A stretch of DNA of 60,839 nt from Thraustochytrium sp. TN22 (Eukaryota; Sar; Bigyra; Thraustochytrida; Thraustochytriidae). Location: NCBI GenBank assembly GCA_013306675.1, contig JABLUY010000004.1, positions 317,082-377,920 of the forward strand, written 5' to 3'. The notes beneath the pieces are model-generated. The model did no database searches. It was given only the letters and a program-made list of their open reading frames with translations, and had not been told where the DNA came from. The translations under genes were made by a program, and so were the position numbers. Below, piece by piece: positions 1 to 60,839 of the stretch. Position 1 is the first letter of the stretch; each line of letters begins with the position of its first letter.

Positions 1-3000
1 AGAAGCGCGCAGGTCCGCACATGTTCTTGGACCGCCGCGCGGCCAGCCGGCTTGGATGAGCCTCCCCGAGGCAAGCAGCCAGCAGCAAGCGGGCTCACAA
101 CCACATCGCATCGACACAGTCTTGAACGAAACATCAACATCGGCCCAGCCGGTCTCTACGACCTGGCCATTTCGCTGGCTTCAGAAACAAAGCTGACGTC
201 GCTTAAGTACGTTGGGTCGCTCAGGATGATGGTCCGTGTTTGCACGACTAACTTCTTTGCAAACAGAGGGCTGCCGCGTATTTCTGCAGAGTTATCCTTC
301 TACGATCTCTTCTCAAGGGAGAGTGGCGAGGACTCTGACGGAAAGCCTCAACGGACTCCCCTCGCCGTGCACGAGCGGCAGGAAATTCTTCACAAGTACC
401 TTCGGAGTAGCGAAAAAGGACAAGTGTGGACCTCGACTGCGCATCAGCTGGCACGCACGAATGCAGCGATCTTTGCTGCCCTCGTGCATGTCATGGTCGC
501 GCACGACGGCTTCGCTATTCGCGACCATGCCTCCTGGCTGGAACTACCCAGCGAGACCGATACGACCGCCTCCGCCCGGACGCTGCCCACCATGCACGCG
601 TTGCTGGATTGCCGCGTCGCTGGAGTCTACGCGCTACCCGTACATTTTTGCGAGGAGCTCTTTGGCATGCTCACGCTCGCGTCTGGCCTTGAGCTCATGC
701 GTGCAGAAGACTCCAGCGGGCGCTCGGTGCGGTCGCTCGTGCTCGCCCGCCCAGATACGCAGGCCTGGGGAAGGACCTACGGTACCTTTCTGGACCGCTA
801 CGCGATTGCGGAGGGCCCGCCCGTGCACGAGTCCCTTACGTGCGCAGTTCACTTCGCGACCGACACCAAACGCAACGAGGCGGTCGCGATCAAGATCATG
901 CGCGTCAAGGAGCAGTATGCGCGCGAGGTTGACGCGCGTGAGTCGAAGCCAAAGGGCTGCCTTGGCCTGCTGAACCGCGACGACGATCCGCAGGAGACGG
1001 AGGCACAGAACGAGAACCTCTGCTTGGTCATGAAGCGCGGGTCCCGGTCGCTCTTCGAGGCCATCAACTCGGAGCGCTTCGTTGGGCGCGACCTGGACAA
1101 GGTCCGAGTGATTGCGCACAAGGTCGCCGACGCGCTTCGCGAGCTGCACAACAGCGGCCGCGTGCACGGCAACGTGAAGCCGCGCAACGCGGTGCGCATG
1201 TCGGCGTCGGAGTCTCTCACGTTCCAAGACAACAAAGACGGAGGCCTGTGCATCTCCGAAGAATGGAGAAAGTCGTCGACGGGCGCCGGCCTCGGTCTTG
1301 AGCACAACGAAGAGTGGAAGCTCATCGACCTGGACGCTTCCGTCGAGCTGGACGAGCCCCTCAGCGAGAAGACCAGCTCCGGCTACGCGGCGCCGGAGGT
1401 CGCCCGCTGGCTGTTCGCGGACATCTTCGAGGAGAACGAGAAGAAGAAGGTGGAGAAGCCAACGGCCACCGCGGCTCTGGACGTGTGGAGCTTCGGCGTC
1501 GTCTTGTACCAGCTGTTGTCCGGCACCAAGCTCTTCATGGTGGATGAGTCGGACGACAACCTGGTGCACCGCCGCGACAAGGTTGAGCTGATGACCTGGC
1601 TCGGCTTGGACGAAGAGTGGCTAGAGCGGATCCACGCGAACTCGCCGGACGACCGCCGTTCGCGCGGTCTGAACGGCGATCGGGACGAGATCAATGCGGC
1701 GCAGGACCTGGTGCGCATGTGTCTGCGCGGGGACCCGGAGGAGCGCATCGGGGTCGAGGAACTGCTCCGCCACCCGTTCTTCGACAAGATGCCTGTGCCA
1801 AGCGGCGAGTCTGCGTCGACCTCGCTCGAGGGCGCCAAGGAGCACGAGGCTGTCATCGCGCCGCGCCCCAGGCCGGAGAAGAGCGAGCGCCTTTCTCTGC
1901 GCATCCTGCGCATTCACAGCCCCCAGCACAACCGCTTCAGCCTCCTGCGGCAGACCCTGCGTCCCAAGCACGAGGAGCCGATGACCGTCGAGGACTGGGC
2001 GAAGCTGCCACACCGGACGGAGCTGATCGAGCTCCCGACCTTCCACTTCTTTCTCTCCCACATGCAGTCGCAGGCTGCGGGCATCGTCAAGGACCTGCTG
2101 CAGGGCTTGGAGCGCAGCCGGATGAAAGCCTGGATCGACGTGCGCGCGCCTGAGATCACCCTTGAGACCATGTATCGCGGCATTGTTGCCTCGCGGTGCT
2201 TCGTGATGGTTCTCACCAAGGACGTGCTCTTCCGGCCTTTTTTGCCTGGCGGAGCTCCGCTTTGCGCTGGAGCACTTTTCCCAGCGCGAAGGCGAGTCCT
2301 CGCTCAAGAAGCGCATCTTCTTCCTCGTCGAGATGGACGATCGCTTCCCCCGGTGGCGCCGCGACGACGTGCCCTGGGGGGAGCGCGACGGAGCGGACGA
2401 GGGAGCCTCGGCCGAAACCATGCCTCGTGCGGGTGTGGAGGACACCAAGGATGAGAAAGAAGACCGCTCGGGGCTGGCGCTGCGCCAACTCAACGACGGC
2501 CTCAGGCGCCTCGACGAGAATTCGAGCCCTGACACCTTTTTCGACGCTGCCAAAGAGGCGCTGGCCAAGGGAACGATGATCCCGTACCGCCGACGCCTCT
2601 ACGAGGAAGACGCCATGCTGAAGGCCCTGGCAAAGCACGCGGGTTTCCAGGCGCTGACTTCTCTGGGCAGCTCCGAGGTCACCCCAATGGGCCACGATGT
2701 ACCTGTCGTTGCTCTTATTGGCAAACGCGACTCCAAGGTCGTCAAGGCGTTGAAGGCCGACCTCCGCGAAGCCAGGACGAAGATTACCGCCGATGTCACC
2801 AAGGCGCAGGTCATCATCGTGGTTCTCGAGCCGGGCTGCTCAAGAGATGTGGAGCGCCAGCTCAACGTCTCGCGCGCTGACGACGGCGAGGAAGGTGCTG
2901 ACCCGCGTTTGCCTGCGACGCTCGAACGCGCGCACCTCCTGGCCGTCGAGAGCGGCTGGGACTTCTCGGGTTCCGAACAGGGCGACTTTCACCCCGAGCT

Positions 3001-3175
3001 GCGCGCCAAGATCTTCGATCGCCTCGAGGTGCTAACTTGGCGCTCGGCCGATGCGGAGGAGTTTGTTGAAGTCGGACCCGTCGTCGCGGATCACGAGCGC
3101 CCGGCGTTGGTCCAGGAGCTCCTCAAGCGTGTGTACCGACTGCGGCGTTCCGATCCGGCTGCGACTTCTAGCTAG
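1..3175 (+). CDS. pseudokinase-TIR domain protein, 5' partial, one frameshift
   Basis: Frame 1 is open from the first base, with only TTG at 52 and the first ATG near 226, so the true start or an upstream exon may lie outside the window. Numbering from 52, a protein-kinase fold spans roughly residues 240-600: AVAIK lysine, HGNVKPRNAV in place of the HRDxKxxN loop, LIDLDAS in place of DFG, YAAPEV (APE) and DVWSFGVVLYQLL. The catalytic-loop Asp is Asn, so it is probably an inactive or weak kinase. A TIR-like domain follows (about 665-780: FHFFLSHMQS, AWIDVR, SRCFVMVLT), then about 200 unrecognised residues. The frame breaks at the T6 run 2238-2243 and continues in frame 2 to TAG at 3175. Removing one T restores RPFCLAELRFALEH, the expected TIR motif. 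Likely a cytosolic signalling or defence protein; partners unknown. Confidence 0.75.
2238..2243 (+). other. frameshifting T6 homopolymer inside the TIR coding region
   Basis: Six T residues follow the codons for FRP. With five Ts the two reading frames join into one continuous TIR domain. This looks like a one-base insertion, either an assembly error or a real inactivating mutation. Confidence 0.75.
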
Positions 3176-3725
3176 CCAGCCAGAGCTGGAGCAGTCAGTC
3201 GTACACGCACAAGCTCAGTCAGGGGCACAAATACAAACTCAAACTCAACCCAAGATTATTTGCTGTTTCTCATTCCTCCACATCGACGTGCGTCGCGGTA
3301 CTGCGTGATCGTAGCCGTGGCTCCAGATATTCTAATTTGGCCGTCAGCGCCGCCGCTGACGAGGCGATCGGAGGCGGGAACGACCTGGCCAGCCAGGAGA
3401 AACCCGAAGTTCAACGACAAGCGACATGCTCGCTGCAGTAAAGCTTGTCACGGTCCTTCTCTCTGTGTTATATATATTCTTCTCCCGACAAGATTGTTCT
3501 ACATTCGATCATACCACGTGGGCAACACCTCATCTCATTCGCACTGAGAAGTAAAGTCACGTAGGGCCGGGCTAGTAGTATGATAGGGGACTGCATGCGA
3601 AGCCCCGGTGTTGAATGTTTCTTTTTGCCGGTCCAATTGCGGTTAGACCACTTTTGTCGAGCGCGAGCGCGAGCGCTCGCTCCTGTTCGAGCTCGCACAG
3701 CTCGAAGAGGCCGCCGCCAGCGCGG
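3176..3725. other. convergent intergenic spacer
   Basis: The TIR gene and the ACAD-like gene end tail to tail here. I see no gene. A short AT-rich stretch (tatatatattc near 3470) is the only marked feature. Confidence 0.5.
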
Positions 3726-5442
3726 TCATGCGCACATCGTTTTTATTGTTTTAACCTTAGAGCTTGCTCTTGGCCTGGACGTCAGCCTGGCGAGCGCGGA
3801 GCTCGAGCTTGGCGACAGTCTCGCGATGGGCCTCTTCGGGACCATCCATGAATCCATGCAGCGCACGGTGCGGGTGCGGGCGTACCAGGAGGCAAGCGGG
3901 AACTGCCAGGAGAAGCCGACACCGCCGTGAGCCTGCATGGCCTTGTCCATGACCTTGAGGGCCATGTGCGGGGCCTGGGCCTTGATCATGGAGATGTACT
4001 TGCGGGCAGCCTTGGGGCCGAGGGCGTCCATGGCGTGGGCAGCGCGCAGCGTGAGGAGGCGGGCCTGGTCGATGGCGATGTGGCAGTCGGCGATGTCCTT
4101 GCGGATGGTGCCCATGGCGGAGAGCGTGGAGCCAAAGGTGGAGCGCGTGAGCGTGAGGTCGAGCACGAGCTCGAGGGAGCGCTCGGCGAGGCCGATGGTG
4201 CGCATGCAGTGGTGGATGCGGCCAGGGCCGAGGCGAGCCTGGGCGATCTCGAAGCCGGTGTCCTCCTCGTAGAGGAGAGTGGAGCAGGGCACGCGCACGC
4301 CCTTGAGCTCGAGCTCGAGGTGGCCCTGGGGCGCGTCGTCGTAGCTGAAGGCGGTCATGGCCTTGCCAAAGGAGGTGCCGGGCGCGTCGGCCGGGACGAT
4401 GACGACGGAGTGGCGCTTGTGGCGCGCAAGGTCCTTGTCGCCGTTGGGCGCGTTCATGGCGGTGTTGCCGAGGACGAGCAGGACCCCGAGGCGCGGGTCG
4501 CCGCCGTTGAAGATCCACCACTTCTTGCCGTTGATGACGTGGTCGTCGCCGACGCGACGGATCTCGGTGGCGATGTTGACGGCGTCCGAGGACGCCGGCG
4601 TGGCGAAGAGGTGGAGCGTCTCCATGCTGCCCGTGTCGGGGAACTGGCAGTTGAAGACCTCGGCGGCCCAGAGGCTGCGGCCCATGATCTCGGCCATGGC
4701 GGCGTACTCGGCCTGCATGAAGCCGCCGTAGTCCTCGAGGAAGAGGTTCCACAGGCCGGCCTCCTTGGCCTTGACCTGAAGCTCCTCGATAATGGGGGAT
4801 CTGCCACGAGTTGCCTGCGCACGACAGCAGTCCATCTGGTCGTCGTAGGCCGTCTGGCTGGAGTTAATGTGCTCCTCCATGAGGGCCTCGAAGCGGCTGC
4901 GCAGCTCGGCAGCGCGCGGCGACAGCGGCGGCGGCAGAATGAATGCCGGCGCCCGAGTCCAGGCGGCCGTCGCCGTCGCCCTGACGGATGGCGTCCTGCA
5001 GCGTTGCCGGCACGCCGGCCAGGCCCGCCACGTGCGCGGCGTTCTGCGCCAGCAAGACGAGCAGCTCCGGCGTGAAGCGCTTGGCCGAGGACGATGCCGC
5101 GTTGCCGCGCAGAAGGCAGCCGCGGTCGCCGTGCGCCAGGCGCGTGTGCGTCTCCGGCAGCACGCGCGCGTCGAGCCACCGCTTCAGGCGGGCCATCACC
5201 TGCGCGGTCGCGTTGTCCTTGGCCTCGTCCGGGTTGCCCGGCAGCGCGCTCTCCGTGTAGTTGCGGTACCAGGTGCGCACCTGCCGCGCCACGTAGTTGC
5301 CGCGCTTCTTGGCCAGCCACCCGAGCCCCAGCTCGTCCGGGTTCAGCCGGTGCAGCTGCTGCAGCGTGCCCACCATGGCCTCGTAGATCTTGCCGCGCTC
5401 TTCGCTACAGAGCTCCGCAAAGCCCAATTGTTGTGCTCTCAC
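3726..5442 (-). pseudogene. decayed ACAD10/11-like gene (APH-type kinase + acyl-CoA dehydrogenase)
   Basis: The family fuses an aminoglycoside-phosphotransferase-like kinase to an acyl-CoA dehydrogenase acting on long-chain or 4-hydroxy acyl-CoAs. Around 5125-5415 a C-lobe kinase fragment is visible (YEAMVGTLQQLHRL, VARQVRTWYRNYT, AHGD), but the N-lobe is absent. After HGD about 100 family residues, including the metal-binding DW region, are missing. The frame changes near 4880-4960. The dehydrogenase part (GLWNLFLEDYGGF, RLGPGRIHHCMRTIGLAE, QAHGGVGF) is well conserved but lacks about 30 residues between LHLFAT and PASSDAVNI, where the FAD-contacting MTEP motif belongs. Near 3844-3858 a short direct duplication shifts the frame just before the C-terminus; without it the reading is VRCMDGPEEAH, ending at 3757. 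Multiple lesions argue for a pseudogene, though misassembly or unrecognised introns remain possible. Confidence 0.72.
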
Positions 5443-7323
5443 TCTCAGCTTACGCTCTTGGCTCTCTCGGCTCCGCTCTCTCTGCTCTGCCCTCTCGCTC
5501 TTAGATCTCTCGAGCCCAGCTTTCTCGCTCTCAGCTCTCGCTCGTACAAGATAATGTTCCTGGGCCTGCTGACCCCGTGATAACGGCGAATGCTCTCACT
5601 GCTCTCGTGCTCGCTGGTGGACGCCGACAGCTGGCAAGTACGTTACTCTTACCGCGACTTGCGCCTTTGCCGCGGGGAGTGTTACCTTGAGCTGATCAGT
5701 GAGCCCACACCAGCAGAACAAGAGCATGCCCGCTTGACGGCCGCATTGATTCCTGGTCTCGAGAACCCTCTTTCACACGAGAGCGTTTGCTTGCAGCTTG
5801 CAGTAAACCAGATTTCCTCGGCGTTGCCACATGCTTCCGAGCGTAGCGATGAGCGTGCCGATGAGCGTGCGCAAGGGCGCCGCTCATTCTTTGCACAAAG
5901 AGATAGGCTCGCTGACTCAGCGAATGAGTCGATCACAGATCTCCGCGGCTCCGCGCGCGCCCAAGCAGCCTGTGCTCATCAGGCGCCATCAGCCACCTCT
6001 CAAGGCAGTCACGACCGCCTTGGTAATGCCGCGTGCCGAGCGCTCTTCACCTGTCGTTCATCAAGTGGGCGAGCTTGACCGTGTACGTGACGCACGCCAG
6101 ACTTTCGCGCGCTGCGCCAGATGCGTGCGCCAGATTCTTGCCTCCCAGCTCGTCGGAATTAACGTTGCTACCACCTTTCATCACTGACAGGCTCCGACAG
6201 GCTCTGACACTGCACTGGCAGGCTTCTCCAAGCGAGTCGGTTGAGAGTCCCTATCATTCGTGTCATGCACGCACAGCGCACAGTCATCTGCATCTCGTTC
6301 GCGGCTCAAGCCCGAGCCGACCGCCGCGGCCACCGGGCGACGCCCGGCCACGCGCCGGCGGGCCGAGTCCGAATCGCTCCGCCGCCTCGGGCCCACTGCA
6401 GCCGTTCATGGACGAGTCGCACAGCTTGCACTCGCCCGCACGTGCCGGCTGCTCCCATCCCATCCGGGCGTCGCCTGCTCCGGTGCGAAGGAGCTCTCTG
6501 GCTCGCTCCTAGCTCGCTCTCTTGCTTCTTCGAGCTTGGCCTCCGAGTCGTAGCTGGTCGCCGCCGCGGGGCTCACGGCCCCTTCAAGTTGCGACAGCGC
6601 TTACGTCTCCGCGTTCTTCTCTCGCCTCGCTGGTTCATGATTGCGCTAGATTGTTTTCTTCGAGCTTCGATCTTGCCGCGGCGACACTTCACGGCTCGAG
6701 CGGGCCACGGCCCGGGCCAGGTGCACAAGCCCGCGGAGCCGCCCCGCCGCCGCCGTCGTGGACTGGGACCTTTCGACGGCCAATCAGGCGCTTGCGTTCC
6801 AGTTGATTCAACGCTTGCGGCGCCTGCGCGCTTACGCGCTTGCGCGCGAGGTGCACGTTCAGGCGCGTCATCTGCGGCCAGCCAAGCCAAGCAGCCAAGC
6901 CAAGCCAGCCAAGTTACACGCCAAGCGCGGTCGAGCTAGCTGGCCGGGGGCTTCGCCAGGCGTGACCTTGCTTCCTGACTGAGCCTCTGAGCTAGCTAGG
7001 CTTGAGCGGAGCCGGACGAGCGAGCGGAGACGGCGGCAGCGCCGGCACGGGCCATCCCGCAGGCTGCAAGCTTGCAGTGGGCGCGGGCCAGCCGAGCCGC
7101 GGAGCGGGCCGCCACGCGCAGCGCACGGTCCCGCACGCGCCCTCGCCTTCCATGTCACCCAGCAATCGGAAGGTTCGCGCTCGCTCTCGCTCTGTCGCGC
7201 GGAGTTCGCGCTCGCGGAGGTTTCCTGCTCAGCATTGCTTGGCCTGCCAGTGACACTGCTTGCTGCTCGGCGCTTTGGCTTGCTGGACTTGCTTTGCATC
7301 TGGCTGCTTCCTCGGCATTGATC
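5443..7323. other. long gene-poor spacer
   Basis: No convincing gene on either strand. Open frames are Ser/Arg/Ala-rich shadows of GC-rich DNA without domain signatures. It holds CT-rich simple sequence (5440-5530), a TTCAAGTTG word at 6583 and a CACTGGCAG word at 6213, both recurrent in other spacers of this window. Confidence 0.5.
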
Positions 7324-7419
7324 GCTTGCTTTCGCTTGCTTTCGCTTGCTTTCGCTTGCTTTCACTTGCTTTCACTTGCTTTCGCTTGCTTTCCCTTGCT
7401 TTTGCTTGCTTCTGCTTGC
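7324..7419 (+). repeat. 10-bp minisatellite (cttgctttcg)n
   Basis: About ten head-to-tail copies of a 10-bp unit with single-base variants (cttgctttcg, cttgctttca, cttgctttcc). It lies about 290 bp upstream of the seven-helix gene. The frame stays open through it because the unit has no stops. Confidence 0.85.
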
Positions 7420-7711
7420 ACACAAGCGCGATTGCACTTGTGCATCAGCGGCATCAGCACGGCGCGGCGGCCAGACGGCAGACGCGAGCAGCAGCAGAAC
7501 CAGACTCCAGTTCGGCATCGCCGCTGGGCTGTCAACGCGACTGCTGCGACTGCTCTGGCAGTGCGGCGACTGCTCCAGCACTCCGTCTGCGCTGACGGTG
7601 CGACTGCGCTCGCACTTGCTCTGGCACTCCGTCTGCTCTGCACTCCATCTGCACTTCGGTTGCTCTGCACTTTGTTGGGGCTCCAATCATCTTGCCTTGG
7701 CACACGTCGTC

Positions 7712-8893
7712 ATGTCTGGACACGGTGAGCACTGCACGTCAGACCTGGGCGGCGTGGGCGTGGGCTGCGCGGCGCCCTTCGTGTGTCATGTGTACGGCAC
7801 GGACGGCGGCGAATGTGGATGCTCAACGTGGTACGGCTGGTCTGGGGAAGACTGCCTGGAGATCGGCGGCTCGGCGATCTTTCACGTCGTCTCCTGCACG
7901 CTGCAGGCTTTGGTATCCGTGGTGGCCATCACTTACGCAGTCATGGTCCTCCTCAAGTACTGGCGGACGCACGGCTGCCGGGCGCACGCGCAGGCCGTGA
8001 CACTGGTGCTGGTGACGCTGGCGCTGATCAACCACCTGACCTGGCGCGTCGTGGTGATTGCCATCTCGCTGCACCCAGAGGACAACACGATGGAAATCAG
8101 GGCCAATGACGTGGGCCGCGTCCCACGCCTTATGTTTGTGGAACGCGCCTTTATCTTTGGCACGTTGCTCTTCGGTACGCTCTCGCTGCTGAATGTCTCG
8201 CTGCTTTGGGTCCAGGTTGCCATGCAGTCCACGTACATGACATCCACCATCTCGCGGCGCCTCGAAGTGTACCGGCGTTTTGTATACGTATCAGAGGTGG
8301 TCTGGAGTATCGGGTCCATCCTCCTCATCAACCTCGGTTACACAACCGCCCTCCCCATCTTCTGCTTTCCATTCTTCCTCTTCATTGTCGGCAGCTTCCT
8401 CTTCGGCTCCACCAAGATGTCGTCACTCCTCCTCAAGGCGTCTTCGTCCGCCAAGGACAGCTCGCACGGGAATGAGAAAACTCCCGACTCGCACAGGAGT
8501 CGCGCCAGCTCCAATGCGACCCGCTACCTCGAGCTCATGCATCTTATCCGACGCACCGCGCGCGGCGTCTCGGCATGCCTTACGCTCGCTTTTACATTCT
8601 CCGTCCTTTATGCGTGCTTTACTGAAGTGCCAGCGCTCAGCCAAAGCTCCATCGCCAACGAGGAGAACGACCAGGTCCACCTGGTCGTCATCTTCACGGA
8701 GGCTATTCCCTTCTTCCTCGGCTTGACACTCTACCTCACGCTCTACTACGTGACGAACAACATTCTCTGGTGGACCGCGCGCAAGAACTCCGCCATCTCC
8801 TCGGTGCCCTCCGAGGAGTTCTCCAACACCTTCGATGCCTCCTACAACGGGTCTTCCGCACCGACGTTCCAGCACACCAATCCATTGAAATGA
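7712..8893 (+). CDS. seven-helix membrane protein with Cys-rich extracellular N-terminus
   Basis: 393 residues from the first ATG that follows the repeat-coded leader (MSGHGEHC...). The N-terminal ~45 residues are Cys-rich and EGF-like (CTSD, VCHVYG, ECGCSTWYGWSGEDC), without an evident cleavable signal. Seven hydrophobic segments follow, for example FHVVSCTLQALVSVVAITYA, AVTLVLVTLALINHL, FIFGTLLFGTLSLLNVSLLW, EVVWSIGSILLINL, ALPIFCFPFFLFIVGSFLFG, CLTLAFTFSVLYACF and FTEAIPFFLGLTLYLTLYYV. The loop before helix 6 is Ser/Lys-rich, suitable for phosphorylation. The topology fits a 7TM receptor or a related transmembrane family, but I cannot assign a named GPCR class. The frame is open upstream to 7346 only through simple repeat, which I exclude. 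Confidence 0.75.
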   Translation: MSGHGEHCTSDLGGVGVGCAAPFVCHVYGTDGGECGCSTWYGWSGEDCLEIGGSAIFHVVSCTLQALVSVVAITYAVMVLLKYWRTHGCRAHAQAVTLVLVTLALINHLTWRVVVIAISLHPEDNTMEIRANDVGRVPRLMFVERAFIFGTLLFGTLSLLNVSLLWVQVAMQSTYMTSTISRRLEVYRRFVYVSEVVWSIGSILLINLGYTTALPIFCFPFFLFIVGSFLFGSTKMSSLLLKASSSAKDSSHGNEKTPDSHRSRASSNATRYLELMHLIRRTARGVSACLTLAFTFSVLYACFTEVPALSQSSIANEENDQVHLVVIFTEAIPFFLGLTLYLTLYYVTNNILWWTARKNSAISSVPSEEFSNTFDASYNGSSAPTFQHTNPLK

Positions 8894-9093
8894 GGGAGAC
8901 CACCTCACCTGATCGATGATCTATCTTTTGATCTCTGGCTGATGCCGTGGTCCCGTGAAGCGCGCCTGCCAACCAACCGGCACAGCCGGGGACTTGCGAA
9001 GCATGACGGCCTGCATGGCGGCCTGCATGACGGCCTGCACATCCTGCACGGCTCAGCTCGGTCTCGGTCTTAGTCTCTGTCTTTGTCTCGAAC

Positions 9094-9165
9094 TCTGACT
9101 CTGTCTCGAACTCTGACTCTGACTCTGACTCTGACTCTAACGTTGGCTCTGACTCTGACTCTGAC
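9094..9165 (+). repeat. (gactct)n hexanucleotide repeat
   Basis: Imperfect hexanucleotide tract, nearly continuous over 70 bp, between the 7TM gene and the CHAT-SH2 gene. Confidence 0.8.
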
Positions 9166-9305
9166 TAGAGGACTCGAACTCGTCCTCGTCCTCGCTCACC
9201 ATGTCCCATCTCGCTTGTTTCTCGGGTGCAGCATAGCAAGTGCGATCAACTCCTTCGCTCTCGCTCTGCTCCCCCGACCTTCCTGTCCTTGTTTCATCTC
9301 GTGCC

Positions 9306-9411
9306 GTCTCGTCTCGCCTCGCCTCGCCTCGCCTCGTCTTGCCTTGTCTGCATTCCGTGCTCTTCTCTGCCCTGGTCTCCCCGCGTCTCGTCTCGTCTCG
9401 TCTCGTCTCGT
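9306..9411 (+). repeat. (gtctc/gcctc)n pentanucleotide tracts
   Basis: Two pentanucleotide blocks, gcctc-type at 9306-9340 and gtctc-type at 9385-9411, about 230 bp upstream of the CHAT-NTPase-SH2 start. They may lie in its promoter or 5' UTR. Confidence 0.75.
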
Positions 9412-9641
9412 GACGCCACGGTGCGCCCGTAGTCCCAGTGGTACGCGGCGAACGCGGCGGGCACGAGCGCGGACTCGGACTCGGCAGCGGCGGACTCTCC
9501 GCGGCTTTCCTCAGGCTGCCCCGGTCTGCGCCGAGCCGGCGGCAAAGGCGAGTGGCGTCGGCGCGCGGCGGCGGCGCGGCGCGGCGCGGCGGCGCGGCGT
9601 CGTCGGCGGCGGCTGCTGCTGCTGCTGCCGCCGCTGGCGGC

Positions 9642-12173
9642 ATGGCGGCGGCGGCGGCGGGATGTGGCACTGGCGACGGCGGCATGGGCGGCGGCGGCGG
9701 GGCGAGGCCGCCGCAGCTCTTCGCCATGCTGTACGCGTCGCCGCTGACGCGGCGCGGGCAGGACGGCGGCTGCGAGGAGACCGTGGACGAGGTGGAAAGC
9801 CTGGACGTGCTGCGCGAGGCGGAGGAGCTGAAACACAGGCTGGAGGACCTGGGCCACGAGCTTCGCATACGCACAGAGGCCGCGACGCGCGAAAGCCTGC
9901 GCCGCATGCTGCAGTCCAAGACCGTGGAGGCGGCCGCCGAGGTGCTGCACTTTACGTGCCACGGGCTGCCGGACTCGCTGGCGCTTGAGGACGGCGCCGG
10001 CCGGCTCGACCCTCTGAGCGCCGCGGACCTCGAAGCCATGCTGGACCGCGACCGCATGCCGGACGTGGTCTTCGTGAGCGCGTGCTTCTCCGAAGCCATT
10101 GGCGAGATCTTCGTGCAGGCCGGCGTCAAGCACGTGGTGGCCGTGCGGCGCAACTTGCGCGTGGCCGATCGCGTCGGCAAGGACTTTGCCGGCTGCTTCC
10201 ACGAGGAGCTCCTCAAGGGCGAGACCGTGCAGGCGGCCTTTGACAAGGCGCTGCGCTATGTGCTGGACACGCCGTCCAAGGACCCCAGCTGGTACGAGCG
10301 GCAGCAGGGTAAGTTTTTGCTGCTCCCACTCCCACAGGAGGGCGTGGATCACGACGTGCCGGTCTTCGACAGCAACCGGCTCGGCGACGTCACGGACGAG
10401 ACGCCGCCGCCGGTCATTGACACGTGCCGCTTCATCTCGAGCAAGCTCCTGGGCCGCAAGGTCGTCATTCAGCGCATCGTGCAGGTGGTGGCGGCGCGCG
10501 ACGGCAGCGGTGGGCCGCGCTGGCTCACCGTCTGCGGTGCGGCCGGCATCGGCAAGACCACCTGCGCCATATCGGCCTGTACCTTTGCCAGCAAGCGCCG
10601 ACACTGCAAGGGCGTGTGCTATGTGCCGCTCTCGAGGACAGCCGGCGCCGCCGGCTTGCTCGGTGCTCACGGCGCGCGCGCCGGCTTGCTGGAGGCCTTT
10701 CGCACCAACGCGCCCGGCCGCACGCACCTTGGCGACGTGGACACGGAGATGGCGCTCTACGCGGAGCTCAACGCCATCTCGCGCGCGCACAGCGCCTACC
10801 CGGGTCGCCTCGTAGTGCTCCTGGACGGCTGCGAGCAGTTCGCCGGCGGCGGCTCGGCCTCGGCCGACCGCTGGGCCGCGCTGGAGGCCTTTGTGCGCGA
10901 CCTGCTGGCCAACTGCCCGGACGTCGCCGTGCTCTGTACAAGCCGGCGGCCGCTGTCCGCGCAGGCGGACGCGACGCGCGTCTGGGCCTCGGTCGCCGTG
11001 CCAGACGCCTACGAAGCAGGCCCGTTGCACCGCGAGCTCGTGCTCGAGGTCGGCGAGCTCGACCGCCGCCACGCTGCCGCCCTGCTCGTCCAGCTCAGCC
11101 CGCGGGACCTCACCGAGGCGGAGATCAACGACGGCGGCGCCGGGCCCGGTCATTTCGACAAGCTCAGCAGCCGCCAGTGCCTAGACATTCTGGCGCACCA
11201 CCGTGTCCTGCGCGCGTGCCGCGGGCACCCGCTAGTCATTGGCCAGATCGCCGAGAAGTTGGCCAACCAGCGGCTCAACGACCTCCTCAAGGATGCCAAT
11301 GAGCGCGCCACGGCCTTTTTCGGCGCCGACCAGAACGCCAACGCACACGCGCCGCATGGCACGAGCACGCTGTCCGCGGACCAGCTCGCGCGACCGCTGC
11401 CGCACTCCGCGGCGACACTGCCAGGGACGTCCACCTTCTCGGCGGCGCGCCTCAGCTCGCGCCGGCTTGTCGCGGCGGGCGGCGGGCTGCCGCGCGCCAT
11501 CCCGACGCTCAGCCCAGACAACGCATGGGCCGCCGCGCTCGTGCAGGACTGCCGCGCGCGGCTGGAGGCGCTGGGGCCGCGTTCTACGCCTGACGCGGAG
11601 TGGGCCGCTGTGCTCGAGAGCTCGCGGGGAGCCCTCAAGAGCGCTCTCTACGCCAACGCCAAGGTTCACCGCGAGCTCACACGCTCCGACCTGGACCGAC
11701 TGCGAATCGTCTACGACCGCTACCGCCCACCACCGGGCGCTTCTGCGGCGGGCTCTACCGACCGTCTCGCTGCATATGCTCGCTGGCTTCAGGCCATGGT
11801 CATCACCCTCCTCGACAACTACATGTACTGGAACAAGAGCGTCATTTATGGGCTCATCGCCAAAGAGACCGTCAACAGCATGCTGCTCTCCGGCGCGCAG
11901 GCGCCTGGCGGCTTCCTCGTCCGTATAAGCGAGTCCGCGCCGGGCAGCCTTGCCATCGCCTATGTGGTGCAGTCGTCCTCGGCGCCAGGCCTGCGCGTAG
12001 TGCACATTCTCGTCTCCACGCAGCCCGGCGGGGGCGTGGCGGTCGACGTCCGCTCTGGCACGAACCGCTATCCCAGCCTCGGCAACCTCTTGCTCGAGCA
12101 GGAAGGCTTCTCCACGCTCTGGCCGGACAAGCCTAAGCGTGACGTCTTGGTGCCACTTCTCAGCGCAAGGTAA
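9642..12173 (+). CDS. CHAT-domain / STAND NTPase / STAT-like SH2 fusion protein
   Basis: 843 residues from ATG 9642. The frame is open upstream to 9438 but only from GTG. Residues ~25-235 form a CHAT (caspase-like) domain with both catalytic motifs intact: HFTCHG (His107) and FVSACFS (Cys148). Residues ~280-560 form a P-loop STAND/NB-ARC-like NTPase: GAAGIGKTT (Lys305), LVVLLDG (Asp395) and VLCTSRR sensor. A linker and helical region precede a C-terminal SH2 domain (from Trp730): YGLIAKE, GGFLVRISES with the phosphotyrosine Arg at 761, GSLAIAYV and VVHILV. The SES..G..AIA pattern is closer to STAT-type SH2 than to Src-type. Inferred role: a nucleotide-switched protease-like sensor recruited to phosphotyrosine. 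It converges with AND-1 238 bp downstream. Confidence 0.85.
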   Translation: MAAAAAGCGTGDGGMGGGGGARPPQLFAMLYASPLTRRGQDGGCEETVDEVESLDVLREAEELKHRLEDLGHELRIRTEAATRESLRRMLQSKTVEAAAEVLHFTCHGLPDSLALEDGAGRLDPLSAADLEAMLDRDRMPDVVFVSACFSEAIGEIFVQAGVKHVVAVRRNLRVADRVGKDFAGCFHEELLKGETVQAAFDKALRYVLDTPSKDPSWYERQQGKFLLLPLPQEGVDHDVPVFDSNRLGDVTDETPPPVIDTCRFISSKLLGRKVVIQRIVQVVAARDGSGGPRWLTVCGAAGIGKTTCAISACTFASKRRHCKGVCYVPLSRTAGAAGLLGAHGARAGLLEAFRTNAPGRTHLGDVDTEMALYAELNAISRAHSAYPGRLVVLLDGCEQFAGGGSASADRWAALEAFVRDLLANCPDVAVLCTSRRPLSAQADATRVWASVAVPDAYEAGPLHRELVLEVGELDRRHAAALLVQLSPRDLTEAEINDGGAGPGHFDKLSSRQCLDILAHHRVLRACRGHPLVIGQIAEKLANQRLNDLLKDANERATAFFGADQNANAHAPHGTSTLSADQLARPLPHSAATLPGTSTFSAARLSSRRLVAAGGGLPRAIPTLSPDNAWAAALVQDCRARLEALGPRSTPDAEWAAVLESSRGALKSALYANAKVHRELTRSDLDRLRIVYDRYRPPPGASAAGSTDRLAAYARWLQAMVITLLDNYMYWNKSVIYGLIAKETVNSMLLSGAQAPGGFLVRISESAPGSLAIAYVVQSSSAPGLRVVHILVSTQPGGGVAVDVRSGTNRYPSLGNLLLEQEGFSTLWPDKPKRDVLVPLLSAR

Positions 12174-12411
12174 CAATGGAGCGTGGCTTGTTGCTTCGGC
12201 AGCGTGCGATGTGCGATGTGCGATGTGCTCACACGCACAGGCGTTCATCACGTGGTCATGTGGACATTTGTTTCTTTTCTCCCCTCCCTGTGACAAGTAG
12301 GTCGGTCGTCTACGAAGGTGGTATGTTGCGCGTTTGCTGCTGCTCTTGTTGCTGTTCTTGGTGTCGTGCTTGTGCTTGTGCTGCTGCTGCTGCTGCTGCG
12401 TTTGTTGATCA
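12174..12411. terminator. convergent 3' ends of CHAT-SH2 and AND-1 genes
   Basis: A 238-bp tail-to-tail spacer that must hold both 3' UTRs and polyadenylation sites. A gcgatgt triplication lies at about 12205-12225 and a (ctg)n-like tract near 12340-12400. No clear AATAAA is seen. Confidence 0.35.
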
Positions 12412-15400
12412 TCACAAGCGGCGGCGCTTGCTGGCGCTGCCCGGGTTGCTCGGGGGCGCCAAAGCCTCCTGCGTAAAGGTGGACTGGCGGTTGAGTTTGG
12501 GCGTGAGGACGGGTGCCTTCCGGAGCGCCGTCATCAGGGACTCGCCCTCGGCAGACGCGGACGTTTCGGCGGTCTTCTTGGAGTTCTTCTTGAGAGCGAA
12601 AGGGTTGCGTTTCTTGTTGGCGCGCTGGGGCGAGTCGGCGATGTCCTCGTCGATGAGGGCGGCTGGGCTAGCGCTCGGCGCCGAGGCGGCCTCGTCGGCA
12701 AGGCTGCTGGCCTCGCTGCGCACGTCATCGCTCTGCAGGTGCTCGTTCAGGGACAGCGAGCGAAGGGCCGAAGCGGGCGGGGCGGCGAGCCGCCTGCGGC
12801 CGCGGTTGACGGCCGCGGGGCGCCGCTGCGCCAGCGGCGGCAGCCGCTGGCTCTTGGGCATGCGGCGCACGCGGTCCTGCTCCTCGGTGGGCTCCACGAC
12901 AAAGCGGGCGTCCTCCTCGTCGTAGCCGTCGCTGCTCTCGCCGTCGTCACTCTCCTCGTCCTCGTCCTCGTCCTCTTCCTCCTCTGCGAGACGGAGCGCC
13001 TCGCGGGCGGCAATGAGACGCTCGATGCGATCCAGAAGCGTGGCGTCGGCGCCGGCGGCCTGCGCGCGCTGGTGCGCAATCTCCAGCGAACGCGGCAGGC
13101 GAAGACGCTTGACGATGCCAAAGGCGCGGGCAGTGAGGTTAAGTTTGACGGCCAAGATGAGGTGCTTGAGCCCGTGCGCGTCGAGCACCGCCTGCTCTTG
13201 CTGCAGCTTCTCGTCGCTGACACGCAGCGCCTCGGCGCTCGGGTCTTGCGCCGGGACCTGGTCCGCAACAAAGGCGAGCTGGCCGTGCATCAGCTGCGAG
13301 CGCACAGCGGCCTCCTCGAGTTTGAACTTGAGGCCGCCCGTGGCCAGCTTGAGGCCGGCCAGCGGCACGTGCAGCTCGTACGAGCTGAGCACCGGGCGCG
13401 GGTAGGTCTCAGGAAAGAGCGCGGCCTTGCCCTTGAGCAGGACAGCGTTGAGCTTGCCGCCCTGAACGCTGACGGGCCAGAGCGTGTCGTACTTGGAGCG
13501 CCGCAGGGCGCTGTCGTGAAGCACGGGGACCCAGCTCCAGTCGAGCGCACGACTCAGCACCAGGAGCGAGCCGCGCGCGTCCAGGAACGCCGGCATGAAG
13601 CCCATCGACCGGTCGCCCATGCCGAGCCAGCGCACCGGGCGCTCCTCGCCGTGCGGCACCGGCAGCAGGCCGCGGGCCGCGACACCCGCGATGCCGCCAC
13701 CGCGCTCGCCTTCGACGCCAACGTTGATGAGCAGATACTCGAGGTGGTGCGTGCCGTCAGCGCTCGGGGCGCTGGCGTGGTAGACGACCATGAGGAAGAC
13801 GCCGGCGCCCGTCATGGACAGCACGGGGCCCGGCAGCACGAGCGGCGCCTCCTGCAGACCACTTGGACGGTAGATGCGGAGCGTGCGCTGGTTTGTGGCC
13901 ACAGCGGCAAAGGACACGCCGGCGGCCACGGCGCGCACCTTCTCCCGCGCTGGGAGCTTGAGCGCCCAGTCTGCGTTGTGCGCCCACGAGTCAAAGGACT
14001 TGTAGAAGACCGTGGAGCTCGGGCCGTAGCGCGCCTCCATGCGCTCCTCCAACGTCGCGTCCTCCTTGCCGAGCAGCTTCGAGGGCGCGACGCCAGCCGC
14101 CTCGGCCTGCTCCGCGATCTCCATGTACCTGCGCAGCACGCCGTCCGACTCTTGGTGCGCGGTGATCTCCGCCTGGAGGTCATCTTCCGGCAGTTCCGGC
14201 TCCCAGTCCGTGTCGTCCTTGCGCGCCTTGGCGCTGGTGGCGTCGTCACCCGTGTCCGCCTCGGCGCCCAGCTCGCCCGGCGTCGCAAAGACGGCGCCTG
14301 AGTCGCCCAGTGCCGCCATCGTAAAGCCGTAGTGGTCCGTGAAGCGCACGCGGCGGTGGTTTACGGCGTTGGCAAAGTCGATCTCCACAGAGTTATGCGT
14401 GTCCTCGGTGCGTAGAACGATGCTACCAATCGAGTTCCAAGCCAGGAAGCGACGGTCCTCGTCCTCGGGCGTCGCGCCCGGCATGAGCACGGGCTGCCGC
14501 TGCGGCGGCGCCGGCACCGCCTTCTCGAGAGCGATGCGGATACGCTCATCCAGCTCGGAGCTCGACACGAGGCCGCCGCCGCCGTAGCCGCCGCCATTGC
14601 TGTGCGCATCCAGGGCGCGGCCGTCGCCGTCCTCGTCGTCGTCACCAATGTCCAGCTCGTCCGTCGGCCCCATGATGGAGTCGCCATCCGACTCGCTGTC
14701 GCCCACTTTGTCCACGTCCATCCTGATCTTCTTGGAGCTCTGCGACGCCTTGTCGTCGTTTTCCAGGTCCTTGCCCTCATCCTTGTCTTCGGTGCCTGCT
14801 GTGGCGGAGGTCGTTTCCGAGGGCTTTTGCATGAGGTCGCCGAAGCAGTCCACCGAACCGCGCGGGAAGAGGTCGGTGCACCAGACGACTGTGCCGTCCA
14901 TGAGGAGCGCGAGAAGGCCCCGGCGCCGGTCCGGCCAGACCAGATGCTGCACCGGTACCTTTTCCGGAACATCCAGTTCCCGCGTCATGACCGGCTCAAA
15001 GATTGTGTCGGAAAGCTTATCGCCGACGCGCGAGACGTGGACGACCTGGAGCAGGCTCCCCTCCGCGGCGCATGCGAGATATCGGCCGTTCGGCGACCAG
15101 GTCACCGCGCCCCCGGACGGCATGGGGAGCTTGATCGCACGGAGCTCCTTGAACTGACCGGCCTCGAGTGCGTAGATCACGAAGCGGTCAATACCGGTGA
15201 GTGCCAGAAAGGCGCAGTCAGGACTCCAGGCGACCTGTGTCGGCCGCGACATGGTGGCATCCTCGACGATGTCCGCCACGGCGACGCCCTTGAAACTGGC
15301 GGCCAGCTTGCTGTCCGCCGTCCACACCTTGAGCTCGCCGTCAGTCGCGACGGAAGCGAGGTAGTGGCCGTCGGGCCGCCACGCGAGCGACTTGACCGCG

Positions 15401-16581
15401 GCGCTGTGGCCGCTGAGCTCCTCCACTCGCGAGGACTCCTCCACGTTGACAAGGCGGACCGCGTGCTCGTCCGTGGCCACTGCCAGGACCTTGCCGTCCG
15501 GGCGAAAGGCCACGTCACGCACGGGCCCAGGCGCACGAAAGAGGAGCGACTTGAACTCCCCGCCGGGGAGCCGCAGGAGGCGCACCTGGCCGCCGTTCGT
15601 GCCGCACGCGAGCAGCGGCTCGGATGGGCTGACACTCGCACAGAGCGCGCCCTCCACGTCGGCTAGATCTCGGGCGACCTCACGCTTGTCGACATGGACC
15701 TGACGCACGCCGAGCTTACCGGCCGCAAATGCGACCTTGGGGTCGCGGGGATCGAGCGCGAGTGCGCCGCGGCCAGGAGGCAGGACCACACGCCCGACCG
15801 TGGGACTCTCTTTGTCGTGCTCGTAGCCCAGAGGAGGCGGTCCACTATTTTCGACAAGCTCCATGCCGTGATCGATGGTGCCTTCCATGTCCGCTTTGCT
15901 CTGGGTCATGTCCATCTTGCCGCCCGCGTGATCGTCCTTGCCCTGCTCCTCAGCCGCCGTGGAATCTTCTTCCGGCAGGTCCTCTTGGCTCTGAGACATC
16001 TCGAGCGACTCGGCAGCCAGCTCGCGCTCCAAGTCCTCCATGTCCTCCTCCTCCTCCTCGTTGTCCTCTTCGACTGCGCCAGCGGCCTGCTTGCGCGGCT
16101 TGATGTTGTCGTCAGAGGCGAGCGAGTCGTTGTCATCATCGTCCTGGAGCACCTTCTTGGAGCGCTGCGACGAAGGGACAACATCCTCCTTGTCCTTTTC
16201 TTCGGCTGAGTCCTGCGAGTTCTGCGAGTCCTGCGAGTCCTGCGAGTCTTGCGACGCTGCCACCTGCTGTGTCGGCTGCATGGAGCGGTCATCATCCTCG
16301 TCGTCCTCGTCCAGGTCCATGCCAGCCTCCTGCGATGCCTGCGCGAGCGAATCCGGAATGGGGCTCGGGTCAACGGCGCTCTGGTCCTCGGTGGCCGCCA
16401 GCGCGACTGCCGTCGCCTCCGGGTCCTGCACCTCCGTGGCCGTCAGCGCGTCCTTGCCGCTGTCGCCCGCTTCCGTGGCCTCGGCGCCGTCCTCGCCGGG
16501 CTTCTCCTGCTGCGTAGCCTCCAGCGCGTCCTGCGTCGCCACGGACCCCACCGAGCTTGCGTCGTCCTCCTCCATGGTCAT
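12412..16581 (-). CDS. WDHD1: AND-1/Ctf4 replisome adaptor (WDHD1-like)
   Basis: 1389 residues from the outermost ATG (MTMEEDD). Ctf4/AND-1 is a homotrimeric hub linking the CMG helicase to DNA polymerase alpha. The N-terminal ~250 residues are acidic and rich in SQ/TQ (SQDSQDSQDSQ), an addition relative to yeast and human and a plausible ATM/ATR target. A WD40 propeller follows (~260-560: SGHSAAVKSLAWRPDGHYLAS, TDGELKVWT, TQVAWSPDCAFLAL). After an acidic linker comes the SepB/Ctf4 beta-propeller and helical domain (~715-1090: RFLAWNSIGSIVLR, VRFTDHYGFTMAAL, AVAAGVSFAAVATNQRTLRI). No HMG box is seen; the tail carries a basic NPFALKKNSKK stretch and a terminal KRRRL nuclear signal. Single exon. 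The frame runs upstream to 16836 without a better ATG. Confidence 0.92.
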   Translation of the reverse strand: MTMEEDDASSVGSVATQDALEATQQEKPGEDGAEATEAGDSGKDALTATEVQDPEATAVALAATEDQSAVDPSPIPDSLAQASQEAGMDLDEDDEDDDRSMQPTQQVAASQDSQDSQDSQNSQDSAEEKDKEDVVPSSQRSKKVLQDDDDNDSLASDDNIKPRKQAAGAVEEDNEEEEEDMEDLERELAAESLEMSQSQEDLPEEDSTAAEEQGKDDHAGGKMDMTQSKADMEGTIDHGMELVENSGPPPLGYEHDKESPTVGRVVLPPGRGALALDPRDPKVAFAAGKLGVRQVHVDKREVARDLADVEGALCASVSPSEPLLACGTNGGQVRLLRLPGGEFKSLLFRAPGPVRDVAFRPDGKVLAVATDEHAVRLVNVEESSRVEELSGHSAAVKSLAWRPDGHYLASVATDGELKVWTADSKLAASFKGVAVADIVEDATMSRPTQVAWSPDCAFLALTGIDRFVIYALEAGQFKELRAIKLPMPSGGAVTWSPNGRYLACAAEGSLLQVVHVSRVGDKLSDTIFEPVMTRELDVPEKVPVQHLVWPDRRRGLLALLMDGTVVWCTDLFPRGSVDCFGDLMQKPSETTSATAGTEDKDEGKDLENDDKASQSSKKIRMDVDKVGDSESDGDSIMGPTDELDIGDDDEDGDGRALDAHSNGGGYGGGGLVSSSELDERIRIALEKAVPAPPQRQPVLMPGATPEDEDRRFLAWNSIGSIVLRTEDTHNSVEIDFANAVNHRRVRFTDHYGFTMAALGDSGAVFATPGELGAEADTGDDATSAKARKDDTDWEPELPEDDLQAEITAHQESDGVLRRYMEIAEQAEAAGVAPSKLLGKEDATLEERMEARYGPSSTVFYKSFDSWAHNADWALKLPAREKVRAVAAGVSFAAVATNQRTLRIYRPSGLQEAPLVLPGPVLSMTGAGVFLMVVYHASAPSADGTHHLEYLLINVGVEGERGGGIAGVAARGLLPVPHGEERPVRWLGMGDRSMGFMPAFLDARGSLLVLSRALDWSWVPVLHDSALRRSKYDTLWPVSVQGGKLNAVLLKGKAALFPETYPRPVLSSYELHVPLAGLKLATGGLKFKLEEAAVRSQLMHGQLAFVADQVPAQDPSAEALRVSDEKLQQEQAVLDAHGLKHLILAVKLNLTARAFGIVKRLRLPRSLEIAHQRAQAAGADATLLDRIERLIAAREALRLAEEEEDEDEDEESDDGESSDGYDEEDARFVVEPTEEQDRVRRMPKSQRLPPLAQRRPAAVNRGRRRLAAPPASALRSLSLNEHLQSDDVRSEASSLADEAASAPSASPAALIDEDIADSPQRANKKRNPFALKKNSKKTAETSASAEGESLMTALRKAPVLTPKLNRQSTFTQEALAPPSNPGSASKRRRL

Positions 16582-16993
16582 GGTCCTGCCTCCGCGAGGC
16601 GCCTGAGCGAGCGCCTGAGCGAGCGCGCGCGCGAAGCGCCAACGAGAGCGCGCGAGCGCGCGCCGCTCCTCCGCCGCCGCGGCCGCCGTCCGCTGCGCCG
16701 CGCCCTGCAGAGCGAGCGGGTTTGCTCGCGGCGCGTGGTTAGCCTCTCGCCCGGCCGTGCCGCCTGCAGGCAGTGCCGAGCCGCGGTTAGGCTCGCGACC
16801 CAACCGCCGCCATCGCACTGCGCGCCTAACCACCACCGCGGGTTGCGCAGACCGCGGCGCGGGAAGCTCAGGCCGCGCCGGGCGCCTGCCGCTGGCGCCG
16901 ACTCGGAGAAGAACGAACTGGACCCGGTCTGGGAGCGAGTCGGGACGCGCCCCTCCTTTTCATTAAAAGGTGCCCCGACCGGTGTTGCAGTAG
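16582..16993. promoter_or_regulatory. AND-1 upstream region
   Basis: 5' flank of the AND-1 gene up to the tandem array. GC-rich with gcgcgcgag clusters; no TATA box or other clear site and no gene seen. Confidence 0.35.
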
Positions 16994-17895
16994 GATGAGC
17001 CACGGGCCGGGAAAGACTTACCCTACGGCAAAATTAGGGTAGCCTGGGGCGGGTCGCCTCGTCTTGGATGATGAGGTGGTCTAGCCTGTCCCTTCGATCT
17101 TGACCTGATTCGATACTCGTCCCTCTTCTCATTTTTTTGGCTCATGGTTCTTTTTTGTGGAACGATCCGGGCCCAGTCCGAGCACGAGCTGGAACACGCC
17201 CCCTACAAAACATGCTCCGAGCATCACTCCAGCAAGATGAGCCGCGGGCCGGAAAAGATCTGCCCTACGTCCAAATTAGGGCAACCTGGGACCGGCAGCC
17301 TCGATTCTTTGAGGTCCAAGTCGTCCCTTCGATTCCAGCCTGATTCGACACTCATCTCTCTTTCTTTTTTTTTTTTCGCTCGTACCAAACGATCTGGGCC
17401 CAGTCCGGGCACGATCCGGACGCCCGTTGCATCATCTCCGCTACGCCCCCTACAAGAGATGCTCCGAGCAACACTCCAGCAAGATGAGCCGCGGGCCGGA
17501 AAAGACCTGCCCTACGTCCAAATTAGGGCAACCTGGGACCGGCTAAGCCGTCCCTTCGATTCCAGCCTGATTCGACACTCATCTCTCTCTCCTTTTTTTG
17601 GTTTTTTTTCGCTCGTACCAAACGATCTGGGCCCAGTCCGGGCACGATCCGGACGCTCGTTGCATCATCTCCGCTACGCCCCCTACAAGAGATGCTCCGA
17701 GCAACACTCTAGCAAGATGAGCCGCGGGCCGGAAAAGACCTGCCCTACGTCCAAATTAGGGCAACCTGGGACCGGCTAAGCCGCCCCTTCGATTCCAGCC
17801 TGATTCGACACTCATCTCTCTTTCTTTTTTTTTTTTTTTCGCTCGTACCAAACGATCTGGGCCCAGTCCGGGCACGATCCGGACGCCCGTTGCAT
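16994..17895 (+). repeat. four tandem ~240-bp elements with Pol III-like signals
   Basis: The block starting gatgagccgcgggcc recurs at 16994, 17236, 17483 and 17716 (spacing 242, 247, 233 bp). Each copy has a conserved ccaaattagggcaacctggg segment, an internal TTCGATTCC matching the core of a tRNA-type B box (GGTTCGANTCC), a weaker A-box-like tagggcaacctgg about 50 bp upstream of it, and a long T run (7-15 Ts) 30-45 bp after the B box. Then comes a conserved non-transcribed-looking spacer (cgatctgggcccagtccgg). The first copy is the most diverged. This is what tandem Pol III small-RNA genes or a tRNA-derived SINE array look like. No tRNA cloverleaf or 5S or U6 match was recognised, so the RNA, if any, is unnamed. 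Confidence 0.7.
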
Positions 17896-18009
17896 CCCTT
17901 TTGTCACGGTGGACAGGTAATAAAGGGAATCAGCCGTCAATCAGCCTTACGGGTTCCGGCCACAGCCCAGGCAGGTTCCGCTTCTACGGAGGCCTAAAAG
18001 GGACGGCCG

Positions 18010-18170
18010 CCCGACCTTCAGTAAGCTGAGCCGCGTGCCAGGGAGCATTCCGTCTCATGGCAAAACTGAGGAGTTGTGGCTGGGGCTCCGACGCCGCTGG
18101 GCGAAGGAATTCCGGCCTTGTTTCCCTGGTGCAACTTCGATACTCGGCGCACTTCGCTTTTTTTTTCTTC
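18010..18170 (+). repeat. diverged fifth copy of the 240-bp element
   Basis: Shows the same order of parts: a gctgagccgcgtgcc start, ctcatggcaaaactgagg, a ctggtgcaacttcgatactc B-box-like stretch, then a T9 run. It is clearly decayed. A sixth remnant (ctcatggccaaattgagg) lies at about 18413-18431. Confidence 0.55.
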
Positions 18171-18431
18171 GGGTGCTGTTGGATGCCATGAGCGGCCCGA
18201 AGCTCTGGGTCAGCCTCGATTCCATGCTCTCCATTCTTCAAAAAAATTTCTCCTCAGAGCCACAGCCAGAGCCTGCCAATGGTGACATACCACGGGTGAC
18301 TTGGGGGAACCGGGAAAGGTCCTGGAGCGCTCTGGCCAGGATCTTGCAGTGCGTGCAGTGCACTATTGCCCATGCGGTTCTCGTGGTGAGCCACGTGCAA
18401 AAACACTCCTCATCTCATGGCCAAATTGAGG

Positions 18432-18651
18432 TAGCGAACGCCACCGCTTCTCTGGAGGGTGCTTGCCCCACGATCTTTGCATCAGGGGTAGTCCTGCGGA
18501 GGAAAGCACACCCTCCGTAGGGCCAGATACGTCCCAGCGCTGGCCCCGCAGGACAAGTTCCAACGTTCTTACGTGACTTGCCGCGACTTGGAAACTCATT
18601 CATTCTCACTTGTGTGTGCGCATGTCCCTTCACACTCTGTCCTATTTTGTG
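18432..18651. other. spacer between Pol III-like array and NSUN2 3' end
   Basis: No gene recognised. Open frames here are short and lack homology signatures. Confidence 0.4.
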
Positions 18652-18757
18652 TTCTCGCGCAAGTCCATCTTTTGCCTTCTCGCGCAAGTCCATCTTTTTG
18701 TCTCCTCGCACAAATCCATCTTTTGTCTTCTCGCACAAGTTCATCTTTTGTCTTCTC
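18652..18757 (+). repeat. 25-26-bp minisatellite, four copies
   Basis: Unit ttctcgcgcaagtccatctt plus ttgcc, four imperfect copies (gcgc to gcac, tccatc to ttcatc). It sits just beyond the stop codon of NSUN2, so it is probably in its 3' UTR or terminator zone. Confidence 0.85.
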
Positions 18758-18782
18758 CCCCCATCTATTTACCCGTTTGCTT

Positions 18783-21386
18783 TCAAGCATCCTCCGCCTC
18801 GGCCTTGCTCTCCTGCTGCGCGGCCTTGGCGGCGGCGCGCTCCTTGGCGATGACCTCGAGGTGCTCGATGAGCTTGGCGTCAACATCCTCGTCGGGGCGC
18901 ACAAAGATCCCAGCCTTCAGGCCGTGATCGTAGAGGCTCTCGAGCTCGTCCTTGGATACGAGGGCGTGGAAGGTGAGCCCGGCCCAAAGGGAGAGCGCAA
19001 AGCGCTTGCCAAAAGTGTCCACGTAGCGCTCCTGGTCCTCCGGAACGAGGCCAGCAATGAGGGCGCCCTTGGCACCGGGCTTATCGAGGAGCTCCTGGAG
19101 GCGCGGGGAAAGGGCGGCGACCGGGACACCAAAGAAGCGACCGCGCACGGCGGCCGCGCGGGGGTCCTTGACCTTGTGGAGATGGTAGTGCAGCAGCTGC
19201 GAGACTTCGGGGAGCGTGAGCTCGATCTTGCGCGTCTTGACGTGGGGCAGGAGGATGGAAAGGCCTCCCTGTGTGGGACGATAAGCGTCCTCGGGCGAGC
19301 CGCTCTTCTCGGTGCGCTTGAGAAGCTGCATGCCGCCGTTGACCACGTGGAGCTTCTGGCGGCGGTTCGCGTGGATGACCTCGGCCAGGGGCTTGGCAAG
19401 AAAGGTGATGACCTTGGGCCGGGCCTCGTTGTTCTCAACCTTTTGCTCGTGCTCCAGGCGGCGGCGTTTGCGCGACTTGGAGCTGAGGCCGGCCTCGCCA
19501 CCGCCGGCGCGGTAGAAGAGCTGGGAGGCGTCGCCAAAGGTCGGGTCGATTGCGTAGTAGTTGGTGACAGGGTCCCAGAGCGAGGTGGGCACGCTGATAA
19601 AGTCGTCGTCACGCAAGTTCCTGTTGAGGGTCCTGTCGCCGCCGCCACGGGCGCCGCCCGCGGCGCCGTCGTTGTCGCCGTCCACGCTGCCGGTCTCGCC
19701 AGCGGCTGCGGCGGCGGCCGCGGCGGCTGCGGTCTCCTCGTCGACCTTCTCGCCAGCGGCCTCATCCTCGTCGTCTTCGTCGTTCTTGTCGCCGTCGTCG
19801 GCAGCGTCGTTCTTGCCGCCTTCGGCCTCGGCCTCGGCCTCGGCGGCCTTGGCCTTCTCCTCCTCCTCGGCGTCATGCTTCCAGTCGCGAAACTCGGCGG
19901 TCTTGCGCAGGACGGCGACAAAGAAGCCGCCCGTGTTCTGGTCGTTGGGCATGATGCGCATGCAGCGGTCGAGGTGAAAGGTGTCGCACTCCTCGGACGT
20001 GGGCGGCCAGCAGGACGGCGTCGCGCGCGGAATATTCTTGGTGGGCGGGTTCTCCGTGCAGTAGGCCTCGTACTCGGCGTGCGAGGCGAAGTGGCGCAGG
20101 CCGAGATTCTCCGGGGCGCCGTCCACCTCGGTGCTCCCGGGCGCCGGTTCGGGGCGCTTGTTGGTCTTGGTCTTGTCAAAGTCCGGGAGAGCGACGGCCC
20201 AGGTGGACTTGCCGGCGCGGCGCTTGAGCTCGGGCAGGCGGTCGGAGCAGTCGACGAGCTCAACCTTGCCCTTGGCGCGGCGCAGCAGCTGCGCCACCAC
20301 GGCCTCGTCCTCGATGGGGTTGACGCTGCAGGTGGAATAGACCATGATGCCCCCGACACGAAGCATACTGAGGCCGCGCTCGGCGATCTGGATCTGCAGC
20401 ATGTGCAGGATAAAGCCGCTGGCCGGGGACCAGTTGCGCCAGACGTCCGGGTTCTTGCGCATGGTCCCGTCGCCGCTGCACGGCACATCGGCCAGCACGC
20501 GGTCAAAGTAGCCCTCGCCGTGCTCCGCACGGTAGGCGCGAGGCCTGGTGCCCTTGTGGTAGGCAAGGATGGCCTCGACCGAGGGGAAGTTCTGCGCGTT
20601 GTGGCAGGTGACCAGCAGGTTGGGGCTGTTGGCCATCTTCATGCGGTTGGTGAGCATGTAGGCGCGGTTGGCGTTGGCGTCGTTGGCGATGACAACGCCG
20701 GGAGGCGGCGCGAAGTTGCGCTGGCGATCCTCGCTGTGGAGCGCTTCGAGCAGCTGCGCGGTCTTGGAGCCCGGCGCGGCGCACATGTCCAGCACCTTGT
20801 GCTCGGGCTTGACATCGAGGAAGTGCGGCGGGATCATGCTGGCCTCCTCCTGGCGCATGATGGTGCCAGTGCTCTCCTCGGCGATGAGAAAGGCCTTGAG
20901 CCGCGCGAGCGCAGGCTTGCAGGCCTTGAACATCTTGGCCTTGCGGACCGTGTTGCGGTCCGCGCCGAAGCGCCACGCGTTCTCGCCCGGGTACCAGGGC
21001 AGCGGCAGCGGCTTCTCCACGCTGGTGATCTGCGTGAACTCCTTCTCCTCCTCGGTGATCTGCGCGGGCAGGTCCTCGCTCAGCTCGCCGCGGATCTTCT
21101 CGCGCAGCTGCTTGGCGAAGGCGCTCGCCGCCTCGAGGCGAATGGTCACGGGCAGCGGCTTGAGCATGAACTCGTAGAACGCCTTCTCGTCCTCCTCATC
21201 CTCAAAGATGCCCTGCAGCTTGTAGTACGCCTTGTGCACGCGGTTCGTCGTCGGGAGCGCCCACTCCTCGTCGCGGTGGCCGCGCTGCTGCCCGCGGCGC
21301 CCGCCGTCTTTCTGCCCGCCGCCGGCCTCCGCGCCGCCGCCGCCGTCCTTGCGCGCGCGCCGCCGCCCGCGGATGTGCCGCCCCAT
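18783..21386 (-). CDS. NSUN2: tRNA (cytosine-5)-methyltransferase NSUN2-like
   Basis: 867 residues. NSUN2/Trm4 methylates C5 of cytosines in tRNA anticodon and variable loops in the nucleus. I chose the ATG at 21386 (MGRHIRGRRRARKDGG) because it matches the conserved NSUN2 start MGRRSRGRR; an in-frame ATG at 21512 would add a low-complexity leader. Class I SAM-binding motif DMCAAPGSKTAQLLE starts at residue 200, then ADVPCSGDGTMRKN with Cys303, and YSTCSVNPIEDEAVV with the second Cys353. These two cysteines are the RNA m5C methylase pair. An acidic Ala-rich insert (about 565-650) follows; the C-terminal part is conserved (KVITFLAKPLAEVIHANRRQ). Single exon, divergent with eIF2B delta. Confidence 0.95.
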   Translation of the reverse strand: MGRHIRGRRRARKDGGGGAEAGGGQKDGGRRGQQRGHRDEEWALPTTNRVHKAYYKLQGIFEDEEDEKAFYEFMLKPLPVTIRLEAASAFAKQLREKIRGELSEDLPAQITEEEKEFTQITSVEKPLPLPWYPGENAWRFGADRNTVRKAKMFKACKPALARLKAFLIAEESTGTIMRQEEASMIPPHFLDVKPEHKVLDMCAAPGSKTAQLLEALHSEDRQRNFAPPPGVVIANDANANRAYMLTNRMKMANSPNLLVTCHNAQNFPSVEAILAYHKGTRPRAYRAEHGEGYFDRVLADVPCSGDGTMRKNPDVWRNWSPASGFILHMLQIQIAERGLSMLRVGGIMVYSTCSVNPIEDEAVVAQLLRRAKGKVELVDCSDRLPELKRRAGKSTWAVALPDFDKTKTNKRPEPAPGSTEVDGAPENLGLRHFASHAEYEAYCTENPPTKNIPRATPSCWPPTSEECDTFHLDRCMRIMPNDQNTGGFFVAVLRKTAEFRDWKHDAEEEEKAKAAEAEAEAEGGKNDAADDGDKNDEDDEDEAAGEKVDEETAAAAAAAAAAGETGSVDGDNDGAAGGARGGGDRTLNRNLRDDDFISVPTSLWDPVTNYYAIDPTFGDASQLFYRAGGGEAGLSSKSRKRRRLEHEQKVENNEARPKVITFLAKPLAEVIHANRRQKLHVVNGGMQLLKRTEKSGSPEDAYRPTQGGLSILLPHVKTRKIELTLPEVSQLLHYHLHKVKDPRAAAVRGRFFGVPVAALSPRLQELLDKPGAKGALIAGLVPEDQERYVDTFGKRFALSLWAGLTFHALVSKDELESLYDHGLKAGIFVRPDEDVDAKLIEHLEVIAKERAAAKAAQQESKAEAEDA

Positions 21387-21998
21387 GCTCCCGAGCCCGA
21401 GTCCGCGTCCGAGGCCAAGTCGATCTGGTCGGTCTGGTCGAGCGATCGAGCGATTTGATTTGCTTGCCCGATTTGAGCAGGTTGATCGAGCCCCGTTTGA
21501 ACGCGCCGCCATCGATGGATTGGGTGGCGCCGGGAGACCGCCCTTGCGCGCCGCGCCGCAAGTCAGCTATGCGCGCTTGGGGCACTTGCCGCGCCGTTTG
21601 TTGCACTTCGGAACAAAGTGGCCGCCGCCCAAGCGGCGCCGTGGCGCCGCGCCGTGCAGAACGACCGCGGCGCGCGGGCGGGCGGGCGGGCGCGGGCGCG
21701 CGGGCGGCGGCGGCGGGCCGTGGCGCGGCCGCAGGCAGCGGCGGACCTTGGCCTCCGGGCTCCGCCGGCGCTCTCCCGGATCCCGCGTCTGCGTGCGCGA
21801 GTCTGCGCGGCCGTCGGGCGTGGGCGGCGAGGTGGACGCCGGCGAGGCGCGCGTCCAGGAGGCGCAGGACGAGAGCGAGCTGCTGCGCTGCGCGAGGCGA
21901 GCTGCTGTGCGACGCGACGCGAGGCGAGCGCGTCGCGGCTGGCTCGAGATCCAGTGACGTGGGCAGGTCGCCCGTCGCAGGCGGCTGGCGCTGGCACC
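21387..21998. promoter_or_regulatory. divergent promoter between NSUN2 and eIF2B delta
   Basis: 612 bp between two head-to-head ATGs, containing very GC-rich blocks and no obvious TATA box. It must carry both promoters and 5' UTRs. Both products serve the translation machinery, so co-regulation is plausible. Confidence 0.6.
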
Positions 21999-23468
21999 AT
22001 GGCGGAAGAGCAGAAGAAGGCCGAGGCCGCCGGCGCCGTGGGCGCGGACGGCATGACGGACGCCGAGCGGAAGAAGGCGGAGAAGGAGCGGCGCAAGCGG
22101 GAGTTCGAAGCACAGAATAAGGACAAACTGGCCGCCAAGCCGAAGCTGAGCAAGAAGGAGCGGCGCGAGAAGCAGGAGCGCGAGAAGGCCGCCAAGGAGC
22201 AGCAGAAGCAGCAGCAGCAGCAGCAGCAAAAGGCCAAGGGCGGAGCGGCGAGGCCCGCGGCGGCCAAGGCGGCGGCCATGGCGCCGGCGGCGGTGACGTC
22301 GGCGGCGGGCGGGCAGCCGCAGGACGGCGGGAGCCAAGGCGGCGTGGCTTCGAGCGCGAGCGCGGGCCCGCGGCAGCTGTCGGGCGCCTTCGCGCACTTG
22401 GCGGCGTACCGACGCGACGTGGGCTCCGCGGCCATGGCGGTGAACCTGGGCCCGGAGGGCAAGGTGCACCCGGCGGTGGTGGCGGCGGGGCTCAAGTTCG
22501 CCAGCGGCACGGTGCGCGGCGCCAACTCGCGCATGGTGGCGATGCTGCAGGCGTTCCGCGAGGCGATCGAGGACTACGCCAAGCCGGAGAGCGCGAACTG
22601 GCGCGAACTGAACACGTGGCTAGAGCCGATGGTGGACTTCTTGGACGAGTGCCGGCCGATGAGCATCAGCATGGGCAACGCGGTCCGGCACCTGCGCGCG
22701 GCGATTCTGGGTCTGCAGCCGGATCTTTCGGAGCAGGATGCGAAACGGGCGCTGCTGGAGGAGATCGACAACTACGTGCACACGAACGTGACGCTGGCGC
22801 AGCGCGAGATGGTCCGGGTGGGCCTGGCCAAGATCGCGGAGGGCGATGTGGTGCTGACGTTTGCGCAGAATGGCGCCGTGGAGCAGCTGTTGCTGGCTGC
22901 GCACGAGCGTGGCACGTGCTTTGAGGTGGTGGTGGTGAGCTGCCACCCGGCGGGCGACGGCGAGGGCCTGGTGAAGCGGCTGGCGGCGGCCGGCGTGGCC
23001 TGCACCTTCATCGTGCTGTCGTCGCTCTCATACGTGATGGGGTCCGTGACCAAGGTGGTCTTGGGCGCGAGCGCTATGCTGTCGAACGGCGCCATGCTTT
23101 CGCGCGCTGGCACGGCGCTCGTGGCTATGATGGCTTCGAGCATGCACAAGCCCGTGCTGGTGTGCTGCGAGTCGCACAAGTTTTCCAAGCGCGTGCAGCT
23201 CGACAGCATTACGCACAATGAGCTCGCCGATCCGGACGCTCTCGTCCTGCCGGATGCCTGGGACGGCGTCGAGGGCAGCTCCAGCGACCTCGCCGGTTGG
23301 CGGCAGGATCCCAACCTCGAGCTGCTCAACCTGCACTATGACCTCACGCCGCAGGCGCACATTTCTGCCATCGTCACCGAGTTCGGCCTGCTGCCTACCA
23401 CCTCCGTCCCTGTCATTGTGCGCGAGAAGGAGGATGTCCTCGCTGCGCTCATGTCCGCTGAGGTATGA
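21999..23468 (+). CDS. EIF2B4: translation initiation factor eIF2B subunit delta
   Basis: 489 residues from ATG 21999 (MAEEQKKAEA). eIF2B is the GTP exchange factor for eIF2; delta is part of the regulatory core that senses phosphorylated eIF2. The N-terminal ~100 residues are a Lys/Glu/Gln coiled, low-complexity region (KERRKREFEAQNKDK, poly-Q), typical of delta rather than alpha or beta. The conserved core follows: RGANSRMVAMLQAFREAIEDY, FLDECRPMSISMGNAVRHLR and the Rossmann-like C-terminus (LSSLSYVMGSVTKVVLGASA, SNGAMLSRAGTALVAMMA, HKPVLVCCESHKF). Length and ending fit the family. Single exon; the frame extends upstream without ATG. Confidence 0.95.
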   Translation: MAEEQKKAEAAGAVGADGMTDAERKKAEKERRKREFEAQNKDKLAAKPKLSKKERREKQEREKAAKEQQKQQQQQQQKAKGGAARPAAAKAAAMAPAAVTSAAGGQPQDGGSQGGVASSASAGPRQLSGAFAHLAAYRRDVGSAAMAVNLGPEGKVHPAVVAAGLKFASGTVRGANSRMVAMLQAFREAIEDYAKPESANWRELNTWLEPMVDFLDECRPMSISMGNAVRHLRAAILGLQPDLSEQDAKRALLEEIDNYVHTNVTLAQREMVRVGLAKIAEGDVVLTFAQNGAVEQLLLAAHERGTCFEVVVVSCHPAGDGEGLVKRLAAAGVACTFIVLSSLSYVMGSVTKVVLGASAMLSNGAMLSRAGTALVAMMASSMHKPVLVCCESHKFSKRVQLDSITHNELADPDALVLPDAWDGVEGSSSDLAGWRQDPNLELLNLHYDLTPQAHISAIVTEFGLLPTTSVPVIVREKEDVLAALMSAEV

Positions 23469-23532
23469 GGAAAAACAAAGCTAAAAGATGAAAGAGCTGT
23501 GCAATGCTGGCGGCTGTTCATGCCGCCCAGAG

Positions 23533-23875
23533 TAACGTTAACTTATGAATGACAATGCGGCCGTGAAATCCAAGTCGGCAGCTGGAGCCGCCTGGGCCCT
23601 GCGGTTAACGTTAACTAAGAAAAACCTTGTTCTTGAGATCTTGGCCACTGCAAGGCCGAGAGTAACAAGTCGGCAAACTGGAGCCGCCGCCGCTGGGCCC
23701 TGCAACACCTTGAGAAATTTCTCATACTATCCCCACCGCGACGGTCCGAGACGTGGGCCGGATTGCCATCCTGCTTCCTCCTTCGCGTGCTCTCCCTCTT
23801 TCCTTCCGTCTGTTGGTTGATCGTGTGCAGTGCAGTGCTCCCACGCAGTTCCTGACGTTGCACAACGTTAACTTA
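23533..23875. repeat. three AACGTTAAC elements downstream of eIF2B delta
   Basis: taacgttaactta at 23533, gttaacgttaacta at 23604 and aacgttaactta at 23864. The word is a palindrome core (GTTAAC and AACGTT overlap) and is AT-rich in otherwise GC-rich DNA. A neighbouring ~30-bp segment (cggcagctggagccgcc...ctgggccctg) is also duplicated, at 23576 and 23672. Confidence 0.6.
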
Positions 23876-26704
23876 CATGCTTGCTGCCCACGGCGCAACG
23901 GCGGATCCGGATCCGACGGATCGATCCCTGTCGCGACTGAGCCCGACTCGTCTCGCTTCGTGCCTCTCCGCGCCTCGCTCCACCAGCCTCACTGGCACCT
24001 TGATGAGTGCTCACACCCACTCACTGTCAGTGCTCATGCGCGTCGAGCCTCGCCTCGCCGCGCGGAGTCTCGTCATGGCGCTGCGCTGCGCCACGCTGTT
24101 GCGACAGCAGCGGCCCCTGTAGCCGCCCACCACCACGATCCGCGCCGCCTCGCTCGCTCGCCCGCTCCGAGTCGCTCGCTCGCTCGCTCGTCGGCGCTAG
24201 TAGCCGACCAGCTAGTAGCAGCTCAGCTGGAAGCTCGGCCGCCGCGCTCAGTCGCTCAGCGCCGCGCTCGTGGGCCGCGGCCCACGACTCGCGCGCGCGC
24301 GCCTCGCCGCCTCCAACTTGAGCCCGCTACGCTCGCTGCTGCGCTCGGGCTGCGGCCACTGGCGGCGGGAAGCCTGACCAGGGAGGCTCGGGTGCGCCAG
24401 GGCCTGGCTCACTAACGGCGACCATGGCAATGTCAGCGCGCGGAGCCATGCAAGTTGCCACTGCTTGCTTGAGCGCACGAGGAGCCGAGGTCCGCCGAGG
24501 CCCGGACCCTGACTGACCGCCGTCGGCCGAGCCGAACCGAGGCGAGGCGAGGCAACGGGCAGCGCTGACGCCGCTGGGCCGCACGCAAGCAAGGAAGCAC
24601 TCCCTGCAAGCGAGCGCAAGCGCAAGCGAGGCCGCATCGACGTGCGCCGATTGGTCCCTGTTCGCGGAGCTGTTGGCTGGCTAGAGCTAGCCAGCAGCGA
24701 TCATCATCCGCAGATGGGGCCCAGGCGAGCTGCCTGCCTGCCTGCCTGCCTGCCTGCCATGATGTGAGCGAGAGACTGCGAGAGACCACGACAGCTGAGC
24801 TGGCCGCGGCCTGAGGTGAGGTCGGTCGGTCGGCCAGCCTGGCTTGGCTTGTCGGAGCCTTGTCGAGCGAGTTCGCGAGGCGAGCGAGCGTGGCAGCTCG
24901 GAGATGTAACTCGGAGATGAAGGTCGCAGCCGATGAAACGGAGCCCTTCGGGACCAATCGACGAGCTCTGGCGCGCGACTCGGACGGCGCGGTCGCGACG
25001 ATAGCATCGTGCTCTTGATCCTCGTCAACCCACCTTGCAGCCTGTGGCTTTCACGTTGAAACAGTCGATTCGCTTCCTGCGGCCGCCACCAGCCAGGTGC
25101 GGCCTCCATCCGGGCTCGGAGCCAGACGCCGCCGCTCGCCACGGGGCCGGAGCCGCGGCTCGCACTCATGCTTCCATTTGAGCGCTCCGCGCCTGCCAGT
25201 GGGCTTGGCCGCTACTAGCCCGCTAGCACTGGCAGTAGCCAGCCGCCGCGTGCGAGTCCGCCACGCGCTTGCTGTCCACGAGCGTGAGGTTGGCCAGCGG
25301 CGGGTTTGCTTGTGCGCTTGCCACTGACACCGTGAGCGAGATCGCGCGCCGTGAGTACAGAGCGACAGAGGGTGCTCACAGCGGGGCCTCGCCCCCGCAG
25401 CGGACCTGTCCGCACCACACAGCCCGGGACGCTTCGCGATGCTCGTCGTTGATCCGAGCTTCGGTCAAAGCTAGCGACGGGGCGGCCTGCCCGGGCAGGC
25501 CGCCTTTGAACTTGAAATTCTTCTTCAAATTCGCAATCAGAGCGCTGCGGCCGCCGCGCAACGGGCGCGCCGCGCGTCGCGCGTCTCGTCTCGTCTCGCT
25601 GTCGCAGGCCGCTGCCGGCCAGGGCCTGCCCTGCAGTGGCTCGCTCGTCTCGGCCGTCTGCTGCGTGCTCCTTCAGCATCTATCTTCCCTTCCGCAGGCT
25701 GCTCGGCAGCGGCCCCTGCCCGGCCGCTTTTCAAACCTCGGTCAGCCTCCGCCGCCTCCGCCGCCGCTGCCGCGCGCAGCCGCGCCGCGCCGCGCCGCAG
25801 CCGCGCCGCGCCGCGCCTGCGCGCCCGCGCGCCTGCGCGCCGCCAAGGGGAGCAGCCCGCTCCGCGGGGCGGCGGAATCGAGGCGCGAGGCGGGCGCCGC
25901 GTCGCCTCCTCCTTTCCCCTTCCCTGATCCCCGCGTCAGTCACCCGAGCGAGCTAGCGAGCGAGCGAGCGAGCGCCGCAGGCGAGCGCGGCAGCGGCGAG
26001 CGCGCGTCACGGCGCCGGCCGCCGGGCGAGCAGAGCAGCGCAGAGCAGAGCAGAGCACCCGCGCCGCGCGAGGCGGGCTCGCGCCGCCGCGGCCGCCTGT
26101 CGCTGCGCCAAGCTGGGGGCCAGCACGGGCCTTTCCGCTCGTCGCGCGAGCTCGCCTGCAAACAACCAGCTGGGCTGTGCTCAACTCATCGCTTGGCCGC
26201 TCGCCGCGCGCCTCCCGACGCCCGCGCACCCGCGCAGCCGCGCCGGCGTCGTTCGCGTCGCGTCTCGCTGTCGCCACGGCGGCGCCGCGCAGCGAGCGCG
26301 TGAGCAGCGCCGCGCGGCGCGGCGCGGTCGGGAAGCCCCGCGCGGTGCCTGCCACTGGCAGTGGCGGCCGGCGGCGGCGCGGTCAGCGACGAGGGCGGCC
26401 CGTCCGGGAACGAGCGCGTGAAGAGGTGAACGCGCACGCGCCCGCTCGCGGCGCGAGGCGCGAGGCGCGCGAGGCGCGAGGCGGCGCGGCTGGAGCGGAC
26501 CCGCGCGCGCGCGGCTCGACGTCGAGCGACCTCGCTCGCCCGAGCGCCGGCAGCGGGCGGGTGGGTGGGTGGACTTACTTCAGGTTCAAGTCAAGTTGGT
26601 CGCTGGCACCACTTCAGAAAAGACTCAGAGAGCAGGAAGCCGTGGGCGGCCGTGGGGCAGCCTGAGGCGGCCACGGCCACGGCCAGCAGCCAAAAGAGCA
26701 GGGT

Positions 26705-26776
26705 GAGTCGAGTCGAGTCGAGTCGAGTCGGGTCGAGTCGTCTCGTCGGGTCGTCGGGTCGAGTCGAGTCGAGTCG
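26705..26776 (+). repeat. (gagtc)n pentanucleotide repeat
   Basis: Imperfect pentanucleotide array about 200-270 bp upstream of the histidine kinase ATG. Confidence 0.8.
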
Positions 26777-26975
26777 CATAGCGGAGAGCGCAGCGGGGGA
26801 GGAGGGGGGCCAGCGTCGCGGCGCGGCGCGCGCGGGCGGGACCGGCGGCACCGCAGAGCGCGTCGCCGCGTCGGCTCCGGTGACGGGCCGCGGCGCGGCG
26901 CGCGGCGGTGGCCAGAGCGGCCGGCCGGCCGGCCGGCCTGCCTAGACTGCTCCGGCCTAGCCCGGCCTCGCCAAG

Positions 26976-29258
26976 ATGCTCACGGACATCGTGCAGAGTC
27001 TGGAGACGCGCGTGAGCGGCTGGGACGTCGCGGCGGTGCTTCTCGGGTGCCTGCCGCCGCTGCTGTTGCACAAGGTGGGCGTCACCTTCTTGCACCCCAG
27101 GCTCACGGCCCTGGCGAAGCGGCGGCCGCCGTGGTTCGTGGTGCTCCAAGAGGTGCTGGCCGTCATCACGCGCACGGCGCGAGTACACGAGCTGGTGCTC
27201 ATGGGTCTTCCACGCCGTGTGGATCGTCGCCTCGGGCTGGTGAGCCGGTTGCGCAAGCATCCCGTTTACGTGCAGGAGCAGCACCAGACGCGCATCGACG
27301 CGGGCTGGGCCTTCCTCACCCTGCTCGCCTTCATGTTCGCCTTCGCGTCGCCGGCACTGTACCGGCCGGACCCCACAGACCTCTTCGCCTACGCCAAGAG
27401 GACCATGGTGTTCTCGCTCTTCGGCCTGCTCCAGGCCGTGCTGACCCAAATCCAGGACGACTTCTCCATCTGGACCGCGTCCTGGCCCGACTTTGTGCGC
27501 GCGCTCTTCGTCGTTCACATCTTCGGCTCGCACGGCACGCGCGACGTGGAGAGCGCCGGTGTCTTCTTCACGGTCGCCATGTGCCGCCAGCTCTACATGG
27601 CGCTCTATTTTGAGAGCTACGCCGCCTTTGCCATCTACTCGGCCACCTTTTTGGCCGTGCCCATGGTGGCCAGCGAGTGGTTCTGGGAGCGCCAGGTCGG
27701 CTTCGTGCTGTCCATGCTGGCCATCTCGCTCGGCATGGTCTTGCCGGCCATGCAGGAGCGCGTGCTGCGCCACGAGGCCAAGGTCGAGGAGTTTGAGCGC
27801 GAGAAGACCTTCGAGGCCAACCTGACCGAACTCAGCCGCGTGCAGGCCTTGCACGAGGCCGAGCTGCGCTCGCGCCACGCAGAGTTCGTGCGCGCCATGG
27901 AGGCCAAGCATCGCGAGAGCACCGAAAAGCTCCACGCCGTGCTCTCCTACACGGCGCACGAGTACCGCAACCACTTCTTCCAGGCGCGAGGGGCGCTCGA
28001 CGACCTGCAGGCCATCGCACGTGCCGAGGGAACGCCCACCAGCGCCGCAGGCCCTGTCCTCGAGGCCGCCAAGACGCTCGGCCGCGCGCACTCCATGATT
28101 CAAAGCCTCTTTGACGACGTTCTGCAGGTGCACCGGCTCGAGATGGCCGCCGAGGTCGACTGGTGCGGCCCAGGCCGCCCCTTTCGAGTCGGGGCCGACC
28201 TTTTCGAACGCGCGCGCGACTTCGTGCGCGCCTCGCTACCACCACACAAGTCCAACGTTACCTTTGAGGCCATCTCGCATGGCAACCTCGACCTTGAGGT
28301 CATCGGCAACCCGGAGAAGTTGCTGCAGGTCGTCACCAACATCGTGTCCAACGCCATCAAGTTCACAGACGCAGGCTCCATTCGCCTCGAAGTTTCCTGT
28401 TTCCCGGCACATGACAAGGGCGCAAGAGCCGGCAACCATGGCAACCAGCACCAGCATCAGCAGCTCAAATGTGCCGAGGGCCACGTTGACCTCATCCTCG
28501 TCGTCAGCGACACGGGCTGTGGCATGGACGCCGACAAGGTCGCCAGCCTCTTTCAGCCCTTTGTGCAAGCGCGCAACGCCGACGAGTTCGGCTTTGGTGG
28601 CTCCGGCCTTGGCCTCTACTTTGCGCGCAACATCATGTGCGCTTATCCAGGCGGCTCGCTCGAGGTCGACTCGGAGCCCGGCAGCGGCACGACCTTTGTC
28701 GGCCGCGCGCGTCTGCCGTGCCACGTCGTCGCCGAGGAGCCCGCCGTGCCCGAGGTCGCCGAGATGCCCGCCTCGCTCGACCCGGAGCGCTCCCTCGAGA
28801 CAAACTCTTCCGACGTTACTCTTCTCGGCGAAGACGTCCTCATCGTCGACGACTCGCCCGTCAACCGTAAGCTGCTGCAGCGCATGCTCGCGCGCCGCGC
28901 AGCACCGTCCATCATGGTGCACGAGGCCACCAACGGTGAGGAGGCCGTCGACCGCGCGCGCAATCTCGGCGACCGCCTAGCCGTCATCCTCATGGACCGT
29001 CACATGCCTGTCATGGACGGCATAGAGGCCACGCGCCAGATTCGCCTGTTCAATTCCAATGTCCTCATCATTGCGGTCACCGGCAACACTGACGACGACA
29101 CGCACGCGCGCTTTGTCGACGCCGGCTGCGACTTTGTCTGGCACAAGGGCTCCGCCGTCAGCTCTCTCTTTGCCCTCATGAAGGTCGCGCGACATCCGCG
29201 AGCTCTCGCCACTGTGAGCCCTGCGCATCGACACGTCGTGCGCGAGGTCACGGTCTGA
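26976..29258 (+). CDS. membrane-anchored hybrid histidine kinase with receiver domain
   Basis: 760 residues from ATG 26976. The N-terminal ~260 residues contain about six hydrophobic segments (GWAFLTLLAFMFAFASPALY, FSLFGLLQAVLTQI, FAIYSATFLAVPMVA, FVLSMLAISLGMVLPAM), so the sensor is embedded in a membrane. A coiled segment (~265-325) leads to the dimerisation helix with phospho-acceptor His328 in TAHEYRNHFFQARG, a variant of the usual HELRxPL. The ATP domain has NIVSNAIKFTD (N box), DTGCGMD (G1), FQPF and GSGLGLYFAR (G2). The receiver (from ~617) has LIVDDSPVNR, the phospho-acceptor Asp674 in LMDRHMPVMDG, the conserved Thr in VTGNT and a Lys in WHKG where KP is usual. All catalytic residues seem present, so an active two-component phosphorelay is likely. 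The ligand is unknown. Confidence 0.92.
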   Translation: MLTDIVQSLETRVSGWDVAAVLLGCLPPLLLHKVGVTFLHPRLTALAKRRPPWFVVLQEVLAVITRTARVHELVLMGLPRRVDRRLGLVSRLRKHPVYVQEQHQTRIDAGWAFLTLLAFMFAFASPALYRPDPTDLFAYAKRTMVFSLFGLLQAVLTQIQDDFSIWTASWPDFVRALFVVHIFGSHGTRDVESAGVFFTVAMCRQLYMALYFESYAAFAIYSATFLAVPMVASEWFWERQVGFVLSMLAISLGMVLPAMQERVLRHEAKVEEFEREKTFEANLTELSRVQALHEAELRSRHAEFVRAMEAKHRESTEKLHAVLSYTAHEYRNHFFQARGALDDLQAIARAEGTPTSAAGPVLEAAKTLGRAHSMIQSLFDDVLQVHRLEMAAEVDWCGPGRPFRVGADLFERARDFVRASLPPHKSNVTFEAISHGNLDLEVIGNPEKLLQVVTNIVSNAIKFTDAGSIRLEVSCFPAHDKGARAGNHGNQHQHQQLKCAEGHVDLILVVSDTGCGMDADKVASLFQPFVQARNADEFGFGGSGLGLYFARNIMCAYPGGSLEVDSEPGSGTTFVGRARLPCHVVAEEPAVPEVAEMPASLDPERSLETNSSDVTLLGEDVLIVDDSPVNRKLLQRMLARRAAPSIMVHEATNGEEAVDRARNLGDRLAVILMDRHMPVMDGIEATRQIRLFNSNVLIIAVTGNTDDDTHARFVDAGCDFVWHKGSAVSSLFALMKVARHPRALATVSPAHRHVVREVTV

Positions 29259-29286
29259 GGCGAAACGCACGCAGACCCGTGTGCAA

Positions 29287-29295
29287 ACACGCACA

Positions 29296-29327
<32 letters not shown>

Positions 29328-29340
29328 CACACACAAACAC
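29287..29340 (+). repeat. (acgc)n microsatellite
   Basis: Tetranucleotide acgc tract grading into (ac)n, about 30 bp after the histidine kinase stop codon, in its probable 3' UTR. Confidence 0.9.
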
Positions 29341-29794
29341 GCTTACACGAATGAACAACTGCCACGCTCACCTCACCCCAACTCCACACACCGTGCACCC
29401 GGAACACACACACGCCTCATGCGACGCACGCTCCTTCTTCTCTCTTCCCCTTTTTCCTTTTCTTCTTCCTTCAATCGATTGGCCAGCCAGCCTCACGGGG
29501 CTGGGGCTTGGGCGTTCCACCAACCTATCGATGGCTGACTCGCCTGTATCCTTTTGAAAAGAGTCGCCGCCACCAATGACGGCTGCGAAATGTGCGTGCG
29601 GTCGAGGTCCTCCCAGCTAGCTCCTGGACGCCGCACATGCACGCGAGACCAATGACCAGCTGCTGTTCCACACTGCTAAACATTCAATCTGCTGCTTATT
29701 ACTACTTACACACACCTCTACTACACACGACGTGCTGTTCTTCCCTTTGCGCCCTATCTCGCTTGCACGCCAGCCACGTTCCACCCATTTTCCA
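29341..29794. other. convergent spacer
   Basis: Between the histidine kinase and TBC gene 3' ends. No gene recognised. Confidence 0.45.
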
Positions 29795-30802
29795 TCAGTT
29801 GCTCACGGCCCCCTTGCTGGCGTGCGCACGCAAACGGCGGACCAGCCCCGGGTCCAGTTTGAAGAGAAAGGGAAAGGCAACGGCGATCAGGCGGGCCGCG
29901 TCCATCTGAGGAAAGTCGCGCCCACTCACATACTGCTTAGCCATCTCGTTCGTCTCATCCATGAGCTCGTAGCGCAGCAACATGAGCTGTGACGCGTAAA
30001 AGATGATGTTCAGGTGCACGCCGGCCGCAAAGTAAATGTCCCACAGGTGTAAGATGCTGTCCAGCGGCGGGCAGCAGGCGCTGAGCGTCATGATCGGCGC
30101 GAACGCGTACACCTGCGTGCGAGCGCCCAGCTTGTCGATCAGGTAGTCCGCAAGCTGCGGGTCCAGCGCGCGCAGGCACTCCTCAAAGAGCGCGCAGCCC
30201 TCCGAGACGCCCTCCAGGTTCTTGCTCATGTACGCCGGCACAAGGCGCGTGATGAGCGCGTCGAAGCAAAAGAAGGCGTCCAGCTCTGGCATCACGTAAA
30301 GCAGCACGCCGCAGATCACGTTCATGCCCTGCACGTAGGTAAACTCCTCCTGCTCGTACGAGTGCACGAAGGCGTTCAGCACGCGCACGATGCGCGCCTC
30401 GGGGACCACGTCCTCGAAGGCTTTGCAGTTCTTGAACGTGCGAAAGGTGTCATTGCGAATCTTCCCGCCCAGCCGCGGGTGCTCGCCGCGGCGCACCAGC
30501 TCCACGTACCGGTCCGCGTCCAGCCTGCGCACGCCCAGCAGCAGCTTCCACGCGCGTGCGCGCCGCGACAGGTGCGTCTGCAAGGCGCGGTCCTCCTCCT
30601 CCTGCTCCTTGTGCTGCTCCTTTTCCGCGCCGCCCTTGCCCGCCGCGCGCGCCGCGTCCTTGCCGCCGCCGCCGCCCGCGGCCCCGTCCTCCTGCACGCC
30701 GTACACCACCACCAGCCGCCGCAGCTCCTGCAGCGTCGCCGTGGCGTCGCCGGCCGTCGCGGCGCGCTCCGCGTCGCGCAGCGCGCCCTCCAGCCGCTCC
30801 AT
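29795..30802 (-). CDS. Bub2/Cdc16-like TBC domain GTPase-activating protein
   Basis: 335 residues from the ATG MERLEGALRD. TBC proteins stimulate GTP hydrolysis by Rab-like GTPases with an Arg finger and a Gln finger. Both are present: IRNDTFR (IxxDxxR) and YVQGMN (YxQ). NAFVHSYEQEEFTYVQGMNV, DAFFCFDALITR and LDSILHLWDIYFAAGVHL agree best with the Bub2 (budding yeast) / Cdc16 (fission yeast) branch, which with Bfa1/Byr4 restrains the Spg1/Tem1 GTPase in the mitotic exit or septation network. The N-terminal ~90 residues are Ala/Gly-rich and variable. Compact size fits Bub2. Single exon. An in-frame upstream ATG could add ~25 residues. Confidence 0.88.
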   Translation of the reverse strand: MERLEGALRDAERAATAGDATATLQELRRLVVVYGVQEDGAAGGGGGKDAARAAGKGGAEKEQHKEQEEEDRALQTHLSRRARAWKLLLGVRRLDADRYVELVRRGEHPRLGGKIRNDTFRTFKNCKAFEDVVPEARIVRVLNAFVHSYEQEEFTYVQGMNVICGVLLYVMPELDAFFCFDALITRLVPAYMSKNLEGVSEGCALFEECLRALDPQLADYLIDKLGARTQVYAFAPIMTLSACCPPLDSILHLWDIYFAAGVHLNIIFYASQLMLLRYELMDETNEMAKQYVSGRDFPQMDAARLIAVAFPFLFKLDPGLVRRLRAHASKGAVSN

Positions 30803-31375
30803 GCCGCCGCCCGCCCGCGCGCCAAGCGTAACTGTCCGCCGACCGGGGCGCGCCCGGCCAGCTGCTCCGCATGCAAGCATGGCTTCATGCCCCAACAACA
30901 AGGCGAGGCAAGGCAAGGCAAGGCAAAGCAAGGCAAGGCAGGGCAGTCAACTCGCTCGCTCTCCGTCGCTCGCTCGCTCGGCGCCGTCTCTTGGGGAGCG
31001 ACGAAAAGCGCCGTCGCATTGCGTCAGAACTCTTCCCCGCGGCGCACGGCGAGCGAGCTCGTTGCGTTTTTACCTTTGCAACGAGCCCTCCAGTGGTGGG
31101 TGACCAAGCCTTCACCATCACAGACCCCGGCCGGCGCGCGAACTTGAACTGCTGAAGAGGAGACACGAAAGAGCGCTTGCGTGAGGCCGGAAGCTTGCGG
31201 TACAGCAGCGCTGCGAGCGGAAGGTCGGCGAAAAAAGTTGCCGACCGGCCCTTGCCGAAGCTTGTTCTGCAGTCCAGACGAAGCCTCCACCTCGAAACGG
31301 CCCGCCCAGTGCAGTGTCGTGCAAGCGGATCAAATGGACGAGCCACCACGGCGCTTGCAGAGCGCAGCACGGTGC
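30803..31375. promoter_or_regulatory. 5' flank of the Bub2-like gene
   Basis: Contains an (aggca)n tract (30900-30941) and an AACTTGAAC word at 31141. No gene recognised. Confidence 0.4.
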
Positions 31376-31494
31376 CTGCAGAGCACTGCAGGCTTACTCT
31401 GGCGCAGCACGTAACCGCATAGCGCCGCAGGCTTGCTGCGGCAGCAGCACGTAACTGCAGAGTGCTGTAGGCTTGCTGCGGCGCAGTTTGTAGC
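31376..31494 (+). repeat. 40-bp tandem repeat, three copies
   Basis: Three imperfect ~40-bp units, each with a gcaggcttgctgcgg-like core ending in cagcacgtaac or cagtttgtagc (starts near 31376, 31416, 31456). It lies 300-420 bp upstream of the EF-hand/RGS gene. Confidence 0.75.
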
Positions 31495-31794
31495 TCCGCT
31501 CCGGGCGCTGCCCAAGGCCTCGACCTGATGGCTTTGCACAAGCCAGTCGCCGGTCCAGACGCTACCCGAGGCGCCGCCCGAGGCGCCGCCCAATCGGTTA
31601 GCACGTTCAAGCTTGCGTTTATTGACTGGCAGTGCCAAAAGCGAACCAAGTCGCGCATCAGACTTACTGTAGTGTCACTTGAAAAGATTGGCCACGCGCG
31701 CCGGCGCGGCGCGCATGAACGGCTCTGAGCGCTGTCCGAGTAGATGATCGAACGAGGCTGGCTGGCGCAGCAAGCAATCCGAGGTGGCGCGACC

Positions 31795-32955
31795 ATGGGC
31801 GGCGGCCTGAGCCGCGCCGGGGCGAGCGGCAGCACCAACACACCACACGATGGCAGGGCTTCGAGGATGACAATGGCAAGCTCAAGCTCAGACGCAAGGC
31901 CATCGCGTCGATTGAGCGCAGCAGGCCGTCTGCAATGGTTTCAGTCGCGCAAAACCGAGTACCTCAAGGCGAATGGCCCCGAAGCGCAAAAGCTTGCCGG
32001 GCCCATCGCGCAGCGGCTGGCCAAGATGATCTCCGAGTCAAGATCGCTGGCTCTTCGAGAGAATGAAGCAGAGCGGCTCACCAAGGACCAGCTGCGCAAG
32101 TTCTTCGACGAGCATGGCGTGCGCTTCGAGCCAGCGCTCTTCGAACGCATGTACCAGATGATCGAGGTGGACGACGAGGGCTTTGTCACCATCGCCAAGT
32201 TGGCCATGACTTTTGCGCTTCTCGTGCGGTCTGGTTCCGTCGCTCGTGATAATGTGGAACTGGCCTTCCGCCTCTTTGATTCGAATCAGGACGGTACCGT
32301 GGATCAGTACGAGTTCCAGGAGATGGTGCTCGCTCTTATTGGCAAGCACGTGGAACACTTGTACGAGATTGACGCAGGCGCCGCGTATTTCCGCGACTTT
32401 CTCGCGGCGGAGTTTGCGAGCGAGCTGATCCAGTTCCTGGACGCGGTGCGCGCAGAGCATGGCCGTCTGATCACAGATGATGCCCCGCTGGACGAGGCGG
32501 AGGCGCTCTTCGCCAGGTTTTTGGACATTGGCGCCGAGGATCAGGTGAACGTCTCTGACGACGTTCGCGAGTCCTGCCGTGCCGCTATTACGAATGCGCG
32601 CGAGGCCAACGCCACCTGCATCGGGAGCGCGGCTGCCTTTCGCGCTGCCAGGAGGGAAGCGCAGACTATGCTCGAGCAGGGCCCTCTGCTGCGCTTCAAG
32701 AATAAAGTGCGTGCCGACCCGAGCCACCCGCTTGCCAAAGCTGCGTGGGCAAACCTCGAGCTACAGCCTGACGACCAGATGACCATCGACCAGTTCCGCG
32801 CTTGGGCCGCCGCCAGCCCAACCATGTTCAACTTCCTTGACGACCTACAGCAGCTGCTGAAGATCCCGGACGCCGAGCTTGCGCGCACGCTGCGGCCCTC
32901 CGAGGTGCAGGCAGCAGCTCAAAACGAGGATGACGTGGCACCCCCCCAGATCTAA
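31795..32955 (+). CDS. EF-hand / RGS domain protein, predicted N-myristoylated
   Basis: 386 residues starting at ATG 31795. An in-frame ATG lies at 31744, but the second has a strong Kozak context (gaccATGGG) and begins MGGGLSRAG, a classic N-myristoylation signal (Gly2, Ser6). A first EF-hand-like unit (~110-140) lacks ligands. The second is canonical (loop 162-173, DSNQDGTVDQYEF). An RGS-like domain follows (~195-315: AYFRDFLAAEFASELIQFLDAV, EAEALFARFLDIGAEDQVNVS, RREAQTMLEQGPLLRFKN). RGS domains accelerate GTP hydrolysis by heterotrimeric G alpha subunits. Ca2+ control of a membrane-tethered RGS is the natural inference. A 7TM protein is encoded at 7.7 kb, but no direct link is shown. The RGS assignment rests on pattern, not on a search. 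Confidence 0.78.
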   Translation: MGGGLSRAGASGSTNTPHDGRASRMTMASSSSDARPSRRLSAAGRLQWFQSRKTEYLKANGPEAQKLAGPIAQRLAKMISESRSLALRENEAERLTKDQLRKFFDEHGVRFEPALFERMYQMIEVDDEGFVTIAKLAMTFALLVRSGSVARDNVELAFRLFDSNQDGTVDQYEFQEMVLALIGKHVEHLYEIDAGAAYFRDFLAAEFASELIQFLDAVRAEHGRLITDDAPLDEAEALFARFLDIGAEDQVNVSDDVRESCRAAITNAREANATCIGSAAAFRAARREAQTMLEQGPLLRFKNKVRADPSHPLAKAAWANLELQPDDQMTIDQFRAWAAASPTMFNFLDDLQQLLKIPDAELARTLRPSEVQAAAQNEDDVAPPQI

Positions 32956-33217
32956 CTTCACTGTCAGTGACTGTCAGGATCAGGGAAAAAAAAGAGGAAA
33001 CGGCGGACCACGAGCACATGCTTCTTTGGCGAGAGCTCCAGACGTCTGCGACGCGTTGGTCCTTGACAATGTAAGACACTTCGTAGGAAGAACGAGAGAG
33101 AGAAAAAGAGAGAGATTTTGGCACACAGACACACAGACAAACCAATACCAAAGCAGGCAATCAATCACAAAGACGAGGCCAGGAAAGGATAGGATAGGGT
33201 ACCACGAAGTATGTGCT
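32956..33217. other. convergent spacer
   Basis: A 262-bp tail-to-tail spacer between the RGS and TLDc genes, relatively A-rich (agagagaaaaagagagag near 33090). No gene. Confidence 0.45.
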
Positions 33218-35938
33218 TCATGCGTTATACTCGAGGGCCCAGAGCTCAATCTCGTCCACGTCAAAGGTGGGCGCGCCAGCCAAGAGCGTGTTGGCGTCGG
33301 TAGAGTTGCGCGCCAGGCCGACGCCAAAGGAGTGCTCGAGCGCAGAGGTGCAGCCGGAGAAGCGATCACGCAGGACGAGGTCGCGCGTGCCGAACTGCAT
33401 GGTGGCGGTGTTGGACTTGCAGACGGCGAAGGGACGGCGCGCCCCCATGATATCCTCCTCGTCGAGGTCGCTGAGATTGTCCATGTAGTCCTCGTCCGGA
33501 GGTGCCGGGTGCGCCTGACGGCCCTGGAAGGGAATCTTGATGTCGAGAGAGATGGAGAAGAGGTAGCACTTTTCGGTGCCAAAGGTATGGCCGTCCGTGC
33601 GCCAGGGCTCGTCCGCAAAGCCACCAAAGACGCGGCCATTGGCCTTGATGACCACGACCGTCTTGGTGTCGCGAAGGATGGACTTGGGCTTGCGCCGACG
33701 CGGCTGGCCATCCTCGTCGTCCTCGTCCTCGTCGTCCTCGTCGCCAAAGTAATCCGGGTTGCGCGTCAGAGGCAGCCGATTGACGAGGCCCTCGACCGAG
33801 CGATCGTCATCCTGCCAGGACGCGTACAGGAGCTTGGTCTGCGGCGGGTCCTGGCGGCCGAAAAAGGGGACGCTGAGCAGGAGCGACTGCGCGTCCGTGA
33901 AGACCTTGGGGACCTTGTTGGCGGACGGGCGATTGTTGCGGCGCCCTTGGCGACCGCGGGTGGGGCGGCGCTGCGCGCCCTCGCCCTCGCCCTTTTCCTG
34001 GTCCTCCTCGTCATCGTCATCGTCCTGCGCTAGCTTGGCCATCTCCTCCTCAACGTCTGGGTGCGCCAGGAGACGCGACTCCTCGAAGGCGCGCTCCGCC
34101 ATGTGGAGCGACTCGCTGTCCGTCACGCGCAGCTGGCGCAGGCGGCGCACGGCCTCGGCGCGCAGAGAGAACTGCGCGAATTTGGCGGGAGTGGCGTTGG
34201 ACATGAATGAGAAGGACAGCGGCTGCGGAGCCTCGGGCGCCCGCGCGACGGAGCGCGAGGACTCGCCAGGCGCCAGCTTGGCCTCGTCGTCCTCTTGCGT
34301 CTGCTCACGCGGCGAGCTCAGCACGGAGGACGGACTCTGCGGCGAGAGCGGCGCCGCCGAGCCGCCCAGGCTCGACAGACCGGAGAGCTGCGCCGGGAGC
34401 TGCAAGTGCGCGCGGGCTTGGAGCGCGCGCGCTTGCTCCTGCAGCTGCTGCAGCTGCTTGAGCGGGTCGCTTGGCGCATCGTCCGCCTGGTGTTCCTGCG
34501 GCTGTGGAGGCTGCTGCTGCGCTTGCTGTGCTTGCTGAGCATGCTGCTGCTGCTGCTGCTGCTGCTGCTGTGATTGAGGCCCGAGGTCGAGCGAGTGCAT
34601 GAGCGACTGAATCTGCTCCTGGCCGCGCGTGAGTTGAGAGGGCCGGCGCATGGCCGCCGCGGCCGACTGCGCGTCGTCCTCCGGACTTGCGGCGCGGCGC
34701 GCGGCGGCCGCGGACCGGCTCTGGATAGTCAGACCTCCCGTGAGCTCGAGGTCGGCGGTGATGCCGTCGAGAACCGAGGCGGTGCGCAACGGGTTGCGCG
34801 CAAGGTCGGCGCGCAGCTGGACATGGCACTTCCAGCCGTTGAGGAAGTCGACCTGGGAGGCGTTTTCGCGCTGCAGGTCCAGGTAGGCCTCCATCCACTC
34901 CATCTGCTGGAGCTGACGGCGCAGCTCAACCTCCTCGGCGAGCAGGGCGCTCATTTTGGTCTGCGTGATGTCCTGCAAGCGGAAGAGCGCCTCCTGCAGC
35001 GCCTTGTAAATGCGCTCCTCGACCATGGCGGCGTTGCGGTTGACATCGCGCAGCTTGGCGTCAGTGGCGCGCAGCTGCGCCTTGATCTCCTCCTGGCGCA
35101 CGGCCAGGATGGGATCGACCTTGAGACTCTCGGTGACGGCGGACTCGTAGGCGTCGCCGATGCCGATGAGGCGGTGCTGCGCGAGCTTACCGGACGAGTG
35201 CGAGCCGACCATCTTGTCGCGCACGCTCACGGGCACGTACAGTACCGGGTCGAAGAAGTCGTAACGGTCGTAGAGCTTGTCGATGGAGGCCGGCGTGCGG
35301 TCGTCGAGGCGGTTGGCAGCGCCAAAGTCCGTCTCGGAGTTGCGCCCGTCCGGGTCGATGAAGAACTGCACCAGGTACATGGGCAGCGCCTGCTGCGCGT
35401 CCATGACGGTGTACTCATGGCGGTAGCCGTAGCCAGCGTCGGAGGCGTCGCCGGCGCCGTCGATGCTGGTGGACAGGGCCAGGTAGAGCGAGTCGTAGCC
35501 CTCGGGCATGCTGGCCTGCTCGCTCGGGTCATCCACGACGAAGGCGCGGCCCACGCCCACCTGGCACAGCAGGAAGCGGTGCGCCGTGCCCTCGTTCGGG
35601 TCGAGGTCCAGGTCGCCCGTCGTAAAGCTCATGCCGTCGCCCGAGTTGGGCAGCGTGAAGCCCTTGTTGTGCAGGCTCTCCAGCGTGTTGAGCTCATTCA
35701 GCCGGCGCGTGCTGAGCCACGCCGGCAGGCACAGCATGCCGCGCGTGCGGCGCTCGAACTGCACGGCCTGCTGCGCGCTGCCCAGGTGCCACACGCACAC
35801 GTCCGTGAGCGCGAAGTTGCGCGTGCTCATCTGCAGCAGATACTCCACGCGCCGGAACTCATCGCTCTTCTCCGACAGCGGCGTCGCCGCGCTCGCGCCG
35901 CCGCGGCCCGCGCCCCCGCGCGCCGTGCGTCCCTCCAT
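33218..35938 (-). CDS. TLDc-domain protein with PARP-like N-terminal half
   Basis: 906 residues from ATG MEGRTARGG; the frame runs upstream to 36001 from GTG only. The C-terminal ~220 residues are a TLDc domain (KLLYASWQDDDRSVEGLVN, VVVIKANGRVFGGFADEPWR, TFGTEKCYLFSI, SNTATMQFG, DEIELWALEY), found in OXR1/NCOA7-type oxidative-stress proteins that also regulate the V-ATPase. Residues ~70-245 resemble the C-terminal half of a PARP catalytic fold (GMSFTTGDLD, FLLCQVGVGRAFVVDD, PEGYDSLYL, EYTVMDAQQALPMYLVQFF), but a complete H-Y-E triad is not evident. The middle has a long coiled coil (~280-380), poly-Gln/Ala and acidic segments. The PARP-like call is tentative. Probably a cytosolic or nuclear stress protein. 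Confidence 0.75.
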   Translation of the reverse strand: MEGRTARGGAGRGGASAATPLSEKSDEFRRVEYLLQMSTRNFALTDVCVWHLGSAQQAVQFERRTRGMLCLPAWLSTRRLNELNTLESLHNKGFTLPNSGDGMSFTTGDLDLDPNEGTAHRFLLCQVGVGRAFVVDDPSEQASMPEGYDSLYLALSTSIDGAGDASDAGYGYRHEYTVMDAQQALPMYLVQFFIDPDGRNSETDFGAANRLDDRTPASIDKLYDRYDFFDPVLYVPVSVRDKMVGSHSSGKLAQHRLIGIGDAYESAVTESLKVDPILAVRQEEIKAQLRATDAKLRDVNRNAAMVEERIYKALQEALFRLQDITQTKMSALLAEEVELRRQLQQMEWMEAYLDLQRENASQVDFLNGWKCHVQLRADLARNPLRTASVLDGITADLELTGGLTIQSRSAAAARRAASPEDDAQSAAAAMRRPSQLTRGQEQIQSLMHSLDLGPQSQQQQQQQQQHAQQAQQAQQQPPQPQEHQADDAPSDPLKQLQQLQEQARALQARAHLQLPAQLSGLSSLGGSAAPLSPQSPSSVLSSPREQTQEDDEAKLAPGESSRSVARAPEAPQPLSFSFMSNATPAKFAQFSLRAEAVRRLRQLRVTDSESLHMAERAFEESRLLAHPDVEEEMAKLAQDDDDDEEDQEKGEGEGAQRRPTRGRQGRRNNRPSANKVPKVFTDAQSLLLSVPFFGRQDPPQTKLLYASWQDDDRSVEGLVNRLPLTRNPDYFGDEDDEDEDDEDGQPRRRKPKSILRDTKTVVVIKANGRVFGGFADEPWRTDGHTFGTEKCYLFSISLDIKIPFQGRQAHPAPPDEDYMDNLSDLDEEDIMGARRPFAVCKSNTATMQFGTRDLVLRDRFSGCTSALEHSFGVGLARNSTDANTLLAGAPTFDVDEIELWALEYNA

Positions 35939-37090
35939 CCCCTCCTCCGCCCTCCCGTTGGCTATGTGGATATGCGCGCCGCGCCGCGCGCCGCCGAGCA
36001 CGCCTGCCTGCCTGCCTGCCTGCCTCCCTCCTCTTCGCCGCCGCCGCCGCGCGCCTGCGCGGGCGCCGCCTGCGCGCCGGCCTGCCGCCCGCCCGCCGCC
36101 GCCCGCGGCCCGCGCCGCGCGCGCCGGCCCGCCGCGTCTCGCGCCTCGCGCGCGCGTTCAAATTTGCTTTGCTCTGCTCTGCTCTGCTCTCCTCTGCTCT
36201 CTGCTCTGCTTTGCTTTGCTTCGCACTCGTGAGGCAGGCTGGCGCCGCGCCGCGCCCGGATGCCGCGCTGCGGCCGCTCGCTGCCGGCGCCACCGCGGCG
36301 GGCGGCCGCTCGCTCTGCCTGCGCCGCGGCGCCGCTGCCGCCGCGGCGAGCGCGCGAGCGCGGCCGCCGGCCCGCCTCTCACAGCGCGGCACGAGGAGGC
36401 GAGGCGAGGCGAGCACGGGCGCCAGGAGCGCAGCTTTGTGCACATCAGCGTTGTCACGACGGTTACGTGGGCCGCGCGGCGTACACGGCGTACTACGACT
36501 TGAACAGTTGAACTAGAAGCTGGCCACGTGCTGCCGGAAGACTGTCGAGTGCTCTCTGACTGTGAGTCAGCTGGTCAGAGCGGAGCACTGCTCGATGGAG
36601 AGACGAGGCAGAGCAAGGCAAGGCAAGGCGAGGCGAGGCTAGGCGAGGGGAGGTCGACGTGAGCTTGGCGGCGGCGCACGAGGTGACGAGACGATCGTGT
36701 TCATAGGCGGCATGGCATACAAGGTCAGGGTTCAATCGTTTGCTTCTTGTCAGAGGCGAGATACTTACTTACTCTTACTACGGGGCAGAGCGCGGAGAGG
36801 CCGCGTCGGTCTCAGGTGTTTGGTTAGCTAAACTGTAAGTTCAAGTTGGGGTGTAAACACAACTGTGGAGCGCACAAGAGGCGCGCCGACCAAGGTCGTT
36901 CACTCAGATGGATGGGTAGAGTGGATGGGTAGAGTGGGTATGTGGGATGGGTAGATATCCCAAGCTGCATAGCGATGTCATATGGGGCTTGCCGCCGAGG
37001 GGGAGCACGGCGGCTCGCCGCGAAGCGTCCCATATCTGACGCGGGTCGTACCGTAGTGGTGTGTGGTGTAAAAGGAGGCGCGGCACCTGT
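35939..37090. promoter_or_regulatory. TLDc gene 5' flank and Myb gene 3' flank
   Basis: 1.15 kb without a gene. Contains (ctgc)n at about 36004-36025, (ctctg)n at about 36170-36210, an aaggc/gaggc tract at 36605-36650, and a gatgggtagagtg triplication at 36909-36955. TTCAAGTTG lies at 36840 and ACTTGAAC at 36498. Confidence 0.45.
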
Positions 37091-38998
37091 TCAGAGAACG
37101 CCGCCGGCATCGTCCATGTCATCGTCGACGTCGTCTGTGCCGCCGAGCGTCATGCCGGCGCCGTCATCGAGGCTGGCACCGGTGGCGCCATCGTCGCCGT
37201 CGTCATCCGGGACGGGCGAGGTGGCGGTGCCGCGCTTGAGGCTCTCGATGCGCCACTTGATGGTGTACCAGGAACGGTGCGGCAGCTCCTTCTGGATGGT
37301 GGCCCAACGGTTGCCGTGGCGCGCGTGCGATTCGAGGACAATGCGGTCCTCGTCGGTCGTCCACGGGCCCTGCTTGAGCTCTGGGTCGAGGCGCGAGAGG
37401 TAGCGGTCGCGGCATTGCTTGCCTGTGCGGCCGGGAATGATGGTGGCAATGACGCGCCACTTCTTGCCGTGCGTCTCGACGGCCTCGCGCAGGCGCTCGT
37501 CCTCCTCGTTGGTCCACTTGCCCTTGCGAATGCCCGGGTGCAGCGCCTTGAGCCAGCGCTGCGAGCACTGGTTGGCGCTCTTGCCCGGGATCAGCTCGGC
37601 CACCTTGGCCCAGTGGCGCGGGCCCATTTGCTGGACGGCGCGGATCAGCGTCTGGTCCTCGTCGTCAGTCCATGCGCGACGGTAGAAGACCTTGGTGGCG
37701 CGTGGCCCCTGAGCACGCGCGGCGCCGGCGCCCGTGGCGGACGCCATGGGCACCGCCAGCGGCCCCTGCGGCGTGGGAGACGGTGTGGTGGCGCTGGCCC
37801 ATCCGCTTGCCGCTGGGACGTCCGTGATGACCGTGGCGTGGAGCTGCTCCTCGAAGCGCGGCCGCTTGCCAGGCGAGCCCTCCGCCGCGGCGATGGCGGC
37901 GGCGGGTGCTGGTGCCGTGACTGCGAGGGGTGTTTGCGCCTGCTGCGACTGCGGTTGCTGCTGCGGCATGGCGCCGGGAGGCCACATGTGCGCCTGGGCC
38001 ATGGGGAATGGCATGCCGGGGTGGGGCGCGAAGGGAGAGGGCATCATGGGCCCATACATGGCGGGCGGGTGGAACCCCTGGTACGAGGGCCAGTATGCGT
38101 GGTAGGCGTACGCCATGGGCGCCAGCGGACCGGGCAGCATTTGTGGCTGCGGCAATGCTTGCTGTGATTGATGTTGCTGTTGTTGTTGTTGTTGCTGTTG
38201 CCGTTGCTGCTGCTGCGTGGGTGCCTGCCGTGGCGCCTGGCGCGGTTGCTGCTGCTGCGGCGAAGAAGACGTGCGGTGCTCGCCGGCAGGCTCGGAGGCT
38301 GTCCGCGCGGGTACCGGGCGCACGCCCGCAGAGGAAGGGCTTCTCCCTGGCAGTGAGCGCTCCTCGAGAGCGCTGGTGTCCAAGTCGATGTCGTGCTGCG
38401 ACGTGGCGGCCGCATTCCCGCTGCTACCAGGATCTGGTCGATCGCGCGTCCCGCCCGAGGCGTCCCGCTTGACGCCGTGCTTGGGCAGCTCGATCTCGAA
38501 GCTTGGGTGATAACGTTGCTTGTCGTAGGGCGCGTCGTCGAAGCGCCGCACGGGGTCTTGCTGTTGGTGGCGTGTTGCGTGGTGCTGGGCCGAGGCATGG
38601 CCTGGACCCCGGCTGGTGTAGGGCTGATAGGTGATTTCTAGGGAGTCGCGCGAGACGATATCGTCCTCAGACCGCGAGCGCACCGCGTGCCACTGTTCGT
38701 CGAGCGGCGGTGAGGCGACCGCTACGGAAGCGAGGGCGCCACTGCCGGAGACGGCCGCGGCTGCTCTTGAGGCGATGGACGCCGCTGCGGTGGACCGCGA
38801 GGGCGATTGCGGGCCGACCTGGGCCGGCTCGAAGGCCTCGCGCAAGAAAGTGTTTAGGTGCTTGAGCTCAGCGTCTGGGTCTACATCGTCGTCCGCGTCC
38901 AGGTCGCAGTAGTCATCGAGAATGCTCTGCGGGAGCTGCCTTGTGATCGACTCGTCGCCCATCCTGAGCCAAGGGGCCTCGACGTCTCCGGCCGCCAT
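37091..38998 (-). CDS. three-repeat (R1R2R3) Myb transcription factor
   Basis: 635 residues from ATG MAAGDVEAPW. Three Myb repeats lie near the C-terminus (~440-590): R1 AWTDDEDQTLIRAVQQMG...HWAKVAELIPGKS, R2 KWTNEEDERLREAVETHGKKW and R3 PWTTDEDRIVLESHARHGNRWATI. Trp spacing is typical, with Tyr (RDRY) in place of the third Trp of R2. This layout is that of c-Myb-like proteins, which bind AACNG and often drive G2/M genes. Gln-rich stretches, an SP-rich region and an acidic end (DDGDDGATG) would serve as activation regions. The same frame stays open for 255 further codons upstream without ATG, so an upstream exon may exist. Confidence 0.88.
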   Translation of the reverse strand: MAAGDVEAPWLRMGDESITRQLPQSILDDYCDLDADDDVDPDAELKHLNTFLREAFEPAQVGPQSPSRSTAAASIASRAAAAVSGSGALASVAVASPPLDEQWHAVRSRSEDDIVSRDSLEITYQPYTSRGPGHASAQHHATRHQQQDPVRRFDDAPYDKQRYHPSFEIELPKHGVKRDASGGTRDRPDPGSSGNAAATSQHDIDLDTSALEERSLPGRSPSSAGVRPVPARTASEPAGEHRTSSSPQQQQPRQAPRQAPTQQQQRQQQQQQQQQHQSQQALPQPQMLPGPLAPMAYAYHAYWPSYQGFHPPAMYGPMMPSPFAPHPGMPFPMAQAHMWPPGAMPQQQPQSQQAQTPLAVTAPAPAAAIAAAEGSPGKRPRFEEQLHATVITDVPAASGWASATTPSPTPQGPLAVPMASATGAGAARAQGPRATKVFYRRAWTDDEDQTLIRAVQQMGPRHWAKVAELIPGKSANQCSQRWLKALHPGIRKGKWTNEEDERLREAVETHGKKWRVIATIIPGRTGKQCRDRYLSRLDPELKQGPWTTDEDRIVLESHARHGNRWATIQKELPHRSWYTIKWRIESLKRGTATSPVPDDDGDDGATGASLDDGAGMTLGGTDDVDDDMDDAGGVL

Positions 38999-39763
38999 GC
39001 CTGGCGGGGCGGCCCGTGCCCAGCCAGCTTCCCGGCCTTGCGTCAGCCTTCCGCGCCCGGGGCCTTGCCGTCGCTGCCGCTGCGGTTGCTGCAGCAGCTG
39101 CTGCGCACGCGCAGCGTACTCACTGCCGCCGCCGCCGCCACTGCTGCTGCTGCTGCTCGTCGCTGTCCGCGCCGTGGCCCAGTCGTCCGTCGCTGCTGAG
39201 CCCGCGCCCGTGCCCGCGCTTTCCGTGGCGCTGGCAATGCCGCTGGCTTTGCCGCTTCCTTTGCCGCTGCCGCTGCCGCTGCCACTGCTGCTGCTGCTGC
39301 TCGCTCCTGCCGCGCCCGCGTTCCAGGCCGCGCGCTCGAGCAGGTCCTGCTCCTCCGCCTTGAGGTGGCCCTGGTGCTCTCGCCCACGAGGTGTCCCAAT
39401 CTCGAGCTGGCCTCGCAGCACTTGCTGGTGCTGCGGCGCCCACGTATGACCGCGCGCTCCCGCCGCGCCCCACGCGCCCTCCTGCCGTGACCGCCGCCCT
39501 GCCGCCACACGCGGCTGCGCTGTGCTCCACGCCTCTGCCGCCGCGCTCGAGGCCGCCGCTGATGCCGCCGCCGCCGCCGACGGAGCCGAGGCCGAGGCCG
39601 AGGCCGAAGACGATGCCCGTGCCGCGCCGCGGCTGCTGCCGGCGCTCGAGCTCTGCCGCTGCCGGCGCGGCCGCGAGGGCGCCGCTGCGCGCCTTCGCCG
39701 GCGCGCCCCTCCGGAACTCACGGTCGCCGGCGGCGTTGGCGCCTGACGCTCGTCGGCGTTCAC
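38999..39763 (-). other. possible N-terminal extension of the Myb gene
   Basis: Open in the Myb frame with low-complexity, Ser/Gly/Ala/Gln-rich coding-like content, but no ATG; a TGA in frame stops it just past 39763. It is coding only if an exon upstream is spliced in or a non-ATG start is used. Confidence 0.4.
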
Positions 39764-40772
39764 GCTTCCATCATCGGCGGTGCCCGCGCGGGCCGCTGCA
39801 CCCCTCCGCCGCGGCCGCAGCTGGCTCTCCCTCGCGCGCCGCCGCTCGCGCCGCCGCGCCCGCGCCCGCGCCCGCGCCCTCGCGCGGGCGCCGCTCCGGG
39901 CGCGCTTGCGCGCCGCGCTCTTCGCGCGCGCCGCGCGCCGGCAGCGGCGCCGCCGGCAGCGGCGGCGGCGCGCGAGGCTGCGCTTGCGCTGCCGCGCGGG
40001 GCTCTGCGGGTGAACCCGCGGTTCTCCGCGGACCCACCGCTGCGGGTGTGCCAGCTCCGACGAAGGGACCCGCAGAAGCTGCCAGCTGCGCTCGGGGCCC
40101 TGCCCGCGGCGCGCGCGGGGGCGGCGGGCGCGCGCCGGCGGCGGCGGCGCGGCCGGCCGGCGGCGGCCGCCGCGCCGGCCGCGGGCCCAGCGGCGGGCGC
40201 CAGCGCGGCGCGCGGGGGCGCGGGCCGGCGCGAGGCGGCGCGGGCGCGCGGGCCGGCGCCGCGGCCGATGCCCAGGGACCGCCTTCTGCCCGCCGGGGCC
40301 TGCCCTGACCCCCCGCTGCAGCGCTTCCGGGCCTCGGGGCTCGAGTGACCGCTACCGCCTCGATGAACTTGGTGCGTCGAAGAGCGCTTCCGCAGGGAGC
40401 ACGTGCGGAAAACGAAAATGCAGCCGCCGCCGCTGACACGAGCAGCGCTGCTGCTAGCTAGAGCGCTGCTGCTCCTGCTAGCGCTGCTGCGCCTGCGGCT
40501 GCTCGCCAGGCTCGCTGTCCAGCCGCAGCCGCGCCTGCCGCCCCGTCGTTCTTCGCCGCAGCCGCGGCCATGCGCAGCGTGGTCCCGCCCCCCGTTCGTC
40601 GCCGCGCTCGCCGGCGCGGCGCTCCTCTTGGGCGCCGTGGTTTCGCCCCTCGCAAGGGCACCACGAAGAACCGCGACCCCAAAGGATCGCTCCTGCGCGC
40701 TGGCCTCCTGGCCGCCGCTCGCCAGACCTCGCCTCCCCCTTCCACCTCCGTGACCTCCACCAAGTTCACTTC

Positions 40773-40827
<55 letters not shown>
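40773..40827 (+). repeat. (caggc/aggc)n tetranucleotide repeat
   Basis: About 13 uninterrupted aggc units. Confidence 0.9.
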
Positions 40828-41661
40828 AGCCGCCGCCGCGCCGCCGCGCCAGCCCAGCGCGAGCTCGAACCCGAACAACCTGAACTTGAAATGCGAGCAG
40901 GATCGCGGCGCGCGCTGACCCGCCGGCCGCGCTGCGCCTCTGCGCGCCGCTGCGCCTCGGGCCGAGGCCGGGGAGCAACAGTTCGGCGCTGCCCGCCCGC
41001 GCGCGCGTGTTCCGCGGCGCGCCGCCTGCCGCGCGGTGCGCTGTGCAGTTCTTGGCGCGCGCGCGCGGAACAGGGGGCAGCGCGGGCGTCCCTGGCCGGC
41101 CGCCCTGAGGCACACCCTGCACACCTGCGTGCGCGCGGCGTCCGCGGCGCGTCCCCGCCGGCGCGCAACCGGCGCAGCGCGTCGCAGCGGCCCACTTGCC
41201 CGGGTCAAGTGGCCGCAGCTTCGACGCGCGTGGCGCCACAGGCGCCAGCGGTCACTGTGCTCCGCGGCCGGACCACACAGACCACAGGCCTCCGCCGCAG
41301 GGAGTCCCGTGGCAAATCCCGTGAGGGGGACCTCCGAGCGGGCCACAGCTACCCACAGCCGAGTCCGTCGAGTTGGAGCTGCGTCGGGCGCGATGAGGCC
41401 CGGCGCGGTTCGCGCGATGCGCCGGCACAGACGCCCACGGATCTCTGTGGGGTCTGGGGGGCCCGTGCTGGAGCAGCCGGGGCTGCAGTAGTCTCGCCGC
41501 TACGAGCGTCTCGGTCGCGGCGCCGCGAGGAGTTGACGAGCCGACGAGCCGCTGCGCTGCGCTGCGCTGCGCTGCGCTGCGCCGCCTCGCGCCCGCGCCC
41601 GCGCTCGCCGCGTCCGCCGCGCTGCGGCCGCCCGCGCGCCGCCGCCCCGCGCGGCGGCCTC

Positions 41662-41695
<34 letters not shown>

Positions 41696-41860
41696 CCGCG
41701 CGGCTTGGCCACCTGCACCGTGGTGTGGCCGTCTGGGCCTGATGGACGAATGCTGTCTGCTGGCGAGCGGCGCGCGGGCGAGCGAGTTTGCTAACAGGCG
41801 GGGCGCCTACGCCCTCCGCCCCTCGCGATCCCAGCGGCCCCAGCGGCCGCTGCCACCACG

Positions 41861-41915
41861 CGGAGCGGAGCGGAGCGGAGCGGAGCGGAGCGGAGCGGAG
41901 CGGAGCGGAGCGGAG
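41861..41915 (+). repeat. (cggag)n pentanucleotide repeat, 11 units
   Basis: Eleven perfect head-to-tail cggag units. Also nearby: (gctgc)n at 41553-41581 and (ccg)n at 41665-41696. Confidence 0.92.
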
Positions 41916-42500
41916 CGAGTGAGGCCGCTCGGCGTCGTTCGTTTTGATGAGGTGGCGCCAATGTCAAAGTCAACGAAGTAGCTTCGCCTGCACTGGCAGT
42001 GCCGGCAGTGCAGGCAGTGAACCGGTAAGCGCTAGCGCCCCTGACCACGGCTGGCGCCTCGACCACCCAGCTGTGGCTGACGAGCGAGCCGCTGGGGCGA
42101 GATAAACAGACAGACTCGAACACTCGCGCGAAGCCAGAGAGCTCTGCCCCTGGCCGACGAACTTGGTTGAACTGCCTGTGGCCAACAGTGGTGAGTGAAC
42201 CCAGGCGCAGAAGCAGACGACAACCACACAGACGCAGAAGCAGACGACAACCACACAGAGGGAGGGAGAGAGAGGGAGAGAGAGAGAGCTGAGAGAGAGA
42301 AGGAGAAGAAGAAAGTCTGAGTGAGAGAAGGAGAAGAAGAAAGTCACGGCCCGGGCGCCGCGAGCCTCTCCAAAATAGAAGAAAGTTGGCTTGCGCGCGC
42401 GCCGCTCGACGCTGCCCGAGCCGAGCCGACCTTCAAGTTGCGTGCGGCCGCCCCGCCCGGACGCTGCGCCGGCCTGGCTGGCCGTGGCCGGCCGGCCGTG

Positions 42501-42540
42501 GCGGGCAGCCTGGCTGGCTGGCTGGCTGGCTGGCTGGCGC
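42501..42540 (+). repeat. (tggc)n and nearby (gatg)n tetranucleotide tracts
   Basis: A tggc run at 42511-42537, followed by a gatggatggatgg run near 42569-42587. Confidence 0.8.
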
Positions 42541-43271
42541 CTGGCAGGCGCTGCTGATGCTCAACGGGATGGATGGATGGATGGATGAGTCGGCGAGCTG
42601 CCACTGTGTTGGCTGATCTCTGCACAGACGGACCGCCAAGCGAAGCGACGGGGAGAAGAGCTGACAGCCGGCTGGCTGGCCGCCACCGGCGGGCCGCGAG
42701 AACCGCGCTTGCGCTCACGCCTGCGGAGTGCTCCGACTGGCAGCAGCACACGGCTCTGCTCGCCCAGCCCCGCGCGCCGCTCGGCCCAGCCTGCCAGCCG
42801 TGCAGCCGCTCCCCGACGGCCGCGCGCAGCACGAGGCCGGGCACCCGTCTGTCTTCTGTGGCGAGCGAGCGATGGCGGACGAGGCGAAAGGGGAGATGGT
42901 TGCGCCTGCGTCGCAGCAATGTCAATGTCTTGCCTGGAGGCTGGAGCCCAGCCCTTGCAGCCTGCGATGTCGCCCTCCGAGTCGATCACCAAGTGCCACG
43001 AGAACACAGACCAGAGGGCGTCAGGCGGCGCCACAACCAGCCGGCCACTCGCACCTGCCGCTGGCCAGCCCGGTTTTGCTTTGAACTTACGAGCTTCTTG
43101 AGCCTCTCAGCACGGACCGCGAGCTGCAGCTCACGGCTGCGCACCGACAGCTGCTGGCCGGAGGGAGTACCGTCGCGTCGGGCCTTTGTTGGAGCTTTGC
43201 TCGCCACGCCGACGCTGAGGCTGCCTGCCAGCCAGCTGTTTTGTCTCGGGTGCAGCGGCGACCGGCAGCGA

Positions 43272-43370
43272 GCTGCGGCGAGCGCTGCGGCGAGCGCTGA
43301 GGCGAGCGCTGCGGCGGGCGCTGCGGCGAGCGCTGCGGCGGGCGCTGCGGCGAGCGCTGCCGCGGGCGCT
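43272..43370 (+). repeat. 12-bp minisatellite (gcggcgagcgct)n
   Basis: About eight units with gag/ggg and gcg/gag variants. Confidence 0.85.
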
Positions 43371-43754
43371 CGCCGCTCGCCGCTCCGTGCCACGGCGTGC
43401 CTCGACCGCCGCGCCGCGCCGGCGGCGGCCACTTCCCTGGCCGCCCTCGCGCTTGGTTGCATTGACCGACAGCCCAACTCCCTACGGCAAGCTGGCACTA
43501 CTTCCACAGACGCCTCCCCACACCACGCGAATGCACGTCGGCGACGTCGCACGCGCCCGCCATGACCACCGCATCGCGCCAGCAGTGCACCGAGTCCAAG
43601 GCGCCCGCGTTGCGCCGCGAAAATGGGCATCATGCGCAACGCAGTGCACTTCGAGCGCTTCGAGCGCGCGCTCCAGCGTTCGCAAGGACCAAGCCTTGCT
43701 CGCCCGCGCACGCAGGTTTCACGATCGGCCGTCGGGCAAGGGCAGGTGCCGCGC

Positions 43755-43806
43755 GGCGCCTCCGTGGCGCCTCCGTGGCGCCTCCGTGGCGCTCCGTGGC
43801 GCCTCC
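43755..43806 (+). repeat. 12-bp minisatellite (gcgcctccgtgg)n
   Basis: Four to five units, one lacking a base. Confidence 0.8.
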
Positions 43807-44747
43807 GCACGAGTTCGCAGCCAGACCGCGGGCCTTGGAACCATGCGCGGCGCGCTCGGGCGGCGACGGGTCGGAGAAAATCTCGCGCTTGTGCTTCCGC
43901 AAGCCGGGTCCACACTTCGCAGAACGCGCCGAGCGCCGCCAACCAGTGGTTGCGCGCCGACCCGCGAGGGCTACTCGCTAAGTAGCTACTCGGGCTAGCT
44001 AGAGCTACCTCTGGCTAGCTAGAGCTCCACTGCACACAGAGGCCCAGGCAGCCGGTTTGAGCGTCAGCCTTGCTGCAGCTGCCAGCCCTGCTTGGGGATG
44101 CTTCACCGCACATTCGCGGCTCCAGGTCGCGCATCAGCCATTGGCGGCGGCGTAGCTGGGCCAGAACTCCGCGCTTCGCACGCGCGTGGCGCCACGGCGC
44201 TGCGCCTCGATGGCGACAAAACATGCTCGCTTCAACTTCCCAAGCACGGAGGCGGACCTGCTCGAGCACCGATTCCACCTTCCTCCTCGCAGTCAAGACC
44301 ACCTCGCAAGCTCGCGTCCAGCGCGCTGGTTTCGGAGGCACACTGCACCAGCCTGCGGGCCTCCAGTGCAGGGGCACTCGCCGCTGCTCACCTAAGTGGG
44401 CGCGCTTGCGCTCGCGCTCGCGCGCTCGCGCACGCGACCAGGCGACCTGTCACGACCGGACCCTGTGCTCTTGCCAAACCTACCACATGTGCGACTCAAT
44501 CGGTGGCGGCAGGGTACTAGCCAAGTTATCCGTTGTGGTGCACACCGCCTGTACTCACCGTCGCAACCATGTCAAGTCTCCTTGAAGGCCTTAAAGGAGC
44601 GAGCAAGACACGGCACGCAGTCTGAGGACGAAGAGACCGACCGTCCGTCGCCATCAGCAATAAAAAGAAGCTGCTGGCAAGCGCAGCGCGCAGCGAGCGC
44701 GCCTTGGCTTGGCGCGCGGGCTGGCCGGGCGCTCGCGCGCAGGCGCC

Positions 44748-46085
44748 ATGCCGGAACCGAGCGGGCGGCGCGCTACTGTGCAGGCGCCGAGCCGGCAGGC
44801 GACGACGACCATGGCCAAGGCGCGCAGCGACCAGAGCATGGTCAAGCGCAAGTCTGAGGTGCTGACGAAGACGAAGAGCGCGCGGCACTCCATCGCCGCC
44901 GTCAACGGCGACGGCGGCCCGCGCAGGTCTACACTCAAGACGCGCCCCAGCGCACGCCACGCGAGGCCTGACCTGCGTTCGCCCTCGCGCAGCTCGCAGG
45001 TCGGTGGCGGCTCGCAACAATCCGGCCGCTCGGGATCCTCAGCTCACGTCGCGGGCGCCGCAGGGGCGGCGACCGTCGCCGACGGCACAAAGCCGAGCAG
45101 CCCGCAGCGCAAGCGCAGCTCGCGCATCACCAGCGTCGAGGACCGCAAGAAGTCCGTGTAGGTCTGACCTTGTTCCATTCTGCTCGATCGCTTGGTTGTT
45201 CGACCACTCACACGCTCGCTCAAATCAAACACACACAGACCCATCATTGACGCCGAGGAACGCAAGTCGACGATGCGAAGAATCACCTCCTTCGGGAAGT
45301 CTATTGGCGCCATCCAGGTTGATACCAAAATCTTCGGCGCCGCCTCCGACGCCTGCGAGCTGCTCGGCATCAAGAAGGCCGACCTGCAGCGTCTGCGCGT
45401 GCAGTTCGACTCAGCCGATACCGACAACAGCGGCGAGATTACCCCGAACGAGTTCTTCAAGCTACTTGACGAGCCCAAGACCATTTTCTCCGACGCCGTA
45501 TTCAGCCTCATAGATATGGACAGCTCCAACTCGCTCAGCTTCTCCGAGATGGTCCACGTGCTCACCACCTTTTGCATCTACTCGCAGAACGACTTGCTCT
45601 ACTTCGTCTTCCAGCAGTTCGACAAGGTACGTACACGAAGACGCTCGCCGATACAGCCATACCTCTCCCGTGACCCAGACCACTGACCAATGCATGTGCG
45701 CACGCACGCTCCCCTCCCCCCCACCCCACAGGACGGTTCCGGTAGCCTCGATGAACATGAATTCATCGCCATGATCGCCGACCTTAACGTGCCTGCCATG
45801 TTTCCCGGCAACCTGCAGCGCGCCTTTGAGACCTTTGACACCAATGCGGACGGACTCATTGACTTCGACGAGTTCAAAGAGCTCAACAGGCGGTTCCCGA
45901 TGCTTCTCTTTCCCATCTTTCGCCTCCAGGACAAGATGCAGCGGCGCACGCTTGGTGCCAAGCGCTGGACCGTGATTCTCAAAAACAAGGCAAAGCGCGA
46001 GCGCATCGAGAACTACAAGCTCACGCACGATGGCGATCTCCCGCCCGAGGAGCGCAAGCGTTCCTCTTGTTTTGGCTTCTTCTGA
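44748..46085 (+). CDS. calmodulin-like four-EF-hand protein, three exons
   Basis: Exons 44748-45157, 45239-45626 and 45732-46085 (383 residues). Intron 1 (81 nt) uses gtaggt...cacag at phase 2 and removes the in-frame TAG that otherwise follows KKSV. Intron 2 (105 nt) uses gtacgt...cacag at phase 0, inside an EF-hand loop. The first ~160 residues are basic, Ser/Arg-rich and disordered. Then EF-hands DTDNSGEITPNEF, a degenerate DMDSSNSLSFSEM, DKDGSGSLDEHEF (rebuilt across intron 2) and DTNADGLIDFDEF. The tail ends KRSSCFGFF, with a single Cys that might be lipidated. Ca2+ sensor of calmodulin/calcineurin-B-like type; its target is not evident. The intact frame across both splices supports the model. 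Confidence 0.87.
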
Positions 46086-47292
46086 CCCGAACGGACCACT
46101 TGATCCATACGCACCGCACCCGCTAGCCGTTCGAGCGAGCGCTCGTTCTTTCCCACGCGCACGAGTAGAACTTAGTAGTCTCTCTAGCTAGAGAGCTAGA
46201 GCTAGTAGCTAGAGAAGATCAAGGCGTCGCCCCGCTTGTCGCGGTGCGGCGGCCAATAGTAATTGCCGTAACGTTGTGGTGGACGTCGTGCTGGTGATGG
46301 TGGTATCGGTGCCGGGTACTGCTGCCATGTTGCAAGCGACTGTAACGCCCGCCCACCGCTCCACAAGCTTCCGGGGGAAAGTCTCCAGGCATCGAGATGC
46401 TCTGCCTCTACCACCACACCTACGAGCCAGTCAGCCAGGCGACCAGTCAATCTAACTTTTCGCACGACCGTTTGCGGCCGGACCTTTGACAGGCGCAGTC
46501 GTCGGCTGCCGCTGCTGAGCCTTGCTGCTCACACAACTGCTTTTTTTTAATTCTTGAGTTTGATGAATTGGTCGTCCCCGATTTGGTCCTTGCTTCCGTG
46601 CCAGCACAGTCCCTCTTGGTGGCCTCCTCGCCGCCCTCGGCATCCTCCTCGGCGTCCACCATTCACCCTAATAGTTAAAGGCGGCACCGGCCGGCCTCTC
46701 AATCCGGCGCTCCGGCGCACCGGATTCGCGGGCGAGCGGCGGGCAGCGCAGTCCCAGGCGCGGGGTCTCCGTCTGCGCGGCGGCGCGGCGCGGCACGCGC
46801 GAGCGAGGCGAGCGGGCGGAGCGGGCCAGGAGCGCCCGGCGCGACCGCGGACGCACCGTACGCCGTCTCAGGCCAGCAGCGGCGCTCCTGCGCGCGCGTG
46901 GCGGGGCAGCGCAGCGCGCGAGCTGTCATTTCGAATCCTACGCCGCGCCGCCCGCCGCTGCGCGCCGCGCGAGAAGGCCCCGGGCGCCAGCACGAGGCGC
47001 GTAGGCCGCGCAGGGCGCCAGTAGCCGTCGCGCGCGGCCTCTTGGTGCCCACGCAGCCTGCCGTGCGCCCGCGCGACGGACGCCCGCTGCTGCACCTCGA
47101 GGGCGCCGCCGCGCCCTGGCCGCAGAACAAGAATAAGCAGGAGACCAAGGCGGGCGTGGCGACGCCGGCCGGCCGGCCAGCCAGCGAGGCGAGCGCGGCG
47201 CGGGCGCACGCAGCGCGGGCGGGCGGGCGGGCGAGCGGGCGGCGGAGCGCGGCGCCCCCCCCCTCTCCTCTTTGTTTCGTTTGTTGATTCCC
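46086..47292. other. spacer between EF-hand and PHD genes
   Basis: No gene recognised. A CTAG-rich palindromic cluster (ctctctagctagagagctagagctag) lies at 46180-46212. GC content rises sharply after 46680 in the probable PHD-gene promoter. Confidence 0.45.
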
Positions 47293-50200
47293 ATGGGCGC
47301 CGACGGGGCCGCCGCGGCGGACGCCAGGCATGCCTCGGCGGCCACCGCCGCCAACGTCGTCGAGCTCTCCGACGACGACGACGCGAGCCGCCCGGCGAAC
47401 GGCGACAGATCGCCGGCTGCGGCCTCCGCCGCTGCCGCACGCGCACCGGCGAGCGCCGCGGCCGCCGCCGCGGCCGCCGCCGCGCACGACGACCCGCAGC
47501 CGCCGCCGCGCGCCACCGCGGCGAAGAAGGTGACGCCGACCGACGCCGGCCGCGCGCCAATCGCCGCGGGATCGTCAATCGCAGCGCGGAAGAAGAAGAA
47601 GAAGAAGAGGAACAAGAGCAAGAACAAGGGGGCGGCCGTCGCCGCCGCCGACGAAGACGGCGACGACGCGATGGCCAGTGCAGAGAATGGCCGCGTCGAC
47701 GGTAACGAGGACGGCGGCGAAGACGAGGACGGCGCCGATGACGACGAGGACGAGGATGGCGCCGATGGCGCCGCGAACGACGACGACGATGACGACCAGG
47801 AGGTTGACGGCGGCGACGGCGACGAGAACGACGACGACGACGACGACGACGACGACAACGACGACGACGCGAGACAGACGGATATTGCCGCCAGCGACGC
47901 CAAGCGCAAGAGGAACGGCGCCGGCACAACCGAAGAGGGTGCAGCCGTCGCTCCTGATGATGACGACGGCGTCGACGACGAGGAGGAGGAAGAGGAGGAA
48001 GAAGAAGACGAGGAGGATGACGGCCAAGACAGAGGTAACGACGACGACAACGAGGCCGAGCCGGCCGCTGCCGTCGCCACTGGTGCCGTCCCCGACGATG
48101 CCGACGCTGGGGGCGCTGTGCCAGCGGCCGCGGCCGCCGCGGCCGCTGCCGCCGCCGCGGACGATGATGACGATGATGACGACGACGACGAGGTCGTGCA
48201 GATTATCGTCCGCAAGCGGAGCGGGTCCAAGAGCAAGAAGACTGCTGATCGGCTCTCGGTGAACACGAACCAGCCGCCGCAGCTCGCGGACTCGAAGGCG
48301 TCGTCCGCCAAGAATAAAGGTGCCGCCGCCACGAAGCCGGGGAGCAGCGGCTCCGGCTCCGGCTCCGGCTCCGGCTCTGGGTCCGCGTCCAACTCGCGCA
48401 AGCGGCAGCGCAGCGAGGAGGGCGATTCGCTCCTGGACGGTGGCGAGGGCAAGCGATCGGCGCTGCGGCCGCGCCTCGGCGGTTCGCAGGTCAAGGCGAG
48501 CCCGATGCTGGGCGTGAGTCCGCGCGCCGGCTTTGGCTTGCACGAGGAGGACAACGACATGGAGGTGGACCGGCCCGGCGATAACTTCCCGGTGCGCCAC
48601 CCTCGCTACGACAACGACGCATATCAGGCGCCCTTGCCCACGTTGCGTGACCGCGCGGAGCTCACGGGCGAGACCGTGTCCAAGGCCGTCATGTTCGACG
48701 AGCTGCCGCTGCGCACCACCCAGCTCAGCGTCAACGAGAACGTGGTCTGGTGCGGTGAGGACCGCCTCGCGCTCCCTCGTGGCGTCATGGACGAGTACCT
48801 CTTCTTCTGTCGCTCGCTCACGCGTGAGAAGCCCATGGCCGGCTCTCACTTTGTGCGGCGCGTTCGCAAGCCCGTGGACGAGATCGCTGGCCGCAGCGGT
48901 CGTGGCAACGGCGGCGGCAGCGGCAAGCGCCGCCGGCCGCGGCAGCAGCAGGCGGGCGAGGCCAAGGATCCGTCGCAGGACGATGAGGACGAGGATGGCG
49001 ACGAGCATGACGAGGACGAGGACGGCGACGCCGGCGTCGAGATGACCCTGCGGCCGGCCGAGTCCGACGAGCAGGCGCTTCAGTTTCTGCACCGCTGTGA
49101 CTACGACGTGAACCGAGCCAAATTCCTCTTGCTGTCCGCGCACGGTGCTGGCATCGACCTGCAGTCCATCGAGCGCCGCGCGCGCATTTCGGGCGGCGAG
49201 AAGGTCCGCACGCCACGCCGCAGCGCGACGCCGCCGCAGCGGTCCTGGGACGCCGTCGCTGCCGAGGAGGGCGCCGGGGGCAAGATGCGCCGCGCCTCCT
49301 CGGCCGGCTCCGGCGCGAGCGGCGCGAGCGGCGCGAATAAGGGGCTCAAGAAGTGGACCTCCAGCGCGCGTGCCGCCCTCGTCGGCCGCGCGCCGTCCAT
49401 TCCATCGCGGCGCAAGCTGCACCAGCTCCTACAGGAGTTTCCTGCGGTGCGCGCCGACACCAACGACGCAAAGGCCATCGCTGGCGCCGGCGAGCTCGCC
49501 GCGCAGTTGGAGAAAAAACTCAAGACCGTGGACGAGTGGATCGCCAACGCGCACGACGCCGTTTCGCTCACCAAGCCGGACCTGCATTGGACGCTGGACG
49601 AGCTCAAGGAGCTCATTAGCACCGCGCCACAGGGCGTGCGCCTCGCCGAGGTCGCCTGCCTCCAGGCTGTGCATACGAGCTGCCTGAGCCTGCAAAGGGA
49701 TCTGGCCGCCGCGCTCCGGGACAGCGATGCCGCCAACGCCGCCCCCGGCGCTGAGGATTCGGCGCCGGCTTCGCAGCCGGCGCCCGCCGGCCCGCTGCCC
49801 TCGCTCAACCTGCTGCGGTCCATTTTGAGCCGTGCCGCGGCGCTGCCCCTGGACCTGCCAAAGCTTGACAAGGTGCAGGAGCTCGTGGCGCGCGCCGAGC
49901 GCGTCTCCGGCGAGATTCTCGACATGGTGCCCGCAAACCGTACCTGGCGCATCCAGCTCGTGACGCCGCCCAAGAACAAGCGCGCCGCCACGAAGCGCTG
50001 GGAGGCGCGCACCTTGCCGGAGCTGCGCGCCAAGCTGGTCGAGGCCGACAGCTGCCAGGTGAGCTTTCCGTCGCGGGACCTGCTGGCGTACTACGTCAAC
50101 GAGGCCGAGACCTGGCTTGCGCGCTGCGAGGACGCGTCCACGGGAGAGAACACGGACCTCAAGCGCCTTCTGGCCCTCGTCAAGGAGGCCGAGAAGATGC

Positions 50201-53200
50201 CCGTGGACCTTTCGGAGCACCGAGCACGAATCGATGAACAGCTGCGCCGCGCGCAGGAGTGCATCGCCAAGGTGCGCGACGCTGTGCCGCGCGGTGCCAA
50301 GAACACGCGCGGCGGCGTCGACGTGGAAAAGATGGAACTCGAGACCCTTCGCGCTCTCAAGGACGAGGCCGTCTCCATCGGCATCAAGCAGGACGACGTG
50401 GACGAGATGCAGCGCATCGTGGACGAGGCCGACAGCTGGAAGACGCGCGCCAAGGCGGCGCTTGAAGACGCAGACGCCGTGGACGCTGAGGTGCTAACCT
50501 CGCTCGTCTCCGAGGCCGACGCACTGCCGGTCATCATGCCGGAGACAGAGTTTCTCGAGGCCCAGGCCGAGAGCAAGGCGCTTTGCGACAAGATTCGCGC
50601 CACCATCGACACGCGCACGGCCTCGCTGCGCGACCTGACGCGCCTTCAGCTCAAGCTCACCAAGATGCGCAAGGTGCTGCAGGCGGGCGCCCAGCCCAAG
50701 AGCATTGATGCCGGCAAGTGCGAGAACCAGGTGCGCGTCCTGGTAAACCGCGCCGAGGACTGGATCCGCCGGGCGCACTTTCTGTGTCGCGTGGTACGCG
50801 ACGAGGATTTTGGCACGGAGGACAAGACCAAGCCCAAGAAGCGCAAGCGCAGCCACAAGAGGGCGGCCGCGCCCAAGGCCAAGCTTCAGGGCCCCTTTGC
50901 TGCGTACGAGCGCGTCACCTTCCGCCTCTTTGCCGAGTTCTACCACGAGGGCGCCGAGATGGGCGTCGACCTGAAGCTCCCGCTCCAGGACCTCGTGCAG
51001 CTGCGTCAGGAGCTCCAGGTCACCAAGGACCATCTGCGTGCCTTTGCGGCGCGCTGCGGTCTGCGCGGCGACCCCGAGGCGCTCTTCTCCGAGGGCGACG
51101 CTGAGACGCTCATCCCGACCAAGCTGGATCCATCTGAGGATGACATGGATGTCGACGAGGCTGCGGCGAAGCGCAGCAAGGCTGATGACGACGACGCTGC
51201 GGCAGCGGCGGTGGAAGACGACGAAGACGAGGATGACCAGGACCAGGACCAGGACCAGGACCAGGACCAGGACCAGCAGGACGAGGATCAGGATCAGGAC
51301 GAGGAGGCCTCGCCCGTCCCGTCGGCCGCCGAGGATGGCAAGGAGCAGCCAGCGGACCGCTCCGCTGGCGCTGTCCCTGGCACCACCGGGGATGAGAGTG
51401 TCAAGCCGTCGCTGACGGACATCAAAGCGCAGCTGGATGCCTGCTTCATGGTGAGCGTGGTGACGGCGGAGGAGCGCGTTTTGCGCGAGGGCTACGAAGC
51501 GGCGTGTCGGTGGGTGGCCCGTGCCCTGGCGCTGGTTCCGCAAAAGCGCGAGGCGTGGGAGGCCGCCGTGGCGCCGGCCGCTGTCGAGGCGGACGCGACG
51601 GACTCGTCCGTGGAGTCTATCGAAGAGCTCCTAGAGGCGACGCCCAGCCTGCTCGTGGACGTGAGCGACCTGGCGGACGCGCTCCGCGAAACGCTGAACA
51701 GGATCAAGTCGTGGACCTCGCGCGCGGACGCCGTGGTCAGGGCGTACGAGGCTCTCTTGCCGCAGGTGGCCACGACGTGGACAGCGCCCGAGGACGAGGA
51801 CGCGCTGGACGAGGGCGAGGCGAAGGCCGAGGGCGGCGCCTTGCAGCAGGACGAACTGGACGCCGTCAAGGTGGCGCTCGGCATGGATGCCACCTTGGGC
51901 CGTAGCAAGCGCGAGACGGTTAAAAAACGCGCCACGAACGGCGGCAGCGCGAACCGGCCGGGCAGCGTCGCGGCGGCTGCTGCGGCCCGCGCGCAGGAGG
52001 AGCTGGAGCGTGACACCAAGCTGGGGCTCGTGCCGCGCAAGGAGGAGGCAACGGAGTGGGCTGAGCTGGACGCCTCGTTGGAGAAGATCGTCAGAGAGCG
52101 CTTTGCATCCATCCCCAGGCCGACTCACGAGGTTGAGTGGGACATTCCGCTGGACGCCTTTCAGGTGGCGGGCGACATTGCGGCAGAGGACAGTGGTGCG
52201 AGCGATGAAGGTGCAGATGCGGATGAAGGTGCAGACGTGGACGAAGACGAAGACGCGGACGCAGACGCGGACGCGGACGCAGACGCAGACGCAGACGCAG
52301 ACATGGCAGGTTCCGAGGCCGAGGGCGAAGGCGAAGGCGAGGACAAGAAGCTGCCGGAGGTGAGCGCCGGCGAGAGCGGTGGCGCAGTGGCGCCCGAGCC
52401 GGTGGTGCTCTTCCCCGAGGCGCTCAAGTCGGTGCTGGCGGACGCGCGCGCGCTGCGCAAGGAGCTGGAGAGCGCCACGGTGATGGAGGTGGCGGACCGC
52501 GAGGTTAGCGTGCGCAAGGTGCGGTGGCTTGCCGAGGCAAGTGACTTTTTGGACCGGGTAAGCGAGGCGCTGAGCCCGACTTCGGCGGCCAGCATGGACG
52601 AGGTGCGCGGTCTGATCGAGGAGGGCCTGGAGCTGCAAAACTCGGAGGCGTCCTCGGCAGAGGACGGCGGCACTGGCAGTGCAACCTGCATCGCGGACAG
52701 CGTGGAGCACCGCGGCAAGGCGTACTCGGTGAGCGGGTGCGCGCGGCGCGCGACGCGGCGGCTGCAACGCGTGGGACGCAATGTGTCGGCGTGGAACCAG
52801 CTGGCGCAGCGGCGGCTGGCGCAAGCCAAGTCGGTCGCCGGGTACCTTACGGTGCGCGTGCTGTTGGAGATGAAACTAGAGCGCGGGCTGTACCCCCGGC
52901 CGCCAGCAGAGACGGAGGCGCGCGCGGAGCTGAGGAAGCTGACGCTTTGGCTGCGCGAGGCTCGGCTGCGGCTCACAAGCCGCGAGGACCTCCGCACGGC
53001 GGACGAGCTGGAGGCGCTGGCCGTGGAAGGCAGCAAGTTCAAGGTGACCTTTGGCGAGGCGCGCGAACTGCGGTCGGCCCTGCGGCGCGCACGGTCCTGG
53101 GTCGCGGAGCTCAAGCGCACCGGTATCGAGCGCGGCGAGGCAAGCTTGGCGCAACTCAAGCTGATGCTGGACGCGGCGCAGAGCATCCCGGTGGATCTGA

Positions 53201-54317
53201 GCGAGCACACGACGGTGCTGGAGCAGGCGACGCGCGTGTACTGCGTCTGCCGGCGTGGATTCACGGAGGAGATGCTGGAGTGCTCATACTGCGAAGAGTG
53301 GTTCCACATTGGGTGCGTGAACGTCTCCCCCACCCATGCGAAGCGATGCGCGCGGTACTGCTGCCCGCTTTGCGCCGGTAGCCGCACGGCGCGCGCTCTG
53401 CTGGGCTTGGCGCGTGCGGCCATCTCGCGCGTGCGCGTGTCATGGGCGGCGCGCGTGGCGCGCGATCCGGAAGCGGCGCTGCAACCGAGTTTGCTGCGCG
53501 ACTTCGCGAGCTGGGTCGAGGATGCTGCGCCGCTCGTGGACAAAATCGTGGCTGCAGGCGATGGCCCATACGACACGTCGCTCTTCAGGGAAGCCGAGAA
53601 GCTCACGCTGGACAGGCCGTTTCATGATGGGCCCATTCGAGGTGCCGACTTTGAACACATCCGGACCGCCCTGATCTTCCGCCTATGGTCGGGCGAGACG
53701 ATCCAGCGCCTGCGCGGTGTGCAGGTGAGCGACGAGACCTTTGCCTTGGTACGGAATGCTGCGACAAACGTACCGCAGGCCTGCTGGAGTGAGCTGTACA
53801 GGTTCGTGAACAGCGTCTTTCGGCGCACGATGTCGTGGCGCCAGCGCGCCAACAACGTGCTGTCGACGCCCGAGACCCGCCTTTCGCGCGAGGAGCTCAT
53901 CAAGGACCTTGAGGGCCTGCTTGCCACCGCGCGCACCTTCCCGACCACCATGCCGGAGGAGAAGCAGATCCAGTCCGTTCTGGAGGACGGCGCCCACCGC
54001 TACTGCCTCTGTCGCGGGCTCAACGACGGCTCTCTCATGGTGGGCTGCGAGTACTGCGATAAGTGGTACCACGTTCGTTGCTGCCAGATGCCAGAGGACG
54101 TGCCCATTGAGAAGCTTGACAGCTGGATGTGCCCTCCCTGCCACAAGGAGCGGGGCCTGATTTATCGCCCGGCGTACACGGTCCGCGAGTCCATGGAGGC
54201 CAAGGGCTTGACGTTCCATGGTGAGGGCGAGGGCGACGAGGAGAAGAGCGATGTGCAAGTTCGCAACGGTGACGTCTCCAAGGCGATCGCCGATGTTGCT
54301 GGCGAGGCTACGAAAAT

Positions 54318-54352
<35 letters not shown>

Positions 54353-54549
54353 AGAAGGAGGAGGAAGAGAACGAAGCGGAGGGGGGCAAGGGCGCCGCCC
54401 TGACCGCCGCCGCCGCTGCTGCTGGAGCCAAGACGCAAAGTGCCGTCGACGCAAACGAGTACGATGTCGCGGCTTCCGGGGCTCAGAAAAAGGAGACGTC
54501 AGGCGGAGCTGTCAAGGCCGCCTCCAGTTCAGCCGAGATGGCCCCGTAG
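47293..54549 (+). CDS. giant ELM2-like / PLU-1-like / double PHD-finger chromatin protein
   Basis: 2418 residues from ATG MGADGAAAAD (the frame extends 7 codons upstream from TTG). Residues 1-400: Ala-rich and extreme acidic tracts (long Asp runs) with a basic KKKKKKRNKSKNK block. About 425-612: ELM2-like region (YQAPLPTLRDRAEL, ending LHRCDYDVNRAKFLLL). About 700-1960: repeated helical units WIANAHDAVSL, ARAERVSGEIL, EAETWLARCEDA, RAEDWIRRAHFL and LRRARSWVAELKR, resembling the PLU-1-like region of KDM5 demethylases. PHD finger 1 starts at 1983 (YCVCRRG, CSYCEEWFHIGC) and PHD finger 2 at 2237 (YCLCRG, CEYCDKWYHVRCC), both with Cys4-His-Cys3 ligands. No JmjC, JmjN or ARID is present, so it is not a demethylase as encoded. 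Likely a nuclear histone-reading scaffold. It ends in poly-Gln/Glu/Ala. Confidence 0.85.
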
Positions 54550-54821
54550 GAGAAGATGTGTAAGAAGGGCGGCCGGGAGCAGCAGGCTACCTAGGACCGC
54601 AGGGACGCGCCATTCTACTCCCCCCATTGCCACGTCCATGGCCTCGGACTTGAAGGAGGTCTTGCGTACCAGTTTATTCGATCAGAAAATTCTTCTTTCT
54701 TCTTTGGAAAAGTTGATGGGTTTGGAAAGCCCTTGATGTGACGAAAAGATACACAGGCAAGGACGCAAGCAGGCAGTCAGGCAGACAGACAAACCATTCG
54801 TCCACTTCCAAACAACACTGG
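54550..54821. other. 3' flank of PHD gene
   Basis: Convergent spacer with no gene seen. Confidence 0.4.
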
Positions 54822-54930
54822 TGACATGACATGACATGACACGAGATGACATGGCATGACATGACACGAGATGGCATGGCATGGCATGGCATGGCATGGC
54901 ATGGCATGGCATGGCATGGCATGGCATGAC
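54822..54930 (+). repeat. (atgac/atggc)n pentanucleotide repeat
   Basis: About 21 units, grading from atgac to pure atggc, less than 100 bp beyond the transporter stop codon on the opposite strand. Confidence 0.9.
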
Positions 54931-55024
54931 ATGCAGGCATGACATGCAGGCAGGCTGCAGGCTTGGCAGCCTGACAGCAGCAGGGCAGGTGGGTTGCAGA
55001 CTCTGAGTCTCTGAAGAAATGCTC

Positions 55025-56578
55025 TCACTCGCGCACGTTGCGCAGAGTAAGGGAAGAGAGGAGGACAAAGAAAGCACCGACGGCGAGGAGGCCGACGTAG
55101 CCGCGGTGCGCATAGACATCGGGCTCGTCGGTGGAGCCAAGAAAGTAGAGGAGCGGGCCGGAGATGACGGGGCCGAGCGTGGAGCCGAGAAAGGCGGCAA
55201 CGCCCCACACGCCGAGTGCCTGGGCGGCGCCCTCGTCACGGTCGGGGATCTTGTCGCAGCCGAGCGCGTAGTCGACGCTGAGGTAAGTGCCGGTGGCGGC
55301 GCCGAAGAGCGCGCTCCAGGCATAAATGTGCCACAGCTCGGTGGCGAAGCCCCAGCCGAGGTAGACGAGGGCCATGAGTGCGCAGGAGAGGTAGACGAGC
55401 GGGCGACGGCCGACGCGGTCGCTGAGGGAGCCGCATGGCACAGCAACGACGGCGGTGCAGAGGAGCGTGATGACGGAGACCATGGCGGTCTTCTCCTTGG
55501 CATCATCGGCCGAGACGTGGATGATGTCGCGGATAAAGTACTGCATGAAGACCTGCACGGAGATGCCCATGTAGTAGAGCAGGCGGGAGACCCACACCCA
55601 GAAGAAGTCGCGGTTGGTCTCAAGCGACTCGAAGTAGACGTTGAAGACGTCGCGGCACTCGAGCGACTCGGAGGGCGCGGGGCGCGGCGTCTCGCGCACG
55701 ACGAGCAGCGTGACGAAGCAGCAGAGGCCGAGCCAGCCGGCGTAGACGGTGAAGGGCTCGACCATGAGGAAGCCGATCATCCAGACGCCGACGAGCGAGC
55801 CGAGCGCGTTCATGACGGCCATGATGCCACTGGCCTGGCCAATCTGGCTCTCGGAGACGAGGTCCGGGATGAGGCCGGCGTAGGCGGCGAAGCACACGTT
55901 GAGCGAGAGGTTGAGCGTGACGAAGGCCACCACGTAGAGGTTGCGCGCCGCGGCGAGCTCGCCGCTGGCCTCCTTGCCGGAGCTGGCGAGGTCCTCCTCG
56001 GAGTCGCCCAGGCCGTGCGCCACGAACCAGAGCACGGCGAGCGCCAGCAGCGAGACGGCCGTGCCGACGACGATAAAGGGCCTGCGCCGGCCAAAGGGCG
56101 AGCTCATGCGGTCCGAGAAGAGCCCCGCGACGGGGCAGATGAGCTGCGTCGCGCCGGCCAGCCCCAGCATGGACGCCAGCCCGACGGCCTGGCTCCCTGG
56201 AAAGAGCGTCGCGCACTGCTTCGGAAGCACCAGCATGAACATGCTCACCTGGATCAGCCCGTAGGCGCCCACGAACGAGTTCATGATGACCAGCTCCACC
56301 AGCGTCACCAGGCGCTCCTCCGCCTCCTCCAGCGCGCTCAGCTTGCTGGACCTGCGCCTGCGGAAGCCGCCGCCATTGCTGCCGCCGCCATTGCTGCCGC
56401 CGCCATTGCTGCCGCCGGTGCTGCCCTCGCCGTCCTCCAGCAGCAGGCCGCCGTCGCCCAGCGCGCCGCCCACGCCGCCGCCGTCCAGCCGCGCCACGGC
56501 CGGCGCCGGCTCGCCGTCGCGCGCCAGCAGCCGCGACTCCTCGCTCGACACGCCGCGCGCGCGCGCGCCCGTCGCCAT
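55025..56578 (-). CDS. MFS transporter, SLC45/sucrose-transporter type
   Basis: 517 residues from ATG MATGARARG. Residues 1-85 are a hydrophilic cytosolic tail with SNGGG repeats. About twelve hydrophobic helices follow. The loop 2-3 signature GLFSDRMSSPFGRRRPFIVV is the GxxSDRxxSxxGRRRPF form typical of the GPH/SLC45 and plant sucrose transporters. The second half carries the matching motif GSLSDRVGRRPLVYLS. Other conserved stretches: QIGQASGIMAVMNALGSLVG, YYMGISVQVFMQYFIRDI and ALGVWGVAAFLGSTLGPVISG. Proton-coupled sugar uptake is likely but the substrate is unproven; other GPH-type substrates are possible. Plasma or vacuolar membrane. The frame runs upstream to 56752 without a better ATG. 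Confidence 0.85.
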   Translation of the reverse strand: MATGARARGVSSEESRLLARDGEPAPAVARLDGGGVGGALGDGGLLLEDGEGSTGGSNGGGSNGGGSNGGGFRRRRSSKLSALEEAEERLVTLVELVIMNSFVGAYGLIQVSMFMLVLPKQCATLFPGSQAVGLASMLGLAGATQLICPVAGLFSDRMSSPFGRRRPFIVVGTAVSLLALAVLWFVAHGLGDSEEDLASSGKEASGELAAARNLYVVAFVTLNLSLNVCFAAYAGLIPDLVSESQIGQASGIMAVMNALGSLVGVWMIGFLMVEPFTVYAGWLGLCCFVTLLVVRETPRPAPSESLECRDVFNVYFESLETNRDFFWVWVSRLLYYMGISVQVFMQYFIRDIIHVSADDAKEKTAMVSVITLLCTAVVAVPCGSLSDRVGRRPLVYLSCALMALVYLGWGFATELWHIYAWSALFGAATGTYLSVDYALGCDKIPDRDEGAAQALGVWGVAAFLGSTLGPVISGPLLYFLGSTDEPDVYAHRGYVGLLAVGAFFVLLSSLTLRNVRE

Positions 56579-57487
56579 CTCGCCGCTGCGCCGCTGCGCC
56601 GCCGCGCCGCTCCGCGCCGCGCCGCGCCGCGCCGCGCCGTCCGCGTCTGCCGCGCGCGCGCCGCCGCCGTCACGCCGACGCCGACTTGGAGGCGGCGCGA
56701 GGCAGAGACGCTCTTCAAGTTCAAGTTGAGTTGCGCCTCTCGTCAATGTCAATGTCTAACTTACAAGCAACCATGGCAACTCGAACTCGAAGAACTTGAA
56801 GAGGTGTTGACCTCGAGGAAGCTGAGAGTTGTTGAGTGGAACTCGGAGCTTGAACACGCGCACTGCCAGTGGCACTGGCACTTGCACTGGCAGGGCGAAA
56901 CAGCCTGACAGGGAGCACGCGCTCGCGGTCAACTTCAAGTTGGCGCCCGCAGGCGTGGAGGCTTGACGAAGGAACATCGGCACGCCAACGTGACCTGGAG
57001 AGCCTTGGAAGGGAAGAGCGAGCCCGAGGCAGAGAGAGCAAGGCGGAGCAACCACGAACAGAGTGGACCGGGGTACGGCCAGGGCAAGAAGGAAAATGAA
57101 GAAGAGGTGGTGGGCGACAAGAAAAGAAGCGACGAGAAGAGACAAGAGACTGGCCGCCAGAGGCCGCTGTCGATGGCGGAAAGCACTGGCAGAACAAGAT
57201 ACAGGCAGAGACCTTGCCCAAGCCAAGCCAAGATAAGCCAAGCCAAGCCAAGCCAAGACTCTAAGCTAGCTAGACAAGCCAAGAGGGCGACACGCGGCAA
57301 GTCAAGCCAAGAAAGCGCGGCAAGCCAAGATGCGACATCACGCTCGCCACCACTGCGCGCTGTGCTGCGCGGAAGCCGCCAACTTGAAATGCGCCGCCCA
57401 CTGGCAAAGGCACAACTTGAAATCACCAACAAGAATCAACATCAATAGAATCTTTGGGCGCCGGCCCCCGCAAGCAAAGCGCAGGCG
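56579..57487. promoter_or_regulatory. transporter promoter with clustered CAACTTGAA and CACTGGCAG words
   Basis: TTCAAGTTCAAGTTG at 56714 (136 bp upstream of the ATG), AACTTGAA at 56793, TTCAAGTTG at 56934, CAACTTGAAATGCG at 57380 and CAACTTGAAAT at 57413. CACTGGCAG/CTGCCAGTG copies lie at 56861-56893, 57184 and 57399. A (ccaag)n run is at 57225-57260. No gene is seen; this is the densest motif cluster in the window. Confidence 0.5.
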
Positions 57488-60400
57488 TCAGCCAGCGACG
57501 ACGCGGCGGATGAGCTCCGCGTAAAACGCATCCTCCTCGTAGAAGAGGCGGCGAAAGGCGAGGGACTGGACCCGGTTGAAGAGGCCGTCCACGGGCGACG
57601 TGCGAATGTACGCGGAGAAGTCGACGTACTCGACGAGGCGGTTGGGCTCGGAGATGTGGACGGCGAGGATCTTCTTGCTCCTCCGAGTTGATGGGACCGG
57701 CCATGGGCCTGGTCCTCCTTCGGCGAGACCAGGTCCTGGAAGTTCTCGCGCCCCACCACCTCGCGCATGTCGAAGACCACCACGTACAGGCCCTTGTCCG
57801 TGAGGAAGATGTGGTGCAGCGCTTAAAGCACCTGCTGGCCGCCGTAGTCCCAGATCGAGAAGCTCACGTCCGGCCCCGCGCCCGCCGCCGCCGACGCGTC
57901 GCCGCGCAGCGCCGCCCGGTCCGCCTCCGTCAGCTGGAACCGCGCCGCCGTCTCCTCCTCCGACAGCACCGGGGCCGCCAGCGCCGCCGACGCAGCGGAT
58001 GATGACGACGACGACGCACCGCGCCCGCCCGACACGCGCCGCAGCACGCTCGCCAGGGCACGGCTCCGCCGCGCCGCGCGCGACAGCAGCAGCGCGCGCG
58101 CGGCCTTGCGCACCTGCAGGTCCACCTCGCCCAGCTTCGACGGCACCAACTCCAGGCCGTCGCCCTGCGCGCGCGTCTGCCGCACCTCCGCCACCTCCGT
58201 CAACATGTACTCCGCCACCGGCGCCTGCCCGCACAGCGAACGCACCGTCGAAGACTTGCCCGACCCGCCCTGGCCCACCACCATCAGCTTGCACCGCCCC
58301 CACGGCTGCGTCCCGCCACCGCGCACCACCTCCAACACCACCAACGCGCATCGTTCTCCACGCCCACCGGCTCCTCCGCGGGCACCGGGTTCGCCCTGTT
58401 GCGCACAAGAGCCGCCTTGATCTTGGGCACGATCGACGAGTCCCTTATGTCATCGTTGTCGTCGAGGCTGCGTTTGGGGGGGGGGGGAGCAAGATCGTGT
58501 CGCGACACCGCAAAAAGCCGTCCGTCAGCCACTCCTTCTCCTCACGATGGGCGACATGATTGCCAGGCATTGGCGGGCAAAAGGGACCTACTCTAGAACC
58601 GTGAGCCAGAGGTTCTCCTCGAGGGCCCCGGCCAGCGCCTCCGCGCCAGCGTTGCCGATCTTGTTGCTATAAAGGCTGACCTCACGCAGCAGCAGTGGCC
58701 CCTCTCGTCAGCCGTCACTCACTCACTTGCTTGCTCGCTGGCTGTCGCGAGTGCGCCACTGAGCGGGAGCTGCGCTGCGCAAGCGGCACGGCCGATGCAA
58801 CACAGCTCCACTCCACTCCAACTCACTAGAGCTCCTTCAACGACCTGTTGCGCCCCAGCGCGCGCGCAAGCGCCTGCGCGCCCTTGTCGCCGATGCCGTT
58901 CCTTCCGAGCCTGCGATTCCAAGAACACGAGCGCGCACTCGTCAGTCAGTTTCCTTCTTCCTTCTTCTCTCTCTCACTGCGCGCCCGACGCAGTGACGCA
59001 CCACAGGACCTCGATGGTCGCGCTGGCCTCCAGCCAGCCCGCCACCGCCTCGGCGCCCGCGTCGCCGATGGAGTTGCTGTAGAGGCTGTGGCCCGAGAGC
59101 AAAGACGGCAGGGAGGGCGGCACGCACGCAGTTCGTCAGTCGGTCTCCGGTTCTCTGCCGCTGGCTGGGGCGCTCGCGGGGGCGCTCGCTCGTCACGAGG
59201 CCGCCTTGCCTTGCCTTGCCTTGCCTTGCCTTGCCTCGCCTTGCTTTGCTTTAGTCTGCCTGCCGGGCGCAAGCGCGAGCCGTGGCAAAGACATGGCATG
59301 TCAAGCCAGGGCGCGGGTCGGCAGCACGGCGACGCGCAAGCGGTAAAGTCAAGTCGCCGCCACGCGGGCAGCATCTAGCGAGCGTGCATCGAGCGGCACG
59401 GCCGACGCAACACAGCTCCGCTCCACTCCAACTCACCGAAGCGTCTTCAACGACCTGTTGCGCCCCAGCGCGCGCGCAAGCCCCTGCGCGCCCTCCTCGC
59501 CGATGCCGTTGTTTGAGAGCCTGCGATTCCAAAAAACGCGAGTGTGCCCTCGTCAGTCAGCCCGCCCGTGGCCGCCTCTTTCCTTCTTTCCTTGTTTCTT
59601 CTTTTCTCTCTCTCCCACTGCGCGCCCGACGCAGTGACGCACCCTAGCTCCTCGATGGTGGCGCTGGCCTCCAGCCAGCCCGCCACCGCCTCGGCGCCCG
59701 CGTTGCCAATGGAGTTGCCGCTGAGGCTTTGGTCCGAGAGCAAAGACGCCAGGGCGGCACGCGCGCGCAGTTCGTCAGTCGGTCTCCGGTTCTCTGCCGC
59801 TGGGGCGCTCGCCGGCTGGCGGGCTGCTAGGGCGCGCGCGCTGGGACGCTCGCGGAGGCCGCCTTGCCTTGCGTTGCATTCCCTCGCCGCGCCCGCCACG
59901 CGCGCGCCGGCGGGGCGCTGCGCTGCGCTCCGGCCAACTCACCTGAGAGACGTGAGTGCCGTGTTGCCCTGGAGCGCCTCCACAACGGCGATCGCGCCCG
60001 CGGTGCCGATGTCGTCATCGCCGAGGCTGCGTTCCGCGAGAAGTGGCCAAGCGCGCAGGTCGTGCGTGAGTCTGTCTGTCTGCTACGATACAACAATGTC
60101 TTTCAAGTTCGTTTGGTCGGTTCTCCCGCGGCCAAGCCGGCGCTACCACTTTTGGTATGCTCGCCTTTTCGGTGCCGGACTCGCGCGCGCCAAGCCAAGC
60201 CAAGCCAAGCCAAGCCGTGCCGAGCCGAGCCGGGCCGGCGCGGGAGCGCTTCACCCGCGCAGCCTGATGATGAGTGCCAACTCACTGAAGGTGCGCGACC
60301 CTCGTCTTGCCCTTGAGCGCCTCCGCCAGCCTGAGGGCGCCCGCCTCGCCGATGGGATCGCCATTGAATCTGCTCCCGCAATGAGATCAAGGGCCCGAGG

Positions 60401-60661
60401 AGGCATCCGTGGTCCGTCAGTCAGCCTGCCGGTCCGCGCCCTCGCCTCCTCCGCCTCCACGCGCAGCAGCGACCTCAGCCCAAGCGAGGCCATCCTGTTT
60501 GGCTGCCTGCGCGCCAGCCTGCCTGTCCGCCGGCCCGCTCTGTCTGCCTGCCCGAGGCGCCGCGCCGCGCGCCCGCCTCCTGGCGCAACGCACTTCTCAA
60601 TCCTGGTCTCGCCATTCTGCAAGGCCTCGACGGCCTCGGCCACCGAGTCGAACTTGGGCAT
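57488..60661 (-). pseudogene. LRR-Roc (Roco-like) gene, 3' part frameshifted
   Basis: Nine exons read downward: 60594-60661 (MPKFDSVAEAVEALQNGETR), then seven exons of exactly 84 nt (60286-60369, 59943-60026, 59643-59726, 59437-59520, 59002-59085, 58827-58910, 58592-58675), each one 28-residue leucine-rich repeat (such as LYSNSIGDAGAEAVAGWLEA) joined at phase 2. The last exon starts at 58467. It encodes DLDDNDDIRD, then loses frame near 58345. The Roc GTPase part then reads VVGQGGSGKSS (P-loop) and IWDYGGQQV (DxxG), hits TAA at 57823-57825 where Roco proteins have a Tyr (VFYALH), continues ALHHIFLTDKGLYVVVFD, and shifts again near 57690 before ending RRVVAG. COR and kinase domains are not seen. 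Roco proteins are multidomain signalling GTPases. Either a pseudogene or a poorly assembled gene. Confidence 0.75.
58795..59800 (-). repeat. tandem duplication of a two-exon LRR unit
   Basis: The segment with exons 6 and 7 (58827-59085) is nearly copied in exons 4 and 5 (59437-59726), including intron sequence: cacagctccgctccactcca, a pyrimidine-rich tcctt block, gcagtgacgcacc and cagtcggtctccggttctct all recur. This is a recent duplication of roughly 600 bp. Confidence 0.85.
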
Positions 60662-60839
60662 GGCGTCCTCCCTGTCGTCCTCGCCGCGCGCGCCCGCGCG
60701 CCGCCGCCTCGCAGCGCAGCGTCGGCTTCGCGCGCGCCGCGCTCCGCCGCGTGCGGCCGCCGCCCGCGCGCTCGCCCCGTGCGCCGCGCCGCGCGCCGCC
60801 CCGCGTTGCGCGTCTGCCCGCGCGAGCGCCGCCTCCGCA
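60662..60839. promoter_or_regulatory. 5' flank of the LRR-Roc gene
   Basis: GC-rich sequence to the window edge; no site or gene recognised. Confidence 0.35.

Follow-up and report, generated by a model that had tools for sequence, protein, structure and literature searches.

The gene at positions 9642-12173 (+) of the window, by which we mean the whole stretch of 60,839 nucleotides analyzed from Thraustochytrium sp. TN22, encodes in a single frame a protein of 843 aa in which a CHAT protease-like domain, a STAND-type NTPase, a disordered linker, a STAT-type linker and an SH2 domain follow one another. The fusion is real, conserved and, as far as our searches reach, undescribed, and represents the CHAT-STAND kind of protein with an unusual sensor. 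Judging from the sequence, we lean toward reading the product as a one-piece, NLR-like signaling protease of thraustochytrid-type protists, which would act as sensor and executioner in cell death or defense.

Inspection of the frame placed the first in-frame ATG at 9642 and the stop codon at 12171-12173, with no internal stops between them. Comparison with Pfam yielded CHAT (PF12770) at aa 57-214 (E 5.4e-14, 52.8 bits vs. a cut-off of 24 bits), AAA_16 at aa 268-420 (E 8.8e-8, above the curated cut-off) and SH2 at aa 736-801 (E 2.2e-6, 28.1 bits vs. a cut-off of 21 bits); NB-ARC fell just below its own cut-off (22.6 vs. 23.5 bits). Consecutive stretches of the predicted structural model matched SAVED-CHAT, STAND/AAA+ NTPases, and the linker plus SH2 of a Dictyostelium STAT. 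An earlier note on this DNA had read CHAT, STAND NTPase and SH2 domains in that order in one open frame; this observation is confirmed for the 843-aa frame, with all three over their Pfam cut-offs, and the HMM search and structure prediction that the note had proposed as checks agree with it. A mini-intron lookalike (GTAAGT...ACAG, approximately 10309-10337) was rejected as an intron because the stretch encodes the conserved KFLLLP segment. The next gene, at 12412-16836 (-), encodes a Ctf4/WDHD1 homologue and does not overlap the 9642-12173 coding frame. Elsewhere in the window, a large frame at 47272-54549 (+) contains PLU-1 and PHD domains and likely encodes a chromatin protein, presumably of the KDM5 type; the frame at 26976-29258 (+), with histidine-kinase-type ATPase and response-regulator domains, is likely a hybrid two-component kinase, and an RGS domain occurs together with an EF-hand-like match in the frame at 31744-32955 (+).

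The CHAT protease-like domain (Pfam PF12770) spans aa 21-248 (9702-10385, +). Its predicted catalytic pair consists of His107 (9960-9962, +) in the motif HFTCHG and Cys148 (10083-10085, +) in the motif VFVSAC. Conservation was assessed in an alignment of eight SH2-bearing proteins, made up of the window protein, its paralogue P0008 from the same genome and six proteins from databases. The histidine is present in seven of the eight (Thr in P0008) and the cysteine in all eight, in P0008 only past a four-residue insertion; the full pair is found in 7/7 proteins other than P0008. The intact His/Cys pair claimed earlier is thus present as well as conserved.

The STAND-type NTPase occupies aa 256-563 (approximate limits; 10407-11330, +). 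It contains the Walker A motif GAAGIGKT (aa 299-306; 10536-10559, +), with G299, G304 and K305 in 8/8 aligned proteins, and the Walker B motif VVLLD (10812-10826, +), with Asp395 likewise in 8/8, so that the P-loop NTPase with Walker A and B motifs proposed in the earlier note is upheld. A further GxP motif, CRGHPL (aa 526-531; 11217-11234, +), which we take to be GLPL-like, has G528 in 6 of the 7 proteins with letters at this position. In the predicted model the fold is a P-loop fold of the STAND/AAA+ type, for which CED-4, Apaf-1, plant NLRs and Cdc6/Orc were tied, a match that gives no separation of NB-ARC from Cdc6/Orc-type NTPases. An NB-ARC profile search of the whole genome (E<=0.01) did not have the window gene among its matches. 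No winged helix or MHD part was evident in the predicted model after the GxP motif, where aa 554-626 are of low confidence. R435 is present in 3 of the 7 proteins with letters there, and an arginine sensor is therefore not general.

The NTPase is followed by a variable linker of low confidence (aa about 564-621; 11331-11504, +; pLDDT <50 at 554-626), a STAT-type linker domain (aa about 622-735; 11505-11846, +), assigned by a model match and a profile match to STAT, and the SH2 domain, which extends from aa 736 to the C-terminus (11847-12170, +; Pfam SH2 736-801). The helical stretch upstream of SH2 was left unnamed in the earlier note; it matches the STAT linker, and because of this match the unit is to be regarded as linker-SH2. 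A linker plus SH2 profile made from the window protein and seven relatives matched STATA with E=3.5e-23, as compared with 3.8e-11 for the best Abl SH2. Arg761 in the motif FLVRISES (11922-11924, +) is the FLVR arginine, the residue predicted to contact phosphotyrosine. R761, S763, E764 and H788 are each present in 8/8 aligned proteins, as is a basic residue at 741, and S765 is present in 7/8; we take these to be the positions of the STAT phosphotyrosine pocket. The STAT-like SH2 domain with an FLVR arginine, as first described, is thereby supported by model, profile and alignment. Pfam STAT_linker was not listed for the window gene, its sole match in the genome being the P0008 gene, below the cut-off; PF02864 gave no match in the genome, nor did the control of that search.

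Three protein searches, with about 8000 candidates scored in each, yielded the six database proteins that combine all three domains (P0002, P0003, P0005, P0006, P0011 and P0012), which answers the earlier proposal to look for the same architecture elsewhere. CHAT and SH2 were over the Pfam cut-off in all six, and an NTPase family in three of them (P0005, NB-ARC; P0011, AAA_16; P0012, NACHT), the NTPase match being below the cut-off in P0002, P0003 and P0006. P0004, P0007 and P0013 are CHAT-NTPase proteins that yielded no SH2 match. P0002 is an MMETSP transcript marked as a complete ORF, and P0003, P0005 and P0012 come from contigs of >140 kb; in the P0003 gene model the NTPase lacks its second half, and the P0005 sequence begins within CHAT. 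Identity among the window protein and its two nearest relatives amounts to 48-59% across the length of the proteins. The nearest named relative is that of Hondaea fermentalgiana (P0003), a thraustochytrid stramenopile, in line with the protist source assumed earlier. Its record name, 'Signal transducer and activator of transcription A' (STATA), misleads, as the protein is a CHAT-NTPase-SH2 protein. Found again in a paralogue and in all six of these proteins, the domain order is far beyond chance. The earlier statement that no protein with this order had been described holds for the literature searched, in which no paper was found, but not for the sequence databases, where the architecture was already present, unrecognized and in one case labeled STATA.

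An SH2 search of the source genome (37.9 Mb, 453 contigs) gave six places in five frames (C28, the window gene, C434, C310 and C14). CHAT-NTPase fusions make up two of the five; these are the two SH2-bearing copies found. The second of them, C310 (L017:1942-4248, +), encodes P0008, again with CHAT, NTPase, STAT linker and SH2. When P0008 was aligned with profile A3, in which it was not included, it covered columns 57-795 (hhalign probability 99.8, E 1.5e-29); Pfam CHAT was not listed for it, and the relation rests on this profile alignment. Since HFTCHG of the window protein is HFVGTG in P0008 and the cysteine is displaced, the P0008 CHAT is probably dead and the protein a pseudo-protease partner. 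Given a paralogue without the catalytic histidine, some members of the family may only scaffold. Regarding the other SH2 frames, the C434 protein presumably is SPT6-like, C14 is a TPR protein with a borderline SH2 (over the cut-off in the genome search, below it in the whole-frame Pfam comparison), and C28 (L015:3400-6039, -) carries a tandem pair of SH2 domains and, in addition, has a Cbl-like SH2 match.

A CHAT search of the genome gave five places (C316, the window gene, C153, C44 and, below the cut-off, C87), among which C44 appears to us to be a separase. C316 (L019:3080-7078, -) comprises an EGF module, a hydrophobic, membrane-helix-like stretch, CHAT and an NB-ARC-like NTPase (over the cut-off in the genome-wide search, just below it in the whole-protein Pfam comparison) whose P-loop looks degenerate by eye (GAGRT); it is a candidate membrane-receptor form of CHAT-STAND. 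C153 (L020:2-9418, +), a frame of 3139 aa, contains SPRY (Pfam), LRR-like repeats (by eye) and a C-terminal CHAT-NTPase, the CHAT being over the cut-off in the genome search and absent from the Pfam matches of the frame taken whole. Another NB-ARC-like NTPase frame, C332 (L063; 1351 aa), showed no noticeable CHAT within the 1016 aa read. With regard to enzymes that write or erase phosphotyrosine, the genome contains six tyrosine-phosphatase matches, two of them strong. Among 30 loci examined out of 148 kinase matches, two (L030 and L042) resemble tyrosine kinases in their HRDIASRN/HRDIAARN and WMAPE/WAAPE motifs, by a motif rule that we assume to apply; the pattern used found no motif in 8 of the 30. 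No gasdermin (PF04598) was found in the genome, which is weak evidence of absence because the single match in the 14 control genomes fell short of the cut-off; the cleavage substrate could be something other than gasdermin.

Genomes of bacteria and archaea, scanned once, returned 145 pattern matches with a single relative among them, an EAD7-CHAT-NACHT/STAND-TPR protein from an Anaerolineae MAG (L023). It aligned with the window protein at 31% identity (128/415 columns, E 2e-40) and with P0012 at 37% identity over 322 columns, and scored 309 bits with the profile of SH2-bearing modules. The alignment with the window protein is collinear across CHAT, inter-domain segment and NTPase, which supports the view that CHAT-NTPase would be one inherited, bacterial-type unit, with a different C-terminal part in the protists. 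Bacterial relatives are rare: at E<=1e-15 they occurred in 3 of 301 genomes of the same phylum, the MAG itself included. Contamination of the MAG is a minor possibility, the frames adjoining L023 looking bacterial by eye. One scan of viral_contigs found 84 stretches with the pattern and no relative among them. A tree was computed for 24 CHAT-NTPase modules, P0013 being split in two and P0015 removed as a CHAT-only match, which left 24 rows; P0020-P0024, P0026 and P0027, all hits of the third protein search, and the CHAT frames C44 and C87 were kept outside. The window protein, P0002, P0003, P0005 and P0011 formed a clade (99/99), P0008 appeared as a long branch joined to the bacterial rows, and a single origin of all 8 SH2 fusions was neither rejected nor shown (p-AU 0.466). 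The deeper branching order is without resolution, so that the tree places neither L023 as donor nor the number of transfers.

The explanation toward which we lean draws on the architecture, the conserved fusion, the catalytic, P-loop and phosphotyrosine-pocket residues, and the homology of CHAT-NTPase to a bacterial protein. The protein would be a CHAT-STAND module of the bacterial conflict-system type, in which the STAT linker-SH2 sits where the bacterial relative has TPR. Its SH2 domain would bind phosphotyrosine on a receptor, kinase or adaptor that has been activated, which would concentrate the protein, with phosphotyrosine binding as the clustering cue; the STAND NTPase would then be released, loaded with NTP and oligomerize, and the clustered CHAT domains would turn active and cut a substrate, with regulated death or defense as the outcome. 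Activation by clustering would fit the SAVED-CHAT protease, whose structure entry (8tl0) is titled as that of an activated filament. All steps of this mechanism (phosphotyrosine binding, NTP switching, oligomerization and proteolysis) are predicted from sequence features, as are the biological role and the direction of transfer, and the phosphotyrosine-gated, nucleotide-switched protease of the earlier note, a putative cell-death or defense sensor, is to be read in the same way. The strong tyrosine-phosphatase matches and the two tyrosine-kinase-like loci of the genome speak for this explanation, as does the gasdermin-activating CHAT protease known from a fungus. Against it stand the weakly controlled lack of gasdermin matches, the missing winged helix/MHD part, the patchy conservation of R435, a fold match that ties NB-ARC with Cdc6/Orc, the absence of the gene from the genome-wide NB-ARC and STAT_linker matches, and the loss of the catalytic histidine in P0008. 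Tentatively, and with clearly less confidence, the protein might be seen as a bacterial conflict module captured by a eukaryote and rewired to tyrosine-kinase signaling, a single chain acting as both caspase and phosphotyrosine-sensing inflammasome, into which the STAT linker-SH2 was swapped as sensor; the CHAT-dead SH2 paralogue might then join mixed oligomers as a regulatory subunit or a decoy, and the EGF/membrane and SPRY CHAT-NTPase proteins might form a wider protist receptor set.

It is rather unlikely, if worth considering, that the protein is a regulatory protease outside immunity, recruited by its SH2 domain to growth or developmental tyrosine-kinase complexes for a separase-like single cut (e.g., in a life-cycle switch or zoospore formation). 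The presence of only two SH2-bearing copies among those found in the genome, the degree of identity to the two nearest relatives, unlike that of a large, fast-evolving sensor set, and the weakly controlled absence of PF04598 matches speak in its favor, but the likeness of the CHAT-NTPase portion to the fungal CHAT-NLRs and to a bacterial EAD7-STAND protein speaks against it. We consider it improbable that the family is mainly a scaffold, in which the CHAT fold serves assembly and signaling proceeds via SH2 and NTPase without proteolysis; the conservation of both catalytic residues in every other aligned SH2-bearing protein argues against this, even if P0008 retains NTPase, linker and SH2 and has lost the CHAT histidine.

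The two remaining readings have little weight. The name of the Hondaea record implies a transcription factor, a divergent STAT, and this would account for the STAT-type linker and SH2, but it is highly improbable: CHAT and NTPase occupy the part before the linker, where the STAT coiled coil and DNA-binding domain are absent, the last tyrosine of the window protein (Y810) lies within SH2, and no tail tyrosine after SH2 is common to the eight aligned proteins, as reciprocal dimers of the STAT type would involve. Membership in the STATs was rejected on these grounds. Least credible of all is the joining of two genes through a gene-model or assembly error, which the earlier note had named as a possible refutation. 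The gene is known in this genome from its open reading frame alone, but that frame is without a stop, the paralogue has the same order, and so do the six database proteins, including the complete MMETSP transcript and the three on long contigs; a fusion artefact was therefore rejected and the fusion is regarded as genuine.

If the NLR-like signaling protease is the true reading, it would connect eukaryotic phosphotyrosine reading with the caspase-like, NTP-switched conflict proteins known from bacteria and fungi, two kinds of signaling normally kept apart. It would also suggest that unicellular stramenopiles have receptor-proteases of their own and illustrate how a module of bacterial type could be connected to a new input; phosphotyrosine control of a CHAT protease becomes testable.

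No description of CHAT with SH2 (with or without STAND), or of a thraustochytrid SH2 domain, was found in a literature search that covered few subscription papers, and wider searches led to papers on fungal, bacterial and general immunity; CHAT, SH2 and phosphotyrosine do not appear in the text of PMC7159879, and 'SH2 domain' occurs in PMC8195603 once only, inside a reference title. A caspase-related CHAT protease is the N-terminal effector of fungal NLR-like proteins, contracted pyroptotic-like receptors (PMC10197012, PMC9815663, PMC12881547), and a TPR-bearing CHAT protease of anserina activates a gasdermin (PMC12881547). The fungal CHAT-NLRs have, like the window protein, an N-terminal CHAT effector in an NLR-type receptor; the fungal protease receptors carry WD40, TPR or ANK repeats, whereas the window protein carries linker-SH2, and they often have a gasdermin neighbor, whereas none was found, under a weak control, in the thraustochytrid genome. 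Bacterial L023 is collinear with the window protein in CHAT, inter-domain segment and NTPase, but has an N-terminal EAD7 and a C-terminal TPR instead of linker-SH2; EAD7 is among the domains proposed for effector recruitment in bacterial conflict systems (PMC7159879). The STATs (Dictyostelium STATa, STAT5, STAT6) have linker and SH2 in common with the window protein, and differ in the coiled coil and DNA-binding domain that stand in place of CHAT and NTPase and in the tail tyrosine, which the group of the window protein does not share. With CED-4, Apaf-1 and plant NLRs the NTPase fold is common, as it is with Cdc6/Orc; the window protein differs in having a protease effector in the same chain and no WD40 or LRR sensor seen by Pfam. 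In SAVED-CHAT the sensor is SAVED, and we know of no STAND NTPase or SH2 domain in it. The CHAT fold is common to SAVED-CHAT (8tl0) and the window protein. Of the features by which NLRs are recognized, the C-terminal repeat sensor is absent, with linker-SH2 in its place, and the N-terminal effector and central STAND NTPase are present; by analogy, the window protein would work like an NLR, and we do not file it as one.
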